Origin: Porphyra umbilicalis
Lineage: Eukaryota; Rhodophyta; Bangiophyceae; Bangiales; Bangiaceae
Length of the DNA: 64,000 bases
Assembly: GCA_002049455.2 (NCBI GenBank)
Contig: KV918894.1
Span: forward strand, 1-64,000
Reading direction: 5' to 3'
Under the pieces are notes generated by a model. The model ran no database searches, was not told where the DNA came from, and saw only the letters and a program-made list of their open reading frames with translations. A program made the position numbers and the translations under genes. This document shows positions 1-64,000 of the stretch, one piece after another. The first letter of the stretch is position 1; each line of letters starts with the position of its first letter.

Positions 1-701
1 GACGTGGCCGTGTTGCAAGCACACCTCCTGTGTCGAGACTCACGCAGATTGACGAGCTTCGTGTCATGCTGCAACTCAAAGAGACGCGGGTCTCACACAG
101 GCGCACGACGCCCCGAGTCGTCTGCTGCCGACACGTGCCGGAAGTGTAATTCAGACAATGTTCATCGCGGGCGTTCGCACCGCATGGGTCCGGACGTCTG
201 CTGACCATTTCATCTGTTCGACTCAATCTGCCACACTGGCACGTCATCCCCAATCTCCACATCTCCCAAACAGGGGACCTGCAGCGTCGACGTCGTGGCG
301 ATCGCTGCGACCGAGCATGTCCCGACGTGGCGACATATTGGCTCCAGTCTGGCAGCGACCTCTCGCAGCGAGTTAGAACGGCCTCGATCTGTCCTCATAT
401 TCAATGATTATAGGGATGTGTCACCCGTGAGTCCGAACGTGTGCCAACCTCCATCTGGAGGAACTATCTCCGAACTGTAATTGCTATATTTCATTTCAAT
501 TAGCATGAGAACGGTTCCGAGGTTCGTCGGCGTTTGTGGAGCATTCGCGTATCCATATCCGCGCCATGCGTGCACATGTGAGACACGTTCACTCCACGTG
601 GAGCGATTAATTCGTTCGCACATCGCAATTAGACCTTGGTAAACGTGCCCTGAGGTGCTAGCCGTCTTCGGGAATCTATTTTAGCTAAAGGCGCCACGAT
701 G
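1..701. other. No gene seen
   Basis: I see no convincing coding region, RNA gene or repeat here. Short open frames exist on both strands but none has a recognisable motif. The stretch ends where the outer terminal repeat at 704 begins. Confidence 0.5.
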
Positions 702-1652
702 TATGGTGCGTGTCCCAAAAATGAGACATCAAGATTTTTTCTTTTTTTCTCGGCCCACTGGCCTTCTGCAACGGTCCGATAATGTAATGTGACCCACTCG
801 GTCCTATTATGCATCCAGAACAGCCCCTGAAAGTGTTAGCAGAGGCGGTACATCCTGACATGGGGGAAAGTGTCATTCATTGCAACTTCGACAGGTGACG
901 ATCACGCGGCCCAATCAAAAGCACAAATACTAGACCAGGCATGTGCTGACAATTTGTGCACGAAGTTAAGGGCACCACCTTACCAATAAAAACGTGAAAA
1001 AGACCCCCATGTAGCCCCCTGTGAGGAAAACACGATTTGGGACACCCCTCATCGAAGCTCCAGTTAGCACATGAGCGTTTGTGTTGCAAACCTTCAACCC
1101 CAAGAACCTGAAAAAGACTGGCTCCAAGATCGGGGCTATCTGAGAGGTCCACAGAACAGGGCCCACTGCCGGGTCTTAAGGAGTTTTCAGCCAAGCACGC
1201 GTCTGGAGAGGCTCTTTCCACAGAGGCCAGTCGAGAATTTTCTCGTACCCTACGTCGCCTGCCCCCGTGCAGTAGGGAGTTTAAACAACCCGTTTGTGGG
1301 AAGAAGAACGTTACCGTGGAACGCCACGTATGCCACGAATGCAGATCCAGCCCAGGGATACCACGAATGGGTTACCATTTCTTGTTATCAGAGGCGTTCC
1401 TGCGTTGACATCGGGGGATCGTTTCTCTCGAAGTATCGTGACACGTGTGGCGTACTGGCGTCGATTTCTCGGCCACGGCGATGCGCACGCCCCCTTTCCG
1501 CCCGGCGGGCGCCCCTCTGGGTCTGCGCGAGTGAGGTCCCTCCGTCGTCCTGCCAGGCAACCGCCTGTTCCCCCCGTACCCAAGAGCCGCACCTGTGTGC
1601 GTGCCGGCCATTTGCCCGGCGTCGGCGAGCGGCGTCCGTTGACATCACTGCG

Positions 1653-2275
1653 ATGGGGTCACCCGATGGGGACGCTGCGGACACGGCGGGTGCTGCAGAC
1701 GCCTTCACCCGTGCAGCCCCCTCCCCAACCGAGCGCGGCGCCGGGCGCGGCGAGGGCGCCGCCTCTGTCCCGTCCCCTGCTCCCCCCCGACGTGCCGCTG
1801 GGTTGGGCACGGGAGGCGCCGCTCTTCCTGGCCCCCCTCTCTCGGGCGGCAGTGGTGCCCCCCCTCCCCCGGCGCCATCGGCGGCCCGACCGAGCAGTAG
1901 CCGGAGCGTCGTGGAGGAGGTAGAAAAGGACGGCAACGTGGCGCCGCCTCCCAAGAAGCGCTGGGTCTGGCATGTCGGAACAGAGGGCATTCGTGTGGAT
2001 CTGCTTTGCGCGTCGGCGGTGACAATGGCCGGCGCCCACCTGGCCGAGTAGGGCAAGGGCAAGGAGCCCTACGAGCGGGTGGCGGACATTTTCAACCAGC
2101 AGCCGGCTAAGCCCTTTCACGTGGACGGCAAAGCCGTTAAGGATCGCTTCAAGCTCCTCAAGGCGAAGTTTGAGAAAAAGGAGGCGGCTGTGGCCAAGGA
2201 GAGCGGGACTGTAGAGGACGTGATGGAGATGGACGCGCTGACGGCGGACGCGTGCTCGGCCATGAACGACAGCCC
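1653..2275 (+). pseudogene. Myb/SANT-like accessory protein of the Harbinger element
   Basis: The reading frame from ATG 1653 has a Ser/Pro/Gly-rich N-terminal half of about 100 residues. A Myb/SANT-like domain follows, with the key aromatic in KKRWVWHV, then EPYERVADIFNQ and VKDRFKLLKAKFEKKEAA. In Harbinger elements the Myb-like partner binds transposase and DNA. An in-frame TAG at 2049-2051 sits in the middle of the domain, and the same frame continues without shift, so this looks like a point-mutated copy. The C-terminus is unclear because a C-rich tandem repeat begins near 2276. It is convergent with the transposase. The family is inferred from the domain pattern and partner, not from a search. 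Confidence 0.65.
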
Positions 2276-2424
2276 CCCGCATCCCACACTCCTCCTCTCC
2301 CCCCCTCCCCCCGCATCCCACACTCCCCCCCCCCCCTTACCCCCGCATCCCTCAGGCCCCCCCCCACCCCCCCGCATCCCACACTCCCCCCCACGTTCCT
2401 CCCCCTCCACCCTGCGCGGCACTT
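2276..2424. repeat. C-rich minisatellite with GCATCCCACACT core
   Basis: GCATCCCACACT (or a close variant) recurs about five times between long C runs. It lies between the convergent Myb-like and transposase genes, so it is probably an expanded spacer and not coding. Confidence 0.8.
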
Positions 2425-2431
2425 CCGTTGT

Positions 2432-3760
2432 CTACGGCAGTGAGAGGTACCGCTCCACGTTAGGAGGTGCGCACTTGAAAAACGTGGCCGTCTTCCTGCC
2501 ATACAGACAGCAGCGGATATTACAGAAGAAGACCGCCGCCCGGTACACCAGCGCCACAGGCCCCTCCTGTATTTTCAGCTTCCGCTTAAAGTCGAGGCTG
2601 GTGAACACCTGCGTCACCTCCTTGTACCCCCACTCGACAGCCACCCGCACGCCCGCCATATCAACGTTGTAGGCCTCTTCCTCCTTATCCAGCTCCACCC
2701 CGGGCCACGACGGGAGGGCCACCTGCAACCAGGGGCGCGCCAGATAGGCCTTGTCACCAAAGAGGCAGTAGCGCACCTTGTGCACCAGCAGTCCCGCGTC
2801 AAGCATCTCGTCCGTCCCAGCGTCCCGGTACAGCGTGATGTCGTGCCGCCGTCCCTCGACAGGTCCCGCCAGATGAAACAGAAGCACGTCGGGGGTCACA
2901 ATTGACTGAAACTTGAGCATGTGCGTCCTCTTGTGCCCGCTGTAGACACTGCGCTGCAGCCCCTCTCCGGGCCGCGCGACAAAGATGCCTGTGCCGTCAA
3001 TGAAACCAACACAGTTGTCAATGGCACCCCCTTTATCCAAAACGCACTCTGCGTATGTACCAGCCCGCTCCCGCATCAGTTCTCCTCGTCAAGAGCAAAA
3101 AGCATCCTCCCAGCGCGTGAGAAGGACCTCGAGGGTTTCTCAAAATATGGCGCACAGCGCCGAGCTGCGGCGCCCAAAGAGCCCCTCCAGATCCACCCAA
3201 CGCGCGGGTGACGAGAGGCGCCGAAGCATGATGCACAGCCTCTCGATGCCAGACACGCGGTGCCTTCCGGGGTACACCTCATACTCCAGGTGGAGAAGCC
3301 CAGCGACGCGCCCGACGTCGGCAGGCTTGACCCGAAAAAGAGACCGAGCCTGCTCCGTCGAGAAAGTGCCGAGGTTGAACGTCGTCGCGCTCACGCCCCG
3401 CACGCGCTCCATCCGACAGCGCACGTCTCGGCGCACGCGCAACAGGCGGAGCAGCACAGGCCCAAGTGCAACCACGCCCTCTCCCGCGATGTGGCGCACC
3501 AGTACCTCGCGGCGCAGCCGACGCCGCGTGCGCTGCAGCTCCCCAAGGGAAAAGTCCTTGATGGAGACCATCGTGGTGCCCACCCCCGCGCAGATGGCCA
3601 CAGCCGCTCGTGGAGACGGATGCACGCGGTCCGACAGTGAAGCGGTCGAGGCGACGGGGACACGTGCACCCGGCATGGCGACTGCCACAACCCCAACTAA
3701 GCTGTGTACACCCCCCGTCCCACTCGACGTTGCAAATAATCTACCGTAAGCTCTTCCCAC
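2432..3760 (-). pseudogene. PIF/Harbinger transposase (DDE_4 family), broken
   Basis: This is the cut-and-paste transposase of the element. Reading from 3760 downward, the N-terminal helical part contains FGRRSSALCAIF, which is typical of the family just before the catalytic core. The core then shows the first Asp in GFIDGTG, with HKRTHMLKFQSI after it. The second Asp is in FGDKAYLARPW and the Glu in VEWGYKEV. All three catalytic residues are present. The frame is interrupted by two TGA codons, at 3140-3142 and 3089-3091, without a frame change, and the reading between them still fits the family (LTRWEDAF). A spliced intron is not a good explanation because the intervening peptide is conserved-looking. 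Usual length for the family is about 350-450 residues, matching this span. Confidence 0.85.
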
Positions 3761-3807
3761 AAAATAGCCACAAACGGTTGCCCCGACCTGGTTGTTTAAA
3801 CTCCCTA

Positions 3808-5224
3808 GTGTCTATTCTACCGGAAAAAAGGATCAAATGAGCTTGTGCTGAGGATCAAATGAGCTTCTGCAGAATCGGGGATTCCAGCGATCCTGCATAT
3901 GAGAATGGGTGATCACGGCCTACAAACCCACTTCGTTGCTCTTCCCCGTGAGACCATGAGCATCTCAAGCATGGACCCGAGTGTTGCGGGGAGGAAACCC
4001 CGTTAGCTTACCTGCTACGAAAGAAGCGCGTCAAAAACGTATCAGGAAAGTCCATTCTAGCACGCCCGACGTCGACCTGCCCCCCCCCCCCCCCCTCAAA
4101 AAGCACAAAAAACGACGATTTCGTCTTGCAACGCTGTATGAACTGGCCCATGTTGGCCCCATCTCCGGCCCTTTTCTCTCGCTCTCAGCGTGAGATAAAC
4201 ACGTAAGTCAAGAGGGGGGGTTGTTTACATACCATGCTGAGACTCACGGTTCCCCAAGAAGTGGTGGAGCCCCGACCAGTGGGCGCTACGAGTGTTCGAG
4301 AAACAGCGGGTGGTGGCCACCGTAGGTCCTCCTTAATCCGCCCGGCCCGGCCCGGCCCGACCCACCCCCCTCGCCCACCACCCGACAACTCTTTCGGACC
4401 CACCCTATCATGACGACATCCTGCTTGCATGCCCTCCGTGCCAACTTTTTCACCTTCTTCATGCCCCGGTTCTGTCATCTCAGGCAGGGGAACAGATGTC
4501 AAGAAGCGCGAGAAGTTGAAGGAAATAGGTCCACCAGGGCATGCTGCTTTGTACAAGAGCCCGCACTGGATGAATTACTGCTCTCTGGGGTGTTTCATAG
4601 CGACAGACTGCGTCCTATCAGTGGTCTACCTTTCTTCCAACACGGACCTCTGGGGAGCTTCAAAAGTTGACGCTTCAGTACCTCTCGAGGTACATTGGCC
4701 GAGAGCTGAAGCTCGAGTGGGTGTCCCGAGGCCAGAACGGCATCCCTGAGCCCATTTATGCAGTCAGAGCCGCCGTTCGCTATAAGGGTTCCTCAGGACA
4801 GCCCAGCCGACAGCAGCATCAAACATTCGTTTCTGGGTCAAATGAGCCCCCTCGTACAACAGACACTAGCAGGTTGGCGCCATGGGGAGCGTTCAAGCGT
4901 GCCCACGTCTCGTGCAGACGCAATGGTGGATGATATTGCGCGCGCGCGCATCCAGAACAGGGCACAGCGCGGACAGAGGGCGGCATTTGAGGTCCCTGGG
5001 AGTGGCGGGAACCGCCCCAGGGCGCCCCAAAAATGGCGCCCCAAAGTGACTTTTTCGCTTAGCAGAATGTACCCCAGTTCCCCCAGGGCTAAAAAGACCA
5101 CGCCGAGTTCATTCCTGGCGTCAGAATGGAGAGCAGACAACGGGAAGTGCTCGAAAACAGACGCTGAAAATGAGGATCAAATGAGCGGAAAAGGATCAAT
5201 TGAGTCCCCCGGTAGAATAGACAC
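3808..5224. mobile_element. TA-flanked non-autonomous element with 16 bp perfect TIRs
   Basis: The ends are perfect inverted copies of GTGTCTATTCTACCGG (3808-3823, 5209-5224), each bordered by TA. Copies of GGATCAAATGAG lie just inside both ends (two near 3830-3865, one at 5173-5184, and a variant near 5192), a subterminal repeat pattern usual for transposase binding sites. I see no transposase inside. The left TA (3806-3807) is also the dinucleotide next to the Harbinger element, so the two sit back to back. Confidence 0.75.
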
Positions 5225-5282
5225 TAGTGATGTGTCAGTCCGCAGAAAATTCGCATGTCTCATTTTTGGGACACACACCATA

Positions 5283-5875
5283 CACGTCACTTCGACACAG
5301 GTACAGTCATTATCCATTCCTGTGACATCCTTTCTTGGGCACCGGTGCCTAGTATCGAGTGTAGGTCGACAGGGCTCTGCGGTGCGATCAAGGCCGATCT
5401 TAAGCAGCGATCGTCCTCTTCGACACGAAAAACCAGGGCCACTTGCACGCAGTTGTGGATTGAATGGTTGCCACAAAGGGTGCCTTCGAATGGAGAACGA
5501 CTGTACACCTTTGACATCCTCTGGTTAGGACACCGTCACATTTTTCCCAAGCACCTTACAGGCTCTAGCTGGCCGACGGGCACTAGTAGGAATTCCCTGA
5601 ACTTTAGTCTATGGTACTTATCTACATGCGCATGGGGTCACACACATAACTTATTTTTTTCTCCAGCGCACGCGCGGGAGTTCTTGCGGTTGGCCCCATG
5701 TGCGCACCTTTTCGGGCGGTACGCAGTGTATCGATCACTGCTGCGGGTCCTTTGGGCACGGTTCGATGCGCAACGTATGTCCATCACTTTCTGTAGCTTT
5801 TCTCATTTGTAGCATGTCAGCCGCGGTCATACGGACGCCGTACGTCGCTTTTCGTAGGATGTCCTGGTCAGTTGC
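5283..5875. other. Unassigned spacer with one lone element end
   Basis: No coding region is supported. The only structured signal is GGAGAACGACTG followed by TA at 5490-5503, which matches the right end of the 9.85 kb element at 34.7-44.6 kb over 12 bp. It may be a remnant of that family; no partner end was found nearby. Confidence 0.4.
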
Positions 5876-5876
5876 C

Positions 5877-6905
5877 TCAGGATGAGGGTGGTGCGTTCAG
5901 ACCCCTGGAAACGTCGATCTGGTCAGACTCGTGGACTGTATTTTGTGGTGAAGTCCGGCAATGGCGCTCCACGGGACAACCAAGGCACATTCTGTCCGAA
6001 ATTTCAATCAGACGCTCGCGACCCATCGTCCTGGAGGAGAGGGCTCCCGGACGGCCGGCGGGAGCTGCCGACGGCCGCACCACTGCTGTCGTCGGGGTCA
6101 CCACCGCGGCGGCCGCACACGCCCGACGAACCCCCCGCGCGCTCGTTGGTGCGCCACCGCCCGCGACCAACACAGCCGGCGCGCGGTCGGCCGCCACGCC
6201 GACCAGGCGACCAGCCCCACCCACCCCCCCGCGCGCGCGTGTGGGTGTCCCCGCCGGCAGCCGCACCGCCCGTCGGGCGCGATATGACATGGTTCGAGGC
6301 GCCGCCGCCCCCGCGCCGACGCGGCGGCAGCGTTGACGGCGGCCCCGCCCGTTGCGGTGCCCCCCCACTCCTCCCCCCCTCCACTGTCTGACGGTGGGCG
6401 AGCTCCGCCGCCGTTGGGAGCGGGGAAGGGCGCCGGTAGCACCACCGCCGCCTCCCGTGCCGCGGCTGCCGCCGCTGTCGCTCCCGCCATCGCCGCGACT
6501 GCGACGGGTGGTGGCTGCGACGGCGGCAGCGGCGGCGGCGGGCTGTGGTCCATGGCCCCACCATCGCCGCTGCCGCCGCTAGCAGGCGTGAGCACCGCCG
6601 CCGAAGCGCCGGCGGTGGACGGCGGCGCGGAGCTCGACGGCGGCCTGCCTGCGGCAGCGGCGGCGGCGCCCAACTGCCGCGGCCGTGGCGACCGGGACGG
6701 GTGCGACGGCAGGCCGGCGGCTGTGTGAACGTCTGGAGGTGCGGGGATATTCGTCTGCTTGTCTCTGGGGGGGGGAGGCGCGGTCTGTGACGGCGGCGGC
6801 GTGGGCGGCGGCGGTGGCGGTGCTTGTTGGCGGTGGCTTGTTTGCCGAGGATGCGCGGCCGCGCGAGGGGGGTGGTTCGCGTGGGCTGGTCGTCGGCGGC
6901 TGCTT
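5877..6905 (-). other. GC-rich block with ambiguous long open frames
   Basis: Both strands are open over long distances because of GC bias. The minus strand ends in a peptide with a Cys/His cluster (CLGCPVERHC, near 5960-5990), the only part with normal-looking composition; the rest is Ala/Pro/Arg runs. I cannot decide between a real gene and composition-driven open frames, and assign no function. Confidence 0.25.
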
Positions 6906-6912
6906 CGCACGT

Positions 6913-6918
6913 TATAAA
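6913..6918 (+). promoter_or_regulatory. Candidate TATA box of the aldo-keto reductase gene
   Basis: TATAAA lies 105 bp before the first ATG of the long reductase form. No other ATG occurs between about 6940 and 7018, so a transcript starting some 30 bp downstream of this box would use ATG 7018 first. It directly abuts a dispersed repeat (6920-6950). Confidence 0.4.
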
Positions 6919-6919
6919 C

Positions 6920-6950
6920 AAGTCCAGGGTATTTCCGCGAACGCGTTTCC
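6920..6950 (-). repeat. Dispersed 31 bp repeat, copy 1
   Basis: On the minus strand this reads GCGTTCGCG...CCCTGGACTT and matches 17582-17612 (plus strand) at 27 of 31 bases. A shorter match (GAAAAC.CCCTGGACTT) lies at about 19484-19503 on the minus strand. It is probably the end of a transposable element; here it sits in the presumed 5' untranslated region of the reductase gene. Confidence 0.6.
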
Positions 6951-7017
6951 AGTTAATTTCATACCGGTTCCGCTTGCGTGCCTCCAGAATTGCCGCATCG
7001 TGCTTCCCCGATCAGAG

Positions 7018-7203
7018 ATGCTAACACAGCTGGCTTCTACGGCCCGGCTCCTGCTCAGTCGGCTCTCTGTCTCGCTCCAAGCATCCCGCGTGCTGTCCCT
7101 CATCCGCCCACTTGATCGGCTTGCGCGTTTGGGCTTCTCTCCTGCCCCCCCTACGCGATCCCTTGTACGCTTCCCCCGCCCCATCCCTACATTGTCAGCA
7201 ATC
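7018..7203 (+). other. Putative organelle-targeting presequence of the reductase
   Basis: The 62 residues before MPSKTV are rich in Arg, Ser and Leu with almost no acidic residues, starting MLTQLASTARLLLSRLS. This is the usual make-up of a mitochondrial presequence or plastid transit peptide. It is in frame with the enzyme and its ATG is the first after the candidate TATA box. Use of both ATGs could give organellar and cytosolic forms; this is inference. Confidence 0.5.
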
Positions 7204-8425
7204 ATGCCGTCCAAGACCGTCACGCTTCCGACTGGGCACACCTTGGCCGTTAATGGCTTTGGCACTTGGAAGTCCGAGCCTGGAAAGGTCGGTGCGGCGG
7301 TTAAGAAGGCGCTGGAGATTGGCTACCGTCACATTGACTGCGCGGCCATCTACATGAATGAAGCCGAAGTCGGCGCAGTCTTTGCCGAAATGTTTGGCGG
7401 CGACAACCCGGCCGTCAAGCGGGAGGACGTGTGGATCACGTCCAAGGTGTGGACGAGCTGCGGCTCCAAGAAGGAGGTCGTTGCTGCCTGTCGCCAGTCG
7501 CTGTCCGACCTGAAGCTTGACTACTTGGACGAGTACTTGGTGCATTGGCCGGCAAACTGGGAGCACCAGGGGCTCCCCATCACGGAAACGACTATGGGCA
7601 CCGGGCCGGACGGGAAGCTGCGTTGGAGCAAAACTAACACACTGCAGTCCAAGTGGGAGGGGATGGAGGAGTGTCACCGGCTCGGGTTGACCAAGGTGCG
7701 TTTGGTCAGCACACAGTGGTCCGGGTGGGAGACGTGTCTCGTTTACAAACCGCAGCGTGGTGCGGAAGGTGGTGCTCGCGCCGCTGTCAAGAGTGTTGTT
7801 TTTGTACGGATGGTAATTCTAACCCCCAGCCGCGTCTCCTGTGCCATACTTCAGCACCCCTTTCATGCTTGCTTGTGGTCTTGTTGTACTCCTTCGGTGC
7901 TCGCCATCTTTCTACTTTGATCTCGCCAATGGTGTGTGTGTCCTGGTTCCGCACTGTCTTCCCGTCCTCATTCTCCCTTGACAGACAATCGGTGTGTCCA
8001 ACTATTCCGCGCTGCTGCTCATGGACCTGCTGTCCTACGCCAAGATCCCCCCCGCCATCAACCAAATCGAGGCGCACGTCAACAACCAGCGTGCGGAGCT
8101 CCGCTCGGTCTGCACCGACAACAACATCCACGTGACCATGTACTCGGTGCTTGGCAGTGGCAAGGAGGGTCCCCTGCAGGACCCGACCGTCAAGGCCATT
8201 GCCAAGGCACACGGCGTGTCGCCAGGCGCCATTTGCATTGCGTGGGCGCTCTCCACGGGCTGCTCCGTCCTTGCCAAGAGCGTCACGCCGTCACGGGTGG
8301 AGGAGAACTTCAAGGCTGACGAGATCGACCTGACGGCCGACGAGGTCAAGCAGTTGGAGGCACTGGAGCGGGGGCTCCTCGTGTGCAACATGAACGAGTA
8401 CTGGGGCTTCCCGGCGCATGCGTAA
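7018..8425 (+). CDS. Aldo-keto reductase, two exons
   Basis: An NADPH-dependent aldo-keto reductase, which reduces aldehydes or sugars. Exon 1 runs to 7695 and exon 2 from 7985 to the TAA at 8423-8425; the 289 bp intron is GT-AG, phase 0. Counting from the inner ATG at 7204 (MPSKTV), the catalytic tetrad is all present: Asp45 in HIDCA, Tyr50 in AIYMNE, Lys81 in ITSKVW and His114 in YLVHWP. Exon 2 gives KTIGVSNYS and the cofactor-binding region LAKSVTPSRVEENF. The inner-start protein is 310 residues, the normal family length; the upstream ATG 7018 adds 62 residues that look like a targeting sequence. Substrate cannot be told from sequence. It is convergent with the unknown gene ending at 8787 and is the clearest host gene here. 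Confidence 0.92.
7696..7984 (+). other. Intron of the aldo-keto reductase gene
   Basis: The GT at 7696 follows AAG and the AG at 7983-7984 precedes ACAATCGGT. Removing it restores the universally conserved GVSN motif of the family in frame. Confidence 0.88.
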
Positions 8426-8786
8426 GCGGCGCTGGCGGAATTCAGAGGGCGGGCGATTGGCGTTGGCCCTACCGTCTGGCGGAGCGGTGGTGGGTGTATA
8501 GCAGTGCCACGGTGAGGCTTGGCGAGGGGCCTGCGGACGCACGGAGTCACTTGGTGGGTGAGTAGGGTACACTCCAGGCATGTCATGCATGTTTAGTACG
8601 AAATTTGTCCGCACAGTGCCACTCGTGCCGCCCCTGACCGTAGAAGCGTCGGGCCAGCCACGCAACGAGGCCGATCGCATGACGACCACCGAAACGCAAC
8701 CAAAGACGCCGGCGCGGGTTGCGGCCCCACCGCGACACATGGTAGCGACTCCCCACCGCGCGCGCATCCAAACAAATCCTGCACAG

Positions 8787-10293
8787 CTACGGCCTCTCCA
8801 TTCGGCACCCAATCCCCCCGACGCCCGGCTTCCGGATGAGCGACAAAAAGGCCGCGTCTGACGACGACAGCGACCCCGACGGGTGGCGCTGCAGGGCCGC
8901 CTGCACTAGCGGCTGTTGTTCGGCTCGGTAGTACGGCATGGAGCTGCGGCGCTCCAGCGCTTGCTGTCCGGGCGGGCGCGCCGTCACCTCCACCCGCACA
9001 TGCACATTCAGAGCGCCACCGTAGCCGCCGACACCGACGACAGACGGCGGCGCGGAGGTGCCCGGCTGGCCGCCCATCCCCGGGGTGCCGACCACCCAGG
9101 CGCCAAAGTACTGGGAGAGGCCGTGCGTGAGCGCCCCGGCGCCGCCCTCGTGGGAGGTATACCGGTAGTGGGACCCGATTGCGTCGCCCCCGCCGTCGCC
9201 GCCGCTGCCGCCGCCGTGGTGCACGTGGAGGTGCGGCAGACCGGCCGGCAGCCGCTGCGAGTGCTGCCGCCAATCGTCTGGTGGGGTGGCGGCTTCCGGC
9301 AAGGACACCGGTCCGTGGTCCACCCTCCCCCCCCCGCCCCGTTCCTGTCGCCCAAACTCAGAGGGGGGCGCGATGGCGCCCAGTGGGGCACCTCAGGCAC
9401 CCGCGCCATCGACGAGGCGGCGACCCCCCCACTCGCCGGTCCGCGGGGATGGCCGTCGCCGGCGGCCCGAGGCGGGGGTACGGCCCCAAAGTCGAGCACC
9501 AGCCGCCGCCCATCCGCCGGCGCCGTCGTCGGCACGTCGGTCGGGGGCAGGGCGGGGAGCCCGAGCGTGACGCACGAGTCGGATGACGCGGGGCGCGAAC
9601 CCATCGGGTCCACCAGACGGGTGGGGGGGGAGACGGTGGGAAGTAGACGGGCGACAGTGGGCCCCCGACGCGGCCGCCGTCACCCGTCCCAGGCGGGGGT
9701 ATAGCCCCAAAGTCGAGACGGGCCCGCCGCCCACCCGACGGCGCCGTCGTCGGCACGTCAGTGGGGGAAAGGTCGGGAAGCGCCATCGCCGCGGGGCACA
9801 AGCTCGCGGGCGACGCCCCGGCCTGGCCGGACGGACGTGTCGGCGGCGGGGAGGGCGGAAACAAAATGGGCGCCGCCGACAGGGGCGTCGAGGAGCGCGA
9901 CGAGCTGCTGCTCTCCGTCCAGTCGGTTGCCAACTCTGCCGTCGCCACCGCCACCGCGTCGTTGACGGCCGCCAACTCTGCCGCCGCCGCCACCACCGTG
10001 TTGTACTCGGACGGGCGGGGCGTCCACCCCCTCGCCGTGGCATGCAAGCCCTTCCGCTGCACACTGCGCGGCGCCGACACAAAGTGCGCCACGCCGTGCT
10101 CGTCGACGCGCTTGGTGGCTGATAGCCGCTTGCCCGGCCGACTGGGGTCAAACCCGACGAACGTGTCGTACATGACCCCAATGGCGGGCGTCTCGGACAC
10201 GTACAGGCCCTCTTCGCCCGTCACCGAGTCGAACAGCGTCGCGCCAGCGGCGGGGGTGGCGCCCGCGAAGCGGGTGCGGTGCCCGCCGTCCAT
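8787..10293 (-). pseudogene. Unknown protein gene, frame shifted at two G/C runs
   Basis: From ATG 10293 (MDGGHRTRF) one frame gives normal-looking protein such as EEGLYVSETPAIGVMYDTF and DEHGVAHFVSAPRSVQ. At the G/C run near 9620-9630 the sensible reading moves to a second frame, and at the run near 9327-9343 to a third, which ends at 8787 (LIRKPGVGGIGCRMERP). The three pieces together span about 500 codons. Inside is an imperfect duplication of about 40 residues with the core PTDVPTTAP...LDFGA. The last part is Gly/His-rich with NVHVRVEVTARPP. No family recognised. Because both breaks are in homopolymers, sequence error or a recently broken gene are both possible. It is convergent with the reductase, 360 bp away. 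Confidence 0.5.
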
Positions 10294-10299
10294 GGCAAC

Positions 10300-11240
10300 G
10301 GCCACGGCGCGGGGCGCGTGCGCGTGGCGGGGAAGAACCGGCGGCGCGGCGCGGCGGCGGAGCGGCACCCCCCGTCCCCCGCGCAGGTGCCAGCGGTGTC
10401 AGGCGACGACGGTGACGCGGTCGAGCGCGTGGGCGGGGTGGCAGCAGCAGGGGGAAAAAAAAAAAGGGCGCCGAGGGTGGGGCCCCAAAACAGAGGGCGC
10501 GCGTCGGCCACACGCCCCGCGACGCGCACACGCGCCGCGCTGGCCCAACGGGGCGGGGCGGCCGCCGGCACGGCGACACACAACCGGAAGAGCGCGAGAC
10601 CGCCGCAACGCTGGTACAGCAAAGGCGGCGAGGCGGGCGCGGCTGGGAGATAAAAAAGAAGCGGCGCTTGGGTCGTGGCAAACACCTGGGGGGGGCGGGG
10701 GGATCGACGGGGGAGCGCCGCGCGGCCGGGTCGTGGCAACGGGCGAGCCGACGCGGTGTTGCAAGCGCCGCGCCAGCGAGCGTGACGCGACCAGCGTCCG
10801 GCAGGGGTGCCGGCCCGGCCGGGCCGCGGCGACGTGTGGTCCCCCCAAGGGCGCCAAGTGAGACCCTGCCACTGTGCTGGCGGCGCGTGGGCGGCCCACA
10901 CACGCCCAGTTAAGGTGTCTCTTACGGCTTCGAGCATTACAGACAGCTTCGAAAATAATGTCGCGACGTGGAGAAATCTGAATGGGGCACGGGGTCGCAG
11001 CCGCGACCCCGTAGTTTCGAGGTCTGCGCCACTGTGAGAGGGGTGCGACCCCGTGCGATTGGGAGCAGCTGAGAGGGGTAGCGAATCAATTCGATACCCA
11101 CGTGATCGATTTCAGGCCGTCGCCGTCGCCGCGATTCCATCCCATCCCCTTCCGCGCTGTGATCGTGGTTTCAACGACAAACAGCAGCCTGCCGCGCTTC
11201 GTTCCCCGGCTCTCTTCACGTCTCTCGTATCAACCGCTTC
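10300..11240. other. GC-rich intergenic stretch
   Basis: Open frames on both strands look driven by composition (Ala/Arg/Pro runs). There is an A run at 10456-10465. From about 10900 the composition becomes more balanced. No gene, RNA or clear repeat supported. Confidence 0.4.
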
Positions 11241-11708
11241 GTGATTGGTTGGCTTAACCGCGGTGAGTCGATCGCGTGGACAGTTGGCGCAAGGCCGCTT
11301 TGCCCCGTGGTTCCATATGCCACGGGCAGTAGCCTCGACGCCGGCTGCGAGGTTCCCCATTCGATGCACCTTTTTTCCTTCATTGTGTCTCACACGCCCA
11401 TTACATGCTTCGTACTTGTTTTCTCTGTGACTCCTGTCGTGCTTGAAGCGCAGATATATAAAGCCGGTTTGCGGAACCACTGCCCCGTGTGGAAATGGGC
11501 ACAAAGAGAGCCCTGCCGAGGTATGACAAACGAACACTGCGATGCTGCTAATCCAGTGCCTTACCAGAAACAGGAAAGTCTGTCTGAGGTAGGACTAGCT
11601 ACGTTCGGGCCCGTTTCTGACTGCAGTCGCCCACTCGTTGCTCTTTTTGCACTGTTCTCTGTCTCCGTGCTATTGCTGTCTTGCAGTGTCTCCAGTCCAG
11701 ACTTGAGA

Positions 11709-13715
11709 ATGGCCTTTCCGCACGAGATATTGGCCTTCCGTTGCACTGAGTACGCTCAGGCGTTCCTCAAACCTGGCGCCGGGTTACAACGATGGCGTGA
11801 GTCCGCTGCCTGTATTATTGGCCAATCCCTCTATGCACAGGTGAGCAGCCTACCAGAGGTGTGTTGCAAGCGCTCGGCGGGCATGGACGCCCTCTGTGTG
11901 CCGCTGGGCCTGTGCGACCGGTGCTATTGCCGGGCAAAGCGTGCGAGACACGGCAACGGAGGACGCTCGGTGCGACGCGCCGGTGCTCCGCCCCACCTGT
12001 CGGCAGGGATGTTCTCCGCGGCGCGCCCACCTCTACTCGTGCCCGTTAACGCGAGGCTGCATGCCACACACCCGGGCAATGATGCCTCCTCCGAGTCTAT
12101 CGCTCGGGTGTGCAATCCTTGCCAACTCGCTCGAGACCGGATCTCGCGACTCGAGACCATACTCGCGCGAGCCACGCAGCGCGCAGCTCTCGAGAGGTCA
12201 AAGGCAGACGACCTGCGCCTTCGACTGCTGATGGCCCTTACGGCGCCGTTGTCTACACCGGAGGAGCCGCCCGCACCGGAGATGCCACCCACACCGCTTT
12301 CCTGTGCTGACTTTTTGGAGAAGTTGCGCCGAGGTGCATTTCGGAAAGACCAGGATGCGCCTGTGCTGCAGGCAATTGCTGCCACCATTTTGCTACCCGG
12401 CAGACCTCCGGAAATTCGGCTGAAGTGGGGCAACGGGGTCGAACTTGTCTACAAGCGACAGGTTTCCCCTCGCAAGCCGGCTGTGAAACGCAGTCAGCGC
12501 TACAAGCGCTTGGCTTCTGGCATTAAGCTGCTTTCCGACGCCGTGGGGGGTGAAGTTAAGGCCGCTGTGGTTGCTGGAGCGCTGACCGTAACTGGCGTTG
12601 CACCTGTCTGCGCGGGGAGCCGACGGCTGCCGGGGGCACCACCTATCTCGCTCACATCCGAAAGGCAGCTAGGGATAATTGCGGCCTCGGGGGTGAGCTT
12701 GTCGGCCTTCAATCGTATTCGCAGGGGTATTGGAGGGTCTCGGCTCGGTCTCGCGAGCCTGCCTGTCCTACGGGCCGCTCGGCTGCGATTGGCTGGGCTC
12801 CCGGCAAAGCAGGTGGCCGTGACGGCTTCTGGGGCGCACCTTGTGAGCCTCAAGGACGCTGTCAAGGAGAAGCTTGACGCCCTGTGGGAGTCAAACGGCT
12901 TCGTGGAGCGGCTCCTGCGAGACCGGGACCTGAAGCCCATCCCCCAGACCGAGGCGTACCAGGTACCCGCTGCCGGAGACATCGGCTCAATGGTGGCCTC
13001 TCCGCCAGCCAATGTCAAAGACGTGCACATGACGCTCGGACTGGACAAGGGCGGCTCGCCCAGCTCCGTCAAGATCGTGGCGGGGCTGGCAAATCAGCGC
13101 CGTCCCCACAGGTTGACCAACACGATCTTAGTGGGCGTTTTCCCCGCCGACAAGGACAAGTATGATGAGGTGTCCGCCATGCTGGGAGAGCACTTGGACA
13201 AGGTGGCGGAGCTTGTCCGCGAGGGCATCGTGGTCGGTGGTGTGCGGCGCGCTCTGAGGCTGATGCTGTCTGGGGACTACGAGGCCCTGTGCACTGTGCA
13301 CGGCCACAAAGGGCCAAGTGCCACTATGCCGTGTTTGATGTGCTATAGCACAAGGGCACCGACCGCGACGCACGCTGGTCTTGACCTGATCTTCGGCACG
13401 CTACAAGATGTGGACGTACCCTCCCCGACTCACCCCCGCACATCCGCTCATCTTGTTGAGATGGCATCGTCACGAGCCTCTGGTGATCCACCGGGCGCGC
13501 TGATTGACGGCACGTCTCAAGCCACCCTTCGCTCTATTGAGCGACCGCCTTTGTTTACAATCGATCCTCGGCAGATCGTGCCCATCCCGCTGCATATTTT
13601 GTTGGGAATTACACTGCGGTTGCTGCGATTGGCCATGGAGCTGATCACGGGTTTTACACTCAAAATTCCGCTAAGTATGCGGCGGGGACGGAGGTGGAGG
13701 CGTGTGCGAACCTAG
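11709..13715 (+). CDS. DDE transposase of the C/D(2)H class, C-terminus cut off
   Basis: The frame is open from 11241, but recognisable protein starts near ATG 11709 (MAFPHEILAFRC). A Cys cluster follows (CCKRSAGMDALC, CDRCYC), then CNPC and a coiled-coil-like stretch of charged helix (RDRISRLETILARATQRAAL). The catalytic core shows a first Asp in LGLDKGG (13044-13046), a second Asp in SGDYEALC (13275-13277), a CLMC pair (13332-13343) and a His in IPLHILLG. Asp, Asp, C-x2-C, then His is the C/D(2)H pattern shared by CMC, Kolobok, hAT-like and RAG/Transib-type transposases; I cannot choose among them. Near 13660 the sensible reading moves to another frame (KYAAGTEVEACANLVRAMAV), then a 1.2 kb element interrupts it at 13768. 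The final catalytic Glu should lie in the lost part. Confidence 0.65.
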   Translation: MAFPHEILAFRCTEYAQAFLKPGAGLQRWRESAACIIGQSLYAQVSSLPEVCCKRSAGMDALCVPLGLCDRCYCRAKRARHGNGGRSVRRAGAPPHLSAGMFSAARPPLLVPVNARLHATHPGNDASSESIARVCNPCQLARDRISRLETILARATQRAALERSKADDLRLRLLMALTAPLSTPEEPPAPEMPPTPLSCADFLEKLRRGAFRKDQDAPVLQAIAATILLPGRPPEIRLKWGNGVELVYKRQVSPRKPAVKRSQRYKRLASGIKLLSDAVGGEVKAAVVAGALTVTGVAPVCAGSRRLPGAPPISLTSERQLGIIAASGVSLSAFNRIRRGIGGSRLGLASLPVLRAARLRLAGLPAKQVAVTASGAHLVSLKDAVKEKLDALWESNGFVERLLRDRDLKPIPQTEAYQVPAAGDIGSMVASPPANVKDVHMTLGLDKGGSPSSVKIVAGLANQRRPHRLTNTILVGVFPADKDKYDEVSAMLGEHLDKVAELVREGIVVGGVRRALRLMLSGDYEALCTVHGHKGPSATMPCLMCYSTRAPTATHAGLDLIFGTLQDVDVPSPTHPRTSAHLVEMASSRASGDPPGALIDGTSQATLRSIERPPLFTIDPRQIVPIPLHILLGITLRLLRLAMELITGFTLKIPLSMRRGRRWRRVRT

Positions 13716-13769
13716 TGCGCGCGATGGCCGTTGCACGCGAGGCGAGCAACACGAATTTGTCGTCGGATA

Positions 13770-14974
13770 CTGTCCCTGACGCAATTCTGGATCAGCGACG
13801 CAAAGCTGGATCACCGGAATCGTCGATTCCAGCTCATTTGCCCGTCTTTTTACTGCTTTTTCTCTCTTCTTCGGCGCTGCTACAAAAATAAAACAGCGGT
13901 GGGGGAGAAAACATACCAACAGAAAGCCCAGAGGAAGGCACATCTTTTGCTGTCAAGGGTGCTCGTATGCTCGAAAAAAAACGGAGACGGTCGGGGTGGC
14001 GCGGAAGGAGGCCGTCCTTTCGGCGCTAAGTGCTCGTAACATTGCAGATCCGGCCGATCGATCGCGGTCGGGATCACAAACCGGTGATCCGGAGCAGTGA
14101 TCGGGGGCCCTCCGCACGGATGGCACTCATCCGCGAGCGCGCACTTTCTCGCCGACGCGTGCACTCGTTGCTGCCAAGTGCCAGCCCGCGCGCCCTTTCC
14201 GTCAACACCCCCTGTCTGTGCCCGGGACAGCGGCCTGCGAGGTGGTGAGGTGCGGTGGTGCGGCCGCCGCGACGGCGCGCGCCGGCGTGGTGGCAGGGTG
14301 GGGCGGCGCGGCTACCGCGACGGCACCGACGACGCGCGCAGGTGTTGTCGCACGGTGGGGCGGGGCGACCGCCACGACAATACCGAGCGCCGTGCTGTGG
14401 TATGGTAGTGCGGCGCGTCCGCCCCCACGGCACCGACGAGGCGTGCCAGCGTGGTAGCAGTGTGGGGTGGCGCGGCCGCCGCGACGGCGACGACGAGGAG
14501 CGCCGGCGTGGTGGCAGGCTGGGGCGGCGCGGACGCCGCGAAGGAGCCACCGAGGCGCGCCAACCTGGCCGCAGGGAGGGGTGGGGCGGCTCGGGTGATG
14601 GCGTAGTCCTGACGCGGGGGCAACGCGTCCTGTGTGCACAGGCATGGGGAGGCGAGCACGACCGACCAACGCATCGAACACGATCGCCTGCTCCAATTGA
14701 CGATCGTCCACAGTTGCCAAGTAGCCTACGAAATCAATCCGATTCGCCGTGATCCACAGTTGCGTCGCCCGTGTCACGGAAGGTCATCAATGAAACACAA
14801 CTTCAAGCTACCAAAAGGACAAGAAGAACGAGACAAAAGGCAGCACATGCCGTAGACGAAAGAAAGCTCTCCTCAGCGCCTTCTCAGATCTGTCTTCAGA
14901 TGTTTCCTCCGATGAGATCCAACAACGCTATCCTCCAGAGCAGTATTCTTGATCCAGAATTGCGTCAGGGACAG
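13770..14974. mobile_element. TA-flanked element with 25 bp perfect TIRs
   Basis: The ends are perfect inverted copies beginning CTGTCCCTGACGCAATTC (13770-13794 and 14950-14974), and TA lies outside each (13768-13769, 14975-14976). This is a Tc1/mariner-like arrangement without a transposase. The body is AT-richer at both edges and GC-rich in the middle, where a minisatellite sits. It inserted into the coding part of the upstream transposase, so it is younger than that gene. Confidence 0.85.
14245..14600. repeat. Minisatellite, about 60 bp unit, about six copies
   Basis: Imperfect units run GTGGGGCGGCGCGG, then a CGC/GACGGCACCGACGA segment, then a short variable tail. Long open frames across it on both strands (Arg/Ala/Pro/Thr-rich) are by-products of the repeat. 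Confidence 0.7.
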
Positions 14975-14976
14975 TA

Positions 14977-16418
14977 CAGGGAGGTCGGCCAAAGTGGGGG
15001 CGAGGAGGGCGCGAAGGAGTGGGGACAGGCGCAAGAGGGAGAACAAAGCCGGGTCTTGCGAGTGCAGGGCTACTCGAGAGAAGGCTATTAGGGAGGGGAG
15101 GAAGTGGGCGAGGAAGGTCTTTTAAGGTTGGCGATCGGACCTTCGAGACTTTTCTTACGCGTCTAGCATCTGGTGGGGAATGAAAAGATGCAGGCCGATT
15201 GTTCAACTTTGCCCACTGCGCTTCTATCAATCAACAGATCAGAGGGGAAAATGGGGAGCCACCTGACCAATGCGAACAGCTATTTTGAGCCTGTTCCCCT
15301 CCTCGAGGCCCATCCCGCTGCAACCTCTAGCCAGTACCTCGCCAATGGACCGATGCCGCCCCCCCTTCCACTGGTGAGCTAGAGTGCGGGCGCGGCCACG
15401 CACCTTAGTGAGATCACAGCCAGCTGCCCCTCGCGGGGGAAGCACACAATCAGCACCTCGCCTAATGTTGTGTCCGGCGCCCTCCATACGGCGGCGCGCC
15501 CCCATCTCCCCCCCAGTACTGACAAACACAGCGCACAACAGGGACGCCAACGACCCGTGCCAGCCCGCAATTTCCCGCGCAGTTCATCCTTCCTGCCACG
15601 ATTGCAGCAGTTGTTCGCCGCCTAAGCGTCTATAGTGGCCACACGCCCTCATGAACCCCGGACTCTTCTTTTCGCCCCCCCTAGACCGGCATCGAGCACG
15701 GTCAACTCTGCGCCGTGCTCACCTAGGGCGCACCGCCACATTCTTTTAGACTCGGTCAAACGCTGCAGAACTCAATGAAAGTGCTGAATCAGACAGAGGG
15801 AAGAAGGCGTGTACCAACGCTGTCGATGAATGCCCTCGAAGGGCGAGCGCGGCCGCATAGAAACACGGACGGCAAAAGGAAAAGACTGAGCGGACAGTTG
15901 TGGGAGGCGCACAAGGCCAGGACGTGGTCGGACGGGACACCGAACAATCTCCAGCTCGGTCAGGGTGTCGACAACGGGTCGCGTCGACCTTGCCCGGAGC
16001 GTCGCTTGTCACGACGAGTGTGCGATTCAAAATCTATTGACTTGCGCCGGATCATTTTCATGCCACGTCTGCGGGAAGCACCCCTCATGCCCTTGTCCAG
16101 GTCCCTCGGCACAACGTACGAGAATCTGGTCCCAAATGACTGTGGAACTATTGACACAGTGCCATCCAGCCAATGGAAACTCGAATTGAGAAGGTCGAGT
16201 CAATCAGCAGGTAGATTTTCTCTTGAAACCCGTACGAGACGGACCGCCCACTGCTAACTGGGCGTGCACAGCGCAGCGCCGTTGGGCGCTGGGGTCGCGC
16301 CGGCTGTGGGTCACGTGCCACCGCTCACTGGTGGCGGTCCTGAACGTGCGTTGCTGGATTGTTTAAGGGGTTAGCGTCGATTTACATATCCGGGTAGACA
16401 CACTCTTAGCGGCGACTC
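14977..16418. other. No gene seen
   Basis: Mixed-composition DNA with several short open frames and no motif. The first part could hold the remaining C-terminal codons of the transposase cut at 13768, but I see no conserved residue to support that. Confidence 0.45.
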
Positions 16419-16824
16419 AGGCCCGTTCGCAGACTCCAACGTCGCTTCGCATAACGCCGGTATAACGCCCGAAACGCTGCGAAAGAAACATGCGGGCCCG
16501 GTCAGCATTCGTTTCAAATACACCATCAAAATATCAAATATATACTGGCCTTACCTTAACGCACAGTCGACGTTCCCCTGCGGACAAAGCCACGTTCTCG
16601 GCCAGCGCGCGTGCTCCTCACCTACCTCACAGATTTCTCACGCGTGGGGCAGGTTGTCGCCATGGACCCTGCCTCCATCCTGCGTCATGGTCAGTTTGTC
16701 ACCACCGTAGGAGGCGCCGTGTATGCCCAGAGAGGCTAAATTTCCCCTCTCTGGTACCACACCCCAGCCCGTGTCTCTGTTGCTGATGTACAAGAAAGGT
16801 ACGGGAGCAAGTATCTTCGAGCTA

Positions 16825-16956
16825 CAGCCGTTCTCCCAAAAATCCCGCACTCCAACTGGTACAAAACAGTTTCAAATCGGCCTCTGCGGGGTCTTAGAGG
16901 CCGATTTGGAACTCTTTTGCAACTGTTGGAGTGCGGGCTTTTTTGGAGAACGGCTG
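16825..16956. mobile_element. 132 bp fold-back MITE
   Basis: Almost the whole length is one inverted repeat, beginning CAGCCGTTCTCC at both ends, through CCCGCACTCCAAC and a central CAAATCGGCCTC pair. TA flanks each end (16823-16824, 16957-16958). The outer 20 bp match the ends of the 9.85 kb transposon at 34730-44578, so this is a good candidate for a non-autonomous element moved by the same enzyme. Confidence 0.88.
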
Positions 16957-16957
16957 T

Positions 16958-17146
16958 ATGCGCATGCCCCTTAGCGCTTTTTGTGACCTCGTTGACGCTT
17001 TGCGGCCGCGCCTTTCTCGGCTCGGCGTGCCACCCGATGTGCGGACCGCGATTGCGCTGCGATATTTTGGCGGCGGGAGCTACATTGACAGTGGCGAGAC
17101 GCCGTTTGCACGCCAGCGCTCCCACAGCGCGTTCTTGATGCCATGA
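16958..17146 (+). pseudogene. Harbinger transposase N-terminal fragment
   Basis: The peptide LSAFCDLVDALRPRL followed by VPPDVRTAIALRYFGGGSYID is the helical N-terminal signature found before the catalytic core in PIF/Harbinger transposases. The catalytic part is absent. The fragment starts right at the fold-back element's right border and lies inside the AGGCCC-end element, which fits a deletion derivative of a Harbinger transposon. Confidence 0.7.
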
Positions 17147-17414
17147 ATTGGCAGGCCTCGGCTCCCCAGCTCCTCCTGGAGGTGCTTAAAAGAGACACGA
17201 GAGGCCATGCTGGATCAGATGGGAATGTGGCACAGCAACGATTGGGGTGGTGGTTTGGTTAAGTGGTCGATGCGAGGAGCGGTGTGATGGCGCGGTGAGG
17301 TCCGTGACAGACGAAGGCGGGTGTTGGATCGTCCGACCGGACTCCCGAACTGACGCCAGTACCCATTTCCTCATGTAATCGGTCCACCAGATGCTAACAG
17401 AATGGGACTTGTAT

Positions 17415-17477
17415 AACGTTATATACCGTTATGACATACGCGAGCCGCTCGCGTATGTCATAGCGTTATATAACGCC
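17415..17477. repeat. Palindrome near the right end of AGGCCC copy 1
   Basis: Near-perfect inverted repeat with TATGACATACGCGAG and its complement around CCG, continued by CGTTATATA arms. The core resembles the palindrome at 20827-20861 in copy 2 (ACATACGCG...CGCGTATGT), at a similar distance from the right terminus (about 90 versus 110 bp). Confidence 0.85.
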
Positions 17478-17581
17478 TGATCCGTGATTGAACAATCAGG
17501 GCGGCGTTATGTTTAAGCGAACGAGCGTCATGCGAGTCTGCGAACGGGCCTCAGAGACATTCCCCAGCGTTGGCCTGTAAT

Positions 17582-17612
17582 GAAAGCGCGTTCGCGAAAA
17601 CACCCTGGACTT
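17582..17612 (+). repeat. Dispersed 31 bp repeat, copy 2
   Basis: Matches 6920-6950 (opposite strand) at 27 of 31 bases. With a shorter inverted match near 19484-19503 it may bound a GC-rich element of about 1.9 kb carrying the ORF at 17710-18815. Confidence 0.6.
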
Positions 17613-17709
17613 GCCAAAACGAAAAAAACGTCTTCACAAGACGAAATATAGGCAGCCGCCGTGGCGGACGGCGGTTGCCACTAAAGCACGGCGGCCACCA
17701 GCCGGGAAG

Positions 17710-18815
17710 CTACCGGCCGTTGCTGGACGCGCCGCCGCCACCGCCTCCGCTACCGCCGCCGCCGCCACCCAAGCCAGACGGCGACAGCGGCGATGCGTCG
17801 CCAGCAATCGTGTCCTGGGCAAAGAACACATATGGTTCGGCGGGAGAGAGGGAAGACGGCGCGGGCGCCGCCGCTGCGGCGCCCGTCGTGCCCCCCCCAC
17901 ACAGGGACAACATCCCACACGACCGGCGGGGTCCGAACAGGTGGTGCCGCGGCTCCACCGGCCGCTGCCGGTGGGCGCGCCAGCTCACCCGCAGTCCCGT
18001 GGTGGCAACGTTGGGCGACAGCGACGGCGGCAGCGGCTCTGCCGCCGACGCCACCGCAGCCGCCGTGGCCGCAACGTCGTCAAGCCCGCCCACGCGGTCT
18101 GCACAGCCGCCCACGCCGTCGGCAAAGCCGCCCGCGCCTTCGGCATGCGCACCAGTGCTGCTGTCGCCGTCTATCTCCCCCTCACCCGCGGCCGGCGGCG
18201 CGCGACGTGGGCTCCGGAGCCACAGCCACCGCGGCGGCTCTTCTGCTCCCTCCGCCACGCCCGCCCCATTCAACGTCAAGTACCCAACAAGCGCGGCGGC
18301 GCGGAGTCCCCCGCAGGCGTCTCCCCCGCACGGGGCCCACGGCCCCCCCCGGGGGTCACCGGCACACTGATGGTCCACCCCCCCCTCTCTGCCCACCCCC
18401 ACCCTCGCACCCGCCGCCGCCGATGCCGCGGCGGCGGCGGCGGCCTCCCCCAACAACGTGCGGCGCTCATCCGCGGCGACGCGATAGCCCGCGGCGGCGG
18501 CCACCGCCCGGTGCGCGCGGCCAGCCGGGGGCCCGCCTGAACGCCCGCCGATAGGTGGCGCACGCCTCCCCCTCCGCGTCCTCCGGCGCGGTGATAACGA
18601 CGCGACCCCCGTGCCGTATGGCGCGGTCGAGCTCCACCCCCCCCCCGCCAATTGGATAAGGTCACAACCCCAAATGCGGGCGCGGCCACGCCGACAGCGG
18701 TGGCCCGCAGCGTCAGTGCCGAGCCGTCGGCGACCGCCGTGGCGGCGTGGCAATCGTACGCAGGGCGTTTCCCGCGACTGCTCCGATGAAGCTCGCCACC
18801 ATCACCACCATTCAT
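17710..18815 (-). CDS. Unknown Gly-rich protein, frame uncertain
   Basis: From ATG 18815 (MNGGDGGELHRSS) one frame reads GKRPAYDCHAATAVADG; the best later frame reads ALVGYLTLNGAGVAEGAEE, NVATTGLRVSWRAHR and AEPYVFFAQDTIAGDAS, and ends in a Gly tract (GGGGGGSGGGGGGASSNGR). The change of frame falls around C runs near 18375 and 18640. No family recognised. It lies between two copies of a dispersed repeat, so it may be element-borne. Composition alone keeps several frames open here, so the model is weak. Confidence 0.35.
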
Positions 18816-19974
18816 GGCACAGGAGCACAACCACAACCCGTTCGAGGTCAGCCACAGCCCCACGCAAGCGACACCCCTCCATGACGTGCCGTGCGACCAC
18901 CACCCTCCCCTCCCCGCGGCTCCCACATGTGGTCGACGTACGCTCAAACGCTCGCGCCCGTGCCCAGGCTGCCCCAACTGCAGCCCCATGCCGTTGACGC
19001 GCGACCTCACAGCTCGCAGCCCGGCATGTTGCGGGAACGGACGCGACCACGGAGACCGTCACGCATTCAGCGCCGCACGACCCCCCGTTTGAAATCTCAA
19101 AACAAACACCTCCCACAGAGCCCCCAGAGCCCGATTTCAGCCAACCACCGCGGACTTGTGACGTCATGGCCGTTCGTGGCCGCTTCCACCTGCCCCCACG
19201 ACCCCGTAAACACCGCACCTGCCCTCACGTACCTTTTCAACCACGATCTGCTCCCTCGGACCGTACGGACGATGAAGATGTCGCCACCTCGAGCAAACTC
19301 GTACGATGGTCGGGCGGACCTATGCGCTTCTTTCCATCGTCAAGCGACAAACTGGGGACACCGCCGGACGACATCGGACGCAAAAAGGCCCGCTTGGGAC
19401 GGTTTTGGTCAAGTACTCCGCAACGTGCACTGGGAAAGGCAACTTATTTTTCAACGTGCGGGTGTGTATAGTACCCTGTTCTAAAGTCCAGGGAGTTTTC
19501 AAAGTGTTCTATCTCCTGTGACTCAAAAATTCTCAATTGATTGAATGTGTGGTGAGCAGCTGGGCAGTTCGAGGACATGGCCGTCCCATTGGTCGCTATG
19601 AAAGTTGGTTTGTGAAAAACCAATCAAGTGTCGCACTCTCGTACATTCCGACGAGTGCTTGCTCTTCTGTGTAAGACTTGCTCTGCACTAGGGTTGCACA
19701 CGACCGCCCTATTTCGGGGGCGTCAAGGGCGCGCGACGGATAAGTTTCCTTACTGACGCGCCATTAGGCAGCCAAAACGCCCTCACGACGCCCCAAGTAG
19801 CGCCCTCAAAGTTCGCAATATGGGACAAGTGGCACCTATATTTTGCTTTCATATGTCATTTTTGTGTCGAGACTGGGTGCCTGTCCCCAACGAAGGTGCA
19901 CAGCCGCCACCTGCTGCATCATGTAGACCCCCCTGAAAACTTTCTCTTCGCGACGCCTTGCTGACGCCCTTTTG
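18816..19974. other. No gene seen
   Basis: Short open frames without motif. Contains the partial dispersed repeat near 19484-19503 and repeated GACGCCC/GCGCCCTC words from 19720 on. Confidence 0.4.
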
Positions 19975-20970
19975 AGGCCCGTTCGCAGCACGTTCGCAGT
20001 TCTGCGGGGCCCGCAGAACCGGGGTGCATTATCTGCGAAAGAACATGCAGGCACCAGACAGACCGTGACTGTATTTATGAGGCATGCGAGACAAGTATAT
20101 TCCCAGTACGATCCAATAGAATATCAATACTGGCCTGGACGTTCGAGATGACCACCTTCGCACCCACTCGTACCACGATGAACCCGCCCGTTTGGCAGAC
20201 TGCCGCCGCGACACATGTCGATAAGATGTCTGCGACCATGTGCCCTCGGCGTGTTTTAGCCTCTCCATCCCCTGGTTCAAACACTCGTTCTAATATTGAC
20301 GACGTGCAGGCCCGCGAAGGGGTTTAAAGTTCAGTTTGGCCGCGCCGTGCGCATGGCAGCGGATGGAGTCGTCGCCCTGGTGAGCTTTTTGCGCTTTCGT
20401 CTTCCACATCGCAGGCTGTATCATTTGTGTCGTACAGCTCTGGCCATGTGATACTTGGGAGGCGGTAGCAACGTTGACATGTGTGAGGTATTTTGCGCGC
20501 ACGCCGCCACGCTGTACCAGTCAGTCTGTCGGAAGACTTCGCTGTGTCAGCAGCGACGGCAGCGGCTCGGAGGGAATATGAGAGGGCTGTGGTTGGTTGG
20601 TGAACTGGTGAAACGAATGATATTGATGTAGGGGCAACACAAGAAGAATGGTTTCCGCGAGGCGAAGAGACGAGAGTGGTTTTCCAGGCGGGCTGATGCT
20701 GTCGCCGCCAGTCAGACGCAGAATTGGGGCCTGGATAGAGACAAGTTGATCTTCAAATGGTAAAACTACTGATATTAACTCTTGCGCATTCGCCGGAACT
20801 ACGTGCAGCGCGGTGCATTCTGGGGTTGTCAACATACGCGGCGCGGCCGCGTATGTTGACACATCGGAGATGCACTAGGCTGCAGCGCACCCCGCGGCGA
20901 CCGTCACGAGCCAATAGGAGCTTCAAATAGCGGGCCCTGTCTTCTGCGACAGCGATCTGCGAAAGGGCCT
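19975..20970. mobile_element. AGGCCC-end element, copy 2
   Basis: Ends are inverted and related to copy 1: AGGCCCGTTCGCAG at 19975-19988 and, on the minus strand, AGGCCCTTTCGCAG at 20957-20970. Both are followed inward by a second GCAG word and GGGCCCGC. A perfect palindrome with 16 bp arms (TGTCAACATACGCGGC) lies at 20827-20861 near the right end, like copy 1. No coding part recognised. Confidence 0.65.
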
Positions 20971-22839
20971 GAGTTGGGGCGTTCGGTGCGCACGACGCCC
21001 AAAGGACGCTCTGGTGACGCCCTTAACGACGCCCTTAACGACGCCCCGGGCGTTCTGAGCAACCCGACTCTGCGCCGCGGGCGGTCTCCCCAAGAGTTGT
21101 CATAAGAACTCCCCGCACCCTCTCAGCCCCGCGCACAAGTAGGGAAACCACAGCCTTCGATTCTGCGCAACGCAGGATCGAAGGCAAACGCGCAAGATCA
21201 AAGGCATATGCACCAATCGTCGAGCGAATCTAGACTCTTGACAGCACTGTCAAGGATCAGAATCTGGTGCTGGAGTCGACGCCAGGGGCCCCCGTGTGCG
21301 CCAGCTAGCCCCCCCCTCCCATCGTCCTGCTCCCCCCACACCTGCCCCCCCCCCGACTGCCCCCACGCCCCGTCCCCTTCAACAATCACCTCCATCTCCC
21401 TCCTGCCGCTGCTCCTGTCTGCGACCTCCCCTGGCTCTCGCCGCCCTCAGATTCGCCCGTCGCTTTCACAGGCGCCCGCCGCGCCCACTCCCGGTTACCG
21501 CCGCCGGCCGCGGCCGCCGCCCTGCTGCCGCTGCCCGGCTGGCACCGCCCGGCTACACCACCCTCTCTTCTGCGGCAGCCGCGCCTCAGACCCACCTCCG
21601 AACCGCCACTCCGTCTCTCTGCAGGCCCCATGCTCCCGTGCCGCATCGGTCGCCCCACCACGCCCTCTGGCCCCGGGTTCTGTCAGCCGTGCTCCGCCGC
21701 GTGCTTCCCGCACCGCCGTGGTCCGCGGCTGCCTGCTGTGCTGCCGCTGCTGGCCGCCTTTGTCGCTTCCCACCTGTACCGGCGGTGGAGGCTGCCGACC
21801 CCCGCCACGGCCTCCCTGCCTCCCGTGCGCGGCACGCGCCTCCCACCCCAATCTTTGACACACCCGGCCCCCGCGGACACGGGGCTGCTAGGGGTGCTTG
21901 GTCAGCTGTGGGCCGACTGCTTGACCTGCTGCGCATCGATTGATAAGGAAAGTGCGGGCGGTGACGGCTTTAGTGGTGGGCGAGACAGGGTAGGGAGGGG
22001 GACATGTAGGGGGGGGGTACATGCCGTCTGCTGTCCAGGTGGTGTAGCTGGTACGTGGTCACGACAGTCTGTGTAGCTTTCTCTATGTACAGGGACGATA
22101 AATAGCCGATTTCTCGACTGTATGACCCTTTAGCGGTGGCCTTTGGGCAGTGAGCGCCTCAGGATGGCGGTGGCGTATGTGTGCGTCCGCGGCGCTGCGC
22201 CGTCCCCATGCTTTCGAAGGTGCTCTGCGCTGTCTCAGGGGTGGCGCGAACTTGCCTGGAGCTGTCTTACCCTCGTGGGCATGTTGCTTGCACGCTGTGG
22301 CGGTTCTGGGTCAGTTCCACCGCGACAGCGGGTTGTGGGCACCTGAAGACTGCGCTGAGGCAATAATGTCGTCTCTATGGAGAGGCTAGAGTGTGCTGGT
22401 GGCACTGTACAAAAAGAATTGTTGAGCAAACAGGCGCAGCGTTGCTGAGATGTGGCAGCAGTCTCGGCTGCTGCGACATTGGCGGCTTTGAATAGGCAGG
22501 GACGGGGCGCTTGCGCGCTTAGCGAAGCAGACTGCCGTTCGTAGCGCACTTCAGAGCATTAGAAACCAGTCTCTTCAGAAACATTCTGTTTCAGGCGTGT
22601 TCGACCCGGAAGTGTCGTACGCACTGCCGAGTCGGACCGGATGGCAGTACGCAACAAAGCAGTCCCAATACCATACCACCGCGCTCCATAGCCGAACAGA
22701 AAGTGTACAGGGTGCTATGAGAGCCACGCATTGTTGTTTTTTCCACGAGAAAAAGCGCGAAACGGCTGTAGGCAGGTAGGGAAGCGCAAAGTGGCAACTT
22801 ACTGAATTGGACAGTGTCAGTGAAATCCAGCAATTGAGG
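20971..22839. other. Mostly anonymous; Pro/Arg-rich open frames at 21.3-21.95 kb
   Basis: 21288-21960 is a C-rich stretch where several plus-strand frames are open for 200 codons, giving Pro/Arg/Ala/Ser-rich peptides without motif; I do not call a gene. The rest has no feature I can support. Confidence 0.35.
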
Positions 22840-24690
22840 CACATTCAGAAGCTTCCAATTCTCCACGGAAAATCTCATCGCGATGACTCGATCTGGCCGG
22901 CTCCTTCGTCGTCCTCACCGACCTCCCCCCCCCCCCACCATCAAGATGGCCACTAAGATGGCGGTAGCTCAGGTATTATCTACCCTGGAGAACAGGGGAA
23001 CCTTCAAGGATGCCCTGAACTTGGTTTCGGGACAGACAGGCATCGCTGTCGGGGCCCTTCGTAGCTCGTACTACCGCTCCTGGGACAACACTTCCCGCGC
23101 CCACGGCAACGCCCGCCTCTTCCACCACGATGAGCAAGTGCTGGTGGGTGTTGCACAAGCATTCAGTGTGAACAATTTCCCCATCAACAATGCCCAGATA
23201 CGCGGCGTGATCAAGCGGCGATGCGACATAGAGGTCTCCCAACCTTGGGTATCCCGGTCGGTCAAGCGCAATCGTAAACACCTCTCGCTGAGGGCGTGTA
23301 ACGCCCGCGCTGACAAGCAGGCGGGCCTCGAGGTCCTCGACGGGGCCACGGCCTTCTGTAGGGAGCTAGAAAAGTTCCTCGAAACCCACTCGTTCATCCC
23401 TTTGGCGGTCTTCAACTGCGACGACACACTAATCTTCTACCGCGGCGGGAAGATGGCCGTCACGCTCGTCGAGGCTAGCCCCAGGACTCGGGCAAACGCT
23501 GTGGCAAGTTGCAAGTCCATCGTGGATTTCCTGCTCTCGTTTGTGTCGGCGTCGGGGTCGGTTTTTATGAGCGTCTACGTCTTGAAGGCGAAGTTTGGCG
23601 AGGCATCCACCGCCGCTGTAGCTTTTTACCTCTATGATGCCCCGCGCATGTCCCGGAGGTGCTGGCCGCGTTTCTACCCCTGGACGGAGAAGAGATTCCT
23701 TATCGGCGAGGCCTTCGAGGCGTTCATGGCCAAGTTCACTGACGAGTGGGCCACCCGCAACCCGGGTATCCCATCAATTCTCTTTGGGGACCAGTTGGGG
23801 GTCCATCGTCATCCGGATGTCATTGATCAGGCATTGGGCAAGGGCGTCGACCTCTATTTCTTCCTCGAAACACGAGCCACATCACCCAAAAATTGGAAGG
23901 GGCCCCTTTTGGCGTCTTCCAGCGGCTTGTATCGACAGGCGCCCAACAGGGCGTCATTAATGGGATGCTGGGCGATAAGGGCACCCGCAACGCCCTTTTA
24001 GAGGCGGCCTACGCCGCCGAGACTCGAGCCTTTCTCCCTAACGTCATCATAGGGGCGGGACGTCGCTGTGGGCTGTGGCCCTTTGACCCAGAGCGCATGC
24101 TGTCCCAGGTGGCGGATGCTCTGGGGCTGGGCCACACGGGCGACACCATTCGCGGTGTTTCAGGCGCGGCTGCTGCTGACGTCATCCACGAGGCCACCAG
24201 CAGAGCCAAGGCTGCCAAGAAGCGGACATACACGGGGTCAACGGTGGTCCAACGAGCCGCTCTGCACGCCCCCGATGCTCTGCTTGAACAAAGTAAGGAG
24301 ATTGCCGCAATTAAAGCCTCTGACGAGGCCGTGAAAGCGGCTCGGGCCATCGCTCGGGCTCACAACCAGGCCAAGAAGGCGGAGAAAGAGCGCGTGGCGG
24401 CAGCCGCACGCGTGGCCAACCTGTGTAGGGTGTGCGCCACGCGTACGTACCGCGGAGGGAAGGGGTGGAGTGGGTGCGATTGCGGGCATTTTAGAGTGTG
24501 CCCCGGATGTACCAACTCCATGGCGGCCGTCGAGGTCGACGCGGGGCATCTAGAGGAGTGTCCTGGTAATTTTTTCAGACGGATCCGATTGCGGGGGGGA
24601 CGAGGAGTGTGAAGAGTAGTAGCCGCGAGTGCCCTTTGATCGGGTTCTGGGATGAGATTTTCTGTTGAAAATTGGAATTTTCTGAATGTG
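22840..24690. mobile_element. pogo-like DNA transposon with 40 bp TIRs
   Basis: Inner parts of the terminal repeats lie at 22840-22879 and 24651-24690 (35 of 40 bases match, starting CACATTCAGAA, ending AAAATCTCATC). Similarity goes on weakly outward (CAGTGAA words), so the true tips are probably 10 to 40 bp further out. Between them is one transposase gene filling the space. TA flanks, expected for pogo, could not be fixed. Confidence 0.8.
22883..24612 (+). pseudogene. pogo/Tigger-type transposase with one frameshift
   Basis: Transposase of the DDE_1 superfamily (pogo, Tigger, jerky relatives). The N-terminal third is a helix-turn-helix region (QPWVSRSVKRNRKHL). The catalytic domain shows Asp in VFNCDDTLIFY, then ILFGDQLGVHRHPDVIDQAL and, after the shift, APFGVFQRLV and GLWPFDPERML, a typical family ending. 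Near 23880 the reading must move by one base: before it the frame reads DLYFFLETRAT, after it KLEGAPFGVFQ. The C-terminus has a zinc-binding cluster (CRVCATRTY...CDCGHFRVCPGC...HLEECPG). Length is about 575 codons, within the family range. It fills its terminal repeats and looks like a fairly young, singly broken copy. Confidence 0.85.
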
Positions 24691-27600
24691 CGTCATTCAC
24701 TGGAGTGGCCGGTGTCGGTGGTAATCTGCGCCCTCTTGACGAAGATTTCCAGCTGCCGCAACCATGCCCCCCGGCCACTTGACCGCAGCCGCCAAGGTGG
24801 CCACGGCTACAGTCATGACTGCTTGCCTACCCACTGTCGCTGCCTCCACTCCACCGCTGTATCCCCCCACTACTGCTTCCTCCGCCACTTCTGCTTCCTC
24901 CCCCTGCCGCCGCTACCTCCCCGGCCTGCCGCTTCCTCCCCGTGCCGCCGATGCCTCCTCCTCCGCGGATGTCAATCTCGCAGCGTCCATCGCTGCCACG
25001 CGCTCCCCGCAGGAACCGCGATAGCCCTGGTGCCAGGGGGGGGAGGCCGCGGGCTTTCCGGCAGTTAAGATTGTGGCGGCGGTGGCGGCGACGACGGCGG
25101 CGGCGGTGGGGGGGACGGTGGCGACGGTGTGGGAATGCCGAGGGGGGAAGGGGGAGGAGCGGCAGGACCAGAAAAATGGAGAGAGCGAGGGGGAGAACTG
25201 AGCGTCTTAGATGGAGGGAAGAGACATAGACGGATAGCTGGAGGGGGGGGGTTGCGGACCGGGCAGCGCCAGAGCTCCGGGGGGAAGAGTGGTCGGAGCA
25301 ATGCCAGACAAAGGGGGCAAGACACGCTGCACTGTCTGGGTGGCACCTGTCTGTCAAGCTGCACGAAACACGCACTCCAGATGCTGTGCCAGATTGAAGC
25401 GGACAGAACTCACTCCCAAGAAAGCACACGAGTCTATCACATCGTCGGACATCTGGTGCCCTCGAACGAACGCCCTTTTTCGTCCGTTTCTCGTTCGGAT
25501 TGCATCCGCCGGACCAATCGGCATTCGTTTGTCCCAGCGACCGGCAGTCGTCCGGTCAGACGAGCGGCCGAACGAAAGGCCTTTCGTCCGGACAGACGTT
25601 GGGGCCCAAAATACAGCTTGGCATCATCCGGCCAGTAATCCTGTCAATTGCTATAAATTTTCTAATGTTGATGATGACTAAGACTGCAAAGCTAAGAACA
25701 CCGGTCCTTTTGCCTCACCACCTTCCCCCTCACCACCTTCCCCCTCACCACCTTCCTCCTCACCACCTCTCCCCTCACGCTCGCTCTCACCACCTTTTTC
25801 CTCACCACCTTCTCCCTCACGACCCTCTCCCTGCCCGCATTGCCCCTCACCACCTTTCCCCTTACCGCATTGCCCCTCCCTGCATTGCCCCTTCTCGCCT
25901 TGCGCCTCCCGGCCTTGCCCCGCCATGCCTTGCCCCGCCTCGCCTTGACCCGCCCCGCCTTGCCCCGCCCCGCCTTGCCCTGCCCGGCCTTGTCCCTCCG
26001 TTTTCACCCCTCAACTTCGCGCACTTCCCCCCATCTAGCCCTTCTCGCTCATGTCCAGACCTCGTGCGGTCCGACCTCCCGCCCCCCGCTCACCGCTGCA
26101 CCCCTCCCCACCGACGCCGCTGTCCTCCTCGGCGTTCACCGCTGTCAACATCCACAGCCATCGTCGCTCCCCCCCGACTTAAGATGTGTGCCTCCACAAT
26201 ACCATCCTCTCGTCTACTGCTGCCATCCCAGATGCAGGAAGGCTCACGCGGCAGCACGGGAACCAGAGAGCGTACGTGCAGACCAGGGGAGGATGACCTT
26301 CATGGAGCAGTCAGCCAAGACAAGAACTGCTGTGTGAGGTGTGTCGGTTGCTCTCGTAAAGCTCACCCCTCTCCTGTACTGTAGCTGTCACTTCAGACCT
26401 CCACCCGTCTCCTTGCCCTCGGCAGGGTCGTATGACAGGCACTGTTGGGTGCCCCGGGGTTGAAAAATCAAACACCGAACGTCGGCACCAAAACTTACTA
26501 TAATTTGTCTGCCATCGATGGCAGGCGGCTGTCATGAAGCTCCAGGAACGCGTTCTCCTCCGGACTTGGAGCTGCACAGGCACTTGAAGCTCGACTTGTC
26601 TCAGAGACTTCGTGACCTTGCCGCTACAGGGACTCTGATTGGGCATGTTTGTCTCTGTCAAGATCTGGGACTGTCTTGGAAATCGGCTTCGAGCCGGGCC
26701 GGCTGTGTTGAAGGCTCTCACAGTAGCCTCACAGACCCTCGGACCATGCACACTCATATTGCCGGATTTGAGAGCGATTCACAGAGTGTCGTTATCTCTA
26801 CGAGAAATAATAATAGGCTGTCGTCGCTCCTTAGAACGCCTCTCAGCCATCCGAGATTTCGATAGGATATGCACACGCCACGTGCAAACGATGTGGGCCA
26901 CCCAATATCCGACCAACATTGGGCTCAGAAGTGGCACATCTCTTTTCATATTTTCGTACGTCCACATCCGGTTGCCCCCCCTCTCCGCTGCCCGGAGCTG
27001 CTGGTGCCGACTCTTTTTCGATATATTTTTCAACTTTTCAAATGGGACATCCCTGCTTACCGCAGCCAGGGGACCAACGCTTAGTAGGGTGGTAGGACGG
27101 TACATTGGAACAGGGATGATCCGGCTAATCCAGCAATTTTAATATTCCTCCATTTTCGTACTTTCGGGAGGGGACTGAAGTCGTTTACAGAGCCCCTCTC
27201 CCAGCAAACTGTGGAGGGGTGCTTGCGGCACGTCGGTCCCCTGATGGTCCCCTCACTGCCACGTTTGAGCCCTTGTCAGAAGGTAAGGAGGAGTCCGAGC
27301 GTACCCTCCAGGCAGAGGACCGGATCGCACCCCTGTCAGAATACGTCATGGGCGCCGTCACGGTCTATAGTGCCCCTCTCCTCTGCCTCTACATTGACCA
27401 AATCAATCTCTGCGTCGACCGTCACCCGCATGGCCCTCCCATGCCTGGCGTTGTCGTCTGCGGTGGAGCTCCTTCACCCAAGCACCGCCGCTGGCGTTGT
27501 CGTGTTCACCGCGGTGGAAAGGCCCATCAAGACTTTCGTTGTGGCGCCACCCGCCACGGTAGGCGTCCCCACGCGGTGGTCTGTCGGTCTCCCCCTGTCG

Positions 27601-28159
27601 CCCCCGTCGACCGGAGACGAGTGGGTGACTTGCGCACACACGCACGCTGCTGCCGCCTCCCTCACCTGTGTGGACGAGCCCTGCGGTGTCACGCGCAGTC
27701 GCGTCCCTGGTGACCGGCGCGTCTGTGTGGTGCGTCTTCCCAAACTTTTGCGTTGCTTCGGCGGTGGCGGCGGCAGCGGCGGTGGCGGCGCCGGCGCCAT
27801 CTACAACGACCAGAACTCAGCAATGACACCGGGCACCAGTGGCTAGTCCAAGAGGCCACGGCGCCACCGCTGCCGCCGCCGCCGCCGCCGCCAACGCCGC
27901 CGCTGCCACCGACGCAGGGCCAGCCCCGTGCAAGCGTGCGCACCGAGCGGTGCGGAGGCGCTCGCGCTGACCTCCGCGAGGTCGTCTCAAGGTGCGGCAC
28001 CACCACTGTGGCACCACAGGCAGGCCGACCCCGCTGGGGCGGTCGTCCCGTCCGTGCGCTCGGTAGTCTCTTCAAAGACCCCGGAAGCAAGCGCCAAGAC
28101 GCACACACACAACTGGTGTGGGCGGCAATGACAAGCCGCAAACACGACACAGCGTTGTG
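24691..28159. other. Anonymous region, low-complexity tracts
   Basis: No gene supported. 25700-25985 is a pyrimidine-rich tract (separate entry). 27390-27846 has a plus-strand open frame ending in a Gly tract (CFGGGGGSGGGGAG) with some normal-looking peptide (TFVVAPPATVGVPTRW) but no motif. An AAGGCCTTTCGTCC palindromic patch lies near 25575. Confidence 0.35.
25700..25985. repeat. Pyrimidine-rich tandem repeat
   Basis: CACCACCTTCCCCCT units (about 13-15 bp) grade into GCCTTGCCCCGCC units (about 10-15 bp). Strong strand asymmetry; on the other strand it is a purine tract. Confidence 0.85.
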
Positions 28160-29179
28160 AGGCTCAACGTTTACTTGCCTCCCTCGGGGGTTCGGGACCG
28201 CTCTGCTGTCCCGCTCAGATAAACCCACCGGTCCCCGTCCCTAAACCCTCAGGAGGACCCTCTACATAAGGCCAAAAACACGGGCCAAACGCGGGCCACA
28301 CCCGCCAGCGGGGCGTGCCCAAGACCCAATCAAAACACGCCAACAAGAATCCCCGAGGCGAGGGTGGGATGCACCAAGCACATCAGATAAGAATCCCCAC
28401 AACGAAAAGAACAGAGCAAGGGTGCGGCCATAACTCAGCCGACCGTTGAGTGGTATGTCCGGGAATCACAAGTGGGTCATTCCAACCACTATCCGATCAC
28501 GCGGAATTGGCCTCGTGATTGCTCGGAAATCGCTTAGTCTAGCTAATCCCGGTAAGCACGGATCTCGGCCTTACTTAGCTGAGCTCCGGGTTCGACCCGC
28601 CCGAAGGGCGTGACCGTCTGTGGACCATCCAATTAAATGGCTCCATCAGCCGTCAAATCTCGCAGGGCTACGTGTGGCCATGCTGCCACATTTCCCCCTT
28701 CTCAAGGGTCAGCCGCCCCGGCTGACCGGGAACGGACGAGTGGTCCGCGAGGAGAGGGTGTGACGGCTGTGTCAGGCCCCCGCGACGTTGAGGGTCCAGG
28801 GCGCGCGGAGTCGTTGCGCCTTTGATGGTGGAGGCGCAGGGGACACTCTTCCCCTGTGCCTGCTGCGTGGAGGTGGCCTCACCTGTGTGGGGCGCAGGGG
28901 ACACTCTGCCCCTGTGCCGGCCCCTTGGTAGAGGTGCGGAGGGGTGGGTGGGTGTGCGGTTCACTCGCGCACTGGTACACCGACCCTATTTCGCGGTCGG
29001 TGTGAGGCGGCAGCCTCACTCGGGCTGCCGCACATCGTCCATCACGCGCGTCGTCCGCGGACGCGCGCGGCTTTTGTCTTGTCCCCAGTACCTCTGGGTC
29101 CCCCTCACTCGGGTTGCCTTCTCTCTGCCCCCCTTCCCCCCCCCTGCCACGTTTTCCCCTTACTCGGGTGCAACGGGAG
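28160..29179. other. Leader-like stretch before the gag-like block
   Basis: No coding region. It could be a long terminal repeat or leader of the fossil at 29180-31330, but no second copy is present in the window to prove that. Two short repeats of GGCGCAGGGGACACTCT lie near 28830-28910. Confidence 0.3.
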
Positions 29180-31330
29180 ATGTCGGCAGCGGCTACTCCT
29201 ACGCCGGACCTGCTTGACGAGGAGCCGCTCGCGGGCATGGACATCGACGGAGCGGCGGCCGGGGCGCCGTCCGCGACGCCACAGTCGGCGTTGCCCCCCG
29301 TGGTGCGCGGGGCAGGCGATCCTACTCCTCCGCCTCCCCCTTCCGTGGCGACGCCCGAGTCGGGTGTCCGTCAAGGTGTTGCGGCGTCAGCGACGCCAGG
29401 CCAAGCGGCGGCGATGGCCGTCGAGTCCGGTCGGCCGGAGGACCTCGACTGGTGGGTCCCCCCGAACCACCCTACTTCCATGGGTGGGGGGTGTCATCTT
29501 CTCTCGATCTACCTCACCTTTCCCGACTCGGAGCAGGTGAAGGAGTGGAACCGCCGACTCGCGCGCTTCCCCCGGCAAGTTGTTCTCCCTATCGGGTGGC
29601 TGGTGGACCTCCCCGCCCTGCTCGAGCGGGAGGATTGGGGTCGTCTAGACCCGGTACGTCGGTGTCTTGCCCAGAGTACGGGAGCCATCGAGTTGGCGGC
29701 GGACCAACCGGTCGTCTATTGGCGTTGGTGTTGTCGGGCCCCGCCCTACTTGGCGACGGGGGACCCGCATGTGAACCACCCGTCCGCCCGAAAGGAGTTT
29801 GGCTGGCGGCGCGACGAGCGGTACCTCGTCTCGGTTCTCCAACTGGAGTTCCCCCGCACCCGGGACGACCGGCGCAGCAAGTATGTCGTCCTGCCCAAGT
29901 GGTGTCAGGATATGGAGGTCCCGATGGGCTTCCCGGCGATGCTCGCCCGATTCCTCGCGTACTACTCGTCGCGGATGCGGTCGAATGAGGAGGGGCACCG
30001 ACTCTATGCCATCCTCGCGACGTAGTGGGTCGTCGAGGTGGCCTCCGTTCGGGTGGCTTCCCTCAAGGTGAAGGGGTACCTGTGGCACTTGTCGACTGCC
30101 TTGGTCTAGGGGATGTGTTCTCTTACCCCTTCTCGCTTGGCGATGGACGGAACGGCGACTATGCCGAGCTACTCGAGGAGATGATCATCCTCCAAAACTC
30201 GTTGGACTGGGTGTCGGTCCAACCTTTCCTCCGTCGGACTGCAGCGGAGGGGACGGACGCGGCAACGCGCGGCTTCGTCCATTGCTTCTGTGGGCTCTCG
30301 AAGGGCAAGTTGTTCCTTCGAGAGGGCCTGGGGGTTGACTCATACCCCTATGGCTCCGGCATTGGCGCACAGTCGCCGCCGCCGGCCAGTGGGTGGATGG
30401 TGTCGGGGAAGCGCCCGGCGCCCCCCAAGAACACGGAGCGACGGGTCACTTACCCCCCTCCGCCCCAAGCGGAGCTTCCGCGGCCACGGGTCCGCCAACC
30501 AAGCTAGTCCCTCTCGCGCCGGGACGCCCCAAGTGCGGGTGCCCGCGTACGTCGATCTTGACGCGCCGGCAGCGGCTACTCTACCGCTGCCTCGGTTTGG
30601 ACACCGGGCCACTCCGGCGACGGCGGCCGCGGCGGTGGTCACCCCGCTCGAGCCGCCGGCCTTTTCCGAGCCCATCCCCGACGCCAATTTGCGTGTGGAG
30701 TTCTGCCGTGGCAGGAGTTTGCCGGAGCAGTGCACCCGGGGGTTGCTGCCTATGTTCCCCCCGGTCGGTGCAGACATCTGGGACTTCTCACCCGTCGTGG
30801 CGGTGCTCGCCCTCGCCAAACTCTTGGCGAGGGTCAGCCGGCGGGCATCTTCCCTGGCGGTTGACATCCACCAAGCTGGGCAGCCGGCTTTGGCCCAGCG
30901 CCTCATCGAAGACTTGTCGGGGCGAGCCCTAGGGGACCAACTGCGGCTACAGCTGGCGACGACTCTGTCGCAGCTGCCGACCTCTGGGATGGGGCACGGG
31001 TCAACCCCTCACTCGGTGTCGCCCCCCCCCTCGTAGGGTGGCCAACACCCAAGTGCCGCAGGCGCCCCTGCGCCCGGGGCAAAGTGGCACAACCCCCCCA
31101 ACTACGGGCGGGCGTCGGTGCCTCCGCCGCAGAACTATGGGCCGACTGAGGGGTACGGCTACTATGCCGGCCCCCCGGCGGGTGGAAGTTACACCCCGCC
31201 GGTGCCGTACTACCCCAACGGGCCGCTGTACCGCCCCGAGAGCCCTCGTACTCGGGGTGGTCCCGCTGAGAACGACTCGCAGCAGGGCAGCGGCCACAAC
31301 AACGACTACCGCCTCGACATGCAGTCGTGA
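29180..31330 (+). pseudogene. Fossil gag-like ORF cluster of an unassigned element
   Basis: Starts at ATG 29180 and runs in several reading frames to 31330. Normal-looking protein includes LDWWVPPNHPTSMGGG, YWRWCCRAPP, then a helical-looking stretch (PVVAVLALAKLLARVS, QPALAQRLIEDLSGR) and a Pro/Tyr-rich tail (EGYGYYAGPPAGGSYTPP). Acidic/Pro N-terminus, helical middle and Pro/Tyr tail suit a structural gag-type protein, but no zinc knuckle or named domain is seen. It is convergent with the chromovirus pol that starts at 31553. It looks broken, with several interruptions. Treat the family as unknown. Confidence 0.4.
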
Positions 31331-31552
31331 GGGGCGGTGGGTGGACCAAGGCCAGGTTAGGGAAGGCCTTGGGGTCTCATGTTCTAGTCGTACATGATTG
31401 TGTTGGGTTTGTTGCTTGTTGATAGTCGTAGTAAACCATCATGCTACTTGTAGACCTACTTGAGTCTTTCCTTGGGCCCCACCTGTGCCTCGCTTTGCGA
31501 TCCAGTATTGGGACTCGCATCACTGAGGAGGCGACGAGAGTTCGTCGACGCC

Positions 31553-34532
31553 TCATTTTTGCCTTACGGATAAGTTATGCCGTTGGCAGTTCTGACGGAC
31601 CTTTTCAGTTGGAAGGTCCTCGACATATTCCCATGTATCCTCCCTTGGTCCATACCCAAACCAGCGGACCTTGAGCATAAGGCGCTTGTGGTCATCATAC
31701 CCTTGTCCGACAAACTGGTCGAAGACAGCCTCCATCGTCTTCTCACTTGAAGACGGGAGGGAGGGTACACGCCATGCCTTCAGGGCGCGTTCCCACGCCG
31801 GGTCACCCTCCAGCGGTTCCGACGCCAGAGTGGCGTGATTACCGTTTATTGTACGGATTCCATCGGTACTTTCGATGGTAAGACGCCGGTCATCAGTCTT
31901 GAGTATCTGATACGGCCCTTTCGTCTCGAAGATGAGTTTACCTCCCTTGTTCTCGTGTGACTTCACGAAAACCCAGTCTCCGACTTGGAGAGATTCTCGC
32001 CGGCTCTTGACTTGCTTGTCAAAGTGCCGTTCATAGCGGGCATGGGCCTTGTCCATTGACTTCTGGACAAGAGGGATCAGCGCATCCAAGCGCTTGCGGA
32101 AGTTCTCGCGCGCTTGGCTCGGTGTCAAGGGAGTTTCCTCTTCACCCGTGCCTTGGGTAAGGCGCTCGATCGCCACCGGGCTGAGTATCCGGGGGCACAC
32201 AAGAGAGAACGGTGCCTCCCCTGTGCTACTATGCACTTGGGAGTTGTAGGCAGGAACCAGTAGGGACACATACCTTGCCCAGGTTACGACATGTTCGCTC
32301 ACATAGTGCCTCAACTGTCGTTCCAAAGTCTTATTAAAGCTTTCCACTGGACCATTTGTCTGTGGGTGGTAAGGCGTGGCATAATTAGTACTTATGCCAA
32401 GCATTTGCAACACGCCCTGGTAAAGTACGGACGCAAATTGCGGTCCGTTATCTGACAAAGTCGAGTCAGGGATGCCATAACTGGCTATCCAAACATCAAT
32501 AAAGGCACTGCGAACATCCAGTGCCGTCACATCTCGAAGGGGGACTACCCGAGGTAACTTCGAGAAGCGGTCACGCATGATTAATAGGTACTCATATCCC
32601 TCTGGAGTTCGAGGGAGAGGACCAAGGAGGTCGATGGCTACTGCCTCGAGGGGTTCCGTAGCCGGGAACAACCTCATAGGGGAGGAGCTTCGGACCTCCA
32701 TCAACCGGTTCTTTGCGCAAGTGCCGCAAGCCGCGACCCAGCCGAACACATCGGCTGCGAGCGAAAGGCCAGTAGCACCTTCGTCTTAGGGTCCGATACA
32801 TCTTGGTTTTCCCCGGGTGCCCACCCAAGGGGGACGAGTGTTCCCTCTTGAGGACGTCGGCCACGAGGGAGCGGGGCACAACCACTTGTTGTGTTCCCTC
32901 TTGTTGGCCATGACGGCAGAGCATGCCGTCACCATTCTCATAGAACCGAGTCTGGTTCATGGTGTTCAGATGCTTCCGGGCCTCTTGGCAGACACTATCG
33001 TCAAGTTGTTCTTTGGCCAACACCGCCATCGAGATGGGGACCTGTTCCTTATTCTCTGGACGGCGGGGGTCCAATACGGCCCCCGACCGCGTCGTCACCC
33101 TGACCACCGGGATGTCTTCGGGGACTGGAGTAGTATGCAGCCCCTCCGTCGGCATGTGGGATAGTGTATCCGCGACGGCATGTTGTCGACCAGGTTTTTA
33201 CTCAAAGTCATTGTCGAACTCGGCCAGTCGTATCCGCCATCGATTCAGGCGGTTGTTGGTACATGTTGTCGTGGTGAGTATCCACTTCAACGCTTTATGG
33301 TCACACCGGACTAAGAACCGGGTGCCCTCGATGTATGGTCGCAGTGAGGTTACTGCCCACACCACACGAAGACCTTCGATTTCGGTCACGGTGGAGTTCC
33401 GCTCAGCAGGTTCTAGTCCCCTACTGAAGTAGCCTACGGGAAGATATGCCCCCGTAGGCTGTTCTTGCAACAGAGCACAACCGAGTTGGTCATAACTCGT
33501 ATCCACATCGATAATATACTTCCCTTCTTTCCTTGGTAGTGCCATGATGGGAGGGTTACACAGTTGTTCGCGTAGTCAATCGAACGCGGCCTGCTCCTCC
33601 ATAGTCGGAGGGCGGAGTTTCTTGGGTAGCGATGTGCTTACCAAGTTGTTCAGGGGCTTCGCGACTTTGGCGAAGTCGGCCGTGAAACGTCGGTATACGT
33701 TACACATACCCAGGAAACTACGCAGTTGCGTCTGCGTCTTTGGGTATATGGCCTTCCTGATAGCTTTCAGGTTTTTCTCATTCACACTGATGCGTCCCTG
33801 TCGTATGACATGACCGAGATACTCCACCTCATGACTAAAGAGGTGGCACTTCTTTGCCTTGAGAGTGACACCGTTCTCGCCCAACAAAGTGAACACCTTC
33901 TCCAAGTGGGAGAGGTGTGACTCCGCATCCGTGGAGTACACAATGATGTCGTCTAAGTAGACGAGGACATACTTCAATTTCACTCCGGCCAGTATCATGT
34001 CCACGGCGCGCTGGAAAGTGGCAGGCGCATTGCAAAGACAAAAGGGGAGACGGGTGCGCTGATATGTCCCCACATGAGTCGTGAAGGACGTCAAGTGCTT
34101 GTCTTCCTCGGCGACTGGGATCTGCCAGTATCACGCGTTACAGTCTAACGTCGAGAAGAACTTGGCGTCTCCCAGGGAATCCAGACAGTCATCCATCCTT
34201 GGGAGAGGATACGTGTCCCGCACCGTTCTATCGTTGAGTTGACGATAATCGATGCAAAAGCGTGTGGAACCATCCGGTTTCGGCACCAAAACAACCGGAC
34301 TGGCCCACTCACTAGTGCTGGGTTCAATCACGTCCAGCTTGAGCATTTTGGTCACCTGCTCGCCGACGAGTTGTCGGGTTCGCGGACCAATGCGGTAGGG
34401 TTGGAGCCGCACGGGTTTGGCGCCCGGCTTCAGTCTCATCCGGTGTTCGGTCGCCTTAATCGTCCCGAGGGACCCGTCCCACAACTCGTGGTGTCGGTCT
34501 TGTTGAGAGGTCAAAAACCAGCTACGCCACAT
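31553..34532 (-). mobile_element. Ty3/gypsy chromovirus pol fossil
   Basis: On the minus strand, in order: reverse transcriptase (VIEPSTSEWASPVVLVPK near 34.3 kb; YVLVYLDDIIVYS near 33.95 kb), RNase H (YIIDVDTSYDQLGCALL near 33.5 kb), the integrase H2C2 finger region (GGHPGKTKMYRTL near 32.8 kb), integrase core (IDLLGPLPRTP) and a C-terminal chromodomain (LKVRWFGYGPREDTWEYV, near 31.65 kb). RT, RNase H, integrase, chromodomain is the Ty3/gypsy chromovirus order. It is broken in at least three places. No matching gag is seen upstream and no long terminal repeats could be paired, so it is also incomplete. Confidence 0.9.
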
Positions 34533-34712
34533 GACCGGTGTGACTGGCCTGGGGAGCTGAACATTACCAGTTCAACACTCCCCCAAGCTCCTCAGGGCCA
34601 GGTTCGTCTGACCCACGACTCAGAATTGCCTCTCCTGCAAATTCCTCCGTCCCCCTTCTGGGGCGCAGCCGTGGCGCATCTCGAACCCGCGACCTCTCAG
34701 AACTAAATCCAG

Positions 34713-34729
34713 CGCAAGCTGGGCCCATA
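34713..34729 (-). mobile_element. Copia fossil, primer-binding-site side
   Basis: AGCTGGGCCCATA, read on the minus strand as TATGGGCCCAGCT, is the same primer-binding site as in the copia at 50.1-53.7 kb, where it directly follows the LTR. Here it is separated from its LTR (44584) by the 9.85 kb insertion. Drosophila copia is known to prime from an internal fragment of initiator Met-tRNA, and this site looks like that type. Confidence 0.75.
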
Positions 34730-35467
34730 CAGCCGTTCTCCAAAAAATCCCTCAGTCACGGAATGCAACAGTCATCGGATCCAACAGTTGAAACTCATAG
34801 AATTTCAAGTTTCTTCAGAGACAGAAAGACAACGTGGCCGATGTTTCAAGGTCACGGTCCCTGCAAGCCTTTGCGGTCCATTTTGTATCCCACAGTGGTC
34901 TCCAGCAAGATGCAGGCGAGGCTGTCATGAGAGACCGACACATTAGTCTCGTGACTGCCGTTTTCTCGTGGAGCCTTGCATGATTCGTCGCCTTGTCGTC
35001 CCATTTAGCAAGACAACAGGGCGCTTTCTGAGAAGCGTTATTGCATCTTAGCATGCGATGTAAGTGTCTTCTCGGACCTTTATTACGGCCAGTGAAGTGA
35101 CAAGCACCGACGGAATTCAGCAGCTAGACGCTCTTGGCGTTGCGAACAGGCTGCGGGCGACGATCTGGGAAAATGTGACCGATTTCACGCGTCCGTCGGC
35201 CGCACGCCACTGGCACGCCCCACACCATCTGGTGGCTGACGACTGAGCTCGGCTGTGCACGCTTCATCTGCCCATCATTCATGTCCAGTCATTTGCGCCC
35301 TAAAGAGGGTCTTGCTCCACGTCTCAATTGGCGCATGATTCGCCGTCCTCTCGTCAATCTATTTCTGTCGACAGATCCGCTCGTCACGTTGCCAATGCGG
35401 AGCCCCCCCCCCCCCCCCCCACCTATCCTCCTTTCTCCTCCGACCCTCGCCCTCCCCGACCAATCGC

Positions 35468-37226
35468 ATGCCCGCCATGTCATCCAGCAGCGACATCCAA
35501 CCAATTTTGACGGCTGCTAGGGAGGCGGCCGGGCTCGCTGCCAGCACGCGTTCGTCATCGTCGAAAGAGGAGGACACCCGGACCGGTTCACCTGATCTGG
35601 CTGCCGGGACCTGTCCCGAGACGGCGGACAAGGGTGGGCATGTCGCCAATCAACCTGACGGTGATGTGGCCGAGGGTGACGCCGCGCCGGCTAACGCTTG
35701 TTCTATTTGCGGCTACCGCCGGCGATTTTCCGACGATGCCCACAACTTTGGGACGTGTGAGGGGAACGTGCGTGAGTGCACGGCGAGCCCGAACGTGCCG
35801 GCTCCGTTTCGGACGCAGGCGTGCACGTGTTCGGCTGCAAGGGTAAAGCGTTGCGCCGTTAGTAAACAGTGAGTTTGAGATGTTCTCCTTCTGTTGTCAT
35901 CGTCGAGAGATCTGTTTGCCGGCCTGCTCGACCTAGCAATATTCTGACCACGAGCTTGATCTATTTTCGTTTCTCTGTGTCTCCGTGGCTTCGTAGTTGC
36001 CATTTGTGTCTGCAAAAGGGCCACCTTCCCCACACTCCTTCGCTGTCAAAGGCGTTTGATCTTTCCTTTACCCCCACAGGCAAGCTCTCGGTTCGCCGGA
36101 AGAAGGGCGTCCAGTGGAACGTGGCATCGATGGTGTGTGCGAAAACTACGGACGCTCAGCTCAAGCAAGTTGCGGCCGCTGCTTTTCGGTCTGCGACGGT
36201 CGCCGCCGATGACGCGCAAGCCTACGTGGCTCGGCGTCGGGACGCTCTACTATCTGACGTCGCCGAGCAGCCAGATGGGGCTCGTGGAGCGATAATGGCT
36301 CGAGCAACGAAGGCGCTATCGGGTCCGAACGCACGAGCCGCAATGGTTCGTAACCGGCTTGGAGCTGTCTACCACTCGTCGTTGGCTACTGGCTTGGCGG
36401 CCGGGATGCCGCGTGACGTGGCGCTGCTTTTCGCCGGAGCGAGCCAAGCAGGCGTCGATTTTGGGTCGCCGTCGAGCGGGGAGGCCCCGAACTCGACAGT
36501 CGCGCGCCGAGCAGTTCGCAAGCGTTTGGCGGAGACTGCGGCGGAGAAGCGGATTGCTCAGGTTGCCAGGATCGATGGCCGGCTCGGCATTGTGGGCGGG
36601 GCCAGCACGTCCAACCGAGTGTGAGTTGTTGTTTAATTTTTTCTGGGCGTGCTCGAGCGTGCTTGCACTGTGCCGGGACGTGCGGTATTCAGCTCAAGTG
36701 TGTGTCCTCGTTTACTTGTGGTGTGACCTGACGTTATAACCCTCCTTTCCGTTGCCAGCGCTCTTTCTATTCTCCCTTTCTTCTGTTTCTTGTATGTGGC
36801 TGAACAATTTGCAGGCGGGCCCTCTACGCCGGAGAGGCACCGTCCCCCCCCCCTCCGATTCCAGAGGCCGCCGGCGCAGTCGGTCCTGCTGCGCCAGGCA
36901 GCACCGAATCGGCAGCCACAGGCCAACGCGACAGCGAGTTTCGGCAGCTGGGCGCGGCTGCTCTGGCCGAGAACCTGGCATCATTTGCGTTCGGACCTGA
37001 GGACGATTTTGAGCGTGCTGCGTTCGTGGAGAAGGTCCGTCGGGGTATGGTTTCCGGATTTCTACGTGGTCATACTGTGTGCGGCTCGACTGTGAGTGCG
37101 GTGGATGTCGTAGTTTTGATTTTGTCTAAGTGGGGCGAGCAAGGCGAGCCTCATCCGGATGTGTCGTCCCTCCCACTGGGACTGCGTGACCTGGTCTTGT
37201 CGTGGGTCACGTTCCATCGCCGTTAG
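35468..37226 (+). CDS. Three-exon gene of unknown function in the 9.85 kb transposon
   Basis: Exons 35468-35868, 35997-36620 and 36815-37226; both introns (128 and 194 bp) begin GTGAGT, end in AG, and are phase 2, and the joined frame is open to the TAG at 37224. That gives 478 residues. The N-terminus is Ser/Glu/Asp-rich, then come Cys pairs suggesting zinc binding: CSICGYRRRF, TQACTCSAAR and, across the first junction, CHLCLQKGH. The middle exon is Ala-rich and helical (RATKALSGPNARAAMVRNR) with basic segments (VRRKKG, RRAVRKRL). After a Pro-rich linker the last exon reads DDFERAAFVEKVRRGMVSGF. No known family. It faces the transposase tail to tail with a 56 bp gap, so it is probably an accessory protein of the element or captured cargo. 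Phase agreement at both introns makes the model firm; the function is unknown. Confidence 0.8.
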
Positions 37227-37282
37227 TGCTTTGCTTTCGTGGCCATCTGATAGACGTTTATTGTATTGTACCATTTGCCCCA

Positions 37283-38368
37283 TTACTCCCGCACGTCAGA
37301 CAGAGATGCAAAGACACCCTCCCACGGCCCACCAGGCCCACACAGCTCTGGAACGTTTCGAACAGCCTCCAACAGGCTGTGCTCAAAGTGAGACGCAAGG
37401 TTTGGGGCAGCCAACTTAGACAATGCAACTGCGTGTAGAAGTGCCTCTGGCACCCCGTCATACGAGTGGTGCGCCGTCTTGAGCTGGTGCGAGAACTCAC
37501 TAAACACCTCCTCAATCGGTTGGAACTCTGGACTATACGGTGGAAGACGAAGACGAAAGATGCCGTTTGCGCGGATGAAGGCATCCGCCTCCGCCGAGTG
37601 GATAGGTGCATTGTCATATAGTAGAACGCACCGGTCTGGCTGCAGCCTCCACGGTAGACCAGGCAAGAACCGGTTCATCGTTGGGAGCTGCCCGTTGAGG
37701 AAGAGCAGCCAATCGTCCGAATTCTGGGACGGAGGGGTGGGGGTGTTGACCGAGTGAAGCACCCCATCCGAGTAGGACACGGCCATCATCGTTGAAGTCC
37801 TTAGCATCGCCCTCCGGTCACGCAACTGGCACTCGTAGCGCGCACCACGCAGCCACCGACCGCGTCGTCGCCGTAAGTCCCCGCCGTCCTTGTGGGTCTC
37901 GTCGGCCGACACGAGGCGCCGAAGGGGGATTGACAAAAATAGCCTGGCGAATGCGTCCCGCCTTGCTTGATCACGTTCTCGACACATACGGTAGAGCTGC
38001 TTGTATGAGTAGCCCGCAGCCCGCAGCACGCGGTCGAGGGTGGCAATTGAGCACTTGTAGGAGTCGCGATAACCAGGCAAAGTCGATAAAAAAATAAACA
38101 CGTCCTTCATTTCACCGAACAGCTGCTCCGGGTCCGACAAGATGACGGCACTCAGGGCGCGGACGAAGTTCTCGTCGAACCAAACGTTATCCGCATGACG
38201 ATTTCGGATGGCCGGGTCCGGCCACCACTCGCCGGTGTCCTTGTACGCCTTGACCCAAGCAGCCGCCGTGCTTCGGTCGCACATCAAGCGCCTGGCCGCC
38301 TCCGAGATGCTCACGTCTTCGAACAAGACCCACGAGATGACCAACATCCGTGCCGTGTCGTCGAACAT
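37283..38368 (-). CDS. IS630/Tc1/mariner-superfamily transposase
   Basis: A single uninterrupted 361-residue ORF, the normal length for the superfamily. The N-terminus has a helix-turn-helix (ISEAARRLMCDRSTAAAWVK). The catalytic DDE set is visible: Asp in RLVSADETHKDGGD, Asp in VLLYDNAPIHSAEAD, and Glu in YSPEFQPIEEVFSEF, with 33 residues between the second Asp and the Glu. Catalysis by this family targets TA, in line with the TA flanks of the surrounding 9.85 kb element. All catalytic residues are present and no break is seen, so it may be functional. The start at 38368 (MFDDTARM) fits the length of the family. It lies tail to tail with the three-exon gene and is the likely source of movement for the 132 bp fold-back element as well. 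Confidence 0.92.
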   Translation of the reverse strand: MFDDTARMLVISWVLFEDVSISEAARRLMCDRSTAAAWVKAYKDTGEWWPDPAIRNRHADNVWFDENFVRALSAVILSDPEQLFGEMKDVFIFLSTLPGYRDSYKCSIATLDRVLRAAGYSYKQLYRMCRERDQARRDAFARLFLSIPLRRLVSADETHKDGGDLRRRRGRWLRGARYECQLRDRRAMLRTSTMMAVSYSDGVLHSVNTPTPPSQNSDDWLLFLNGQLPTMNRFLPGLPWRLQPDRCVLLYDNAPIHSAEADAFIRANGIFRLRLPPYSPEFQPIEEVFSEFSHQLKTAHHSYDGVPEALLHAVALSKLAAPNLASHFEHSLLEAVRNVPELCGPGGPWEGVFASLSDVRE

Positions 38369-39083
38369 GATGAAGAAGAGGGTGAGCAGGTTGCCGAACG
38401 TCCAATGCGGGACACAGGGCGTCGTCAGAGGTTCTTCACTGGACCAGAGTGCCTGCTAATTAGGGACCTACGTCTAGAGTAGCCCCTCTTGTTTTATGGG
38501 AGAACAAGATGACATATTTTTATGGCGATGTTTCTCTGGACTCTCTTGGCGTTAGATGACGCAGAAGCAGTGGACTGGCTTGTACTCCTCGACCATTCAG
38601 ACCAGAGTTTCTGAGCGATCATGTACTGCCACGAAAGCTGTTCGATGGAGTTCGCATGGAATGAATGATCGCCCTCATCGCCTCCGAAGCCCTGTACGTC
38701 GGGCATGGTCGAGAGAACCAGCCATGCAGTCCGCTGCTCTGACTCATGCGGTCTTCAACCCTTGCTCTGCTATGAGAACAAGGTGATCTGAGCGCGATGA
38801 ACTGCCAAGGAACAAATGGTCAAGTCGAAAGACCAGTAAAGGAAGGACAGTAAGCACTTGGCCGACGAAAGTGACGGTCTTGATTCGGACTGAGAGATAC
38901 ATACAAGCAGTTGGAAGAATGGGTACCGAGAATGAAGAAGTGAAGACACAAGACGAGAGGGTGCTCAACCACCTCGACCATTCGCCGTCACATCCTACGA
39001 GCTCCGGCTGTCATCAAGCACCGGACATAGAGGCGCTTCCTCGAACTGGGCGCAGAACACTCCATGCCGAGGTTCGGTCAGAG
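38369..39083. other. No gene seen
   Basis: Region upstream of the transposase, possibly its promoter. AATTAGGGACCTACG and AT-rich patches occur near 38455-38530, but no TATA box can be assigned with confidence. Confidence 0.35.
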
Positions 39084-41327
39084 CTACGCCGCACAGTACG
39101 GGCTGATGCTTCGTCTTCGAGCAGAAAAGAAAAGATAGAAAAACGAAAAACGCTGTGGCTCTTTAGCGGGAAAGGCGTGGCCACACACGGTGGGGGGGGG
39201 CGCCACCGTGCAGGCTCTAGTCGTCTCGTTGGCGCCCGCAGGGTCGACGGAGGCAGGTGCGGGCGATTCAAGACGGGCGGTTGCGAGGGGCGGGGGCATG
39301 CGACCCCTGGCGTGGGGGGGTAGGCTCGCCGCGCGGACGCTGCTCGGCGTGGCGACGGAGGCCGTCGCGGTGCGGTTGGGGTCTAACCGCCGCGTTGGGG
39401 AAGCGGACGTCATGGCGCCTCCCAACCTCCCGCCGTCGGTGCCTGTCAGCGGCGGCGGGGTAGAAGCCCCGCCGACCGGGGCTGCCACCACCCATGCCGG
39501 CGCCGCGGAAGCGGCAGGGCTGTAGTGTGCTGGCCAGGCGACGCGGCGGGCGCTGCGGCGGCGTACTGGCGCGCGGCGTCGGCTGGGGCTCTCGGCATTG
39601 CCCTGACGCCAAGAGTCGACGCGAGTGTGCGGACGTCCGTGCGGAGGGCGGCGACGATTGGCGCGGCGTCATTGTTTGCGAGCAGGGGGTTGGCGGGGGG
39701 CCCCGAGTGGACGTGTACTGACGTCGACCGCGCGGCGAAGCTGTTGTGGCCGTCGTAAGGGGCCGAGGCCGACGCGGTGGACGCAACTTCAGGCGGCACC
39801 ACATGAGGCATAGGTGGGGGAGACGATAACGACAAGGACTATGAAGACCTGGCGGCTGCCATTGACCGTGTCCTCACGACCTGGCGGCTGCCATCGACCT
39901 TGTCCTCACGACCGCCGAGCTAGCCACAGCGCGGATGACGGCCGCCACAATCGGCGCGGTGAAGCCGGGCGGCACCGCGTGCCCCGACGACGCGCGTTCG
40001 GTGACGGTCACGACGACCGCCGCCCGCGGTCTTCGGAACGCCTCGACCGCCACTGCCGCGGTGGCAGCAGGGACCCCCCCCGCCGTCACGGCCGCCCGCC
40101 GGCGAGCGGCAGCGGCGGCGGCCGCCGCCGCCGCGTCGCCCCCCGCCGCTGTCGCCCCCCCCGCCACAGACTGGGCCGCGACGGAGGCGTCGGGGACGCT
40201 GTTGCCGAGCCAATCGTCTATGATGTCGCGTCAGACCTCGGATGGCGGGCTGTGGGGGGAGCCGCCGACGCCACGGCGGCTGGCCAGCCGCCCAACCGCC
40301 CCGCGTCACAGGCGATGTCGGAGCAGCCGCCACGGCTTGACCGGCGGCGGCCGCCTGTCTCTTCCCCCCCCGGGCGGCGGTAGCAGGGGGGAGCCGGCCG
40401 CTGCGCGTCGGGCATCGCGGCCGCCGCCGACGCCGCGACGGAGGGAAGCTCTTCGCCGCGGGCCACATTTCGGGCGTCAGCCAGGCGGCACGCGGACCGG
40501 GCAGCGCGGTCGGCTCGCCACCGGGACCTCGAAGAGGGTCAAGGACGGCTTGCGGACGGTGTTCAGGGGGAGTTGTCGAGGGGGTGGGTCACGGTTTGGC
40601 TGTTTCCTCTGCCCGCCAAAGAGGGTAGGGGGGTCGACTTTCCCAGGTCCGCCGCAGCCGGAATGGCGTGGAGTTCAACCGGCGGAGAGAGTGGGCCGGC
40701 GGCGGCGGGCACCGCAGCCGCCGCCGCCACCGCTGTGCCCCCCCCCCCGCCCATTCCACTCTCCTAGCAGCCGCACGTGCCGGGTTCCCTTTCCCTTCCG
40801 CAGGCGTCGGTGCTCGGCCTCGACCCCGCTCACCGAGCCTTCCTGTGTGAGGCGCTCCCTGGTCTGGCGACCGCCCGCCTCCGACCCTTCCTGCGTTGCT
40901 ACCGCCACCCGTGCTACCACTGACGCTCACCGCCACCCGCTGGGCGTGAAGAGAGCGGAAACGTCGTTGGCCTGGCCGCCACGCTGGTCGCCGCGGGGTC
41001 CGCGTGCCGCATGTTGTACTTTATCGGCGCGGTGCCGGTAGTGGACGAGCTGCCATAGGTGCGCAGCCAGGGGATACAGCGGCGGCGCCCGCCGCGACGG
41101 CGGTAGAAGCCACAGAGGCGGTGGATGCGGCTGACGCCGACGCCGAAACCAATGTTCATGGCACCAGAGAAGACGGTGTAGGCGGCGGCGCCCGCCGAGG
41201 CAATGACATCCGCGGCGCGGCAGAGGGCGCGCGCGCCGCGGGTGGCGGCGGCGGCGGCAGCGGCGACGGCGGCCTCGCTGGCAGACGGGGCGGCGGGTGA
41301 GGAGTGGCGGACATCGTGCTCCCGCAC
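39084..41327 (-). CDS. GC-rich unknown ORFs in the 9.85 kb transposon
   Basis: The minus strand holds a chain of open frames from MREHDVRHSSPAAPS (41327) down to 39084. Normal-looking peptides are TRGARALCRAADVIASAGAAAYTVF, shown here as two parts CRAADVIASAGAA and AAYTVFSGAMNIGFGV, and further down YDGHNSFAARSTSVHVHS and VAALRTDVRTLASTLGV. The frame changes at G/C runs, as in the unknown gene at 8787-10293. Long Ala runs also open other frames, so the exact model is not secure and no family is recognised. If real, it is additional cargo of the transposon. Confidence 0.3.
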
Positions 41328-41449
41328 CGTGCCGTCGCTGTGGCTGACATGAGCGGTGGAGGGTGGGAAGAAGTGCGTAGCTGGCGAGGGGGACGAACGT
41401 GCTGGCGCGTAACGGGATATGTGTCATTTTCTTGCTCTTCTTCCCACAA

Positions 41450-42887
41450 GCGTACGCCCGAGGCTGTTAGTTTCGCTTGGTGTCTTTGTTGATATGTAGT
41501 TTCGAAAGTATACGAAGCTCATGCACACACACACAGCGAGCTTCCATGCACGGGCTTCATTCCAGGTCCACGTTGTTTTAATGTCGTACGTTACACATTA
41601 TCGTCCATGGTGGAAATCTGCGTCGCCTTGGGTTAGGAACTCGGGCCGGTGAGTCTGCGCGACGTGCGATTCCTGCAGTTGACGTGTGAGGAGAACGGGT
41701 CTTCAGTGCTCCCGAACACTGAACCTCTGGTGCGGGCATTGAAATAGCCAACGAGTGGGCTTTGCTCTTCGTCTTTGTCTGTCGCGGGATTGCTTGGGCG
41801 GCCTACGCTCTTGGAGCCGTCATCACCAGATTACCGATGGTCCATCACGGCGGAGGCGAAAAGCTTAGGGTCTGGTTGGGGTCGCCGCCATCACCCCTTC
41901 ACGGCTGTTGGACGGATGGTGCGCACATCGCAGGCTTTCTCTTCGGGAGCCCCCGCCCCGCCCGGTCCCCGTGACAGCCGACTGGGGGCGGCACCACATG
42001 TAGTCGCTGGCGACGCGAGCGACGAGCCCCGTCGCTCAAACCGCTGACCCATGAGCAGTTGCCGCCACGGTGCGGGGTGGAATGAGTTCGGCGCGTGCGC
42101 AAAACGGATAGTGCGGGTGGGGGTGGGAAAGGCGACGGCAGTGTCGGTGCACGAGGTCTCGGTCGCCAGATCACGCGTCAGAGCAGGACCAGTGCAGGGA
42201 CAGACGCTGCGCTGTCGCTACTACTCAGGCGAGGGTGTGTACTCCACGAGCACACGCACGTGCCGGACAATGCCATGTATGCAGCTGTGATGTGCGCGAA
42301 GATAGGAGGCTCCGGCACGGATTGTTGCCCGTGAGGTGATCGCAAATGGGCGGAAGCAACTGGCAACAAAAAACCTGCCATAAATTCAATTGAGACGTCA
42401 TATTTATGATAAATGTGAAAACACACAAGCCAGGACTTGTCTACACAGCACCGGAGTTGTAGAATTTTACTTGACAAATCACTCTGAAAGTGACCCCCGT
42501 TGTCGTTCTTTTGCTTTGTGGACCAAAACGTTGACTAAGCCGGTCGTAAACTTAGTGCCGCGCTTTTAGGAGCCGTTGAGTCGTTGGGGACAGGCACCAG
42601 CGACCAAGTCGATACATCGCGGGCACTCCGTTTCTCGAAGAAGCGCATGTATTACTCACGCACTCAAGATGTCAGCTCGGTATTGGCCTTTGCGTGTGCC
42701 CTGCCATCATGACTCGAGGTGTGAAAAAGAGCGTGTTTAATAGACATAGCTGTACGTGTCGCAAATGTAAAGAGGAGCAATGAGAAAAGCAAAAGGAAGG
42801 ACATGACAGAATGGCGCCCCCCTCTTCTGCGCTCCTCTCGAACGGAGCATCAACAGCAGGGACCTTGACAAGCGTCGATCCGCACGT
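41450..42887. other. No gene seen
   Basis: Mixed composition, short open frames only. A CA-repeat patch lies at 41525-41535. Confidence 0.4.
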
Positions 42888-43565
42888 CTAGACGTTCAGC
42901 ACGTCCACCATCCAGCGCATCGCGGACTCCTCCGAATGAGGCATCTGAATGGGCTGAACAAAAGCCCAACCACAGAGCAAACGTCCCCGACCTGTTCCTA
43001 CAATCATATCAAAGAGCACGAAAGCAACAGAAAATGTCCCAGATATCATAGTCACGCCCACAATGTCAGTGTCAATATTAAAGCACACCTCACAGCGGGA
43101 CCGTGCAGGTACACGTCGCATTCGGACGAACATGGCGAGGGCGTGGGGGGTGGCAGCAGAGGTGTGGCAATCAAAGAGAGCAAGGAAAGGTCGGGTGATG
43201 GAGTGTTCAACGAGCCATGCGCGACAGCAGGGGGGGGACAAAGCCTCAGAACATTCACGGCTGCAACCGTACTCATGCATCTCGTAATGAAAAAACATAC
43301 ACAACGACACGTGCTCATCATGCCGATGATCCCAGTGCCCGCCCACATACCTCATGCAACTGTGCAAGTGGTGCAACAGATCGGAAGCACATACCAAGAG
43401 CGCGGGTGGCGTGCCGTGGGACACCACTGCGTTCATCAGGGGCAATGCGGGACGAGGCGAGGAAGACGCGACAACGACGTCCACGACGGGGACAGCCGTC
43501 GGGAGGAAGGAGATCGTCGATGGCTCCACCGTCCCCAGCAGGGTGGCGGTGTTCCGATCGGACAC
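42888..43565 (-). CDS. Unknown 225-residue ORF in the 9.85 kb transposon
   Basis: Open from ATG 43565 (MSDRNTATLLGTVEPST) to the stop at 42888. It is rich in His, Met and Cys (HHLHSCMRYVGGHWDHRHDEH, split as HHLHSCMRYVGG and HWDHRHDEH), with alternating hydrophobic segments near the C-terminus (GVTMISGTFSVAFVLFDMIV). No family recognised. An overlapping plus-strand frame of similar length exists, so one of the two is chance; the minus one has the more protein-like composition. It could be cargo of the transposon. Confidence 0.35.
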   Translation of the reverse strand: MSDRNTATLLGTVEPSTISFLPTAVPVVDVVVASSSPRPALPLMNAVVSHGTPPALLVCASDLLHHLHSCMRYVGGHWDHRHDEHVSLCMFFHYEMHEYGCSRECSEALSPPCCRAWLVEHSITRPFLALFDCHTSAATPHALAMFVRMRRVPARSRCEVCFNIDTDIVGVTMISGTFSVAFVLFDMIVGTGRGRLLCGWAFVQPIQMPHSEESAMRWMVDVLNV

Positions 43566-44548
43566 ACGGCACCGTTGACTGATCTGCTTTTCTATGAATC
43601 AAAGCGGGCCACACAAGTTTGCAGCAGCGCAACACATAATTAGAATTCGATATCGGAAAAGAAAGGTTTGGAGCCAGTCTGTCACAATTATGAGGTATCG
43701 ACAGGTCTTTTGATCGCTGGGTTGCGAAACGAAATTAGTCCGTCGATCACACCGGACTTCTCAGTGCTTCATCGCTTTTGCCTCTTATTCCATTCTAACT
43801 AGTAGCAGTGACCACGTTAGATACTCTGCATACTGGGAATGAGAGCAGTGCTTCTGAGGCCGTCGCGCACGACGCGACCCGTCCTCACTGCAAGGGCATA
43901 TGGAAGTGGCCACAGGAAAAATCCGCCGCATCCCGGACGATCACGCAAAGCGGTTCCTCAGGCGTGAGCGCGCACCGCGGCTCCCTGAGGCCATTCGTAC
44001 AAAATGGGACAGGCGCGCCACACTGGGCCAACAAAAGTGCTGCCGTGGTCCATCCTTTCGTGAGAGCACTCAGCCCGTCTCACAGACGCGTCTGGGAGGG
44101 TAACTTGAGGAGAACTGTTGATGGCATCTCTTGCCGAAGATACTCATTTCTGGGCGCTCATTGGTCCGAAGTATTCTAGCATGGGCGCCGTAGCCCGGCG
44201 GCCAATGAACGCTGACTCACCTTGGCACATGTGCGGCAGAGTTTCTGACCCACTGCGACAGTCCTGTGTCCTGTTGCCCCAGACGCACTCAAGCTGACCC
44301 TAACAGCGGATGCAGGGGCCACGTCAGCATTCAGGGTCTGAATGGGCCAAAACACCTGCAGTGAGGCAGAGAAAAAGGACCGTGTGTCTCGTGAGGGCTT
44401 CCCAAGACAGCCTCTCACTGCTCATGCAGCGTGGTGGTCCACAGCCAGCGTGAACCAGATCATGAAAATGAGCTGCCTCGCACTGAAACCAACTTGAAAA
44501 CCGTCGACTTTGGTCGAAGTGTAACTGTTGAAGGACATGTTAACATGT
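43566..44548. other. No gene seen, right subterminal part of the transposon
   Basis: Short open frames without motif. CAACAGTT, also found inside the left end, occurs on the minus strand just before the right terminal repeat. Confidence 0.4.
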
Positions 44549-44583
44549 GGGACTGAGGGATTTTTTGGAGAACGACTGTAACC

Positions 44584-44981
44584 TGTGAAGTGAGCGGTAG
44601 TTGGGTGGATGCGTTGCTTTTCTCGAGAGCGGTCTGAGGCGCGAGGCCAGCAGGCTCTTAAACCCTCCCTCTGCCTCTCTCGCCACGTTGTGCCGGCGCA
44701 CCCCCCGCCAGCGCAGTGCTCCCTCCCTTGGAGGGTACATGATCTGACCACCCCACAAATCGCGACGCCCCTCGATGACCCCACGAGAATCTCCACGAGC
44801 TCAGCACCAAAAGGAGCTGCCCTCAATATACAAGTACAAGTAATTACATCATACACATACAGCAATGCATGATAATGGCACAGCGAAACAAGACGATGAC
44901 CGCATAAGTACTCCCGGAATTAGCCAGACATTCCACGGTAACTCCGACTGACCTGCGCGGGCTTGGGAGGCTTCCTCAACA
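44584..44981 (-). mobile_element. Copia LTR fossil
   Basis: Starts TGTGAAGTGAGCGGTAGTTG next to the primer-binding site interrupted at 34728, and shares that border sequence with the LTRs at 50102 and 53188. Further in, only patches match (GGCCAGCAG.CTCTTAA), so it is another subfamily. Read on the minus strand it would begin TGTTGAGGAAGCC near 44981, a likely but unproven border. No body of the element is seen beyond the primer site. Confidence 0.6.
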
Positions 44982-45250
44982 CTTCCCCAGCGCCCCACAG
45001 TCCGCGCCATGGACGCTTCGTCACGGCCACAGTGCGAGATCTTACGCCAACATTCGCGATCGAGAAAATGGCGAAGTCGATCTCATCGACTTGGCCGAAA
45101 TCGGGTCGAGTCGGTGGGAGCAGTAGGCCTACAGCTCCCAGCGAGTCGACCCGATTTCGGCAAAGTAAAATCGACCTCCGACGAAATCGGCAAAAATCAC
45201 CATCGACGTGAAGCTGGCGTCGAGGTGAGTACAGCGCACCCGGTTGCGTC

Positions 45251-45931
45251 TCAAACGGAGACGATCCGGCGCATCGGCGGCCCGTCAAAGTCTGCTCGCT
45301 GGGAGCAGTTCACGTCGAACGGGTGGGGGGAGCGCGACTGCACGTCGCCCTCGGGCGGCAAAAAGAAACCACTGATGACAGGCCGCACGTTGCGGACGCG
45401 GCGGATCTCCGAATAATCGAAGGCGCTGCGGTACGGCTTCACGCGCCAGTTGATTGGCGCGATGTCCTCGTCCTCCGACTTGTCCTCCAGGTAGTCGTTG
45501 TCGTCGTAAGCGTCGACGTCAGGGCGATCAGGGCCGCCACCGCCACCACCGCCGCCTCCGCCACCACCGCCGCCTCCCCCACCGCCACTGCCGCCGCCGC
45601 CGCTTCCACACTGGCCGGCGCTGTTGTCCCTGGTGGCGTCGGAGCCGTCCTCGGACCCTTCGTTGGCAGAAGGCGGGGGGAGTGGCGGTTCTGGGTCGCC
45701 GCCAGCTGCGAAGCCAGACGCGGATCCCGCACGGTTGGTCTTACGACCACCACCGCCATGCGCGCAATTGGCAACGAATGGGGAGGAGAACACGGAGAGC
45801 AATAACAGGACGCAAAGGGGGGGGGTTGATAACCCCGTCGTAAACGTCGCCCGAAAAGGGGCCGGCAAGGCGAGACAATGGTCAAAGAAGCCGCTCCCCG
45901 CCGGGGGGGTAGGCGCCGAGATCGACGCCAT
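45251..45931 (-). CDS. Unknown protein: hydrophobic N-terminus, Gly tract, conserved-looking tail
   Basis: A 226-residue ORF from ATG 45931 (MASISAPTPPAGSG). Residues about 35-57 are hydrophobic (PPLCVLLLLSVFSSPFVANC), like a signal or membrane segment. An acidic, Pro-rich part and a run of about 20 Gly follow. The tail is well mixed: an acidic patch (YLEDKSEDEDIAPINWRV) followed by KPYRSAFDYSEIRRVRNVRP and GFFLPPEGD. That tail looks like a real folded domain, but I know no family for it. It sits 270 bp beyond the copia LTR fossil. Confidence 0.5.
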   Translation of the reverse strand: MASISAPTPPAGSGFFDHCLALPAPFRATFTTGLSTPPLCVLLLLSVFSSPFVANCAHGGGGRKTNRAGSASGFAAGGDPEPPLPPPSANEGSEDGSDATRDNSAGQCGSGGGGSGGGGGGGGGGGGGGGGGGPDRPDVDAYDDNDYLEDKSEDEDIAPINWRVKPYRSAFDYSEIRRVRNVRPVISGFFLPPEGDVQSRSPHPFDVNCSQRADFDGPPMRRIVSV

Positions 45932-46168
45932 GAGGTCCAGAGCTCCGTCACGCCCACCAATGATCGGTGGACGCCGATTTTACGCCTGTAGGGCGGAAAA
46001 AACAGCGGACGTGGGGATCCCAGGGAGGGTTCGGGAGTGCCGCGGGCGGCGTCTCCTTAAGTCGACTGGAGGCGGATCCGGACACCCCGGCCGTGTGGCC
46101 ACGGGCGAGGGGCTGCTCAGGGCATTTAAGTGCCACAGGAAGCGAATTTCCTGTGGGATCCGATCCTC
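45932..46168. other. Short spacer
   Basis: No feature supported between the two minus-strand ORF blocks. Confidence 0.4.
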
Positions 46169-47979
46169 TCAGATATCCCCTGTGGGCAACGGTAACGACC
46201 CCATTCCCCTGTCACGATGCTGAGTTCTTTCGCCCCACCCCGCGTTAGTCGACGCCCGTGGTGATAAATAACCGTTGGAAAAGACAATACGGAGGGGGGA
46301 CAGGCGCTGGGCGGCCGTGTCGCACGTGGGGGGCAGAAGCGCCGCTTTCTCGGTGGTGGTGGCGCCACCCCCGGGGGGGGCCGAGCTCGGGTCGGCCTTG
46401 TCGTCCGGGAGGGGGGGGGGGGAGCCACCTGTCCAACAGGAGTGTGAGCCGCCATGGCCTTCGCGCCATGCCCCTGCGAGCGCCCCGCCACAGCCGGCGC
46501 CGACTGCAACAGGGGCGACTCCTAGGCGGCTGCAGCACCGCAGCGGTCGACTGTCGTCAGCACGCAGCCGCTGCCGCTGCTTGCGGCGCCGTGCGCACCG
46601 TGCACCGCCGCCCCGAAGCCGTTTCCATCCCCCTCGCCTTCGGGGAAAGGCACCACCGCGCACGGTTGGCGGTCGGGACTCGGAGGGGCGGGATCGGCCG
46701 CCGACGGGCTGACGCCGGCGAGCGTCTCCGCCGCCGCTGCGGCACACTGACGCCTGCGACCGGGCGTCCGACGACGCGCGCCACGGTCATCGCGCCATAG
46801 CTGGCCGGGCGGGCCCCGCGCTCGCGCGCCGCAATGTAGCTGCACGCGCCGCTCGCCGCGGCACCGACGCCAGCGCGACGCGTTTAACAGATGGGGGAAG
46901 GGGGCGCGGAGCTTTCTGTTGCTGGCAAAGGAGGGAGTCGGCGCCAGCCGGCTGCCGGACTTCGCGTCTTCAACGGGGGGGGGCAAACGTACCTTGTCCT
47001 CGGCGGCCGGGGGCAGCGGGGATGCCGCTGGCCCGGTGGTGCTGAAGGTCCCTGTCGGCGCCACGCACCCTTCAGCCCCCCTATTGCCGGCCCCCTCGTA
47101 CTGCCGCCCCCGTAGACAATGACCGTCTCCCCGAAGCTTCCACAACCCCCGTTGTTGGCGTGGGTGGCGTCAACGCACGCCTCGGTGGGCGCCTCGCTCA
47201 TCGGCGCGCCGGCGGGGGTGCCCACCAAAGGCGCGCCACCTGGTCGGCTGCTGCAGCAAGTCGTCAACCCGCCCGCCAACACCGACACGTCGCGTACCGC
47301 GCCGTAGTTCTCGCGGCTGCCATCCCTGTCACTCGTCGAGCCGTCGCTGGCTTCGGCGCCGACGTCGGCAGCTGCTGCGGCTGCACACTTTGCAACCCTG
47401 CCTGCGCTGTCGTGTGTCTTACGCCGCCCTCCGCTGCCACTGAGATGCCGTCGGCGTCCGGCGCAGGGGCGGCGTGGGAACCGCCTGCATAGTAGGGAAG
47501 GGGTCGGTGGATGGGGCCATGGCGCGGTGTAGGCCAACGGGGGGGGGAGGATCGCGCGCCAGTTGCCACATTGGCGGGAGCGACCCCTTCGACCGCGCTC
47601 GGCCGCCGCCCCTACAGCTGGTTCCTGTAGGGGTACCATCGCCGCTGGCATCCGAGGCGTCGGACATTGCCGTCGTCGTTCCCCTCCCCGTTTTCGAAGT
47701 GCATCGTGCCTCCACCTGCACCACCGCTCGCCCCTGCACTCGGCTCGTCGACCGAGCCGCCGTCCAAGCGGCGCCGCTCGACCGACGCGTCCAAAGACCG
47801 CTCTCTGCCCCGCCCCGCCACTGCGGCCACCGCATGGAGGCGTAGGGCGCCGCGCGCGGCCTCCAGCGTAAATCGAACCGCAGCAGGAGCGACCTCGCGG
47901 CGCCTAGCCGCCTTGCATACGCTGGGAGAGGGGGCCTACGGCATCGGGCGGGTCTCGCCCGCGCCACCGCATTCGCCAC
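46169..47979 (-). CDS. GC-rich unknown ORF block
   Basis: The minus strand is open in turn in three frames. The most protein-like part lies around 47.1-47.3 kb (YGAVRDVSVLAGGLTTC, EACVDATHANNGGCGSF, GETVIVYGGGSTRG); another near 47.65-47.8 kb reads GGTMHFENGEGNDDGN. Frame changes again fall at G/C runs (for example near 46974-46982). Composition-driven opening elsewhere makes the extent uncertain. No family recognised. It could be one gene of about 500-600 codons. Confidence 0.3.
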
Positions 47980-48614
47980 CTCGTCACCACTCGACGGTGA
48001 TGGATGACGCGGGGGATTAGGCGTCGTCTTGTGGCGCCTGCACGACCGTTTCGGCGACGGGACCGGCGCTTGCTGTGCTGACCGCCGCTGCCGTCAGGGT
48101 CCGGCGCTATTTTGGACGCCCGCCGGGGTTTTGAGGACGGCCATCGTGCCCCCACCCTTCCTGACGCATCCGGCGGTACTATACCGCCGCGGACTCGTGA
48201 AGGGCCGCGGAGCCGGGCGCCCTGCCCTGAACCCGCGGCTCCGCTGATGCCCACCTTCGCTGGCGGGCGAGCCGCCATTCGGCCCCGTGTGCAGGCCCAC
48301 GGTTTAGTGCATTCTTGCATGCCGTGGCCCTGACACAGGTGAGAAAGCCGGCTCGTATCGGTGATTGCCGTAGCTGCGCGACACCGGGCCGCCAACAAAT
48401 GAACTCCCCTGTCCAACAACGCCACGGAGCCCTCCGCCACCGACCTGACCGACTTCCAGAGGAAGAATCGGCGGCTGCCGGCAGCGTCTGCGCCGGCGAG
48501 GAAAATGCGCTGCAGAGCGGACAAAGGGGGACCACACCGGTGGGGCCAGGGTGTCATACAGGAGTGTTGGCGAGCGACTAATCCACTGGTGACGAGCGAA
48601 CGACTAAGATAATT
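47980..48614. other. No gene seen
   Basis: Open frames only as composition by-products; no motif. Confidence 0.4.
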
Positions 48615-49406
48615 CTAGCTTGTCGCTGTTTCCGAGCGCCCCCTCTTTGTACCTCGCGCACTCTCCTGTCCATTCTCTTGCTCAATTCTAAATCGGATAC
48701 AAAGAAGGGTGGGAACCTTCCCGTCAACGGCCACCTCGTAGGACCTCTGAAGCTCCTCCCGCCACATCTCCCGTATCTTTTTCATAACCGTGTTGCCCTT
48801 CGAGAGCAGGTTCACCTGCGCCTTACCCAGCTTGCCACCTGCTCGCCGCAGGAAGCCCTTCGTCGGCGCGTACCTCTTCCACCCATCATCCGATGCCAAA
48901 ACCAAGTCGTCGACCGACTTGAGCCCACGGGCGACGACCTGGTTGGAATGTCGGGGAGCACCACGCCACGCCTCGGTGAGGTCGGCGCCCTTGCCCGAGG
49001 CTGTGCCCGTCGCCCGGTTCGTCTCGTGCCCGCTTCGACCCGTCCCGGCTTGGTTGTCCAAGACCGCCGGAGTGCCCAGTGTCACCGGCAGCTGGCCATC
49101 GGCCTGGCCATCGGAGGTCGGCGGGCGAAACGAGCGTGGAGGGTGCGCGTCGCAAGCGCGGTCGGTACCCGCAACCGCGAGCCGCAGCTTCTCCCCCGCC
49201 GCGACGGCGTTGCCGAGTACCAGCGCAGCCAGTTCCTTGAGCCACGGCTCGAGCGGCACGGCATCTGCGGGGCAGAAAGAAGAAGCGGATGTAAAGAGGA
49301 GTAGGTTGTTGTCGGTGGGTGGGGTGGGTACCAAAAAGGCAGCTTGCAGCTGTGCGGCAGGGTGAATGCCGATGTTCTGCTCGACGTAGTCGTCAAACAG
49401 CGACAT
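48615..49406 (-). CDS. Unknown protein, divergent partner of the tyrosine recombinase gene
   Basis: A clean ORF from ATG 49406 (MSLFDDYVEQNIGIHP) to 48615, 263 residues. The frame is open 54 codons further upstream but that part is poor in normal peptide. It has an N-terminal helical half (PWLKELAALVLGNAVAAGEK), a polar linker, and a basic helical C-terminal part (NTVMKKIREMWREELQRSY, KVPTLLCIRFRIEQ), ending in KRGRS, a possible nuclear signal. No family recognised. Its start is about 520 bp from the ATG of the recombinase-like gene on the other strand, so the two may share a promoter region and belong to one element. Confidence 0.65.
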   Translation of the reverse strand: MSLFDDYVEQNIGIHPAAQLQAAFLVPTPPTDNNLLLFTSASSFCPADAVPLEPWLKELAALVLGNAVAAGEKLRLAVAGTDRACDAHPPRSFRPPTSDGQADGQLPVTLGTPAVLDNQAGTGRSGHETNRATGTASGKGADLTEAWRGAPRHSNQVVARGLKSVDDLVLASDDGWKRYAPTKGFLRRAGGKLGKAQVNLLSKGNTVMKKIREMWREELQRSYEVAVDGKVPTLLCIRFRIEQENGQESARGTKRGRSETATS

Positions 49407-49927
49407 GTTGGGGCAGGTGCTTGGGGAGAAAGAGGCCTGTGTGGGCGGAAAATAGTGCTGCCGGGAACGGCGCAGCCGGCGGTTGCTACTAGGCTTCGGC
49501 AGATGAGCCGGCAGGTGGACGACAAATGCGCGCCAGCATTTTCGAAGTGCCACGTTGCGGTTTTTCACACGTAGCCCCCCTTCCTGTCCTCAAATGGATC
49601 AGGAACGGCACATCATCTGCGCGCCGCTGCCTCTCGGCAGCCGTAGTCACCCCCAGCTGCCGCTCAAGGGCAAATCGCCTGTAAACTGACTGTGAGGACA
49701 GGACACGAGCTTTCGCGATTGCATGCCCAGAGGCTCTGTCTGACCAACGGCTGAGCCCCTGTCCCGCAGTCCCGCCAGGTTGCGTCCGGCCGTCGACATG
49801 CACAAACCTTTTACTGCTCGGCTGATGCAGCCTCTTCGGACCAGATCAGGCCACAACCACCTCTCCCTTCTCCGTATCACTTTTATATGCTTCCATTGAG
49901 CAGCTGCCCGCCCCCCCACCTCTCATC
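49407..49927. promoter_or_regulatory. Shared divergent promoter region, inferred
   Basis: Non-coding gap between two divergently oriented genes. I see no certain TATA box; TATATG at 49883-49888 is the nearest candidate, 40 bp before the plus-strand ATG. Confidence 0.3.
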
Positions 49928-52900
49928 ATGGCGCCGCTTTTGCCCGAGGGGCACCTGCCCGCAGACGCTGCTATTGACCTTGACGCGATCTCTCGTGGTC
50001 TCTTTTCCGGCGCGACAAGTACTAAGTATGATTCCTATATCAATGAGAAGCGGGGGTGGGTTGAGTTTTGTGAGGCGCGGGACTTGGACCCGCTTGCCGT
50101 GTGTGAAGTGAACGGCAGTTGGGTGGATGCGTTGGTTTACTCGGGGCGGGTCTGCGGCACAAGGCCAGCAGCCTCTTAACCCCCAGACGACCCGCTCCCA
50201 GCGCCCTCCAGGAACATTCCCACTCTCACGCCGTCGCAGAGCGCACGGCGCACCTCCCGAGGGGGAGCTCACACCCAGAGGGCGGAGCCTCTAACCACCC
50301 CACAAGTCCCGACCATCCTGCCGAGCTCAACCCGCTAATCTCCCGGAGCTGAGCCCCTAATGGGTCGCCCAAAAACACAAATACAATCAAGTACATGTCA
50401 AGTACACGCCACAAATACATGACAGGAGGTGTCACAAAGTCCCATCATACTTCGGACTTGTCCCGAAATACATGTGGGCTTGCATGCAATACGTTGCTTC
50501 TTACACGGAAATACCGCCGGACTTGTCGCTGCCAATGCACCTTGCCATGTGGAGCTGCTGAGCCATGCTCAACACTCCCCCCAGGTCCACATGGGCGCAG
50601 GGTGTGCGGGCCACGTCCCGATGTCGCCATCGGGAAAACGTGACCGCGGCAACAGTCGAACTCCGGGTGCCTGCCTCACAGGCAGGAAACCCAGGTGCAG
50701 TTGGTATCGATACCAACCAAAAAATCACCCACAACAGATGCCCCCGTACGAAGGCCCATGTGAAAGAGGACGTCGAGCTGACCGAAATGATTGGACAGCT
50801 CCGTCAGAGTCCATCAGACGGCGGAGACATGACCCGCCGCCCGGCCCGGCCGCGAAGAACAGTAGCGCTACTATCCATCGACTTGGTTCGTCTCATCCTC
50901 GAGGATGCGGTAGGCCTTGCCACCGACCGTGTAGCCAACAAAGCGGCCGACGTCGGTCCTTGGCTCCAGCTTGCGTTGCTGCTTCTTGGGTTTGAGCGCC
51001 CACGCCCGGCTCCCCAAAACGCGGAATCCCGCGACGTTGGGGCGTCGACTCGTTAAGGCGTCCAGCGGTGTCACGTCCAGCCCCGCCTTGGGGGACCGGT
51101 TGAGCACATGGACGACAGAGGCCAAAGCCTCAGCCCATAGGTCTTCCTCCGCTTCGGAATCGAGAAGAGCAGCACGCACGCGCTCCATCAGCGTGCGGTT
51201 AACCCGCTCCGATTTGCCGTTCTGATGTGACTTGTACGGCGCTGTCATCTCCGACGTGATGCTCTTGTCCTCGTACCATGCCTTGAGGTCGTTGGTGACG
51301 TACTCCTTGGCACCGTCATGACGAACGCGCTTGACCTTGACACCCGTCAGCGTCTCAAGCTGCTTGATACGCGTCTTGAGAACATGCGGTGCCATCCCTT
51401 TCGTCTTGATAGGCGTTGCCGTGATGAACCCCGTGGAGTCCTCCAGCGCCGTCATAAAGGAGATGGAACCACCCAGCGACTCAGTGAGTGTGCCACCGAT
51501 GTCGGTGTGCACAAGTTCGCACTTGGTCGTCGCTGTAGACGAGCGGGGGCTCGGCGCCTGCACCATCTTGCCGTCCACACACGGCACACACACAGTGCCA
51601 ATAATGCGCTTGGCGTCTGCCACTGACGACGGCATGCCGTCGACCATTGTGGCCGCCCTCTTGAGGTTCTCTAACCCCAAGTGGTTGAAACGGCGGTGCA
51701 ATAGCTCCGCCTCCCCAGCTATACGCGTGGATGCCGCGTTAGCGGACGCCTGGACCGGCGTCACCTTGAGCACATACTGCTCCAGGTCGTTCACCTTGCC
51801 GACCACCGACGCCTTGTCGAGCACTCCGCTCGAGCGAACAGCATCCCCGTCGCTAAGGATGTAGCAGGCGTTGTCAACAAACACCACCGCACCTCGATTG
51901 CGGTCGACCGCTCGAACCGTCGGCAGGTTGCTAGTCAGGTCCGGAACGAGCATAGCCTCCTCGAGTACCATGCGCGTCTTGGTGTTCCCTTTGCCAACGT
52001 CCACGGAGACGTGGCCGTGCCCCTTGATGGGCACCTTGTCGCCGTTGGCCAAGGTGACCTCGGCCCCGCTTCCCGCCGTCCGGATGGTGAAGCCCTTATC
52101 CCCGGCGGCCATGTGGTTGGTTGCGCCAGAGTCGAGCACCCAGGTTGATATCCCGCGTGTACTCCCGTGAGCCTTGCTGCTCCCGGAATTGCCGGTGAAA
52201 GCAGTGTAGGCCAGAGCGGCACCCGCGCTGGGCCCGCCGCCGTGGCCGCCTTCACGACCACCACCGCCGGGCTTGCCCTTGCCCTTGGCCTCGTCCGCCT
52301 TCTTCTTGTAGCAGTCGCGCTGCATGTGCCCTTTCTTGTTGCAGTAGAAGCACACGACCGACTTCTTGTCAAACGACTTCTTGTGCGCCGCTGCCGCAAA
52401 GGCTTGTGACTTGACACTGCCAGAAGGCTTGGACGCGGCGACGGTAATGCTCCGCTGCTCCACTTGCAGCAGCTTAGCCGTCACGTCCGACATGAAGAGC
52501 TTGGTGTCCTTGTTCTCCAAGACCGTCCTGAGCATCCCGTACGCTGATGGGAGCCCCGACAAGACACGCAGTGCGAGCGCGTTGTCGTCCACCGGGTTAC
52601 CGAGCGTGGCGAGCTCGTCCCGGATCATCTTGGCGCGCGACGTGAACTTGATGATGTTCTCGTCGCCGCCCTTCTTCAGGCTGCTCAGCTCGTCCATGAG
52701 CCGCAGCAGCTGCGCGTTGTCACGCGCCTCGAGCGTGACCTTGAGCGCGTCCCACGCCTCCTTGGCCCTGTCCACCGACGTGACTGTGTTGAGATGCACG
52801 GGCTTGACCGACATCTGGACGGTCGCCAGCGCCGCCTTGTTCATGGCGTCCCACGCTTCGCCCACCGGGTCGGACTTCTTGTCGTCCGACGCAGAAGCCG

Positions 52901-54387
52901 GGCGGTCCGTCACGACCGCCGCCCATAGCTTCTCCTTCTTGAGCTGCGCACGCTGGTACGCCGCCCACACCTTGTAGTCGTCGTCCAGCTGCGCGAACCG
53001 CGGGCCGCCAAAGCGGCCGTGGTCTGACATGTTGACGACCTCGGCGCCGCACAGCGCCGCACTGACGACGTAGGGAGCAGAGAACGCCCGCCCGACGCCG
53101 GAACACACCGCGACCCCAGCAACGTCGTCTCGCCAGCGACCGCAGGGAAGACGACAGTTACCACCAGCGACAGCTGGGCCCATAACCTGTGACGTGAGCG
53201 GTAGTTGGGTGAATGCGTTGGTTTACTCGGGGCGGGTCTGCGGCACAAGGCCAGCAGCCTCTTAACCCCCAGACGACCCGCTCCCAGCGCCCTCCAGGAA
53301 ACATCCCCACTCTCACGCCGTCGCAGGGCGCACGGCGCACCTCCCGAGGGGGAGCTCACACCCAGAGGGCAGAGCCTCTAACCACCCCACAAGTCCCGAC
53401 CATCCCGCCGAGCTCAACCCGTAAATCTCCCGGAGCTGAGCCCCTAATGGGTCGCCCAAAACATAAATACAATCAAGTATGTGTCAAAATACACACCACA
53501 AGTACATGACAGGAGGTGTCACAAAGTCCCATCATACTTCGGACTTGTCCCGAAATAGATGTGGGCTTGCTTGCAATACATTGCTACTTACCCGGAAATA
53601 CCGCCGGACTTGTCGCTGCCAATGCACCTCGCCATGTGGAGCTGCTGAGCCATGCTCAACACCGTGAGCGCGGAGACGGGTAGGGACGTGGCCCGGTTCT
53701 TCCACTGGAGGACAGACTCCCTGCTGAAGGGGAATTCGATGGGCGAGCAGCTCCGTGAGGCGATGCGGGCTCACTTTGCGCCGACGCGTGGCCTTTCTAG
53801 CTGGTCTGTTATCACTTCGGATGTCGAGAAGATTTCCCCCACTTTTTCTTGTAACCCTGCCCCCTCCGACGACATGACGGCCATGTACAAGGGGCATGCC
53901 ATTACCAGGACGAGGCTCGGAGAGCTGGAGGTGCGTCGCGTGGACCCGATTGAACCTTTCCACCTTTTGCCCTGCTGGTCGAAGCACTTTGCCGGGCGCA
54001 CGGTTGAGGACATTGACACTCCGATGTTGATGGCATACTCCTCAACGTTGCTGTGCGCCAACCTCCTGCTCCGCTATGATGAACTCGTGATGCTACGGTA
54101 CGTTGTTTTGTCTGTCGTTTCCGGCTGTTGTGAAGTCGTACTTGAAACGTGGATCCACCGGTGAGCCGACTGTCGGGACGCCCTGGGCGCGGTGTGCAGC
54201 GCCAATGACTCGATTTTTTCCGTATGTTTCGATGGATCGCTTCGGTCCCCTCTTTCTCAGTACGGAGCACATGGGTATGAGCACGAATGGTATCAAGGTG
54301 AGCATCAACATGGCGACTAAGAACTCACTCAAGCGCCGTGTGTACGTCTGCCAGCCGTGGCCAGGTCCCCTTGGTTCCGACCCGAGG
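49928..54387 (+). pseudogene. Tyrosine-recombinase-like gene split by a copia insertion
   Basis: The first piece (49928-50101) starts MAPLLPEGHLPADA and reads DSYINEKRGWVEFCEARDLD, resembling the N-terminal helical (core-binding) domain of tyrosine recombinases. The second piece lies beyond the copia element (53667 on) and reads ARFFHWRTDSLL, then LLCANLLLRYDELVML near 54050-54095, where the Arg fits the first catalytic Arg. A likely intron (GTACGT at 54100 to CAG before 54263) leads to NGIKVSINMATKNSLKRRVY, which fits the strand and catalytic Lys region. Another donor (GTACGTTG) follows GSDP at 54387. His-x-x-Arg and Tyr motifs were not found. The family could be Crypton-like or the recombinase of another element type. 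The copia insertion has disabled it. Confidence 0.6.
50102..53661 (-). mobile_element. Ty1/copia element with both LTRs and target duplication
   Basis: Fossil LTR element in minus orientation. LTRs lie at 50102-50574 and 53188-53661, begin TGTTGAGCATGG and end CA on the minus strand, and differ at about two dozen positions by hand comparison, so the insertion is not very recent. CCGTG is duplicated just outside (50097-50101, 53662-53666). The primer site TATGGGCCCAGCT follows the upstream LTR. The body holds one long ORF (53030-50871) with UBN2-type gag, a zinc knuckle (CFYCNKKGHMQRDC), protease (WVLDSGATNHMA), a pre-integrase finger (LLHRRFNHLGLENL) and the integrase core. Reverse transcriptase and RNase H are absent, so the element is incomplete and could move only with help. 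It lies in the recombinase-like gene. Confidence 0.95.
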
Positions 54388-54879
54388 TACGTTGAAACGA
54401 TTTCGGCATTGTTTTCTTTTTTTTTGTCTCTTGTCTTTGTGCTTCATTTGGCGGCATTTGGAGTCACCATCCCCCCCACCAGCGACAAATATGTGGGTGG
54501 CTCGCCCGGTGTACTGGAAGAGAAGGCCGCCAGCTGTGGCCGTCACGGCGGGCGAGGAACCGAGGTACCGGTGGGGGTGGCACGTCGCCGGCGCCCCTCG
54601 TTTACTGGATTGTGTCCGTGACGCCAGCGCAATGCGGGGCAGTGGGGCTTTTGGGGAGTCGCTCATGGTCGGGGCAGCGGCCAGATGCGGTACGGCGGGG
54701 GGGAGCGGGCGCCGCGGCCGGCGCGGCGTCAACGCCCATCCCTCACCGGCGCGTGTCGGCGGAACAGCGTGAGCTGGATGGGGGGGCGGAGAAATGCGTC
54801 GTCAAGGGAGTGCAACGATCACAGCGGCAACGCCACGGCAGAGGGGGAGAGATAGCGCATAGACCGAGAACGGCGAGAG
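54388..54879. other. End of recombinase-like gene not resolved
   Basis: A T-rich tract and CACCAG at 54476-54481 make a plausible acceptor for the intron starting near 54388, but the peptide after it in any frame lacks recombinase motifs. The gene end is therefore unknown. Confidence 0.35.
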
Positions 54880-55760
54880 AGGAAGCCGCAATCCCCCCCC
54901 TCCCGTCCCCCCCACGAAGCGCACGTGCGCACCGGTACACCAGGCGAAAAAGCGCACCGGTGTGCCGAGCGCACGAGAGCACACGCGCATCGACGCACCG
55001 CACGCACGGGTGCAGCGGCGCACGGGGTGCGCCGTTGCATGGGGCGCATCGGCGCACTTGTATGCGAGGGGGGGCGCTGGGGAGCGTGGAAGAACTAGCA
55101 TGGGCGCTCGGCGGCACCCGCACACGGGGACCGCAGTGGCAACGGCACGCGGGGCGCACGGGCTCAGCAGCGCACGGGAGGGGGGCGCGACGGCGCGCGC
55201 GGGGACGCGCGTTGGAGCTCTGGGCGCACGTCGCACGGGCGCACCGGCACTGATGGCGTCCGGACACGCCGGCGCGCGGGGGGTTCGCGGCGCAAACGCG
55301 CTTGGGGCGCACTGGCACTCGAGGCGCACCGGCACACGACGCCCCGTGGAGTAAGGGCGCGCGGGGCGCTTGGGGTCGACCGGCAGTGGGGGCGCCCCGA
55401 CGCTTCCGGCGCACCGGCACACCGGGCCGTCGCCCGGGACGTCTGAAAACATAGGCGCGCGGGGCGCACCGGCTCACGGTGCCCCCGGTTGTGCTGGCGC
55501 GCGAGGCGCTCGGGGCGCACCCGCGCTTGGGGCGCATCGGCAGTCGGGGCGTTACGGCGCTCGGGAAGTCTGTCCGCTCCGGTGCCCCGCGCGCACCGGC
55601 AGTTTGCGCCCCCGGGCGCGCGAGGGCGCAAGGCGCTCGGGGCGCGCCGGCGCAAGACTCTCAACGGCGTTTCGGGCGTCTGGGCGCATTGGAGCGCGGG
55701 GCGCACCGGCGCACGGTGACCCCAGACGCACGGGCGCGCAAAATGCTCGGGGTGCACCGG
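54880..55760. repeat. Degenerate GC-rich minisatellite, about 33 bp
   Basis: Words such as GGCGCACCGGC, GGGGCGCATCGGC and GCGCGCGGGGCG recur at roughly 30-35 bp. In one plus-strand frame near 55.45-55.77 kb they translate as variants of GARGAPAHGA, so all frames stay open. I take the long ORFs here as by-products. Confidence 0.65.
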
Positions 55761-56734
55761 CGCTTGTCGTTTACCGGCGCTTGGGATGTCAAAGGCCGAG
55801 AGCACAACAAGCGGGAAGGAGGGACGTGACGGACTGGGCGGCCGACGGGACCTGGGAGGCCCACGGGAGGTAGGCGGCGGCGGTATTTAAGCTGCCGGCG
55901 GTAGCGGCGGCCGGCAGGCCGGCGGGACACGGCCTGCAGCACTAACAGGGTGGCGCCGGGAAGGTGGCGCCGGCAGGTGGTAGGCGGGCGACCGTCGCGA
56001 CGCCGCCAGTAGCAGGACGGGCATGTCCACGGCACGCGGCCGGCGGCGGCGCGTGCGAGGACTGCAGCGGCGCGGCGGCGGCGGAACGTGGGAGGGGGCG
56101 GCAGATGAGCGGCGGCGACAGGAGGCAGCCGGCGGCGGGACGGCGAAACCAGCAGATGGGCGGCACCGGCGAGAGGCGGCGGCAGGTATGCCGATGCGGC
56201 AGCACGTAGGCGAAGGGGGCAGGCAACCGACAGCGGATGGTGGGCGACCGTGGCAGGTGGACGCCCGCGGAAATTGAGCGGCAGGGGCAGGTCGGCGGCG
56301 GCGGCTGGCTCCAGGCCGTCAGACGGCCGGCCGGTCAGGGAGAGCGTCCAGCCCCCGGTGGGTGCCCGTTGGCGGGTGGGCGCATGGGGGGGCTGGAACC
56401 CCGGCGCGGGTGCGCGCGCATTACCTGGGCGACCTGGTGCTTCGACGCCCAAGAAGGGTGAGTGGGCTGGGCCGGAGGAACGGGGCGGGAAAAGCAAGGC
56501 GGTCAGCGCGGGCGAAGCGGGGCGGGCAGCGAGGGGCAATCAGCGCCCGATCGAACCCCGTACATTCAGCCTGCCCGGCGATTGCACGCTGCAATTTGAT
56601 TGGGCCGCTGAGAGAGAGAAAGAGATTAGCGTGTGTTGGTCTCGAAGGAGAAAGAAACGAGATTCCTCGCCGCAGCGGTGCGGCGTGCAAACATCGGCTA
56701 AGAAAAAACGACTGGGCGTATTTTTCTGCTGGTT
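55761..56734. other. GC-rich stretch, no gene supported
   Basis: GGCGGC/GCCGGC-rich DNA to about 56.47 kb with composition-opened frames on both strands; then more balanced sequence. No motif. Confidence 0.35.
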
Positions 56735-57664
56735 CTACATATATTTTGTTTCTACGAGCGCATCCCTGTACTCAATGCCATGTCCGAAACGGTCCGGCGG
56801 GGATGTGCATTTCGCGCGCTCGGCGGCTACCACTCCGAAAGGAATGCACGGTGGGGGATAGCAGGCGCGTGATGACAGAAGTGTCGGTGAGGTGGCCGAC
56901 AGAGTTGGAGGTTGCTGGCTGTGTGGTGGGACGTGCGTCACCAGTTGGATGATCACCTTGGACGCACCTCTGCGTGACACATGCGGCTCCGTATCCCACT
57001 GTGCGACCCGCTCCTCACATCCACACGCCTCCCACATTACCTGCATCACGCACAGTCCGACCCTTTCTTCAAGTAGACTTGTTGTTGGTACTTGTTCACC
57101 ATTAGCACCAACGTGAAAGACCTGCAGAGGCGCGCCCCTCAATGGCTGTTGACGGTGGTGGCACTCCGTCAAGTCCACTTGAACACGTGCGGGGGGGGGC
57201 GCCGCCGCCGCCGTCGCCGCCGCCTCCTTCATCTCCACCCCCGCCATGAAGAGGCAGCTGTGCCTGCCTCGAGGCAGGCATCCGCCCCCCATAAAAGCAA
57301 TGCGTCGCGCCCCCGCTGGGCCCGTCACCGCGACCGCCGCGATGGGTCGCCCACCCGAGTCCGTCTGGGTCCTAGTCGCGTCACCACGGGAAGCGAGCGA
57401 GCTCGTGGCGGCGAGGGCTGCCGCGTGTGCCACACTAGAAGCGCGGGATTGGGGGTCACAACATGAGTTGCGAGAAAGGACACAAAGCGCATGGCGACGT
57501 CTAGTGTGAGTGGGCGCGTCGACGGAGGCCAAAGAGGAAAATGCAGAGCGGCAGGCCGGGGGAGAATGCGCTGACGAACAAAGAAAACATCTACTGATGC
57601 GCGGGGATACCGGGGTAGAGAAGGTCGTTACCGCAAATTTTCCTACCGTCAGGGGAGGGCGCAT
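56735..57664 (-). CDS. Unknown 309-residue ORF
   Basis: Open from ATG 57664 (MRPPLTVGKFAVTTF) to 56735. The part from MGGGCLPRGRH (57293) on has the most normal composition: VQVDLTECHHRQQPL, QVFHVGANGEQVPTTSLL, CVMQVMWEACGCEERV, ASKVIIQLVTHVPP. Many Cys and His but no recognised finger. No family known to me. A plus-strand frame (57246-57509) overlaps it and gives WVLVASPREASELVAARAA; only one of the two can be the main gene, and I cannot settle which. Confidence 0.35.
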   Translation of the reverse strand: MRPPLTVGKFAVTTFSTPVSPRISRCFLCSSAHSPPACRSAFSSLASVDAPTHTRRRHALCVLSRNSCCDPQSRASSVAHAAALAATSSLASRGDATRTQTDSGGRPIAAVAVTGPAGARRIAFMGGGCLPRGRHSCLFMAGVEMKEAAATAAAAPPPARVQVDLTECHHRQQPLRGAPLQVFHVGANGEQVPTTSLLEERVGLCVMQVMWEACGCEERVAQWDTEPHVSRRGASKVIIQLVTHVPPHSQQPPTLSATSPTLLSSRACYPPPCIPFGVVAAERAKCTSPPDRFGHGIEYRDALVETKYM

Positions 57665-57684
57665 TCAACGGCGGCAGCGTGGGC

Positions 57685-57770
57685 GCGGGGGTGAGTGGGG
57701 CAACGGGTGGGTCAGCGAGTAGGGCAGCCGGTGGGTCAGCTGACCCACCCGTTGCCCCACTCACCCCCGC
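57685..57770. repeat. Perfect 32 bp inverted repeat (hairpin)
   Basis: Arms 57685-57716 and 57739-57770 (GGGGGTGAGTGGGGCAACGG and on, against its exact complement), with a 22 bp loop. Inside the loop edge, GGTGGGTCAGCTGACCCACC (57730-57749) forms a second, smaller palindrome using the same right arm, so two alternative foldings exist. Confidence 0.95.
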
Positions 57771-58667
57771 TGCAGTGGGTAGGGGGTGTACCGTGCGCTC
57801 AAAGTGACGGTCATGTGGCGGTCGTGACAGATGCGTGTAAACTCCCAGTTGCAGTGTCGTCCTCGGTACTCAAGTGCCGACTCGACTTCGAGAAATTGGG
57901 TTAGAGGGCTTGTACCGATGTACGGGTCAACTAGCGAAGTCAATCGGCAAATATTAGATGGTCCCCTCACTCTTAGCTAATCGGATCCAGGGGACCGCGG
58001 GGAGTGCGATTTTGGGCCATCTGGGGCACCTGTCGATCCCCTCAGCCCGAGTGGGTACTGCTTCCCGCCTTCTCGATTGCGGAATCCGCCTATTCTGAAG
58101 AATGCTGAGCAAAGACCTCAGCATCGACCTACCTCCCCTCCCCCGCGACCCTTTTTATTGTTCGCAACCATTCGGTCGGTATCCCCTCCCCGCGATAAAG
58201 ACAATCGCGACGTCGCCAGTGACTTCTAAAGCCACACCTTTCACTCACCATTTAGCCGCGGCTCATACCCCTCGACCATTTCTTCCCCTCAGCACCCCCT
58301 GGCTAATCTATATCCGCATGCTTTTCCCAAGTACGCCCTGTTTGTTCTTGCTCAGAGACAGCACCAGCAACAGAAAGACGTCCCTGCCGAAGATAAATAT
58401 TTGCTTTTCACGGAGCAAGGTTGCACTCGTTCTTTTTTGCACTTCGACCCCCCCCTTTCTTCGTCGTTGGCTCTGGTACTTTTCGGGTCCTTTGCGCTCG
58501 GAACCTTGCCGAACGCAGAGAATAGCCGTCGACCGGACGAGACTGGCGTGTCAGCGTCGTCAGTGTTTCTGGGAAATGAGCTGTACTTGTTCGGGCCATG
58601 ATCACCCTCATGATCCAGAGGGGCTACTATGTAAACTGTGTACTTCATTCTCTTGTTTTCGCTATGA
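57771..58667. other. No clear gene
   Basis: A plus-strand frame from 58102 runs to 58671. Its last part (MSCTCSGHDHPHDPEG, then LLCKLCTSF) is Cys/His-rich and directly precedes the ORF at 58668. It may be an upstream exon of that gene, but no phase-correct splice could be proven. Confidence 0.3.
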
Positions 58668-58794
58668 ATGAGGACTGATGACCGGCACTGCTGGAGTGGG
58701 CACGAGATGCTTGCCCGGCTGTCGATTCTGGAACGCGTCTACGGTGATGTCCCTGTCGCCAAGAACAGCGATGACGCTGCTATGACCGGCCTGG
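58668..58794 (+). CDS. Possible exon of an unknown gene
   Basis: MRTDDRHCWSGHEMLARLSI...ERVYGDVPVAKNSDDAAM has normal protein composition and ends at GGCCTG|GTGAGT, a strong donor site. The next part of the gene could be near 58945 (SVDTLSLDAGAHTVLEV, ANWAARTGEYRRLL), which also looks protein-like and ends before another GC-rich block. Cys and His in the upstream frame and here suggest metal binding. No family recognised; exon joins are not proven. Confidence 0.35.
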
Positions 58795-58929
58795 TGAGTC
58801 ACAAAGCGTCAAAATGCTTCATGCCTTTTTTGCCCTCCGAAGGTCACAGCAGCCAGAACTACTGCCACCGCCCCACTGCACCCTACCTGTCTGCAAGCCA
58901 GCCTTCTGTGTGAACTTGCATAAACATCC

Positions 58930-59640
58930 CTTAGGCCCTCCACAGAGTGTGGACACGCTGTCGCTCGACGCCGGCGCCCACACCGTGCTTGAGGTGGCAA
59001 ATTGGGCGGCGCGGACGGGTGAGTACAGGCGGCTTTTGACGTGCCTGCCGTCCCCCCCGTCCGCGCCGGCCGTGGCGCCGACGCTGTGGACGACCGGCGC
59101 ACCCGCCTTTTCGGCTGCCGACGGCTGACCGTCGCAGCGGCGGCGGTCAGCGCCGCCGCCGCCACCGCCGACGCGAGGCGCCACCGCCGCAGAAGGCAGC
59201 GGAGGCCGGTGAGATGCCGCCGGGGGTTCGCGGCACCCCGCGACGGCCGCGGAGGTGGCAGCAGGGGGAAGCCTCCCACCAGACGATGGGGACCGGTGCG
59301 AGGGCAACGGGCCGGGCGGCTTCGGCAGTTGCGCGTCGGCCGGCGGCACGGGCGGCGGCTGCGCATCGCGGCAGGGCCCACCGCGCTTCCACCGCAGCGC
59401 CGCCGCCCTCCGCCGCCGCCACCGCGACGCGGCGGCCGCGCTCAAAGCCCCCGCCTCGGCCGGCCCCAGCCACCGCTCGAGTGGCGACGCGACGTGGCGC
59501 GTGTCGACGGCCGCGTCGTTGTCGTCGGCGGAGCGCCCGCGCCGCGGGGGCCGTGGCCCTTAGTTGTTGGTGACCCTCTCGGTTGGGGGCAGCGATGCTC
59601 TGATTCCTGGGAAGCAAACTCCATGTATTGTTAGTTAAAA
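58930..59640 (+). CDS. Possible downstream exon and GC-rich unknown ORF
   Basis: From about 58945 one frame reads DTLSLDAGAHTVLEVANWAA and ends at 59128 after FSAADG; another plus frame stays open to 59634 with Arg/Pro/Ala-rich peptide. The first part may belong with the exon at 58668-58794. The second looks composition-driven, though its end (GPWPLVVGDPLGWGQRC) is more normal. Weak. Confidence 0.25.
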
Positions 59641-59700
59641 ACTCTGTGTCGTTCGGGTTCGTCCGGGGTAGGGAAGGCACATTTCATGCCACCCACGTTG

Positions 59701-59784
59701 TGACATGTTATGACATTTCCTGTGTCACGCCCCATGGGGTTGATTTCGCCGATGTCATGACACAGGAAATGTCATGACATGTCA
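59701..59784. repeat. 27 bp inverted repeat (hairpin)
   Basis: Arms 59701-59727 and 59758-59784 match at 26 of 27 (TGACATGT.ATGACATTTCC). TGACATGT-type words also repeat inside each arm. It looks like a small fold-back element, but no target duplication is clear. Confidence 0.9.
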
Positions 59785-61237
59785 TCACGTGTCAGACCCC
59801 CCCCCCCCGATCTTTCGCCAAAAAACGCATGCTGAGAATGCGACCAAGCGCGCACCATATGAGGAGGGTCCCTAGACCGCACCAAGTCCTCAGAATCGAC
59901 TCATGCGGGGTCAAAATCGCACTGTCGCGAGGTCGTTCGCAACAAGAGGATTCTGTGCCAGCCAAGTTCATATTCAAAAGTAAGCTACTATGTCGCAGCA
60001 GCAGTGACACGGTGACACCGTGTCGAGACATCTGATAGGAATCGATGGACAGGGAAATGTCACCTCGACACGGTGCCAACTCCAAAGGTCTATTCTATGC
60101 ATTTAGGCGCATGAGGAGCGAGTTTTCCTTGCTGTACTTGACTTTTTCATCACCACGACAACTAAACGGAACTGGTCTCCATGGCATGGGCACTCAAGGG
60201 AAAAAGAACTAGGCACTCAAAGGGCCTTGTAGCGCTGAGATACACCTCGGTGTTTCTCTGTCCCTCCAGAATTGCGCCCTTTTTCTTCGTCTCTGCCGAT
60301 CCGTAACTGGCTCTGACCAATTTCTGATGCAAGACACGGATTGATCCGATCTGGCATCCCATGGAAATTCACATTCTCCCGGCCTGCTACGAGCATTGTA
60401 GCACAACAGAATGTGGATCAAGTCATAGGGGGGAGGGAAGCATCCCGCACGTGCCCCCTTCGAACGTGCACTGCTATAGGGCCATCGGACCCGGGAAGTC
60501 AGGCCGCCAGAGGTGATGACACAAGGCACGGTTTACTTGCCGGCGACGACGGTGCCTCCCACCGTCGTCACCCTTCGTCCTAAAAGGGCGGAAACCGTCG
60601 CGTGGGCCCAATTCCCCTAATGGGAATTGGCCCGCGCCGCCGACCAACCAATACAACTAACTACAATGCAAGACAAGTCCCCCAATGCGGTAAGTAGATA
60701 CGAGGGCGAATCGGGACCGGGCGCTCCTACCTGACGTGGCGGCCGGTGGTGCGACCACGCGGGAGCGCTCGCCGCCCGACATAACCGCCGCCCCGCGCAG
60801 GCCCGCCGGCCGCGGCTACGCGCCGCCAGGCCGGGTTGCTCGCACCGCACGGCCCCAGGCCCAGTGTGGGCGCAATGCCCGTGCCCCGAGGGGACACCAG
60901 GCCCGTGTGTCGGTGGGGATCGTGACCGCCCGACCCCGGCTCCCCCCGCGCGGTGTCCCGGCACCAACCCCGACCGGGTGGTGCTACATCACCCTCTTCC
61001 CAGCGGCTGCCGTCCGCGGCGGCCGAGGGCTTGACCATCAAGGTTTGCTGGGGCCAGCCCGAGCGACTCCAAGGGGCGCCCGCGGTAGTGCAATGCCGGG
61101 GGTGTCAGCAGAGCAACCGGCAGCGGCGGCGGAGCCGGAGCCGCCGGTGGCCGCTACAATCCCGGCTTGCGGCGGCTCTCGGCCGTACGGACCCGAGGAG
61201 TAACGGGCCTCCCTGCCGTGCGCGGCACGACCCCCGA
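59785..61237. other. No gene supported
   Basis: Balanced DNA to about 60.7 kb, then GC-rich. A short hairpin with GGGCCCAATTCCC arms lies at 60604-60632. Plus-strand frames from 60736 are Arg/Pro/Ala-rich without motif. Confidence 0.4.
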
Positions 61238-61694
61238 ATTCCCCCTACGACAGGGAGGAAGCGCGTCCCGCGGGGAACCCGCCCATACCCGGGGGGCGCG
61301 AAACCGACCGCGGGAAGCCCGCCGGCGGGGGCAGAGAACGCCGCCCCCCTCCGGCCACCGCGGCCGACGAAGACGCCGCGCGTCCGTGCCACCGGCAAGA
61401 CGGCCAGCGATTGGCCCCCCCGTGATCCGGCGTGCAACGCCATGCGGAATCGCGGCGCGGCCACGCCAGCGCCGGCGGGCGAGGCGCCCCACCGCCACGG
61501 GCAGTGCGGCCCCCAACTTCCCCCTACGACAGGGATGAAGCGCGTCCCGCGGGGAACCGGCCCATACCCGGGGGGCGCGAAACCGACCGCGGGAAGCCCG
61601 CCGGCGGGGGCAGAGAACCCCGCCCGCCCCCGGCCACCGCGGCCGACGAAGACGCCGCGCGTCCGTGCCACCGGAAAGACGGGCAGTGATTGGT
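61238..61694. repeat. Two-copy direct repeat, about 278 bp period
   Basis: A block of about 178 bp starting TTCCCCCTACGACAGGGA occurs at 61239 and again at 61517, more than 90% alike by eye, through GAAGACGCCGCGCGTCCGTG and the word AGNGATTGG. Confidence 0.9.
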
Positions 61695-61799
61695 AGTCTC
61701 GCGATGGCATTCCGAATCGACGACCAGTGCGTCGATGAGCACGTGACGCGTCCCACCGCCGTACCGAGAGTTGGCTCACTGGCTTCGCTCTTCAGCTTG

Positions 61800-62400
61800 C
61801 GTCGTGCCCTCTCCTCGGGCTCCGCCGCACGGGCAATCCAGACAGCCCGGCACTGCCTGCCGCGAGGGGCAGCGCCCTCCTCCGGCAATCCGCCCCGCCG
61901 GGCATTCGCCGGAGCCAAGGGCTGCGCCGCACCGGCACACTGCCCAACCCGGCGACAGCCGGAACGAGGTGCTGCGCCCGACTCAATCGGCGCCCACCGC
62001 GGCACCCGCCGGCAACCAGGGCGACGCCCCCGCAGGCGCGTCGCCCACTGCGGCGCTCGTCGGCCACAGGGGGAGCGCCTCACCGGTGCTCCGCTGAACA
62101 TGGCGACTACCAGCCATAGCGACAGCGCCCGGCCGGCCCACGGCCCAACCTGGTGACCGCCAGCGCTAGGGGCAGCGCCCTACAGGCGCACCGCCCACCC
62201 CGGCGACATCCAGCATTAGAGGCAGCGCCTCACCAGCGCCCCGCCAAGCCCGTCGCCTGTCGGCACCAAGGGCAGCGCCTCACCGGCTCACCGTCCCACC
62301 ACGCGCCGCACGCCGGCAACAAAGGCCGCGCCTCACTGGCGCAGCGCCGACCGCGGCGCCCGCGAGCAACGAGGGAGGCAACTAGCGCCACCTTGGCCAG
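61800..62400. repeat. Degenerate minisatellite, about 60 bp unit
   Basis: Words GGCAGCGCC(T/C)(C/A)AC, GGCGCACCGCCCA and CCGGCGAC recur at about 60 bp, roughly nine to ten times, with heavy divergence. Confidence 0.7.
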
Positions 62401-62642
62401 GAAAAGCAGCCTCATGCGCCGCTTGCTCACTGTGGCGCCGCCGGCGATGGCGACGCGCCAGCGCTGCCGACAACCACGGTGCCGAAAAGCGGCACCACCC
62501 CGTGGGCGACACGCCCACCACCACGGCTGCCACCACGCCGGCAAGCAACCGCAGCCCCGCCGGTGACACGTTCACGTCGACGATCGGCTGCAGAGTCCTG
62601 GCCCGCCGGCGACGAACACCTCAGGATTTCGGGCCGCATGAC

Positions 62643-64000
62643 GTGACAACGACGGCCGAGTCGATCCGAGGCGGAAAGAGACGTCCTCGGCGGCGACCGC
62701 CCACGTCTCGATCGCCGCATCGGCGTCCACAACGACGCGAAGGCAAGACGGATGGCCGCGTTTCACCGCGCCCATGCGCTGTTGTTACGTCGCCACCCCG
62801 TCTCGTCCCGACCTTGTCGTCTGCCGGGGCCACGCCCCCGACGCGACGCTGCCCGTACTGAGCGTCACGGCACCCCACGGCGGAAGGCGCTGAGCGCCAA
62901 TCAGCGTCCCCCGATTGGGGTACGCCAGCACCGGCATCGCCGCCGTGACAACGACGGCCGAGTCGATCCGAGGCGGAAAGAGACGTCCTCGGCGGCGACC
63001 GCCCACGTCTCGATCGCCGCATCGGCGTCCGCAACGACGCGAAGGCAAGGCGGCTGGCCGCGTTTCACCGCGCCCATGCGCTGTTGTTGCGTCGCCACCC
63101 CGTCTCGTCCCGACCTTGTCGTCTGCCGGGGTCACGCCCCCGACGCGACGCTGCCAGTACTGGGCGTCCCGCCACCCCACGGGGGGGGGCCCTGAGCGCC
63201 AATCAGCGTCCCCCGATTGGGGTACGCCAGCACCGGCATCGCCGCCGTGACAACGACGGCCGAGTCGATCCGAGGCGGAAAGAGACGTCCTCGGCGGCGA
63301 CCGCCCACGTCTCGATCGCCGCATCGGCGTCCGCAACGACGCGAAGGCAAGGCGGCTGGCCGCGTTTCACCGCGCCCATGCGCTGTTGTTACGTCGCCAC
63401 CCCGTCTCGTCCCGACCTTGTCGTCTGCCGGGGCCACGCCCCCGACGCGACGCTGCCCGTACTGAGCGTCCCGCCACCCCACGGGGGGGGGCCCTGAGCG
63501 CCAATCAGCGTCCCCCGATTGGGGTACGCCAGCACCGGCATCGCCGCCGTGACAACGACGGCCGAGTCGATCCGAGGCGGAAAGAGACGTCCTCGGCGGC
63601 GACCGCCCACGTCTCGATCGCCGCATCGGCGTCCGCAACGACGCAAGGCAAGGCGGCTGGCCGCGTTTCACCGCGCCCATGCGCTGTTGTTGCGTCGCCA
63701 CCCCGTCTCGTCCCGACCTTGTCGTCTGCCGGGGTCACGCCCCAGACGCGACGCTGCCAGTACTGGGCGTCCCGCCACCCCACGGGGGGGGGCCCTGAGC
63801 GCCAATCAGCGTCCCCCGATTGGGGTACGCCAGCACCGGCATCGCCGCCGTGACAACGACGGCCGAGTCGATCCGAGGCGGAGGAAGACGTCCTCGGCGG
63901 CGACCGCCCACGTCTCGATCGCCGCATCGGCGTCCACAACGACGCGACGGCAAGGCGGCTGGCCTCGTTTCACCGCGCCCATGCGCCGTTGTGGCGTCGC
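62643..64000. repeat. 302 bp satellite, about 4.5 copies, runs off the window
   Basis: The word GTGACAACGACGGCCGAGTC begins at 62643, 62945, 63247, 63549 and 63850, so the period is 302 bp (301 in the fourth unit, from a missing base near 63643). Copies are nearly identical. Variation sits at a G run (about 63182, 63484, 63786) and a few point positions. Because 302 is not a multiple of three, the long open frames across it change frame at every unit and are not genes. Confidence 0.97.

What the first reader, a model, noticed from the sequence alone, without database searches (positions are those of the whole stretch)
34730..44578. A 9.85 kb mariner-type transposon carrying a spliced gene and other cargo
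Terminal repeats, TA on both sides, and a host site that closes perfectly when the element is taken out show this is one insertion. It holds an unbroken IS630/Tc1/mariner-type transposase plus a three-exon gene and further ORFs. Tc1/mariner elements are normally short and single-gene. A large cargo-bearing member in an alga-like genome would be a new kind of element. The intact transposase suggests it may be recent.
Basis: partly seen in the sequence, partly recalled or inferred. Interest (0 to 1): 0.9.

Follow-up and report, generated by a model that had tools for sequence, protein, structure and literature searches.

The report
Long two-gene mariner-type jumping gene
A 9.85 kb jumping gene of the IS630/Tc1/mariner type, one of a many-copy family in this unnamed eukaryotic genome, pairs its transposase with a second, spliced gene of unknown kind that was kept by selection, while the rest of its length shows no convincing genes.

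Summary
34730-44578 is one TA-flanked insertion with 28-bp inverted ends (27/28). The same host site occurs uninterrupted elsewhere. Nine other elements of 9.5-15.5 kb with matching ends were read in full, in two subfamilies. All ten carry, near the left end, the same convergent pair: an IS630-like DD33E transposase and a three-exon companion gene of 475 aa (though the companion is broken in 6 of the 10). The companion lies tail-to-tail beside 45 of 50 transposase places at 53% identity or more (47 with a second query) and was detected beside 0 of 59 more distant ones. Between subfamilies both genes show purifying selection (dN/dS 0.08-0.11 and 0.16). So the spliced gene is a resident transposon gene, not captured cargo. 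The other ~6 kb is subfamily-specific and shows no convincing constrained reading frame, though that test has low power. Multi-gene Tc1/mariner elements are known from ciliates (TBE, Tec, Sardine, Anchois), so this is a new, long, two-gene variant. The companion has no named homologue, no Pfam match at cut-off and no fold match; its function is inferred.

The parts
34728..34729 (.). TA target-site copy, left
34730..34757 (+). left terminal inverted repeat (28 bp)
   Evidence: 27/28 with the right end; shared by family copies
35477..35868 (+). companion gene exon 1 (ATG at 35477 is kept in most copies aligned; the upstream ATG 35468 is not); Cys/His-rich, putative zinc-binding segment
35869..35996 (+). 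companion intron 1 (GTGAGT...TAG)
   Evidence: diverges in the C111-type subfamily while the flanking exons align
35997..36620 (+). companion gene exon 2
36621..36814 (+). companion intron 2 (GTGAGT...CAG)
36815..37226 (+). companion gene exon 3, stop TAG; total product 475 aa
   Evidence: 475 aa also in C111 and C217
37283..38368 (-). IS630/Tc1/mariner-type transposase, 361 aa, DD33E, convergent with the companion (56 bp between the two)
38480..44560 (.). right part of the element: no frame with convincing coding constraint; subfamily-specific
39200..41480 (.). G+C-rich module (about 71-75%), distantly similar (about 71-77% in blocks) to sequences elsewhere (C383, C75, C268) but not detectably to the G+C-rich stretch of the sister subfamily
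43166..43458 (.). ~290-bp unit present once here, tandemly repeated in C218 (3) and C155 (5)
44081..44442 (.). right subterminal stretch, parts of which are shared by both subfamilies (72-87% in short blocks)
44551..44578 (-). right terminal inverted repeat (28 bp)
44579..44580 (.). TA target-site copy, right

Best explanation
This is one copy of a two-gene DNA transposon lineage of the IS630/Tc1/mariner superfamily. Shown: it lies between two TA copies in a repeat that exists uninterrupted, with one TA, elsewhere; its 28-bp ends and its convergent pair of genes (DD33E transposase and a 475-aa spliced companion) recur across the family; both genes changed mainly at synonymous sites while the two subfamilies diverged. 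Inferred from the superfamily: the transposase binds the ends, cuts the element out and pastes it at TA. Inferred from linkage, selection and a conserved Cys/His cluster: the companion is a nucleic-acid-binding helper of transposition or its regulator, serving the element rather than the host. The remaining ~6 kb is most likely tolerated, replaceable DNA (repeat-like modules, ~290-bp tandem units), not a set of cargo genes.
For: Ends, TA and uninterrupted sites. Nine other paired elements with matching ends: five (C59, C218, C178, C155, C48) align over essentially the whole length at 93.4-96.5% in the same order, apart from indels, and four (C111, C202, C217, C237) share the ends, the gene pair at 74-79% DNA identity and parts of the right subterminal region. 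Coordinates point to four more near-complete A copies (C394, C72, C19, C12), not read in full, the last two with a broken transposase, and to one more B-type pair of ends 12.3 kb apart on C209. The transposase frame is without a stop in 9 of the 10 paired elements (C155 has one). Companion tail-to-tail within 4 kb of the transposase in 45 of 50 places at 53% identity or more, 0 of 59 at 35-42%; with a diverged companion query 47 of 50. dN/dS between subfamilies: transposase 0.075-0.107 (four B copies), companion 0.155-0.156 (two B copies). In public metagenome proteins, 6 of 60 companion-piece hits have exactly the same longest-contig length as one of 89 transposase hits, against 0.32 on average (maximum 3) at 592 shifted offsets. 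C111 and C217: 11,050 of 11,084 identical, no indels, different flanks.
Against: No activity was tested. The companion is free of stops and frameshifts in only 4 of the 10 paired elements (C134, C111, C217, and by counts C218) and broken in 6. Among close copies pN/pS is 0.40-0.65 for the transposase and 0.62-0.72 for the companion's exons, so many copies decay. The companion's role is not shown: no Pfam match at cut-off, AlphaFold models of exon 2 and exon 3 of low confidence (mean pLDDT 65 and 69, pTM 0.39 and 0.59), no PDB fold match at E 0.001. Three of 50 transposase places have no detected companion, and 9 of 57 companion rows entered had no transposase within 4 kb. A diverged companion beside the distant transposases could be missed. 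Right-part frames overlap the real exons in pN/pS (four of 26 at 0.56-0.70), and two right-part windows (from 39980 and 43280) show a three-base bias in substitutions at p < 0.001, besides three windows in the gene pair; so a fast-evolving or multi-exon gene there is not excluded.
Confidence: 0.83

Rival explanations
1. A cargo-carrying mariner that captured host genes: the spliced gene and further ORFs are passengers of host origin.
For: The element is far longer than typical Tc1 (about 1.3 kb, PMC7325037); the G+C-rich module 39.2-41.48 kb resembles sequences elsewhere in the genome; the frame 42891-43598 (-) is free of stops in 15 of 27 rows, the window's own included.
Against: The companion is linked to the transposase in 45-47 of 50 places, down to 53-59% transposase identity, and 48 of 57 companion rows entered lie beside such a transposase. 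The frame 42891-43598 falls to 37% aa identity with 5 stops in C554 and 70% with 5 stops in C364, the most diverged copies. No Pfam domain in the right-part ORFs scanned.
Confidence: 0.09
2. A composite or nested structure: a short transposase-only mariner inside an unrelated long repeat.
For: Nesting occurs in the family: C237 holds a 2.34-kb TA-flanked element, and an end of another element adjoins an A-type right part on C131.
Against: No end sequence inside this element within 8 mismatches; five other copies share the whole length and order.
Confidence: 0.03
3. A virus-related or giant-element relative (Polinton, Teratorn or Starship-like) that uses a mariner transposase.
For: Size and multi-gene content.
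Against: No viral or other mobile-element domain besides the transposase in the element's scanned frames; no relative of the transposase confirmed in the viral contigs, a scan sensitive only to close relatives.
Confidence: 0.02

Closest known systems
Ciliate TBE elements (Oxytricha)
   Different: Three ORFs and ~80-bp ends; the companion here showed no named homologue or Pfam match (no direct comparison with TBE proteins was made); 9.5-15.5 kb here, with ~6 kb that looks non-genic
Paramecium Sardine, Thon, Anchois, Tennessee
   Same: IS630-Tc1 type transposase with further ORFs; Anchois has short ends like this element (PMC3464196, passages seen)
   Different: 3.6 kb (Anchois) to 6.7 kb (Sardine); Sardine and Thon have long palindromic ends and a tyrosine recombinase; no such domain found in the frames scanned here
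Euplotes Tec elements
   Same: Tc1/mariner transposase with extra ORFs (PMC7325037, PMC3464196, passages seen)
   Different: ~700-bp ends and a site-specific recombinase
Ectocarpus TcMar-2_Ec32 and its MITE TcMar-N1_Ec32
   Same: algal Tc1/mariner family with an autonomous element and abundant short non-autonomous copies (PMC12477816, passages seen)
   Different: 4.4 kb; no companion gene mentioned in the passages seen
Bacterial IS630
   Same: transposase matches the NCBIfam IS630 model, E 8e-25
   Different: 87.9 bits, below the model's cut-off of 100; eukaryotic, with a spliced partner gene

Membership tests
IS630-Tc1-mariner superfamily | DDE transposase of the DDE_3 type with N-terminal helix-turn-helix | tested here: met
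   PF13358 E 3e-11 and PF13518 E 2e-7, both above Pfam's cut-off
IS630-Tc1-mariner superfamily | TA target-site duplication and short inverted ends | tested here: met
   TA on both sides in 7 of 10 paired elements, on one side in 3
[quoted passage not shown]
   33 residues between D252 and E286; residues assigned from the aligned motifs, the Sleeping Beauty alignment over 246-297 being at E 0.47 only
IS630 (NCBIfam NF033545) | score above the curated cut-off | tested here: not met
   87.9 bits vs 100
Ciliate TBE/Tec/Sardine group | extra ORFs homologous to their 22-kD, 57-kD or recombinase proteins | tested here: inconclusive
   companion has no Pfam match at cut-off and no named database homologue; no direct comparison with ciliate proteins
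Cargo-bearing giant transposon | captured, intact host-type genes inside the element | tested here: not met
   companion is a lineage gene; no convincing constraint in right-part ORFs, at low power

The most novel reading that the evidence does not exclude
An obligate two-protein Tc1/mariner system: a DD33E transposase that works only with an orphan zinc-binding partner, which may let the lineage mobilise units of 10-15 kb where Tc1/mariner elements are usually one to a few kb.
Probability: 0.35. Interest if true: 0.72.

Novelty: new variant of a known kind. Interest (0 to 1): 0.5.

Why it matters
Tc1/mariner elements are the textbook single-gene transposons. A lineage distinct in its partner gene from the described ciliate families, in which a spliced, selected second gene stays beside the transposase in elements of 10-15 kb, offers a clear test of whether some mariners need a partner protein and whether such a partner relaxes their size limit (a review says transposition efficacy drops over 6 kb of cargo; PMC6431247, passage seen). 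In the searches made, the companion family turned up only in this genome and in metagenome proteins without an organism name.

Tried and rejected
Captured cargo: rejected for the spliced gene on linkage and selection. Right-part genes: ORF-by-ORF test over five close copies, the same in the sister subfamily with two copies, a three-base-bias scan and a whole-genome protein search with the best-looking ORF; no convincing gene, low power. The first companion dN/dS (0.195) used a frame that slipped (390 of 475 codons) and that script then stopped with an error; redone. In one search exons 2 and 3 were tried in all three frames; only frame f1 is the coding one, and its one stop per copy in exon 3 is the terminal stop. 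In one search the script modelled the companion in five of nine other copies (C111, C217 intact; C202, C237, C48 broken) and missed four; for those four I use the counts. The end scan was incomplete (it missed the plus-strand end at 16825, found); I repeated it position by position for the ten elements. Viral relatives: one viral-contig scan, two pattern matches, none confirmed. Companion structure: two AlphaFold jobs of low confidence and two fold searches without a match. Companion as a full-length protein: nothing at E 0.001 among the 7,996 candidates scored; its exon-2 alignment found 60 proteins among 7,997 scored. In one search, six of the 115 transposase rows were left out because they are second fragments of the same broken gene, and 57 of the 141 companion rows were entered (one or two exon rows per place). 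Host identity was not determined. Papers: nine searches ran (two returned nothing); no description of this lineage was seen in the listings or passages, but the library lacks most subscription journals.
Full report
WHAT IS THERE. The 28-bp inverted ends at 34730-34757 and 44551-44578 agree at 27 of 28 bases and are each bordered by TA. Joining the flanks with a single TA gives a sequence that exists uninterrupted in the same genome. The search gave 41 matches, two of them the window's own halves; ten cross the junction with at least 40 bp on both sides, and four cover 210-214 of the 214 bases at 84-93% identity. The host site lies beside a frame (34131-34532, -) that reads like a Ty3/gypsy reverse transcriptase by eye, without a Pfam match, and 2 kb from an integrase frame with a chromodomain-like end; that it is an LTR-type repeat is inferred. 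The window belongs to an unnamed 83.8-Mb, 665-contig genome; its identity was not established.

A FAMILY. The right end with up to 3 mismatches occurs 62 times, with 0 hits for the reversed control. Ten paired elements, the window's included, were read in full. Subfamily A: C134 (this one, 9,849 bp), C59 9,801, C218 10,394, C48 9,524, C155 12,137, C178 9,795. The five others align to the window copy at 93.4-96.5% in the same order, with indels (for example, 1.7 kb inserted and about 0.5 kb missing in C155). Subfamily B: C111 11,084, C202 11,502, C217 11,084, C237 15,498. They share with A the ends, the left gene pair (74-79% DNA identity) and parts of the right subterminal region; no other DNA similarity was found by blastn. 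Flanking TA is intact on both sides in seven of ten; C178 has CA, C202 has GA and C48 has AA on one side. Apart from C237, which holds a nested 2.34-kb element, none of the ten has a further end-like sequence inside within 8 mismatches. Coordinates indicate four more near-complete A copies, C394, C72, C19 and C12, the last two with a broken transposase, and a B-type pair of ends 12.3 kb apart on C209. C111 and C217 are identical at 11,050 of 11,084 positions without indels and have different flanks, so this family has moved recently. The window copy is older: its closest fully read relatives, C59 and C218, are 96.5% and 96.4% identical.

THE GENE PAIR. The transposase (38368-37283, -, 361 aa) has DDE_3 and HTH_28 and fits the NCBIfam IS630 model at E 8e-25, though at 87.9 bits it is under that model's cut-off of 100. 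The only solved relative found by sequence, at E 0.47, is Sleeping Beauty. With D252 and E286 as catalytic residues it is DD33E. Its frame has no stop in 9 of the 10 paired elements (C155 has one). The companion runs towards it on the other strand. Comparison with subfamily B fixes three exons, 35477-35868, 35997-36620 and 36815-37226: exons align, introns diverge, and GT-AG borders are kept. The product has 475 aa in C134, C111 and C217; C218 has no stop or frameshift in its exons by count; in the other six paired elements (C59, C178, C155, C48, C202, C237) it is broken. Mainly helical structure is predicted, with low confidence. Its first exon and the start of the second hold a Cys/His cluster whose exon-1 part (C-x2-C, H, C, C, C-x-C, C) is conserved in a copy on C131 whose transposase is only 68% identical; zinc binding is inferred from that.

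LINKAGE AND SELECTION. Of 109 transposase places (115 rows less six second fragments), 50 are at least 53% identical to the query and 59 are at 35-42%. The companion lies tail-to-tail within 4 kb in 45 of 50 and was detected in 0 of 59. A diverged companion as query adds two (C147, C6), making 47 of 50; within 6 kb of one distant transposase (C29) it finds a row at E 0.038 and a row that lies beside another, close-type transposase. A companion too diverged to detect in the distant group is not excluded. Of 57 companion rows entered, nine had no transposase within 4 kb. Between subfamilies A and B, dN/dS is 0.075-0.107 for the transposase and 0.155-0.156 for the companion, at dS near 1. Among close copies it is 0.40-0.65 for the transposase and pN/pS is 0.62-0.72 for companion exons, as expected when many copies decay after insertion. 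In the public protein collection the transposase has 89 hits; three carry an organism name, all distant fish proteins. The companion's exon 2 has 60 hits, none with an organism name. Six companion hits share an exact longest-contig length with a transposase hit, against a mean of 0.32 and a maximum of 3 at shifted offsets, which suggests, indirectly, that the pair is linked there too.

THE REMAINING 6 kb. The 26 frames of at least 100 aa right of the transposase give pN/pS 0.56-1.75 over five close copies; 24 have a stop or frameshift in at least one copy, and the two that have none score 1.08 and 1.14. The lowest, 39087-39668 (-), has a frameshift against all five. Since the real exons and the transposase score 0.55-0.72 in the same test and are broken in some copies, its power is low. 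A three-base-bias scan gave p < 0.001 in three windows of the gene pair and in two of the right part, from 39980 and 43280. The longest plausible frame (42891-43598, -) is stop-free in 15 of 27 rows, but in the most diverged copies it drops to 37% amino-acid identity with five stops (C554) and 70% with five stops (C364), where the DNA is about 73% and 84% identical. In the sister subfamily right-part frames mostly score near 1 with wide scatter, and the known genes there score 0.2-0.8, so power is low too. The G+C-rich module of A (about 39.2-41.48 kb) is about 71-77% similar in blocks to a sequence present at C383 and C75 (97% to each other) and to sequence near a distant transposase at C268, and not detectably to the G+C-rich stretch of B. 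A ~290-bp unit (43166-43458) is present three times in C218 and five times in C155. This looks like replaceable, repeat-like filler.

RELATION TO KNOWN ELEMENTS. Tc1 elements are about 1.3 kb with one ORF, and plant mariners 2-6 kb (PMC7325037, passages seen). Multi-gene Tc1/mariner elements are known from ciliates: TBE with three ORFs including a zinc-finger/kinase protein, in a paper whose title reports genome-wide purifying selection (PMC4724952, passages seen); Tec; Sardine at about 6.7 kb with up to four ORFs; Anchois at 3.6 kb with three ORFs (PMC3464196, passages seen). A review of giant eukaryotic transposons has no occurrence of 'mariner' in its main text (PMC6431247, term search). 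So the organisation 'mariner plus partner genes' is known; this lineage differs in its orphan spliced partner, DD33E transposase, length and apparently non-genic bulk. Nine searches for a description of it found none, in a library that lacks most subscription journals.

MECHANISM AND VERDICT. Cut-and-paste by the transposase at the ends, with insertion at TA, is inferred from the superfamily and the clean closure. The companion is most likely a DNA-binding partner or regulator of transposition; linkage, selection and the Cys/His cluster speak for it, nothing tested it. The finding is real, the coordinates exact, the 'cargo' reading mostly wrong, and the more interesting reading is a long two-gene mariner lineage.

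Noticed in passing
window 16825-16956: A 132-bp TA-flanked hairpin element (MITE) whose ends match the long element's ends at about 25 of 28. A relaxed end pattern occurs 421 times in the genome (0 in control); among the roughly 100 listed places, 14 pairs lie 135-171 bp apart, so a large MITE family shares nearly the same ends.
   Followed up: partly
G000:C237 63702-66042 (L056 3803-6143): A 2.34-kb TA-flanked element with related ends nested inside the 15.5-kb copy, with similar frames on both strands; no transposase-like frame recognised by eye, not scanned against a library.
   Followed up: partly
L057 6805-6833 (G000:C131): An end-like sequence directly abuts the right third of an A-type element, on a contig with a 68%-type transposase; suggests that one element inserted into another.
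   Followed up: partly
window 43166-43458: A ~290-bp unit varies in copy number between element copies (1 here, 3 in C218, 5 in C155).
   Followed up: no
G000, 59 places listed: A second, multi-copy group of transposases, many with open frames, at 35-42% identity and without a detected companion; whether these are short single-gene elements was not determined.
   Followed up: partly
window 31553-34532 and 50871-53222 (-): An integrase frame with a chromodomain-like end and a frame that reads like a reverse transcriptase by eye; and a copia-type gag-integrase polyprotein.
   Followed up: no
window 7258-7695 (+): Aldo/keto reductase gene fragment (PF00248, E 2e-21), the clearest host-type gene among the eight long frames scanned.
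   Followed up: no
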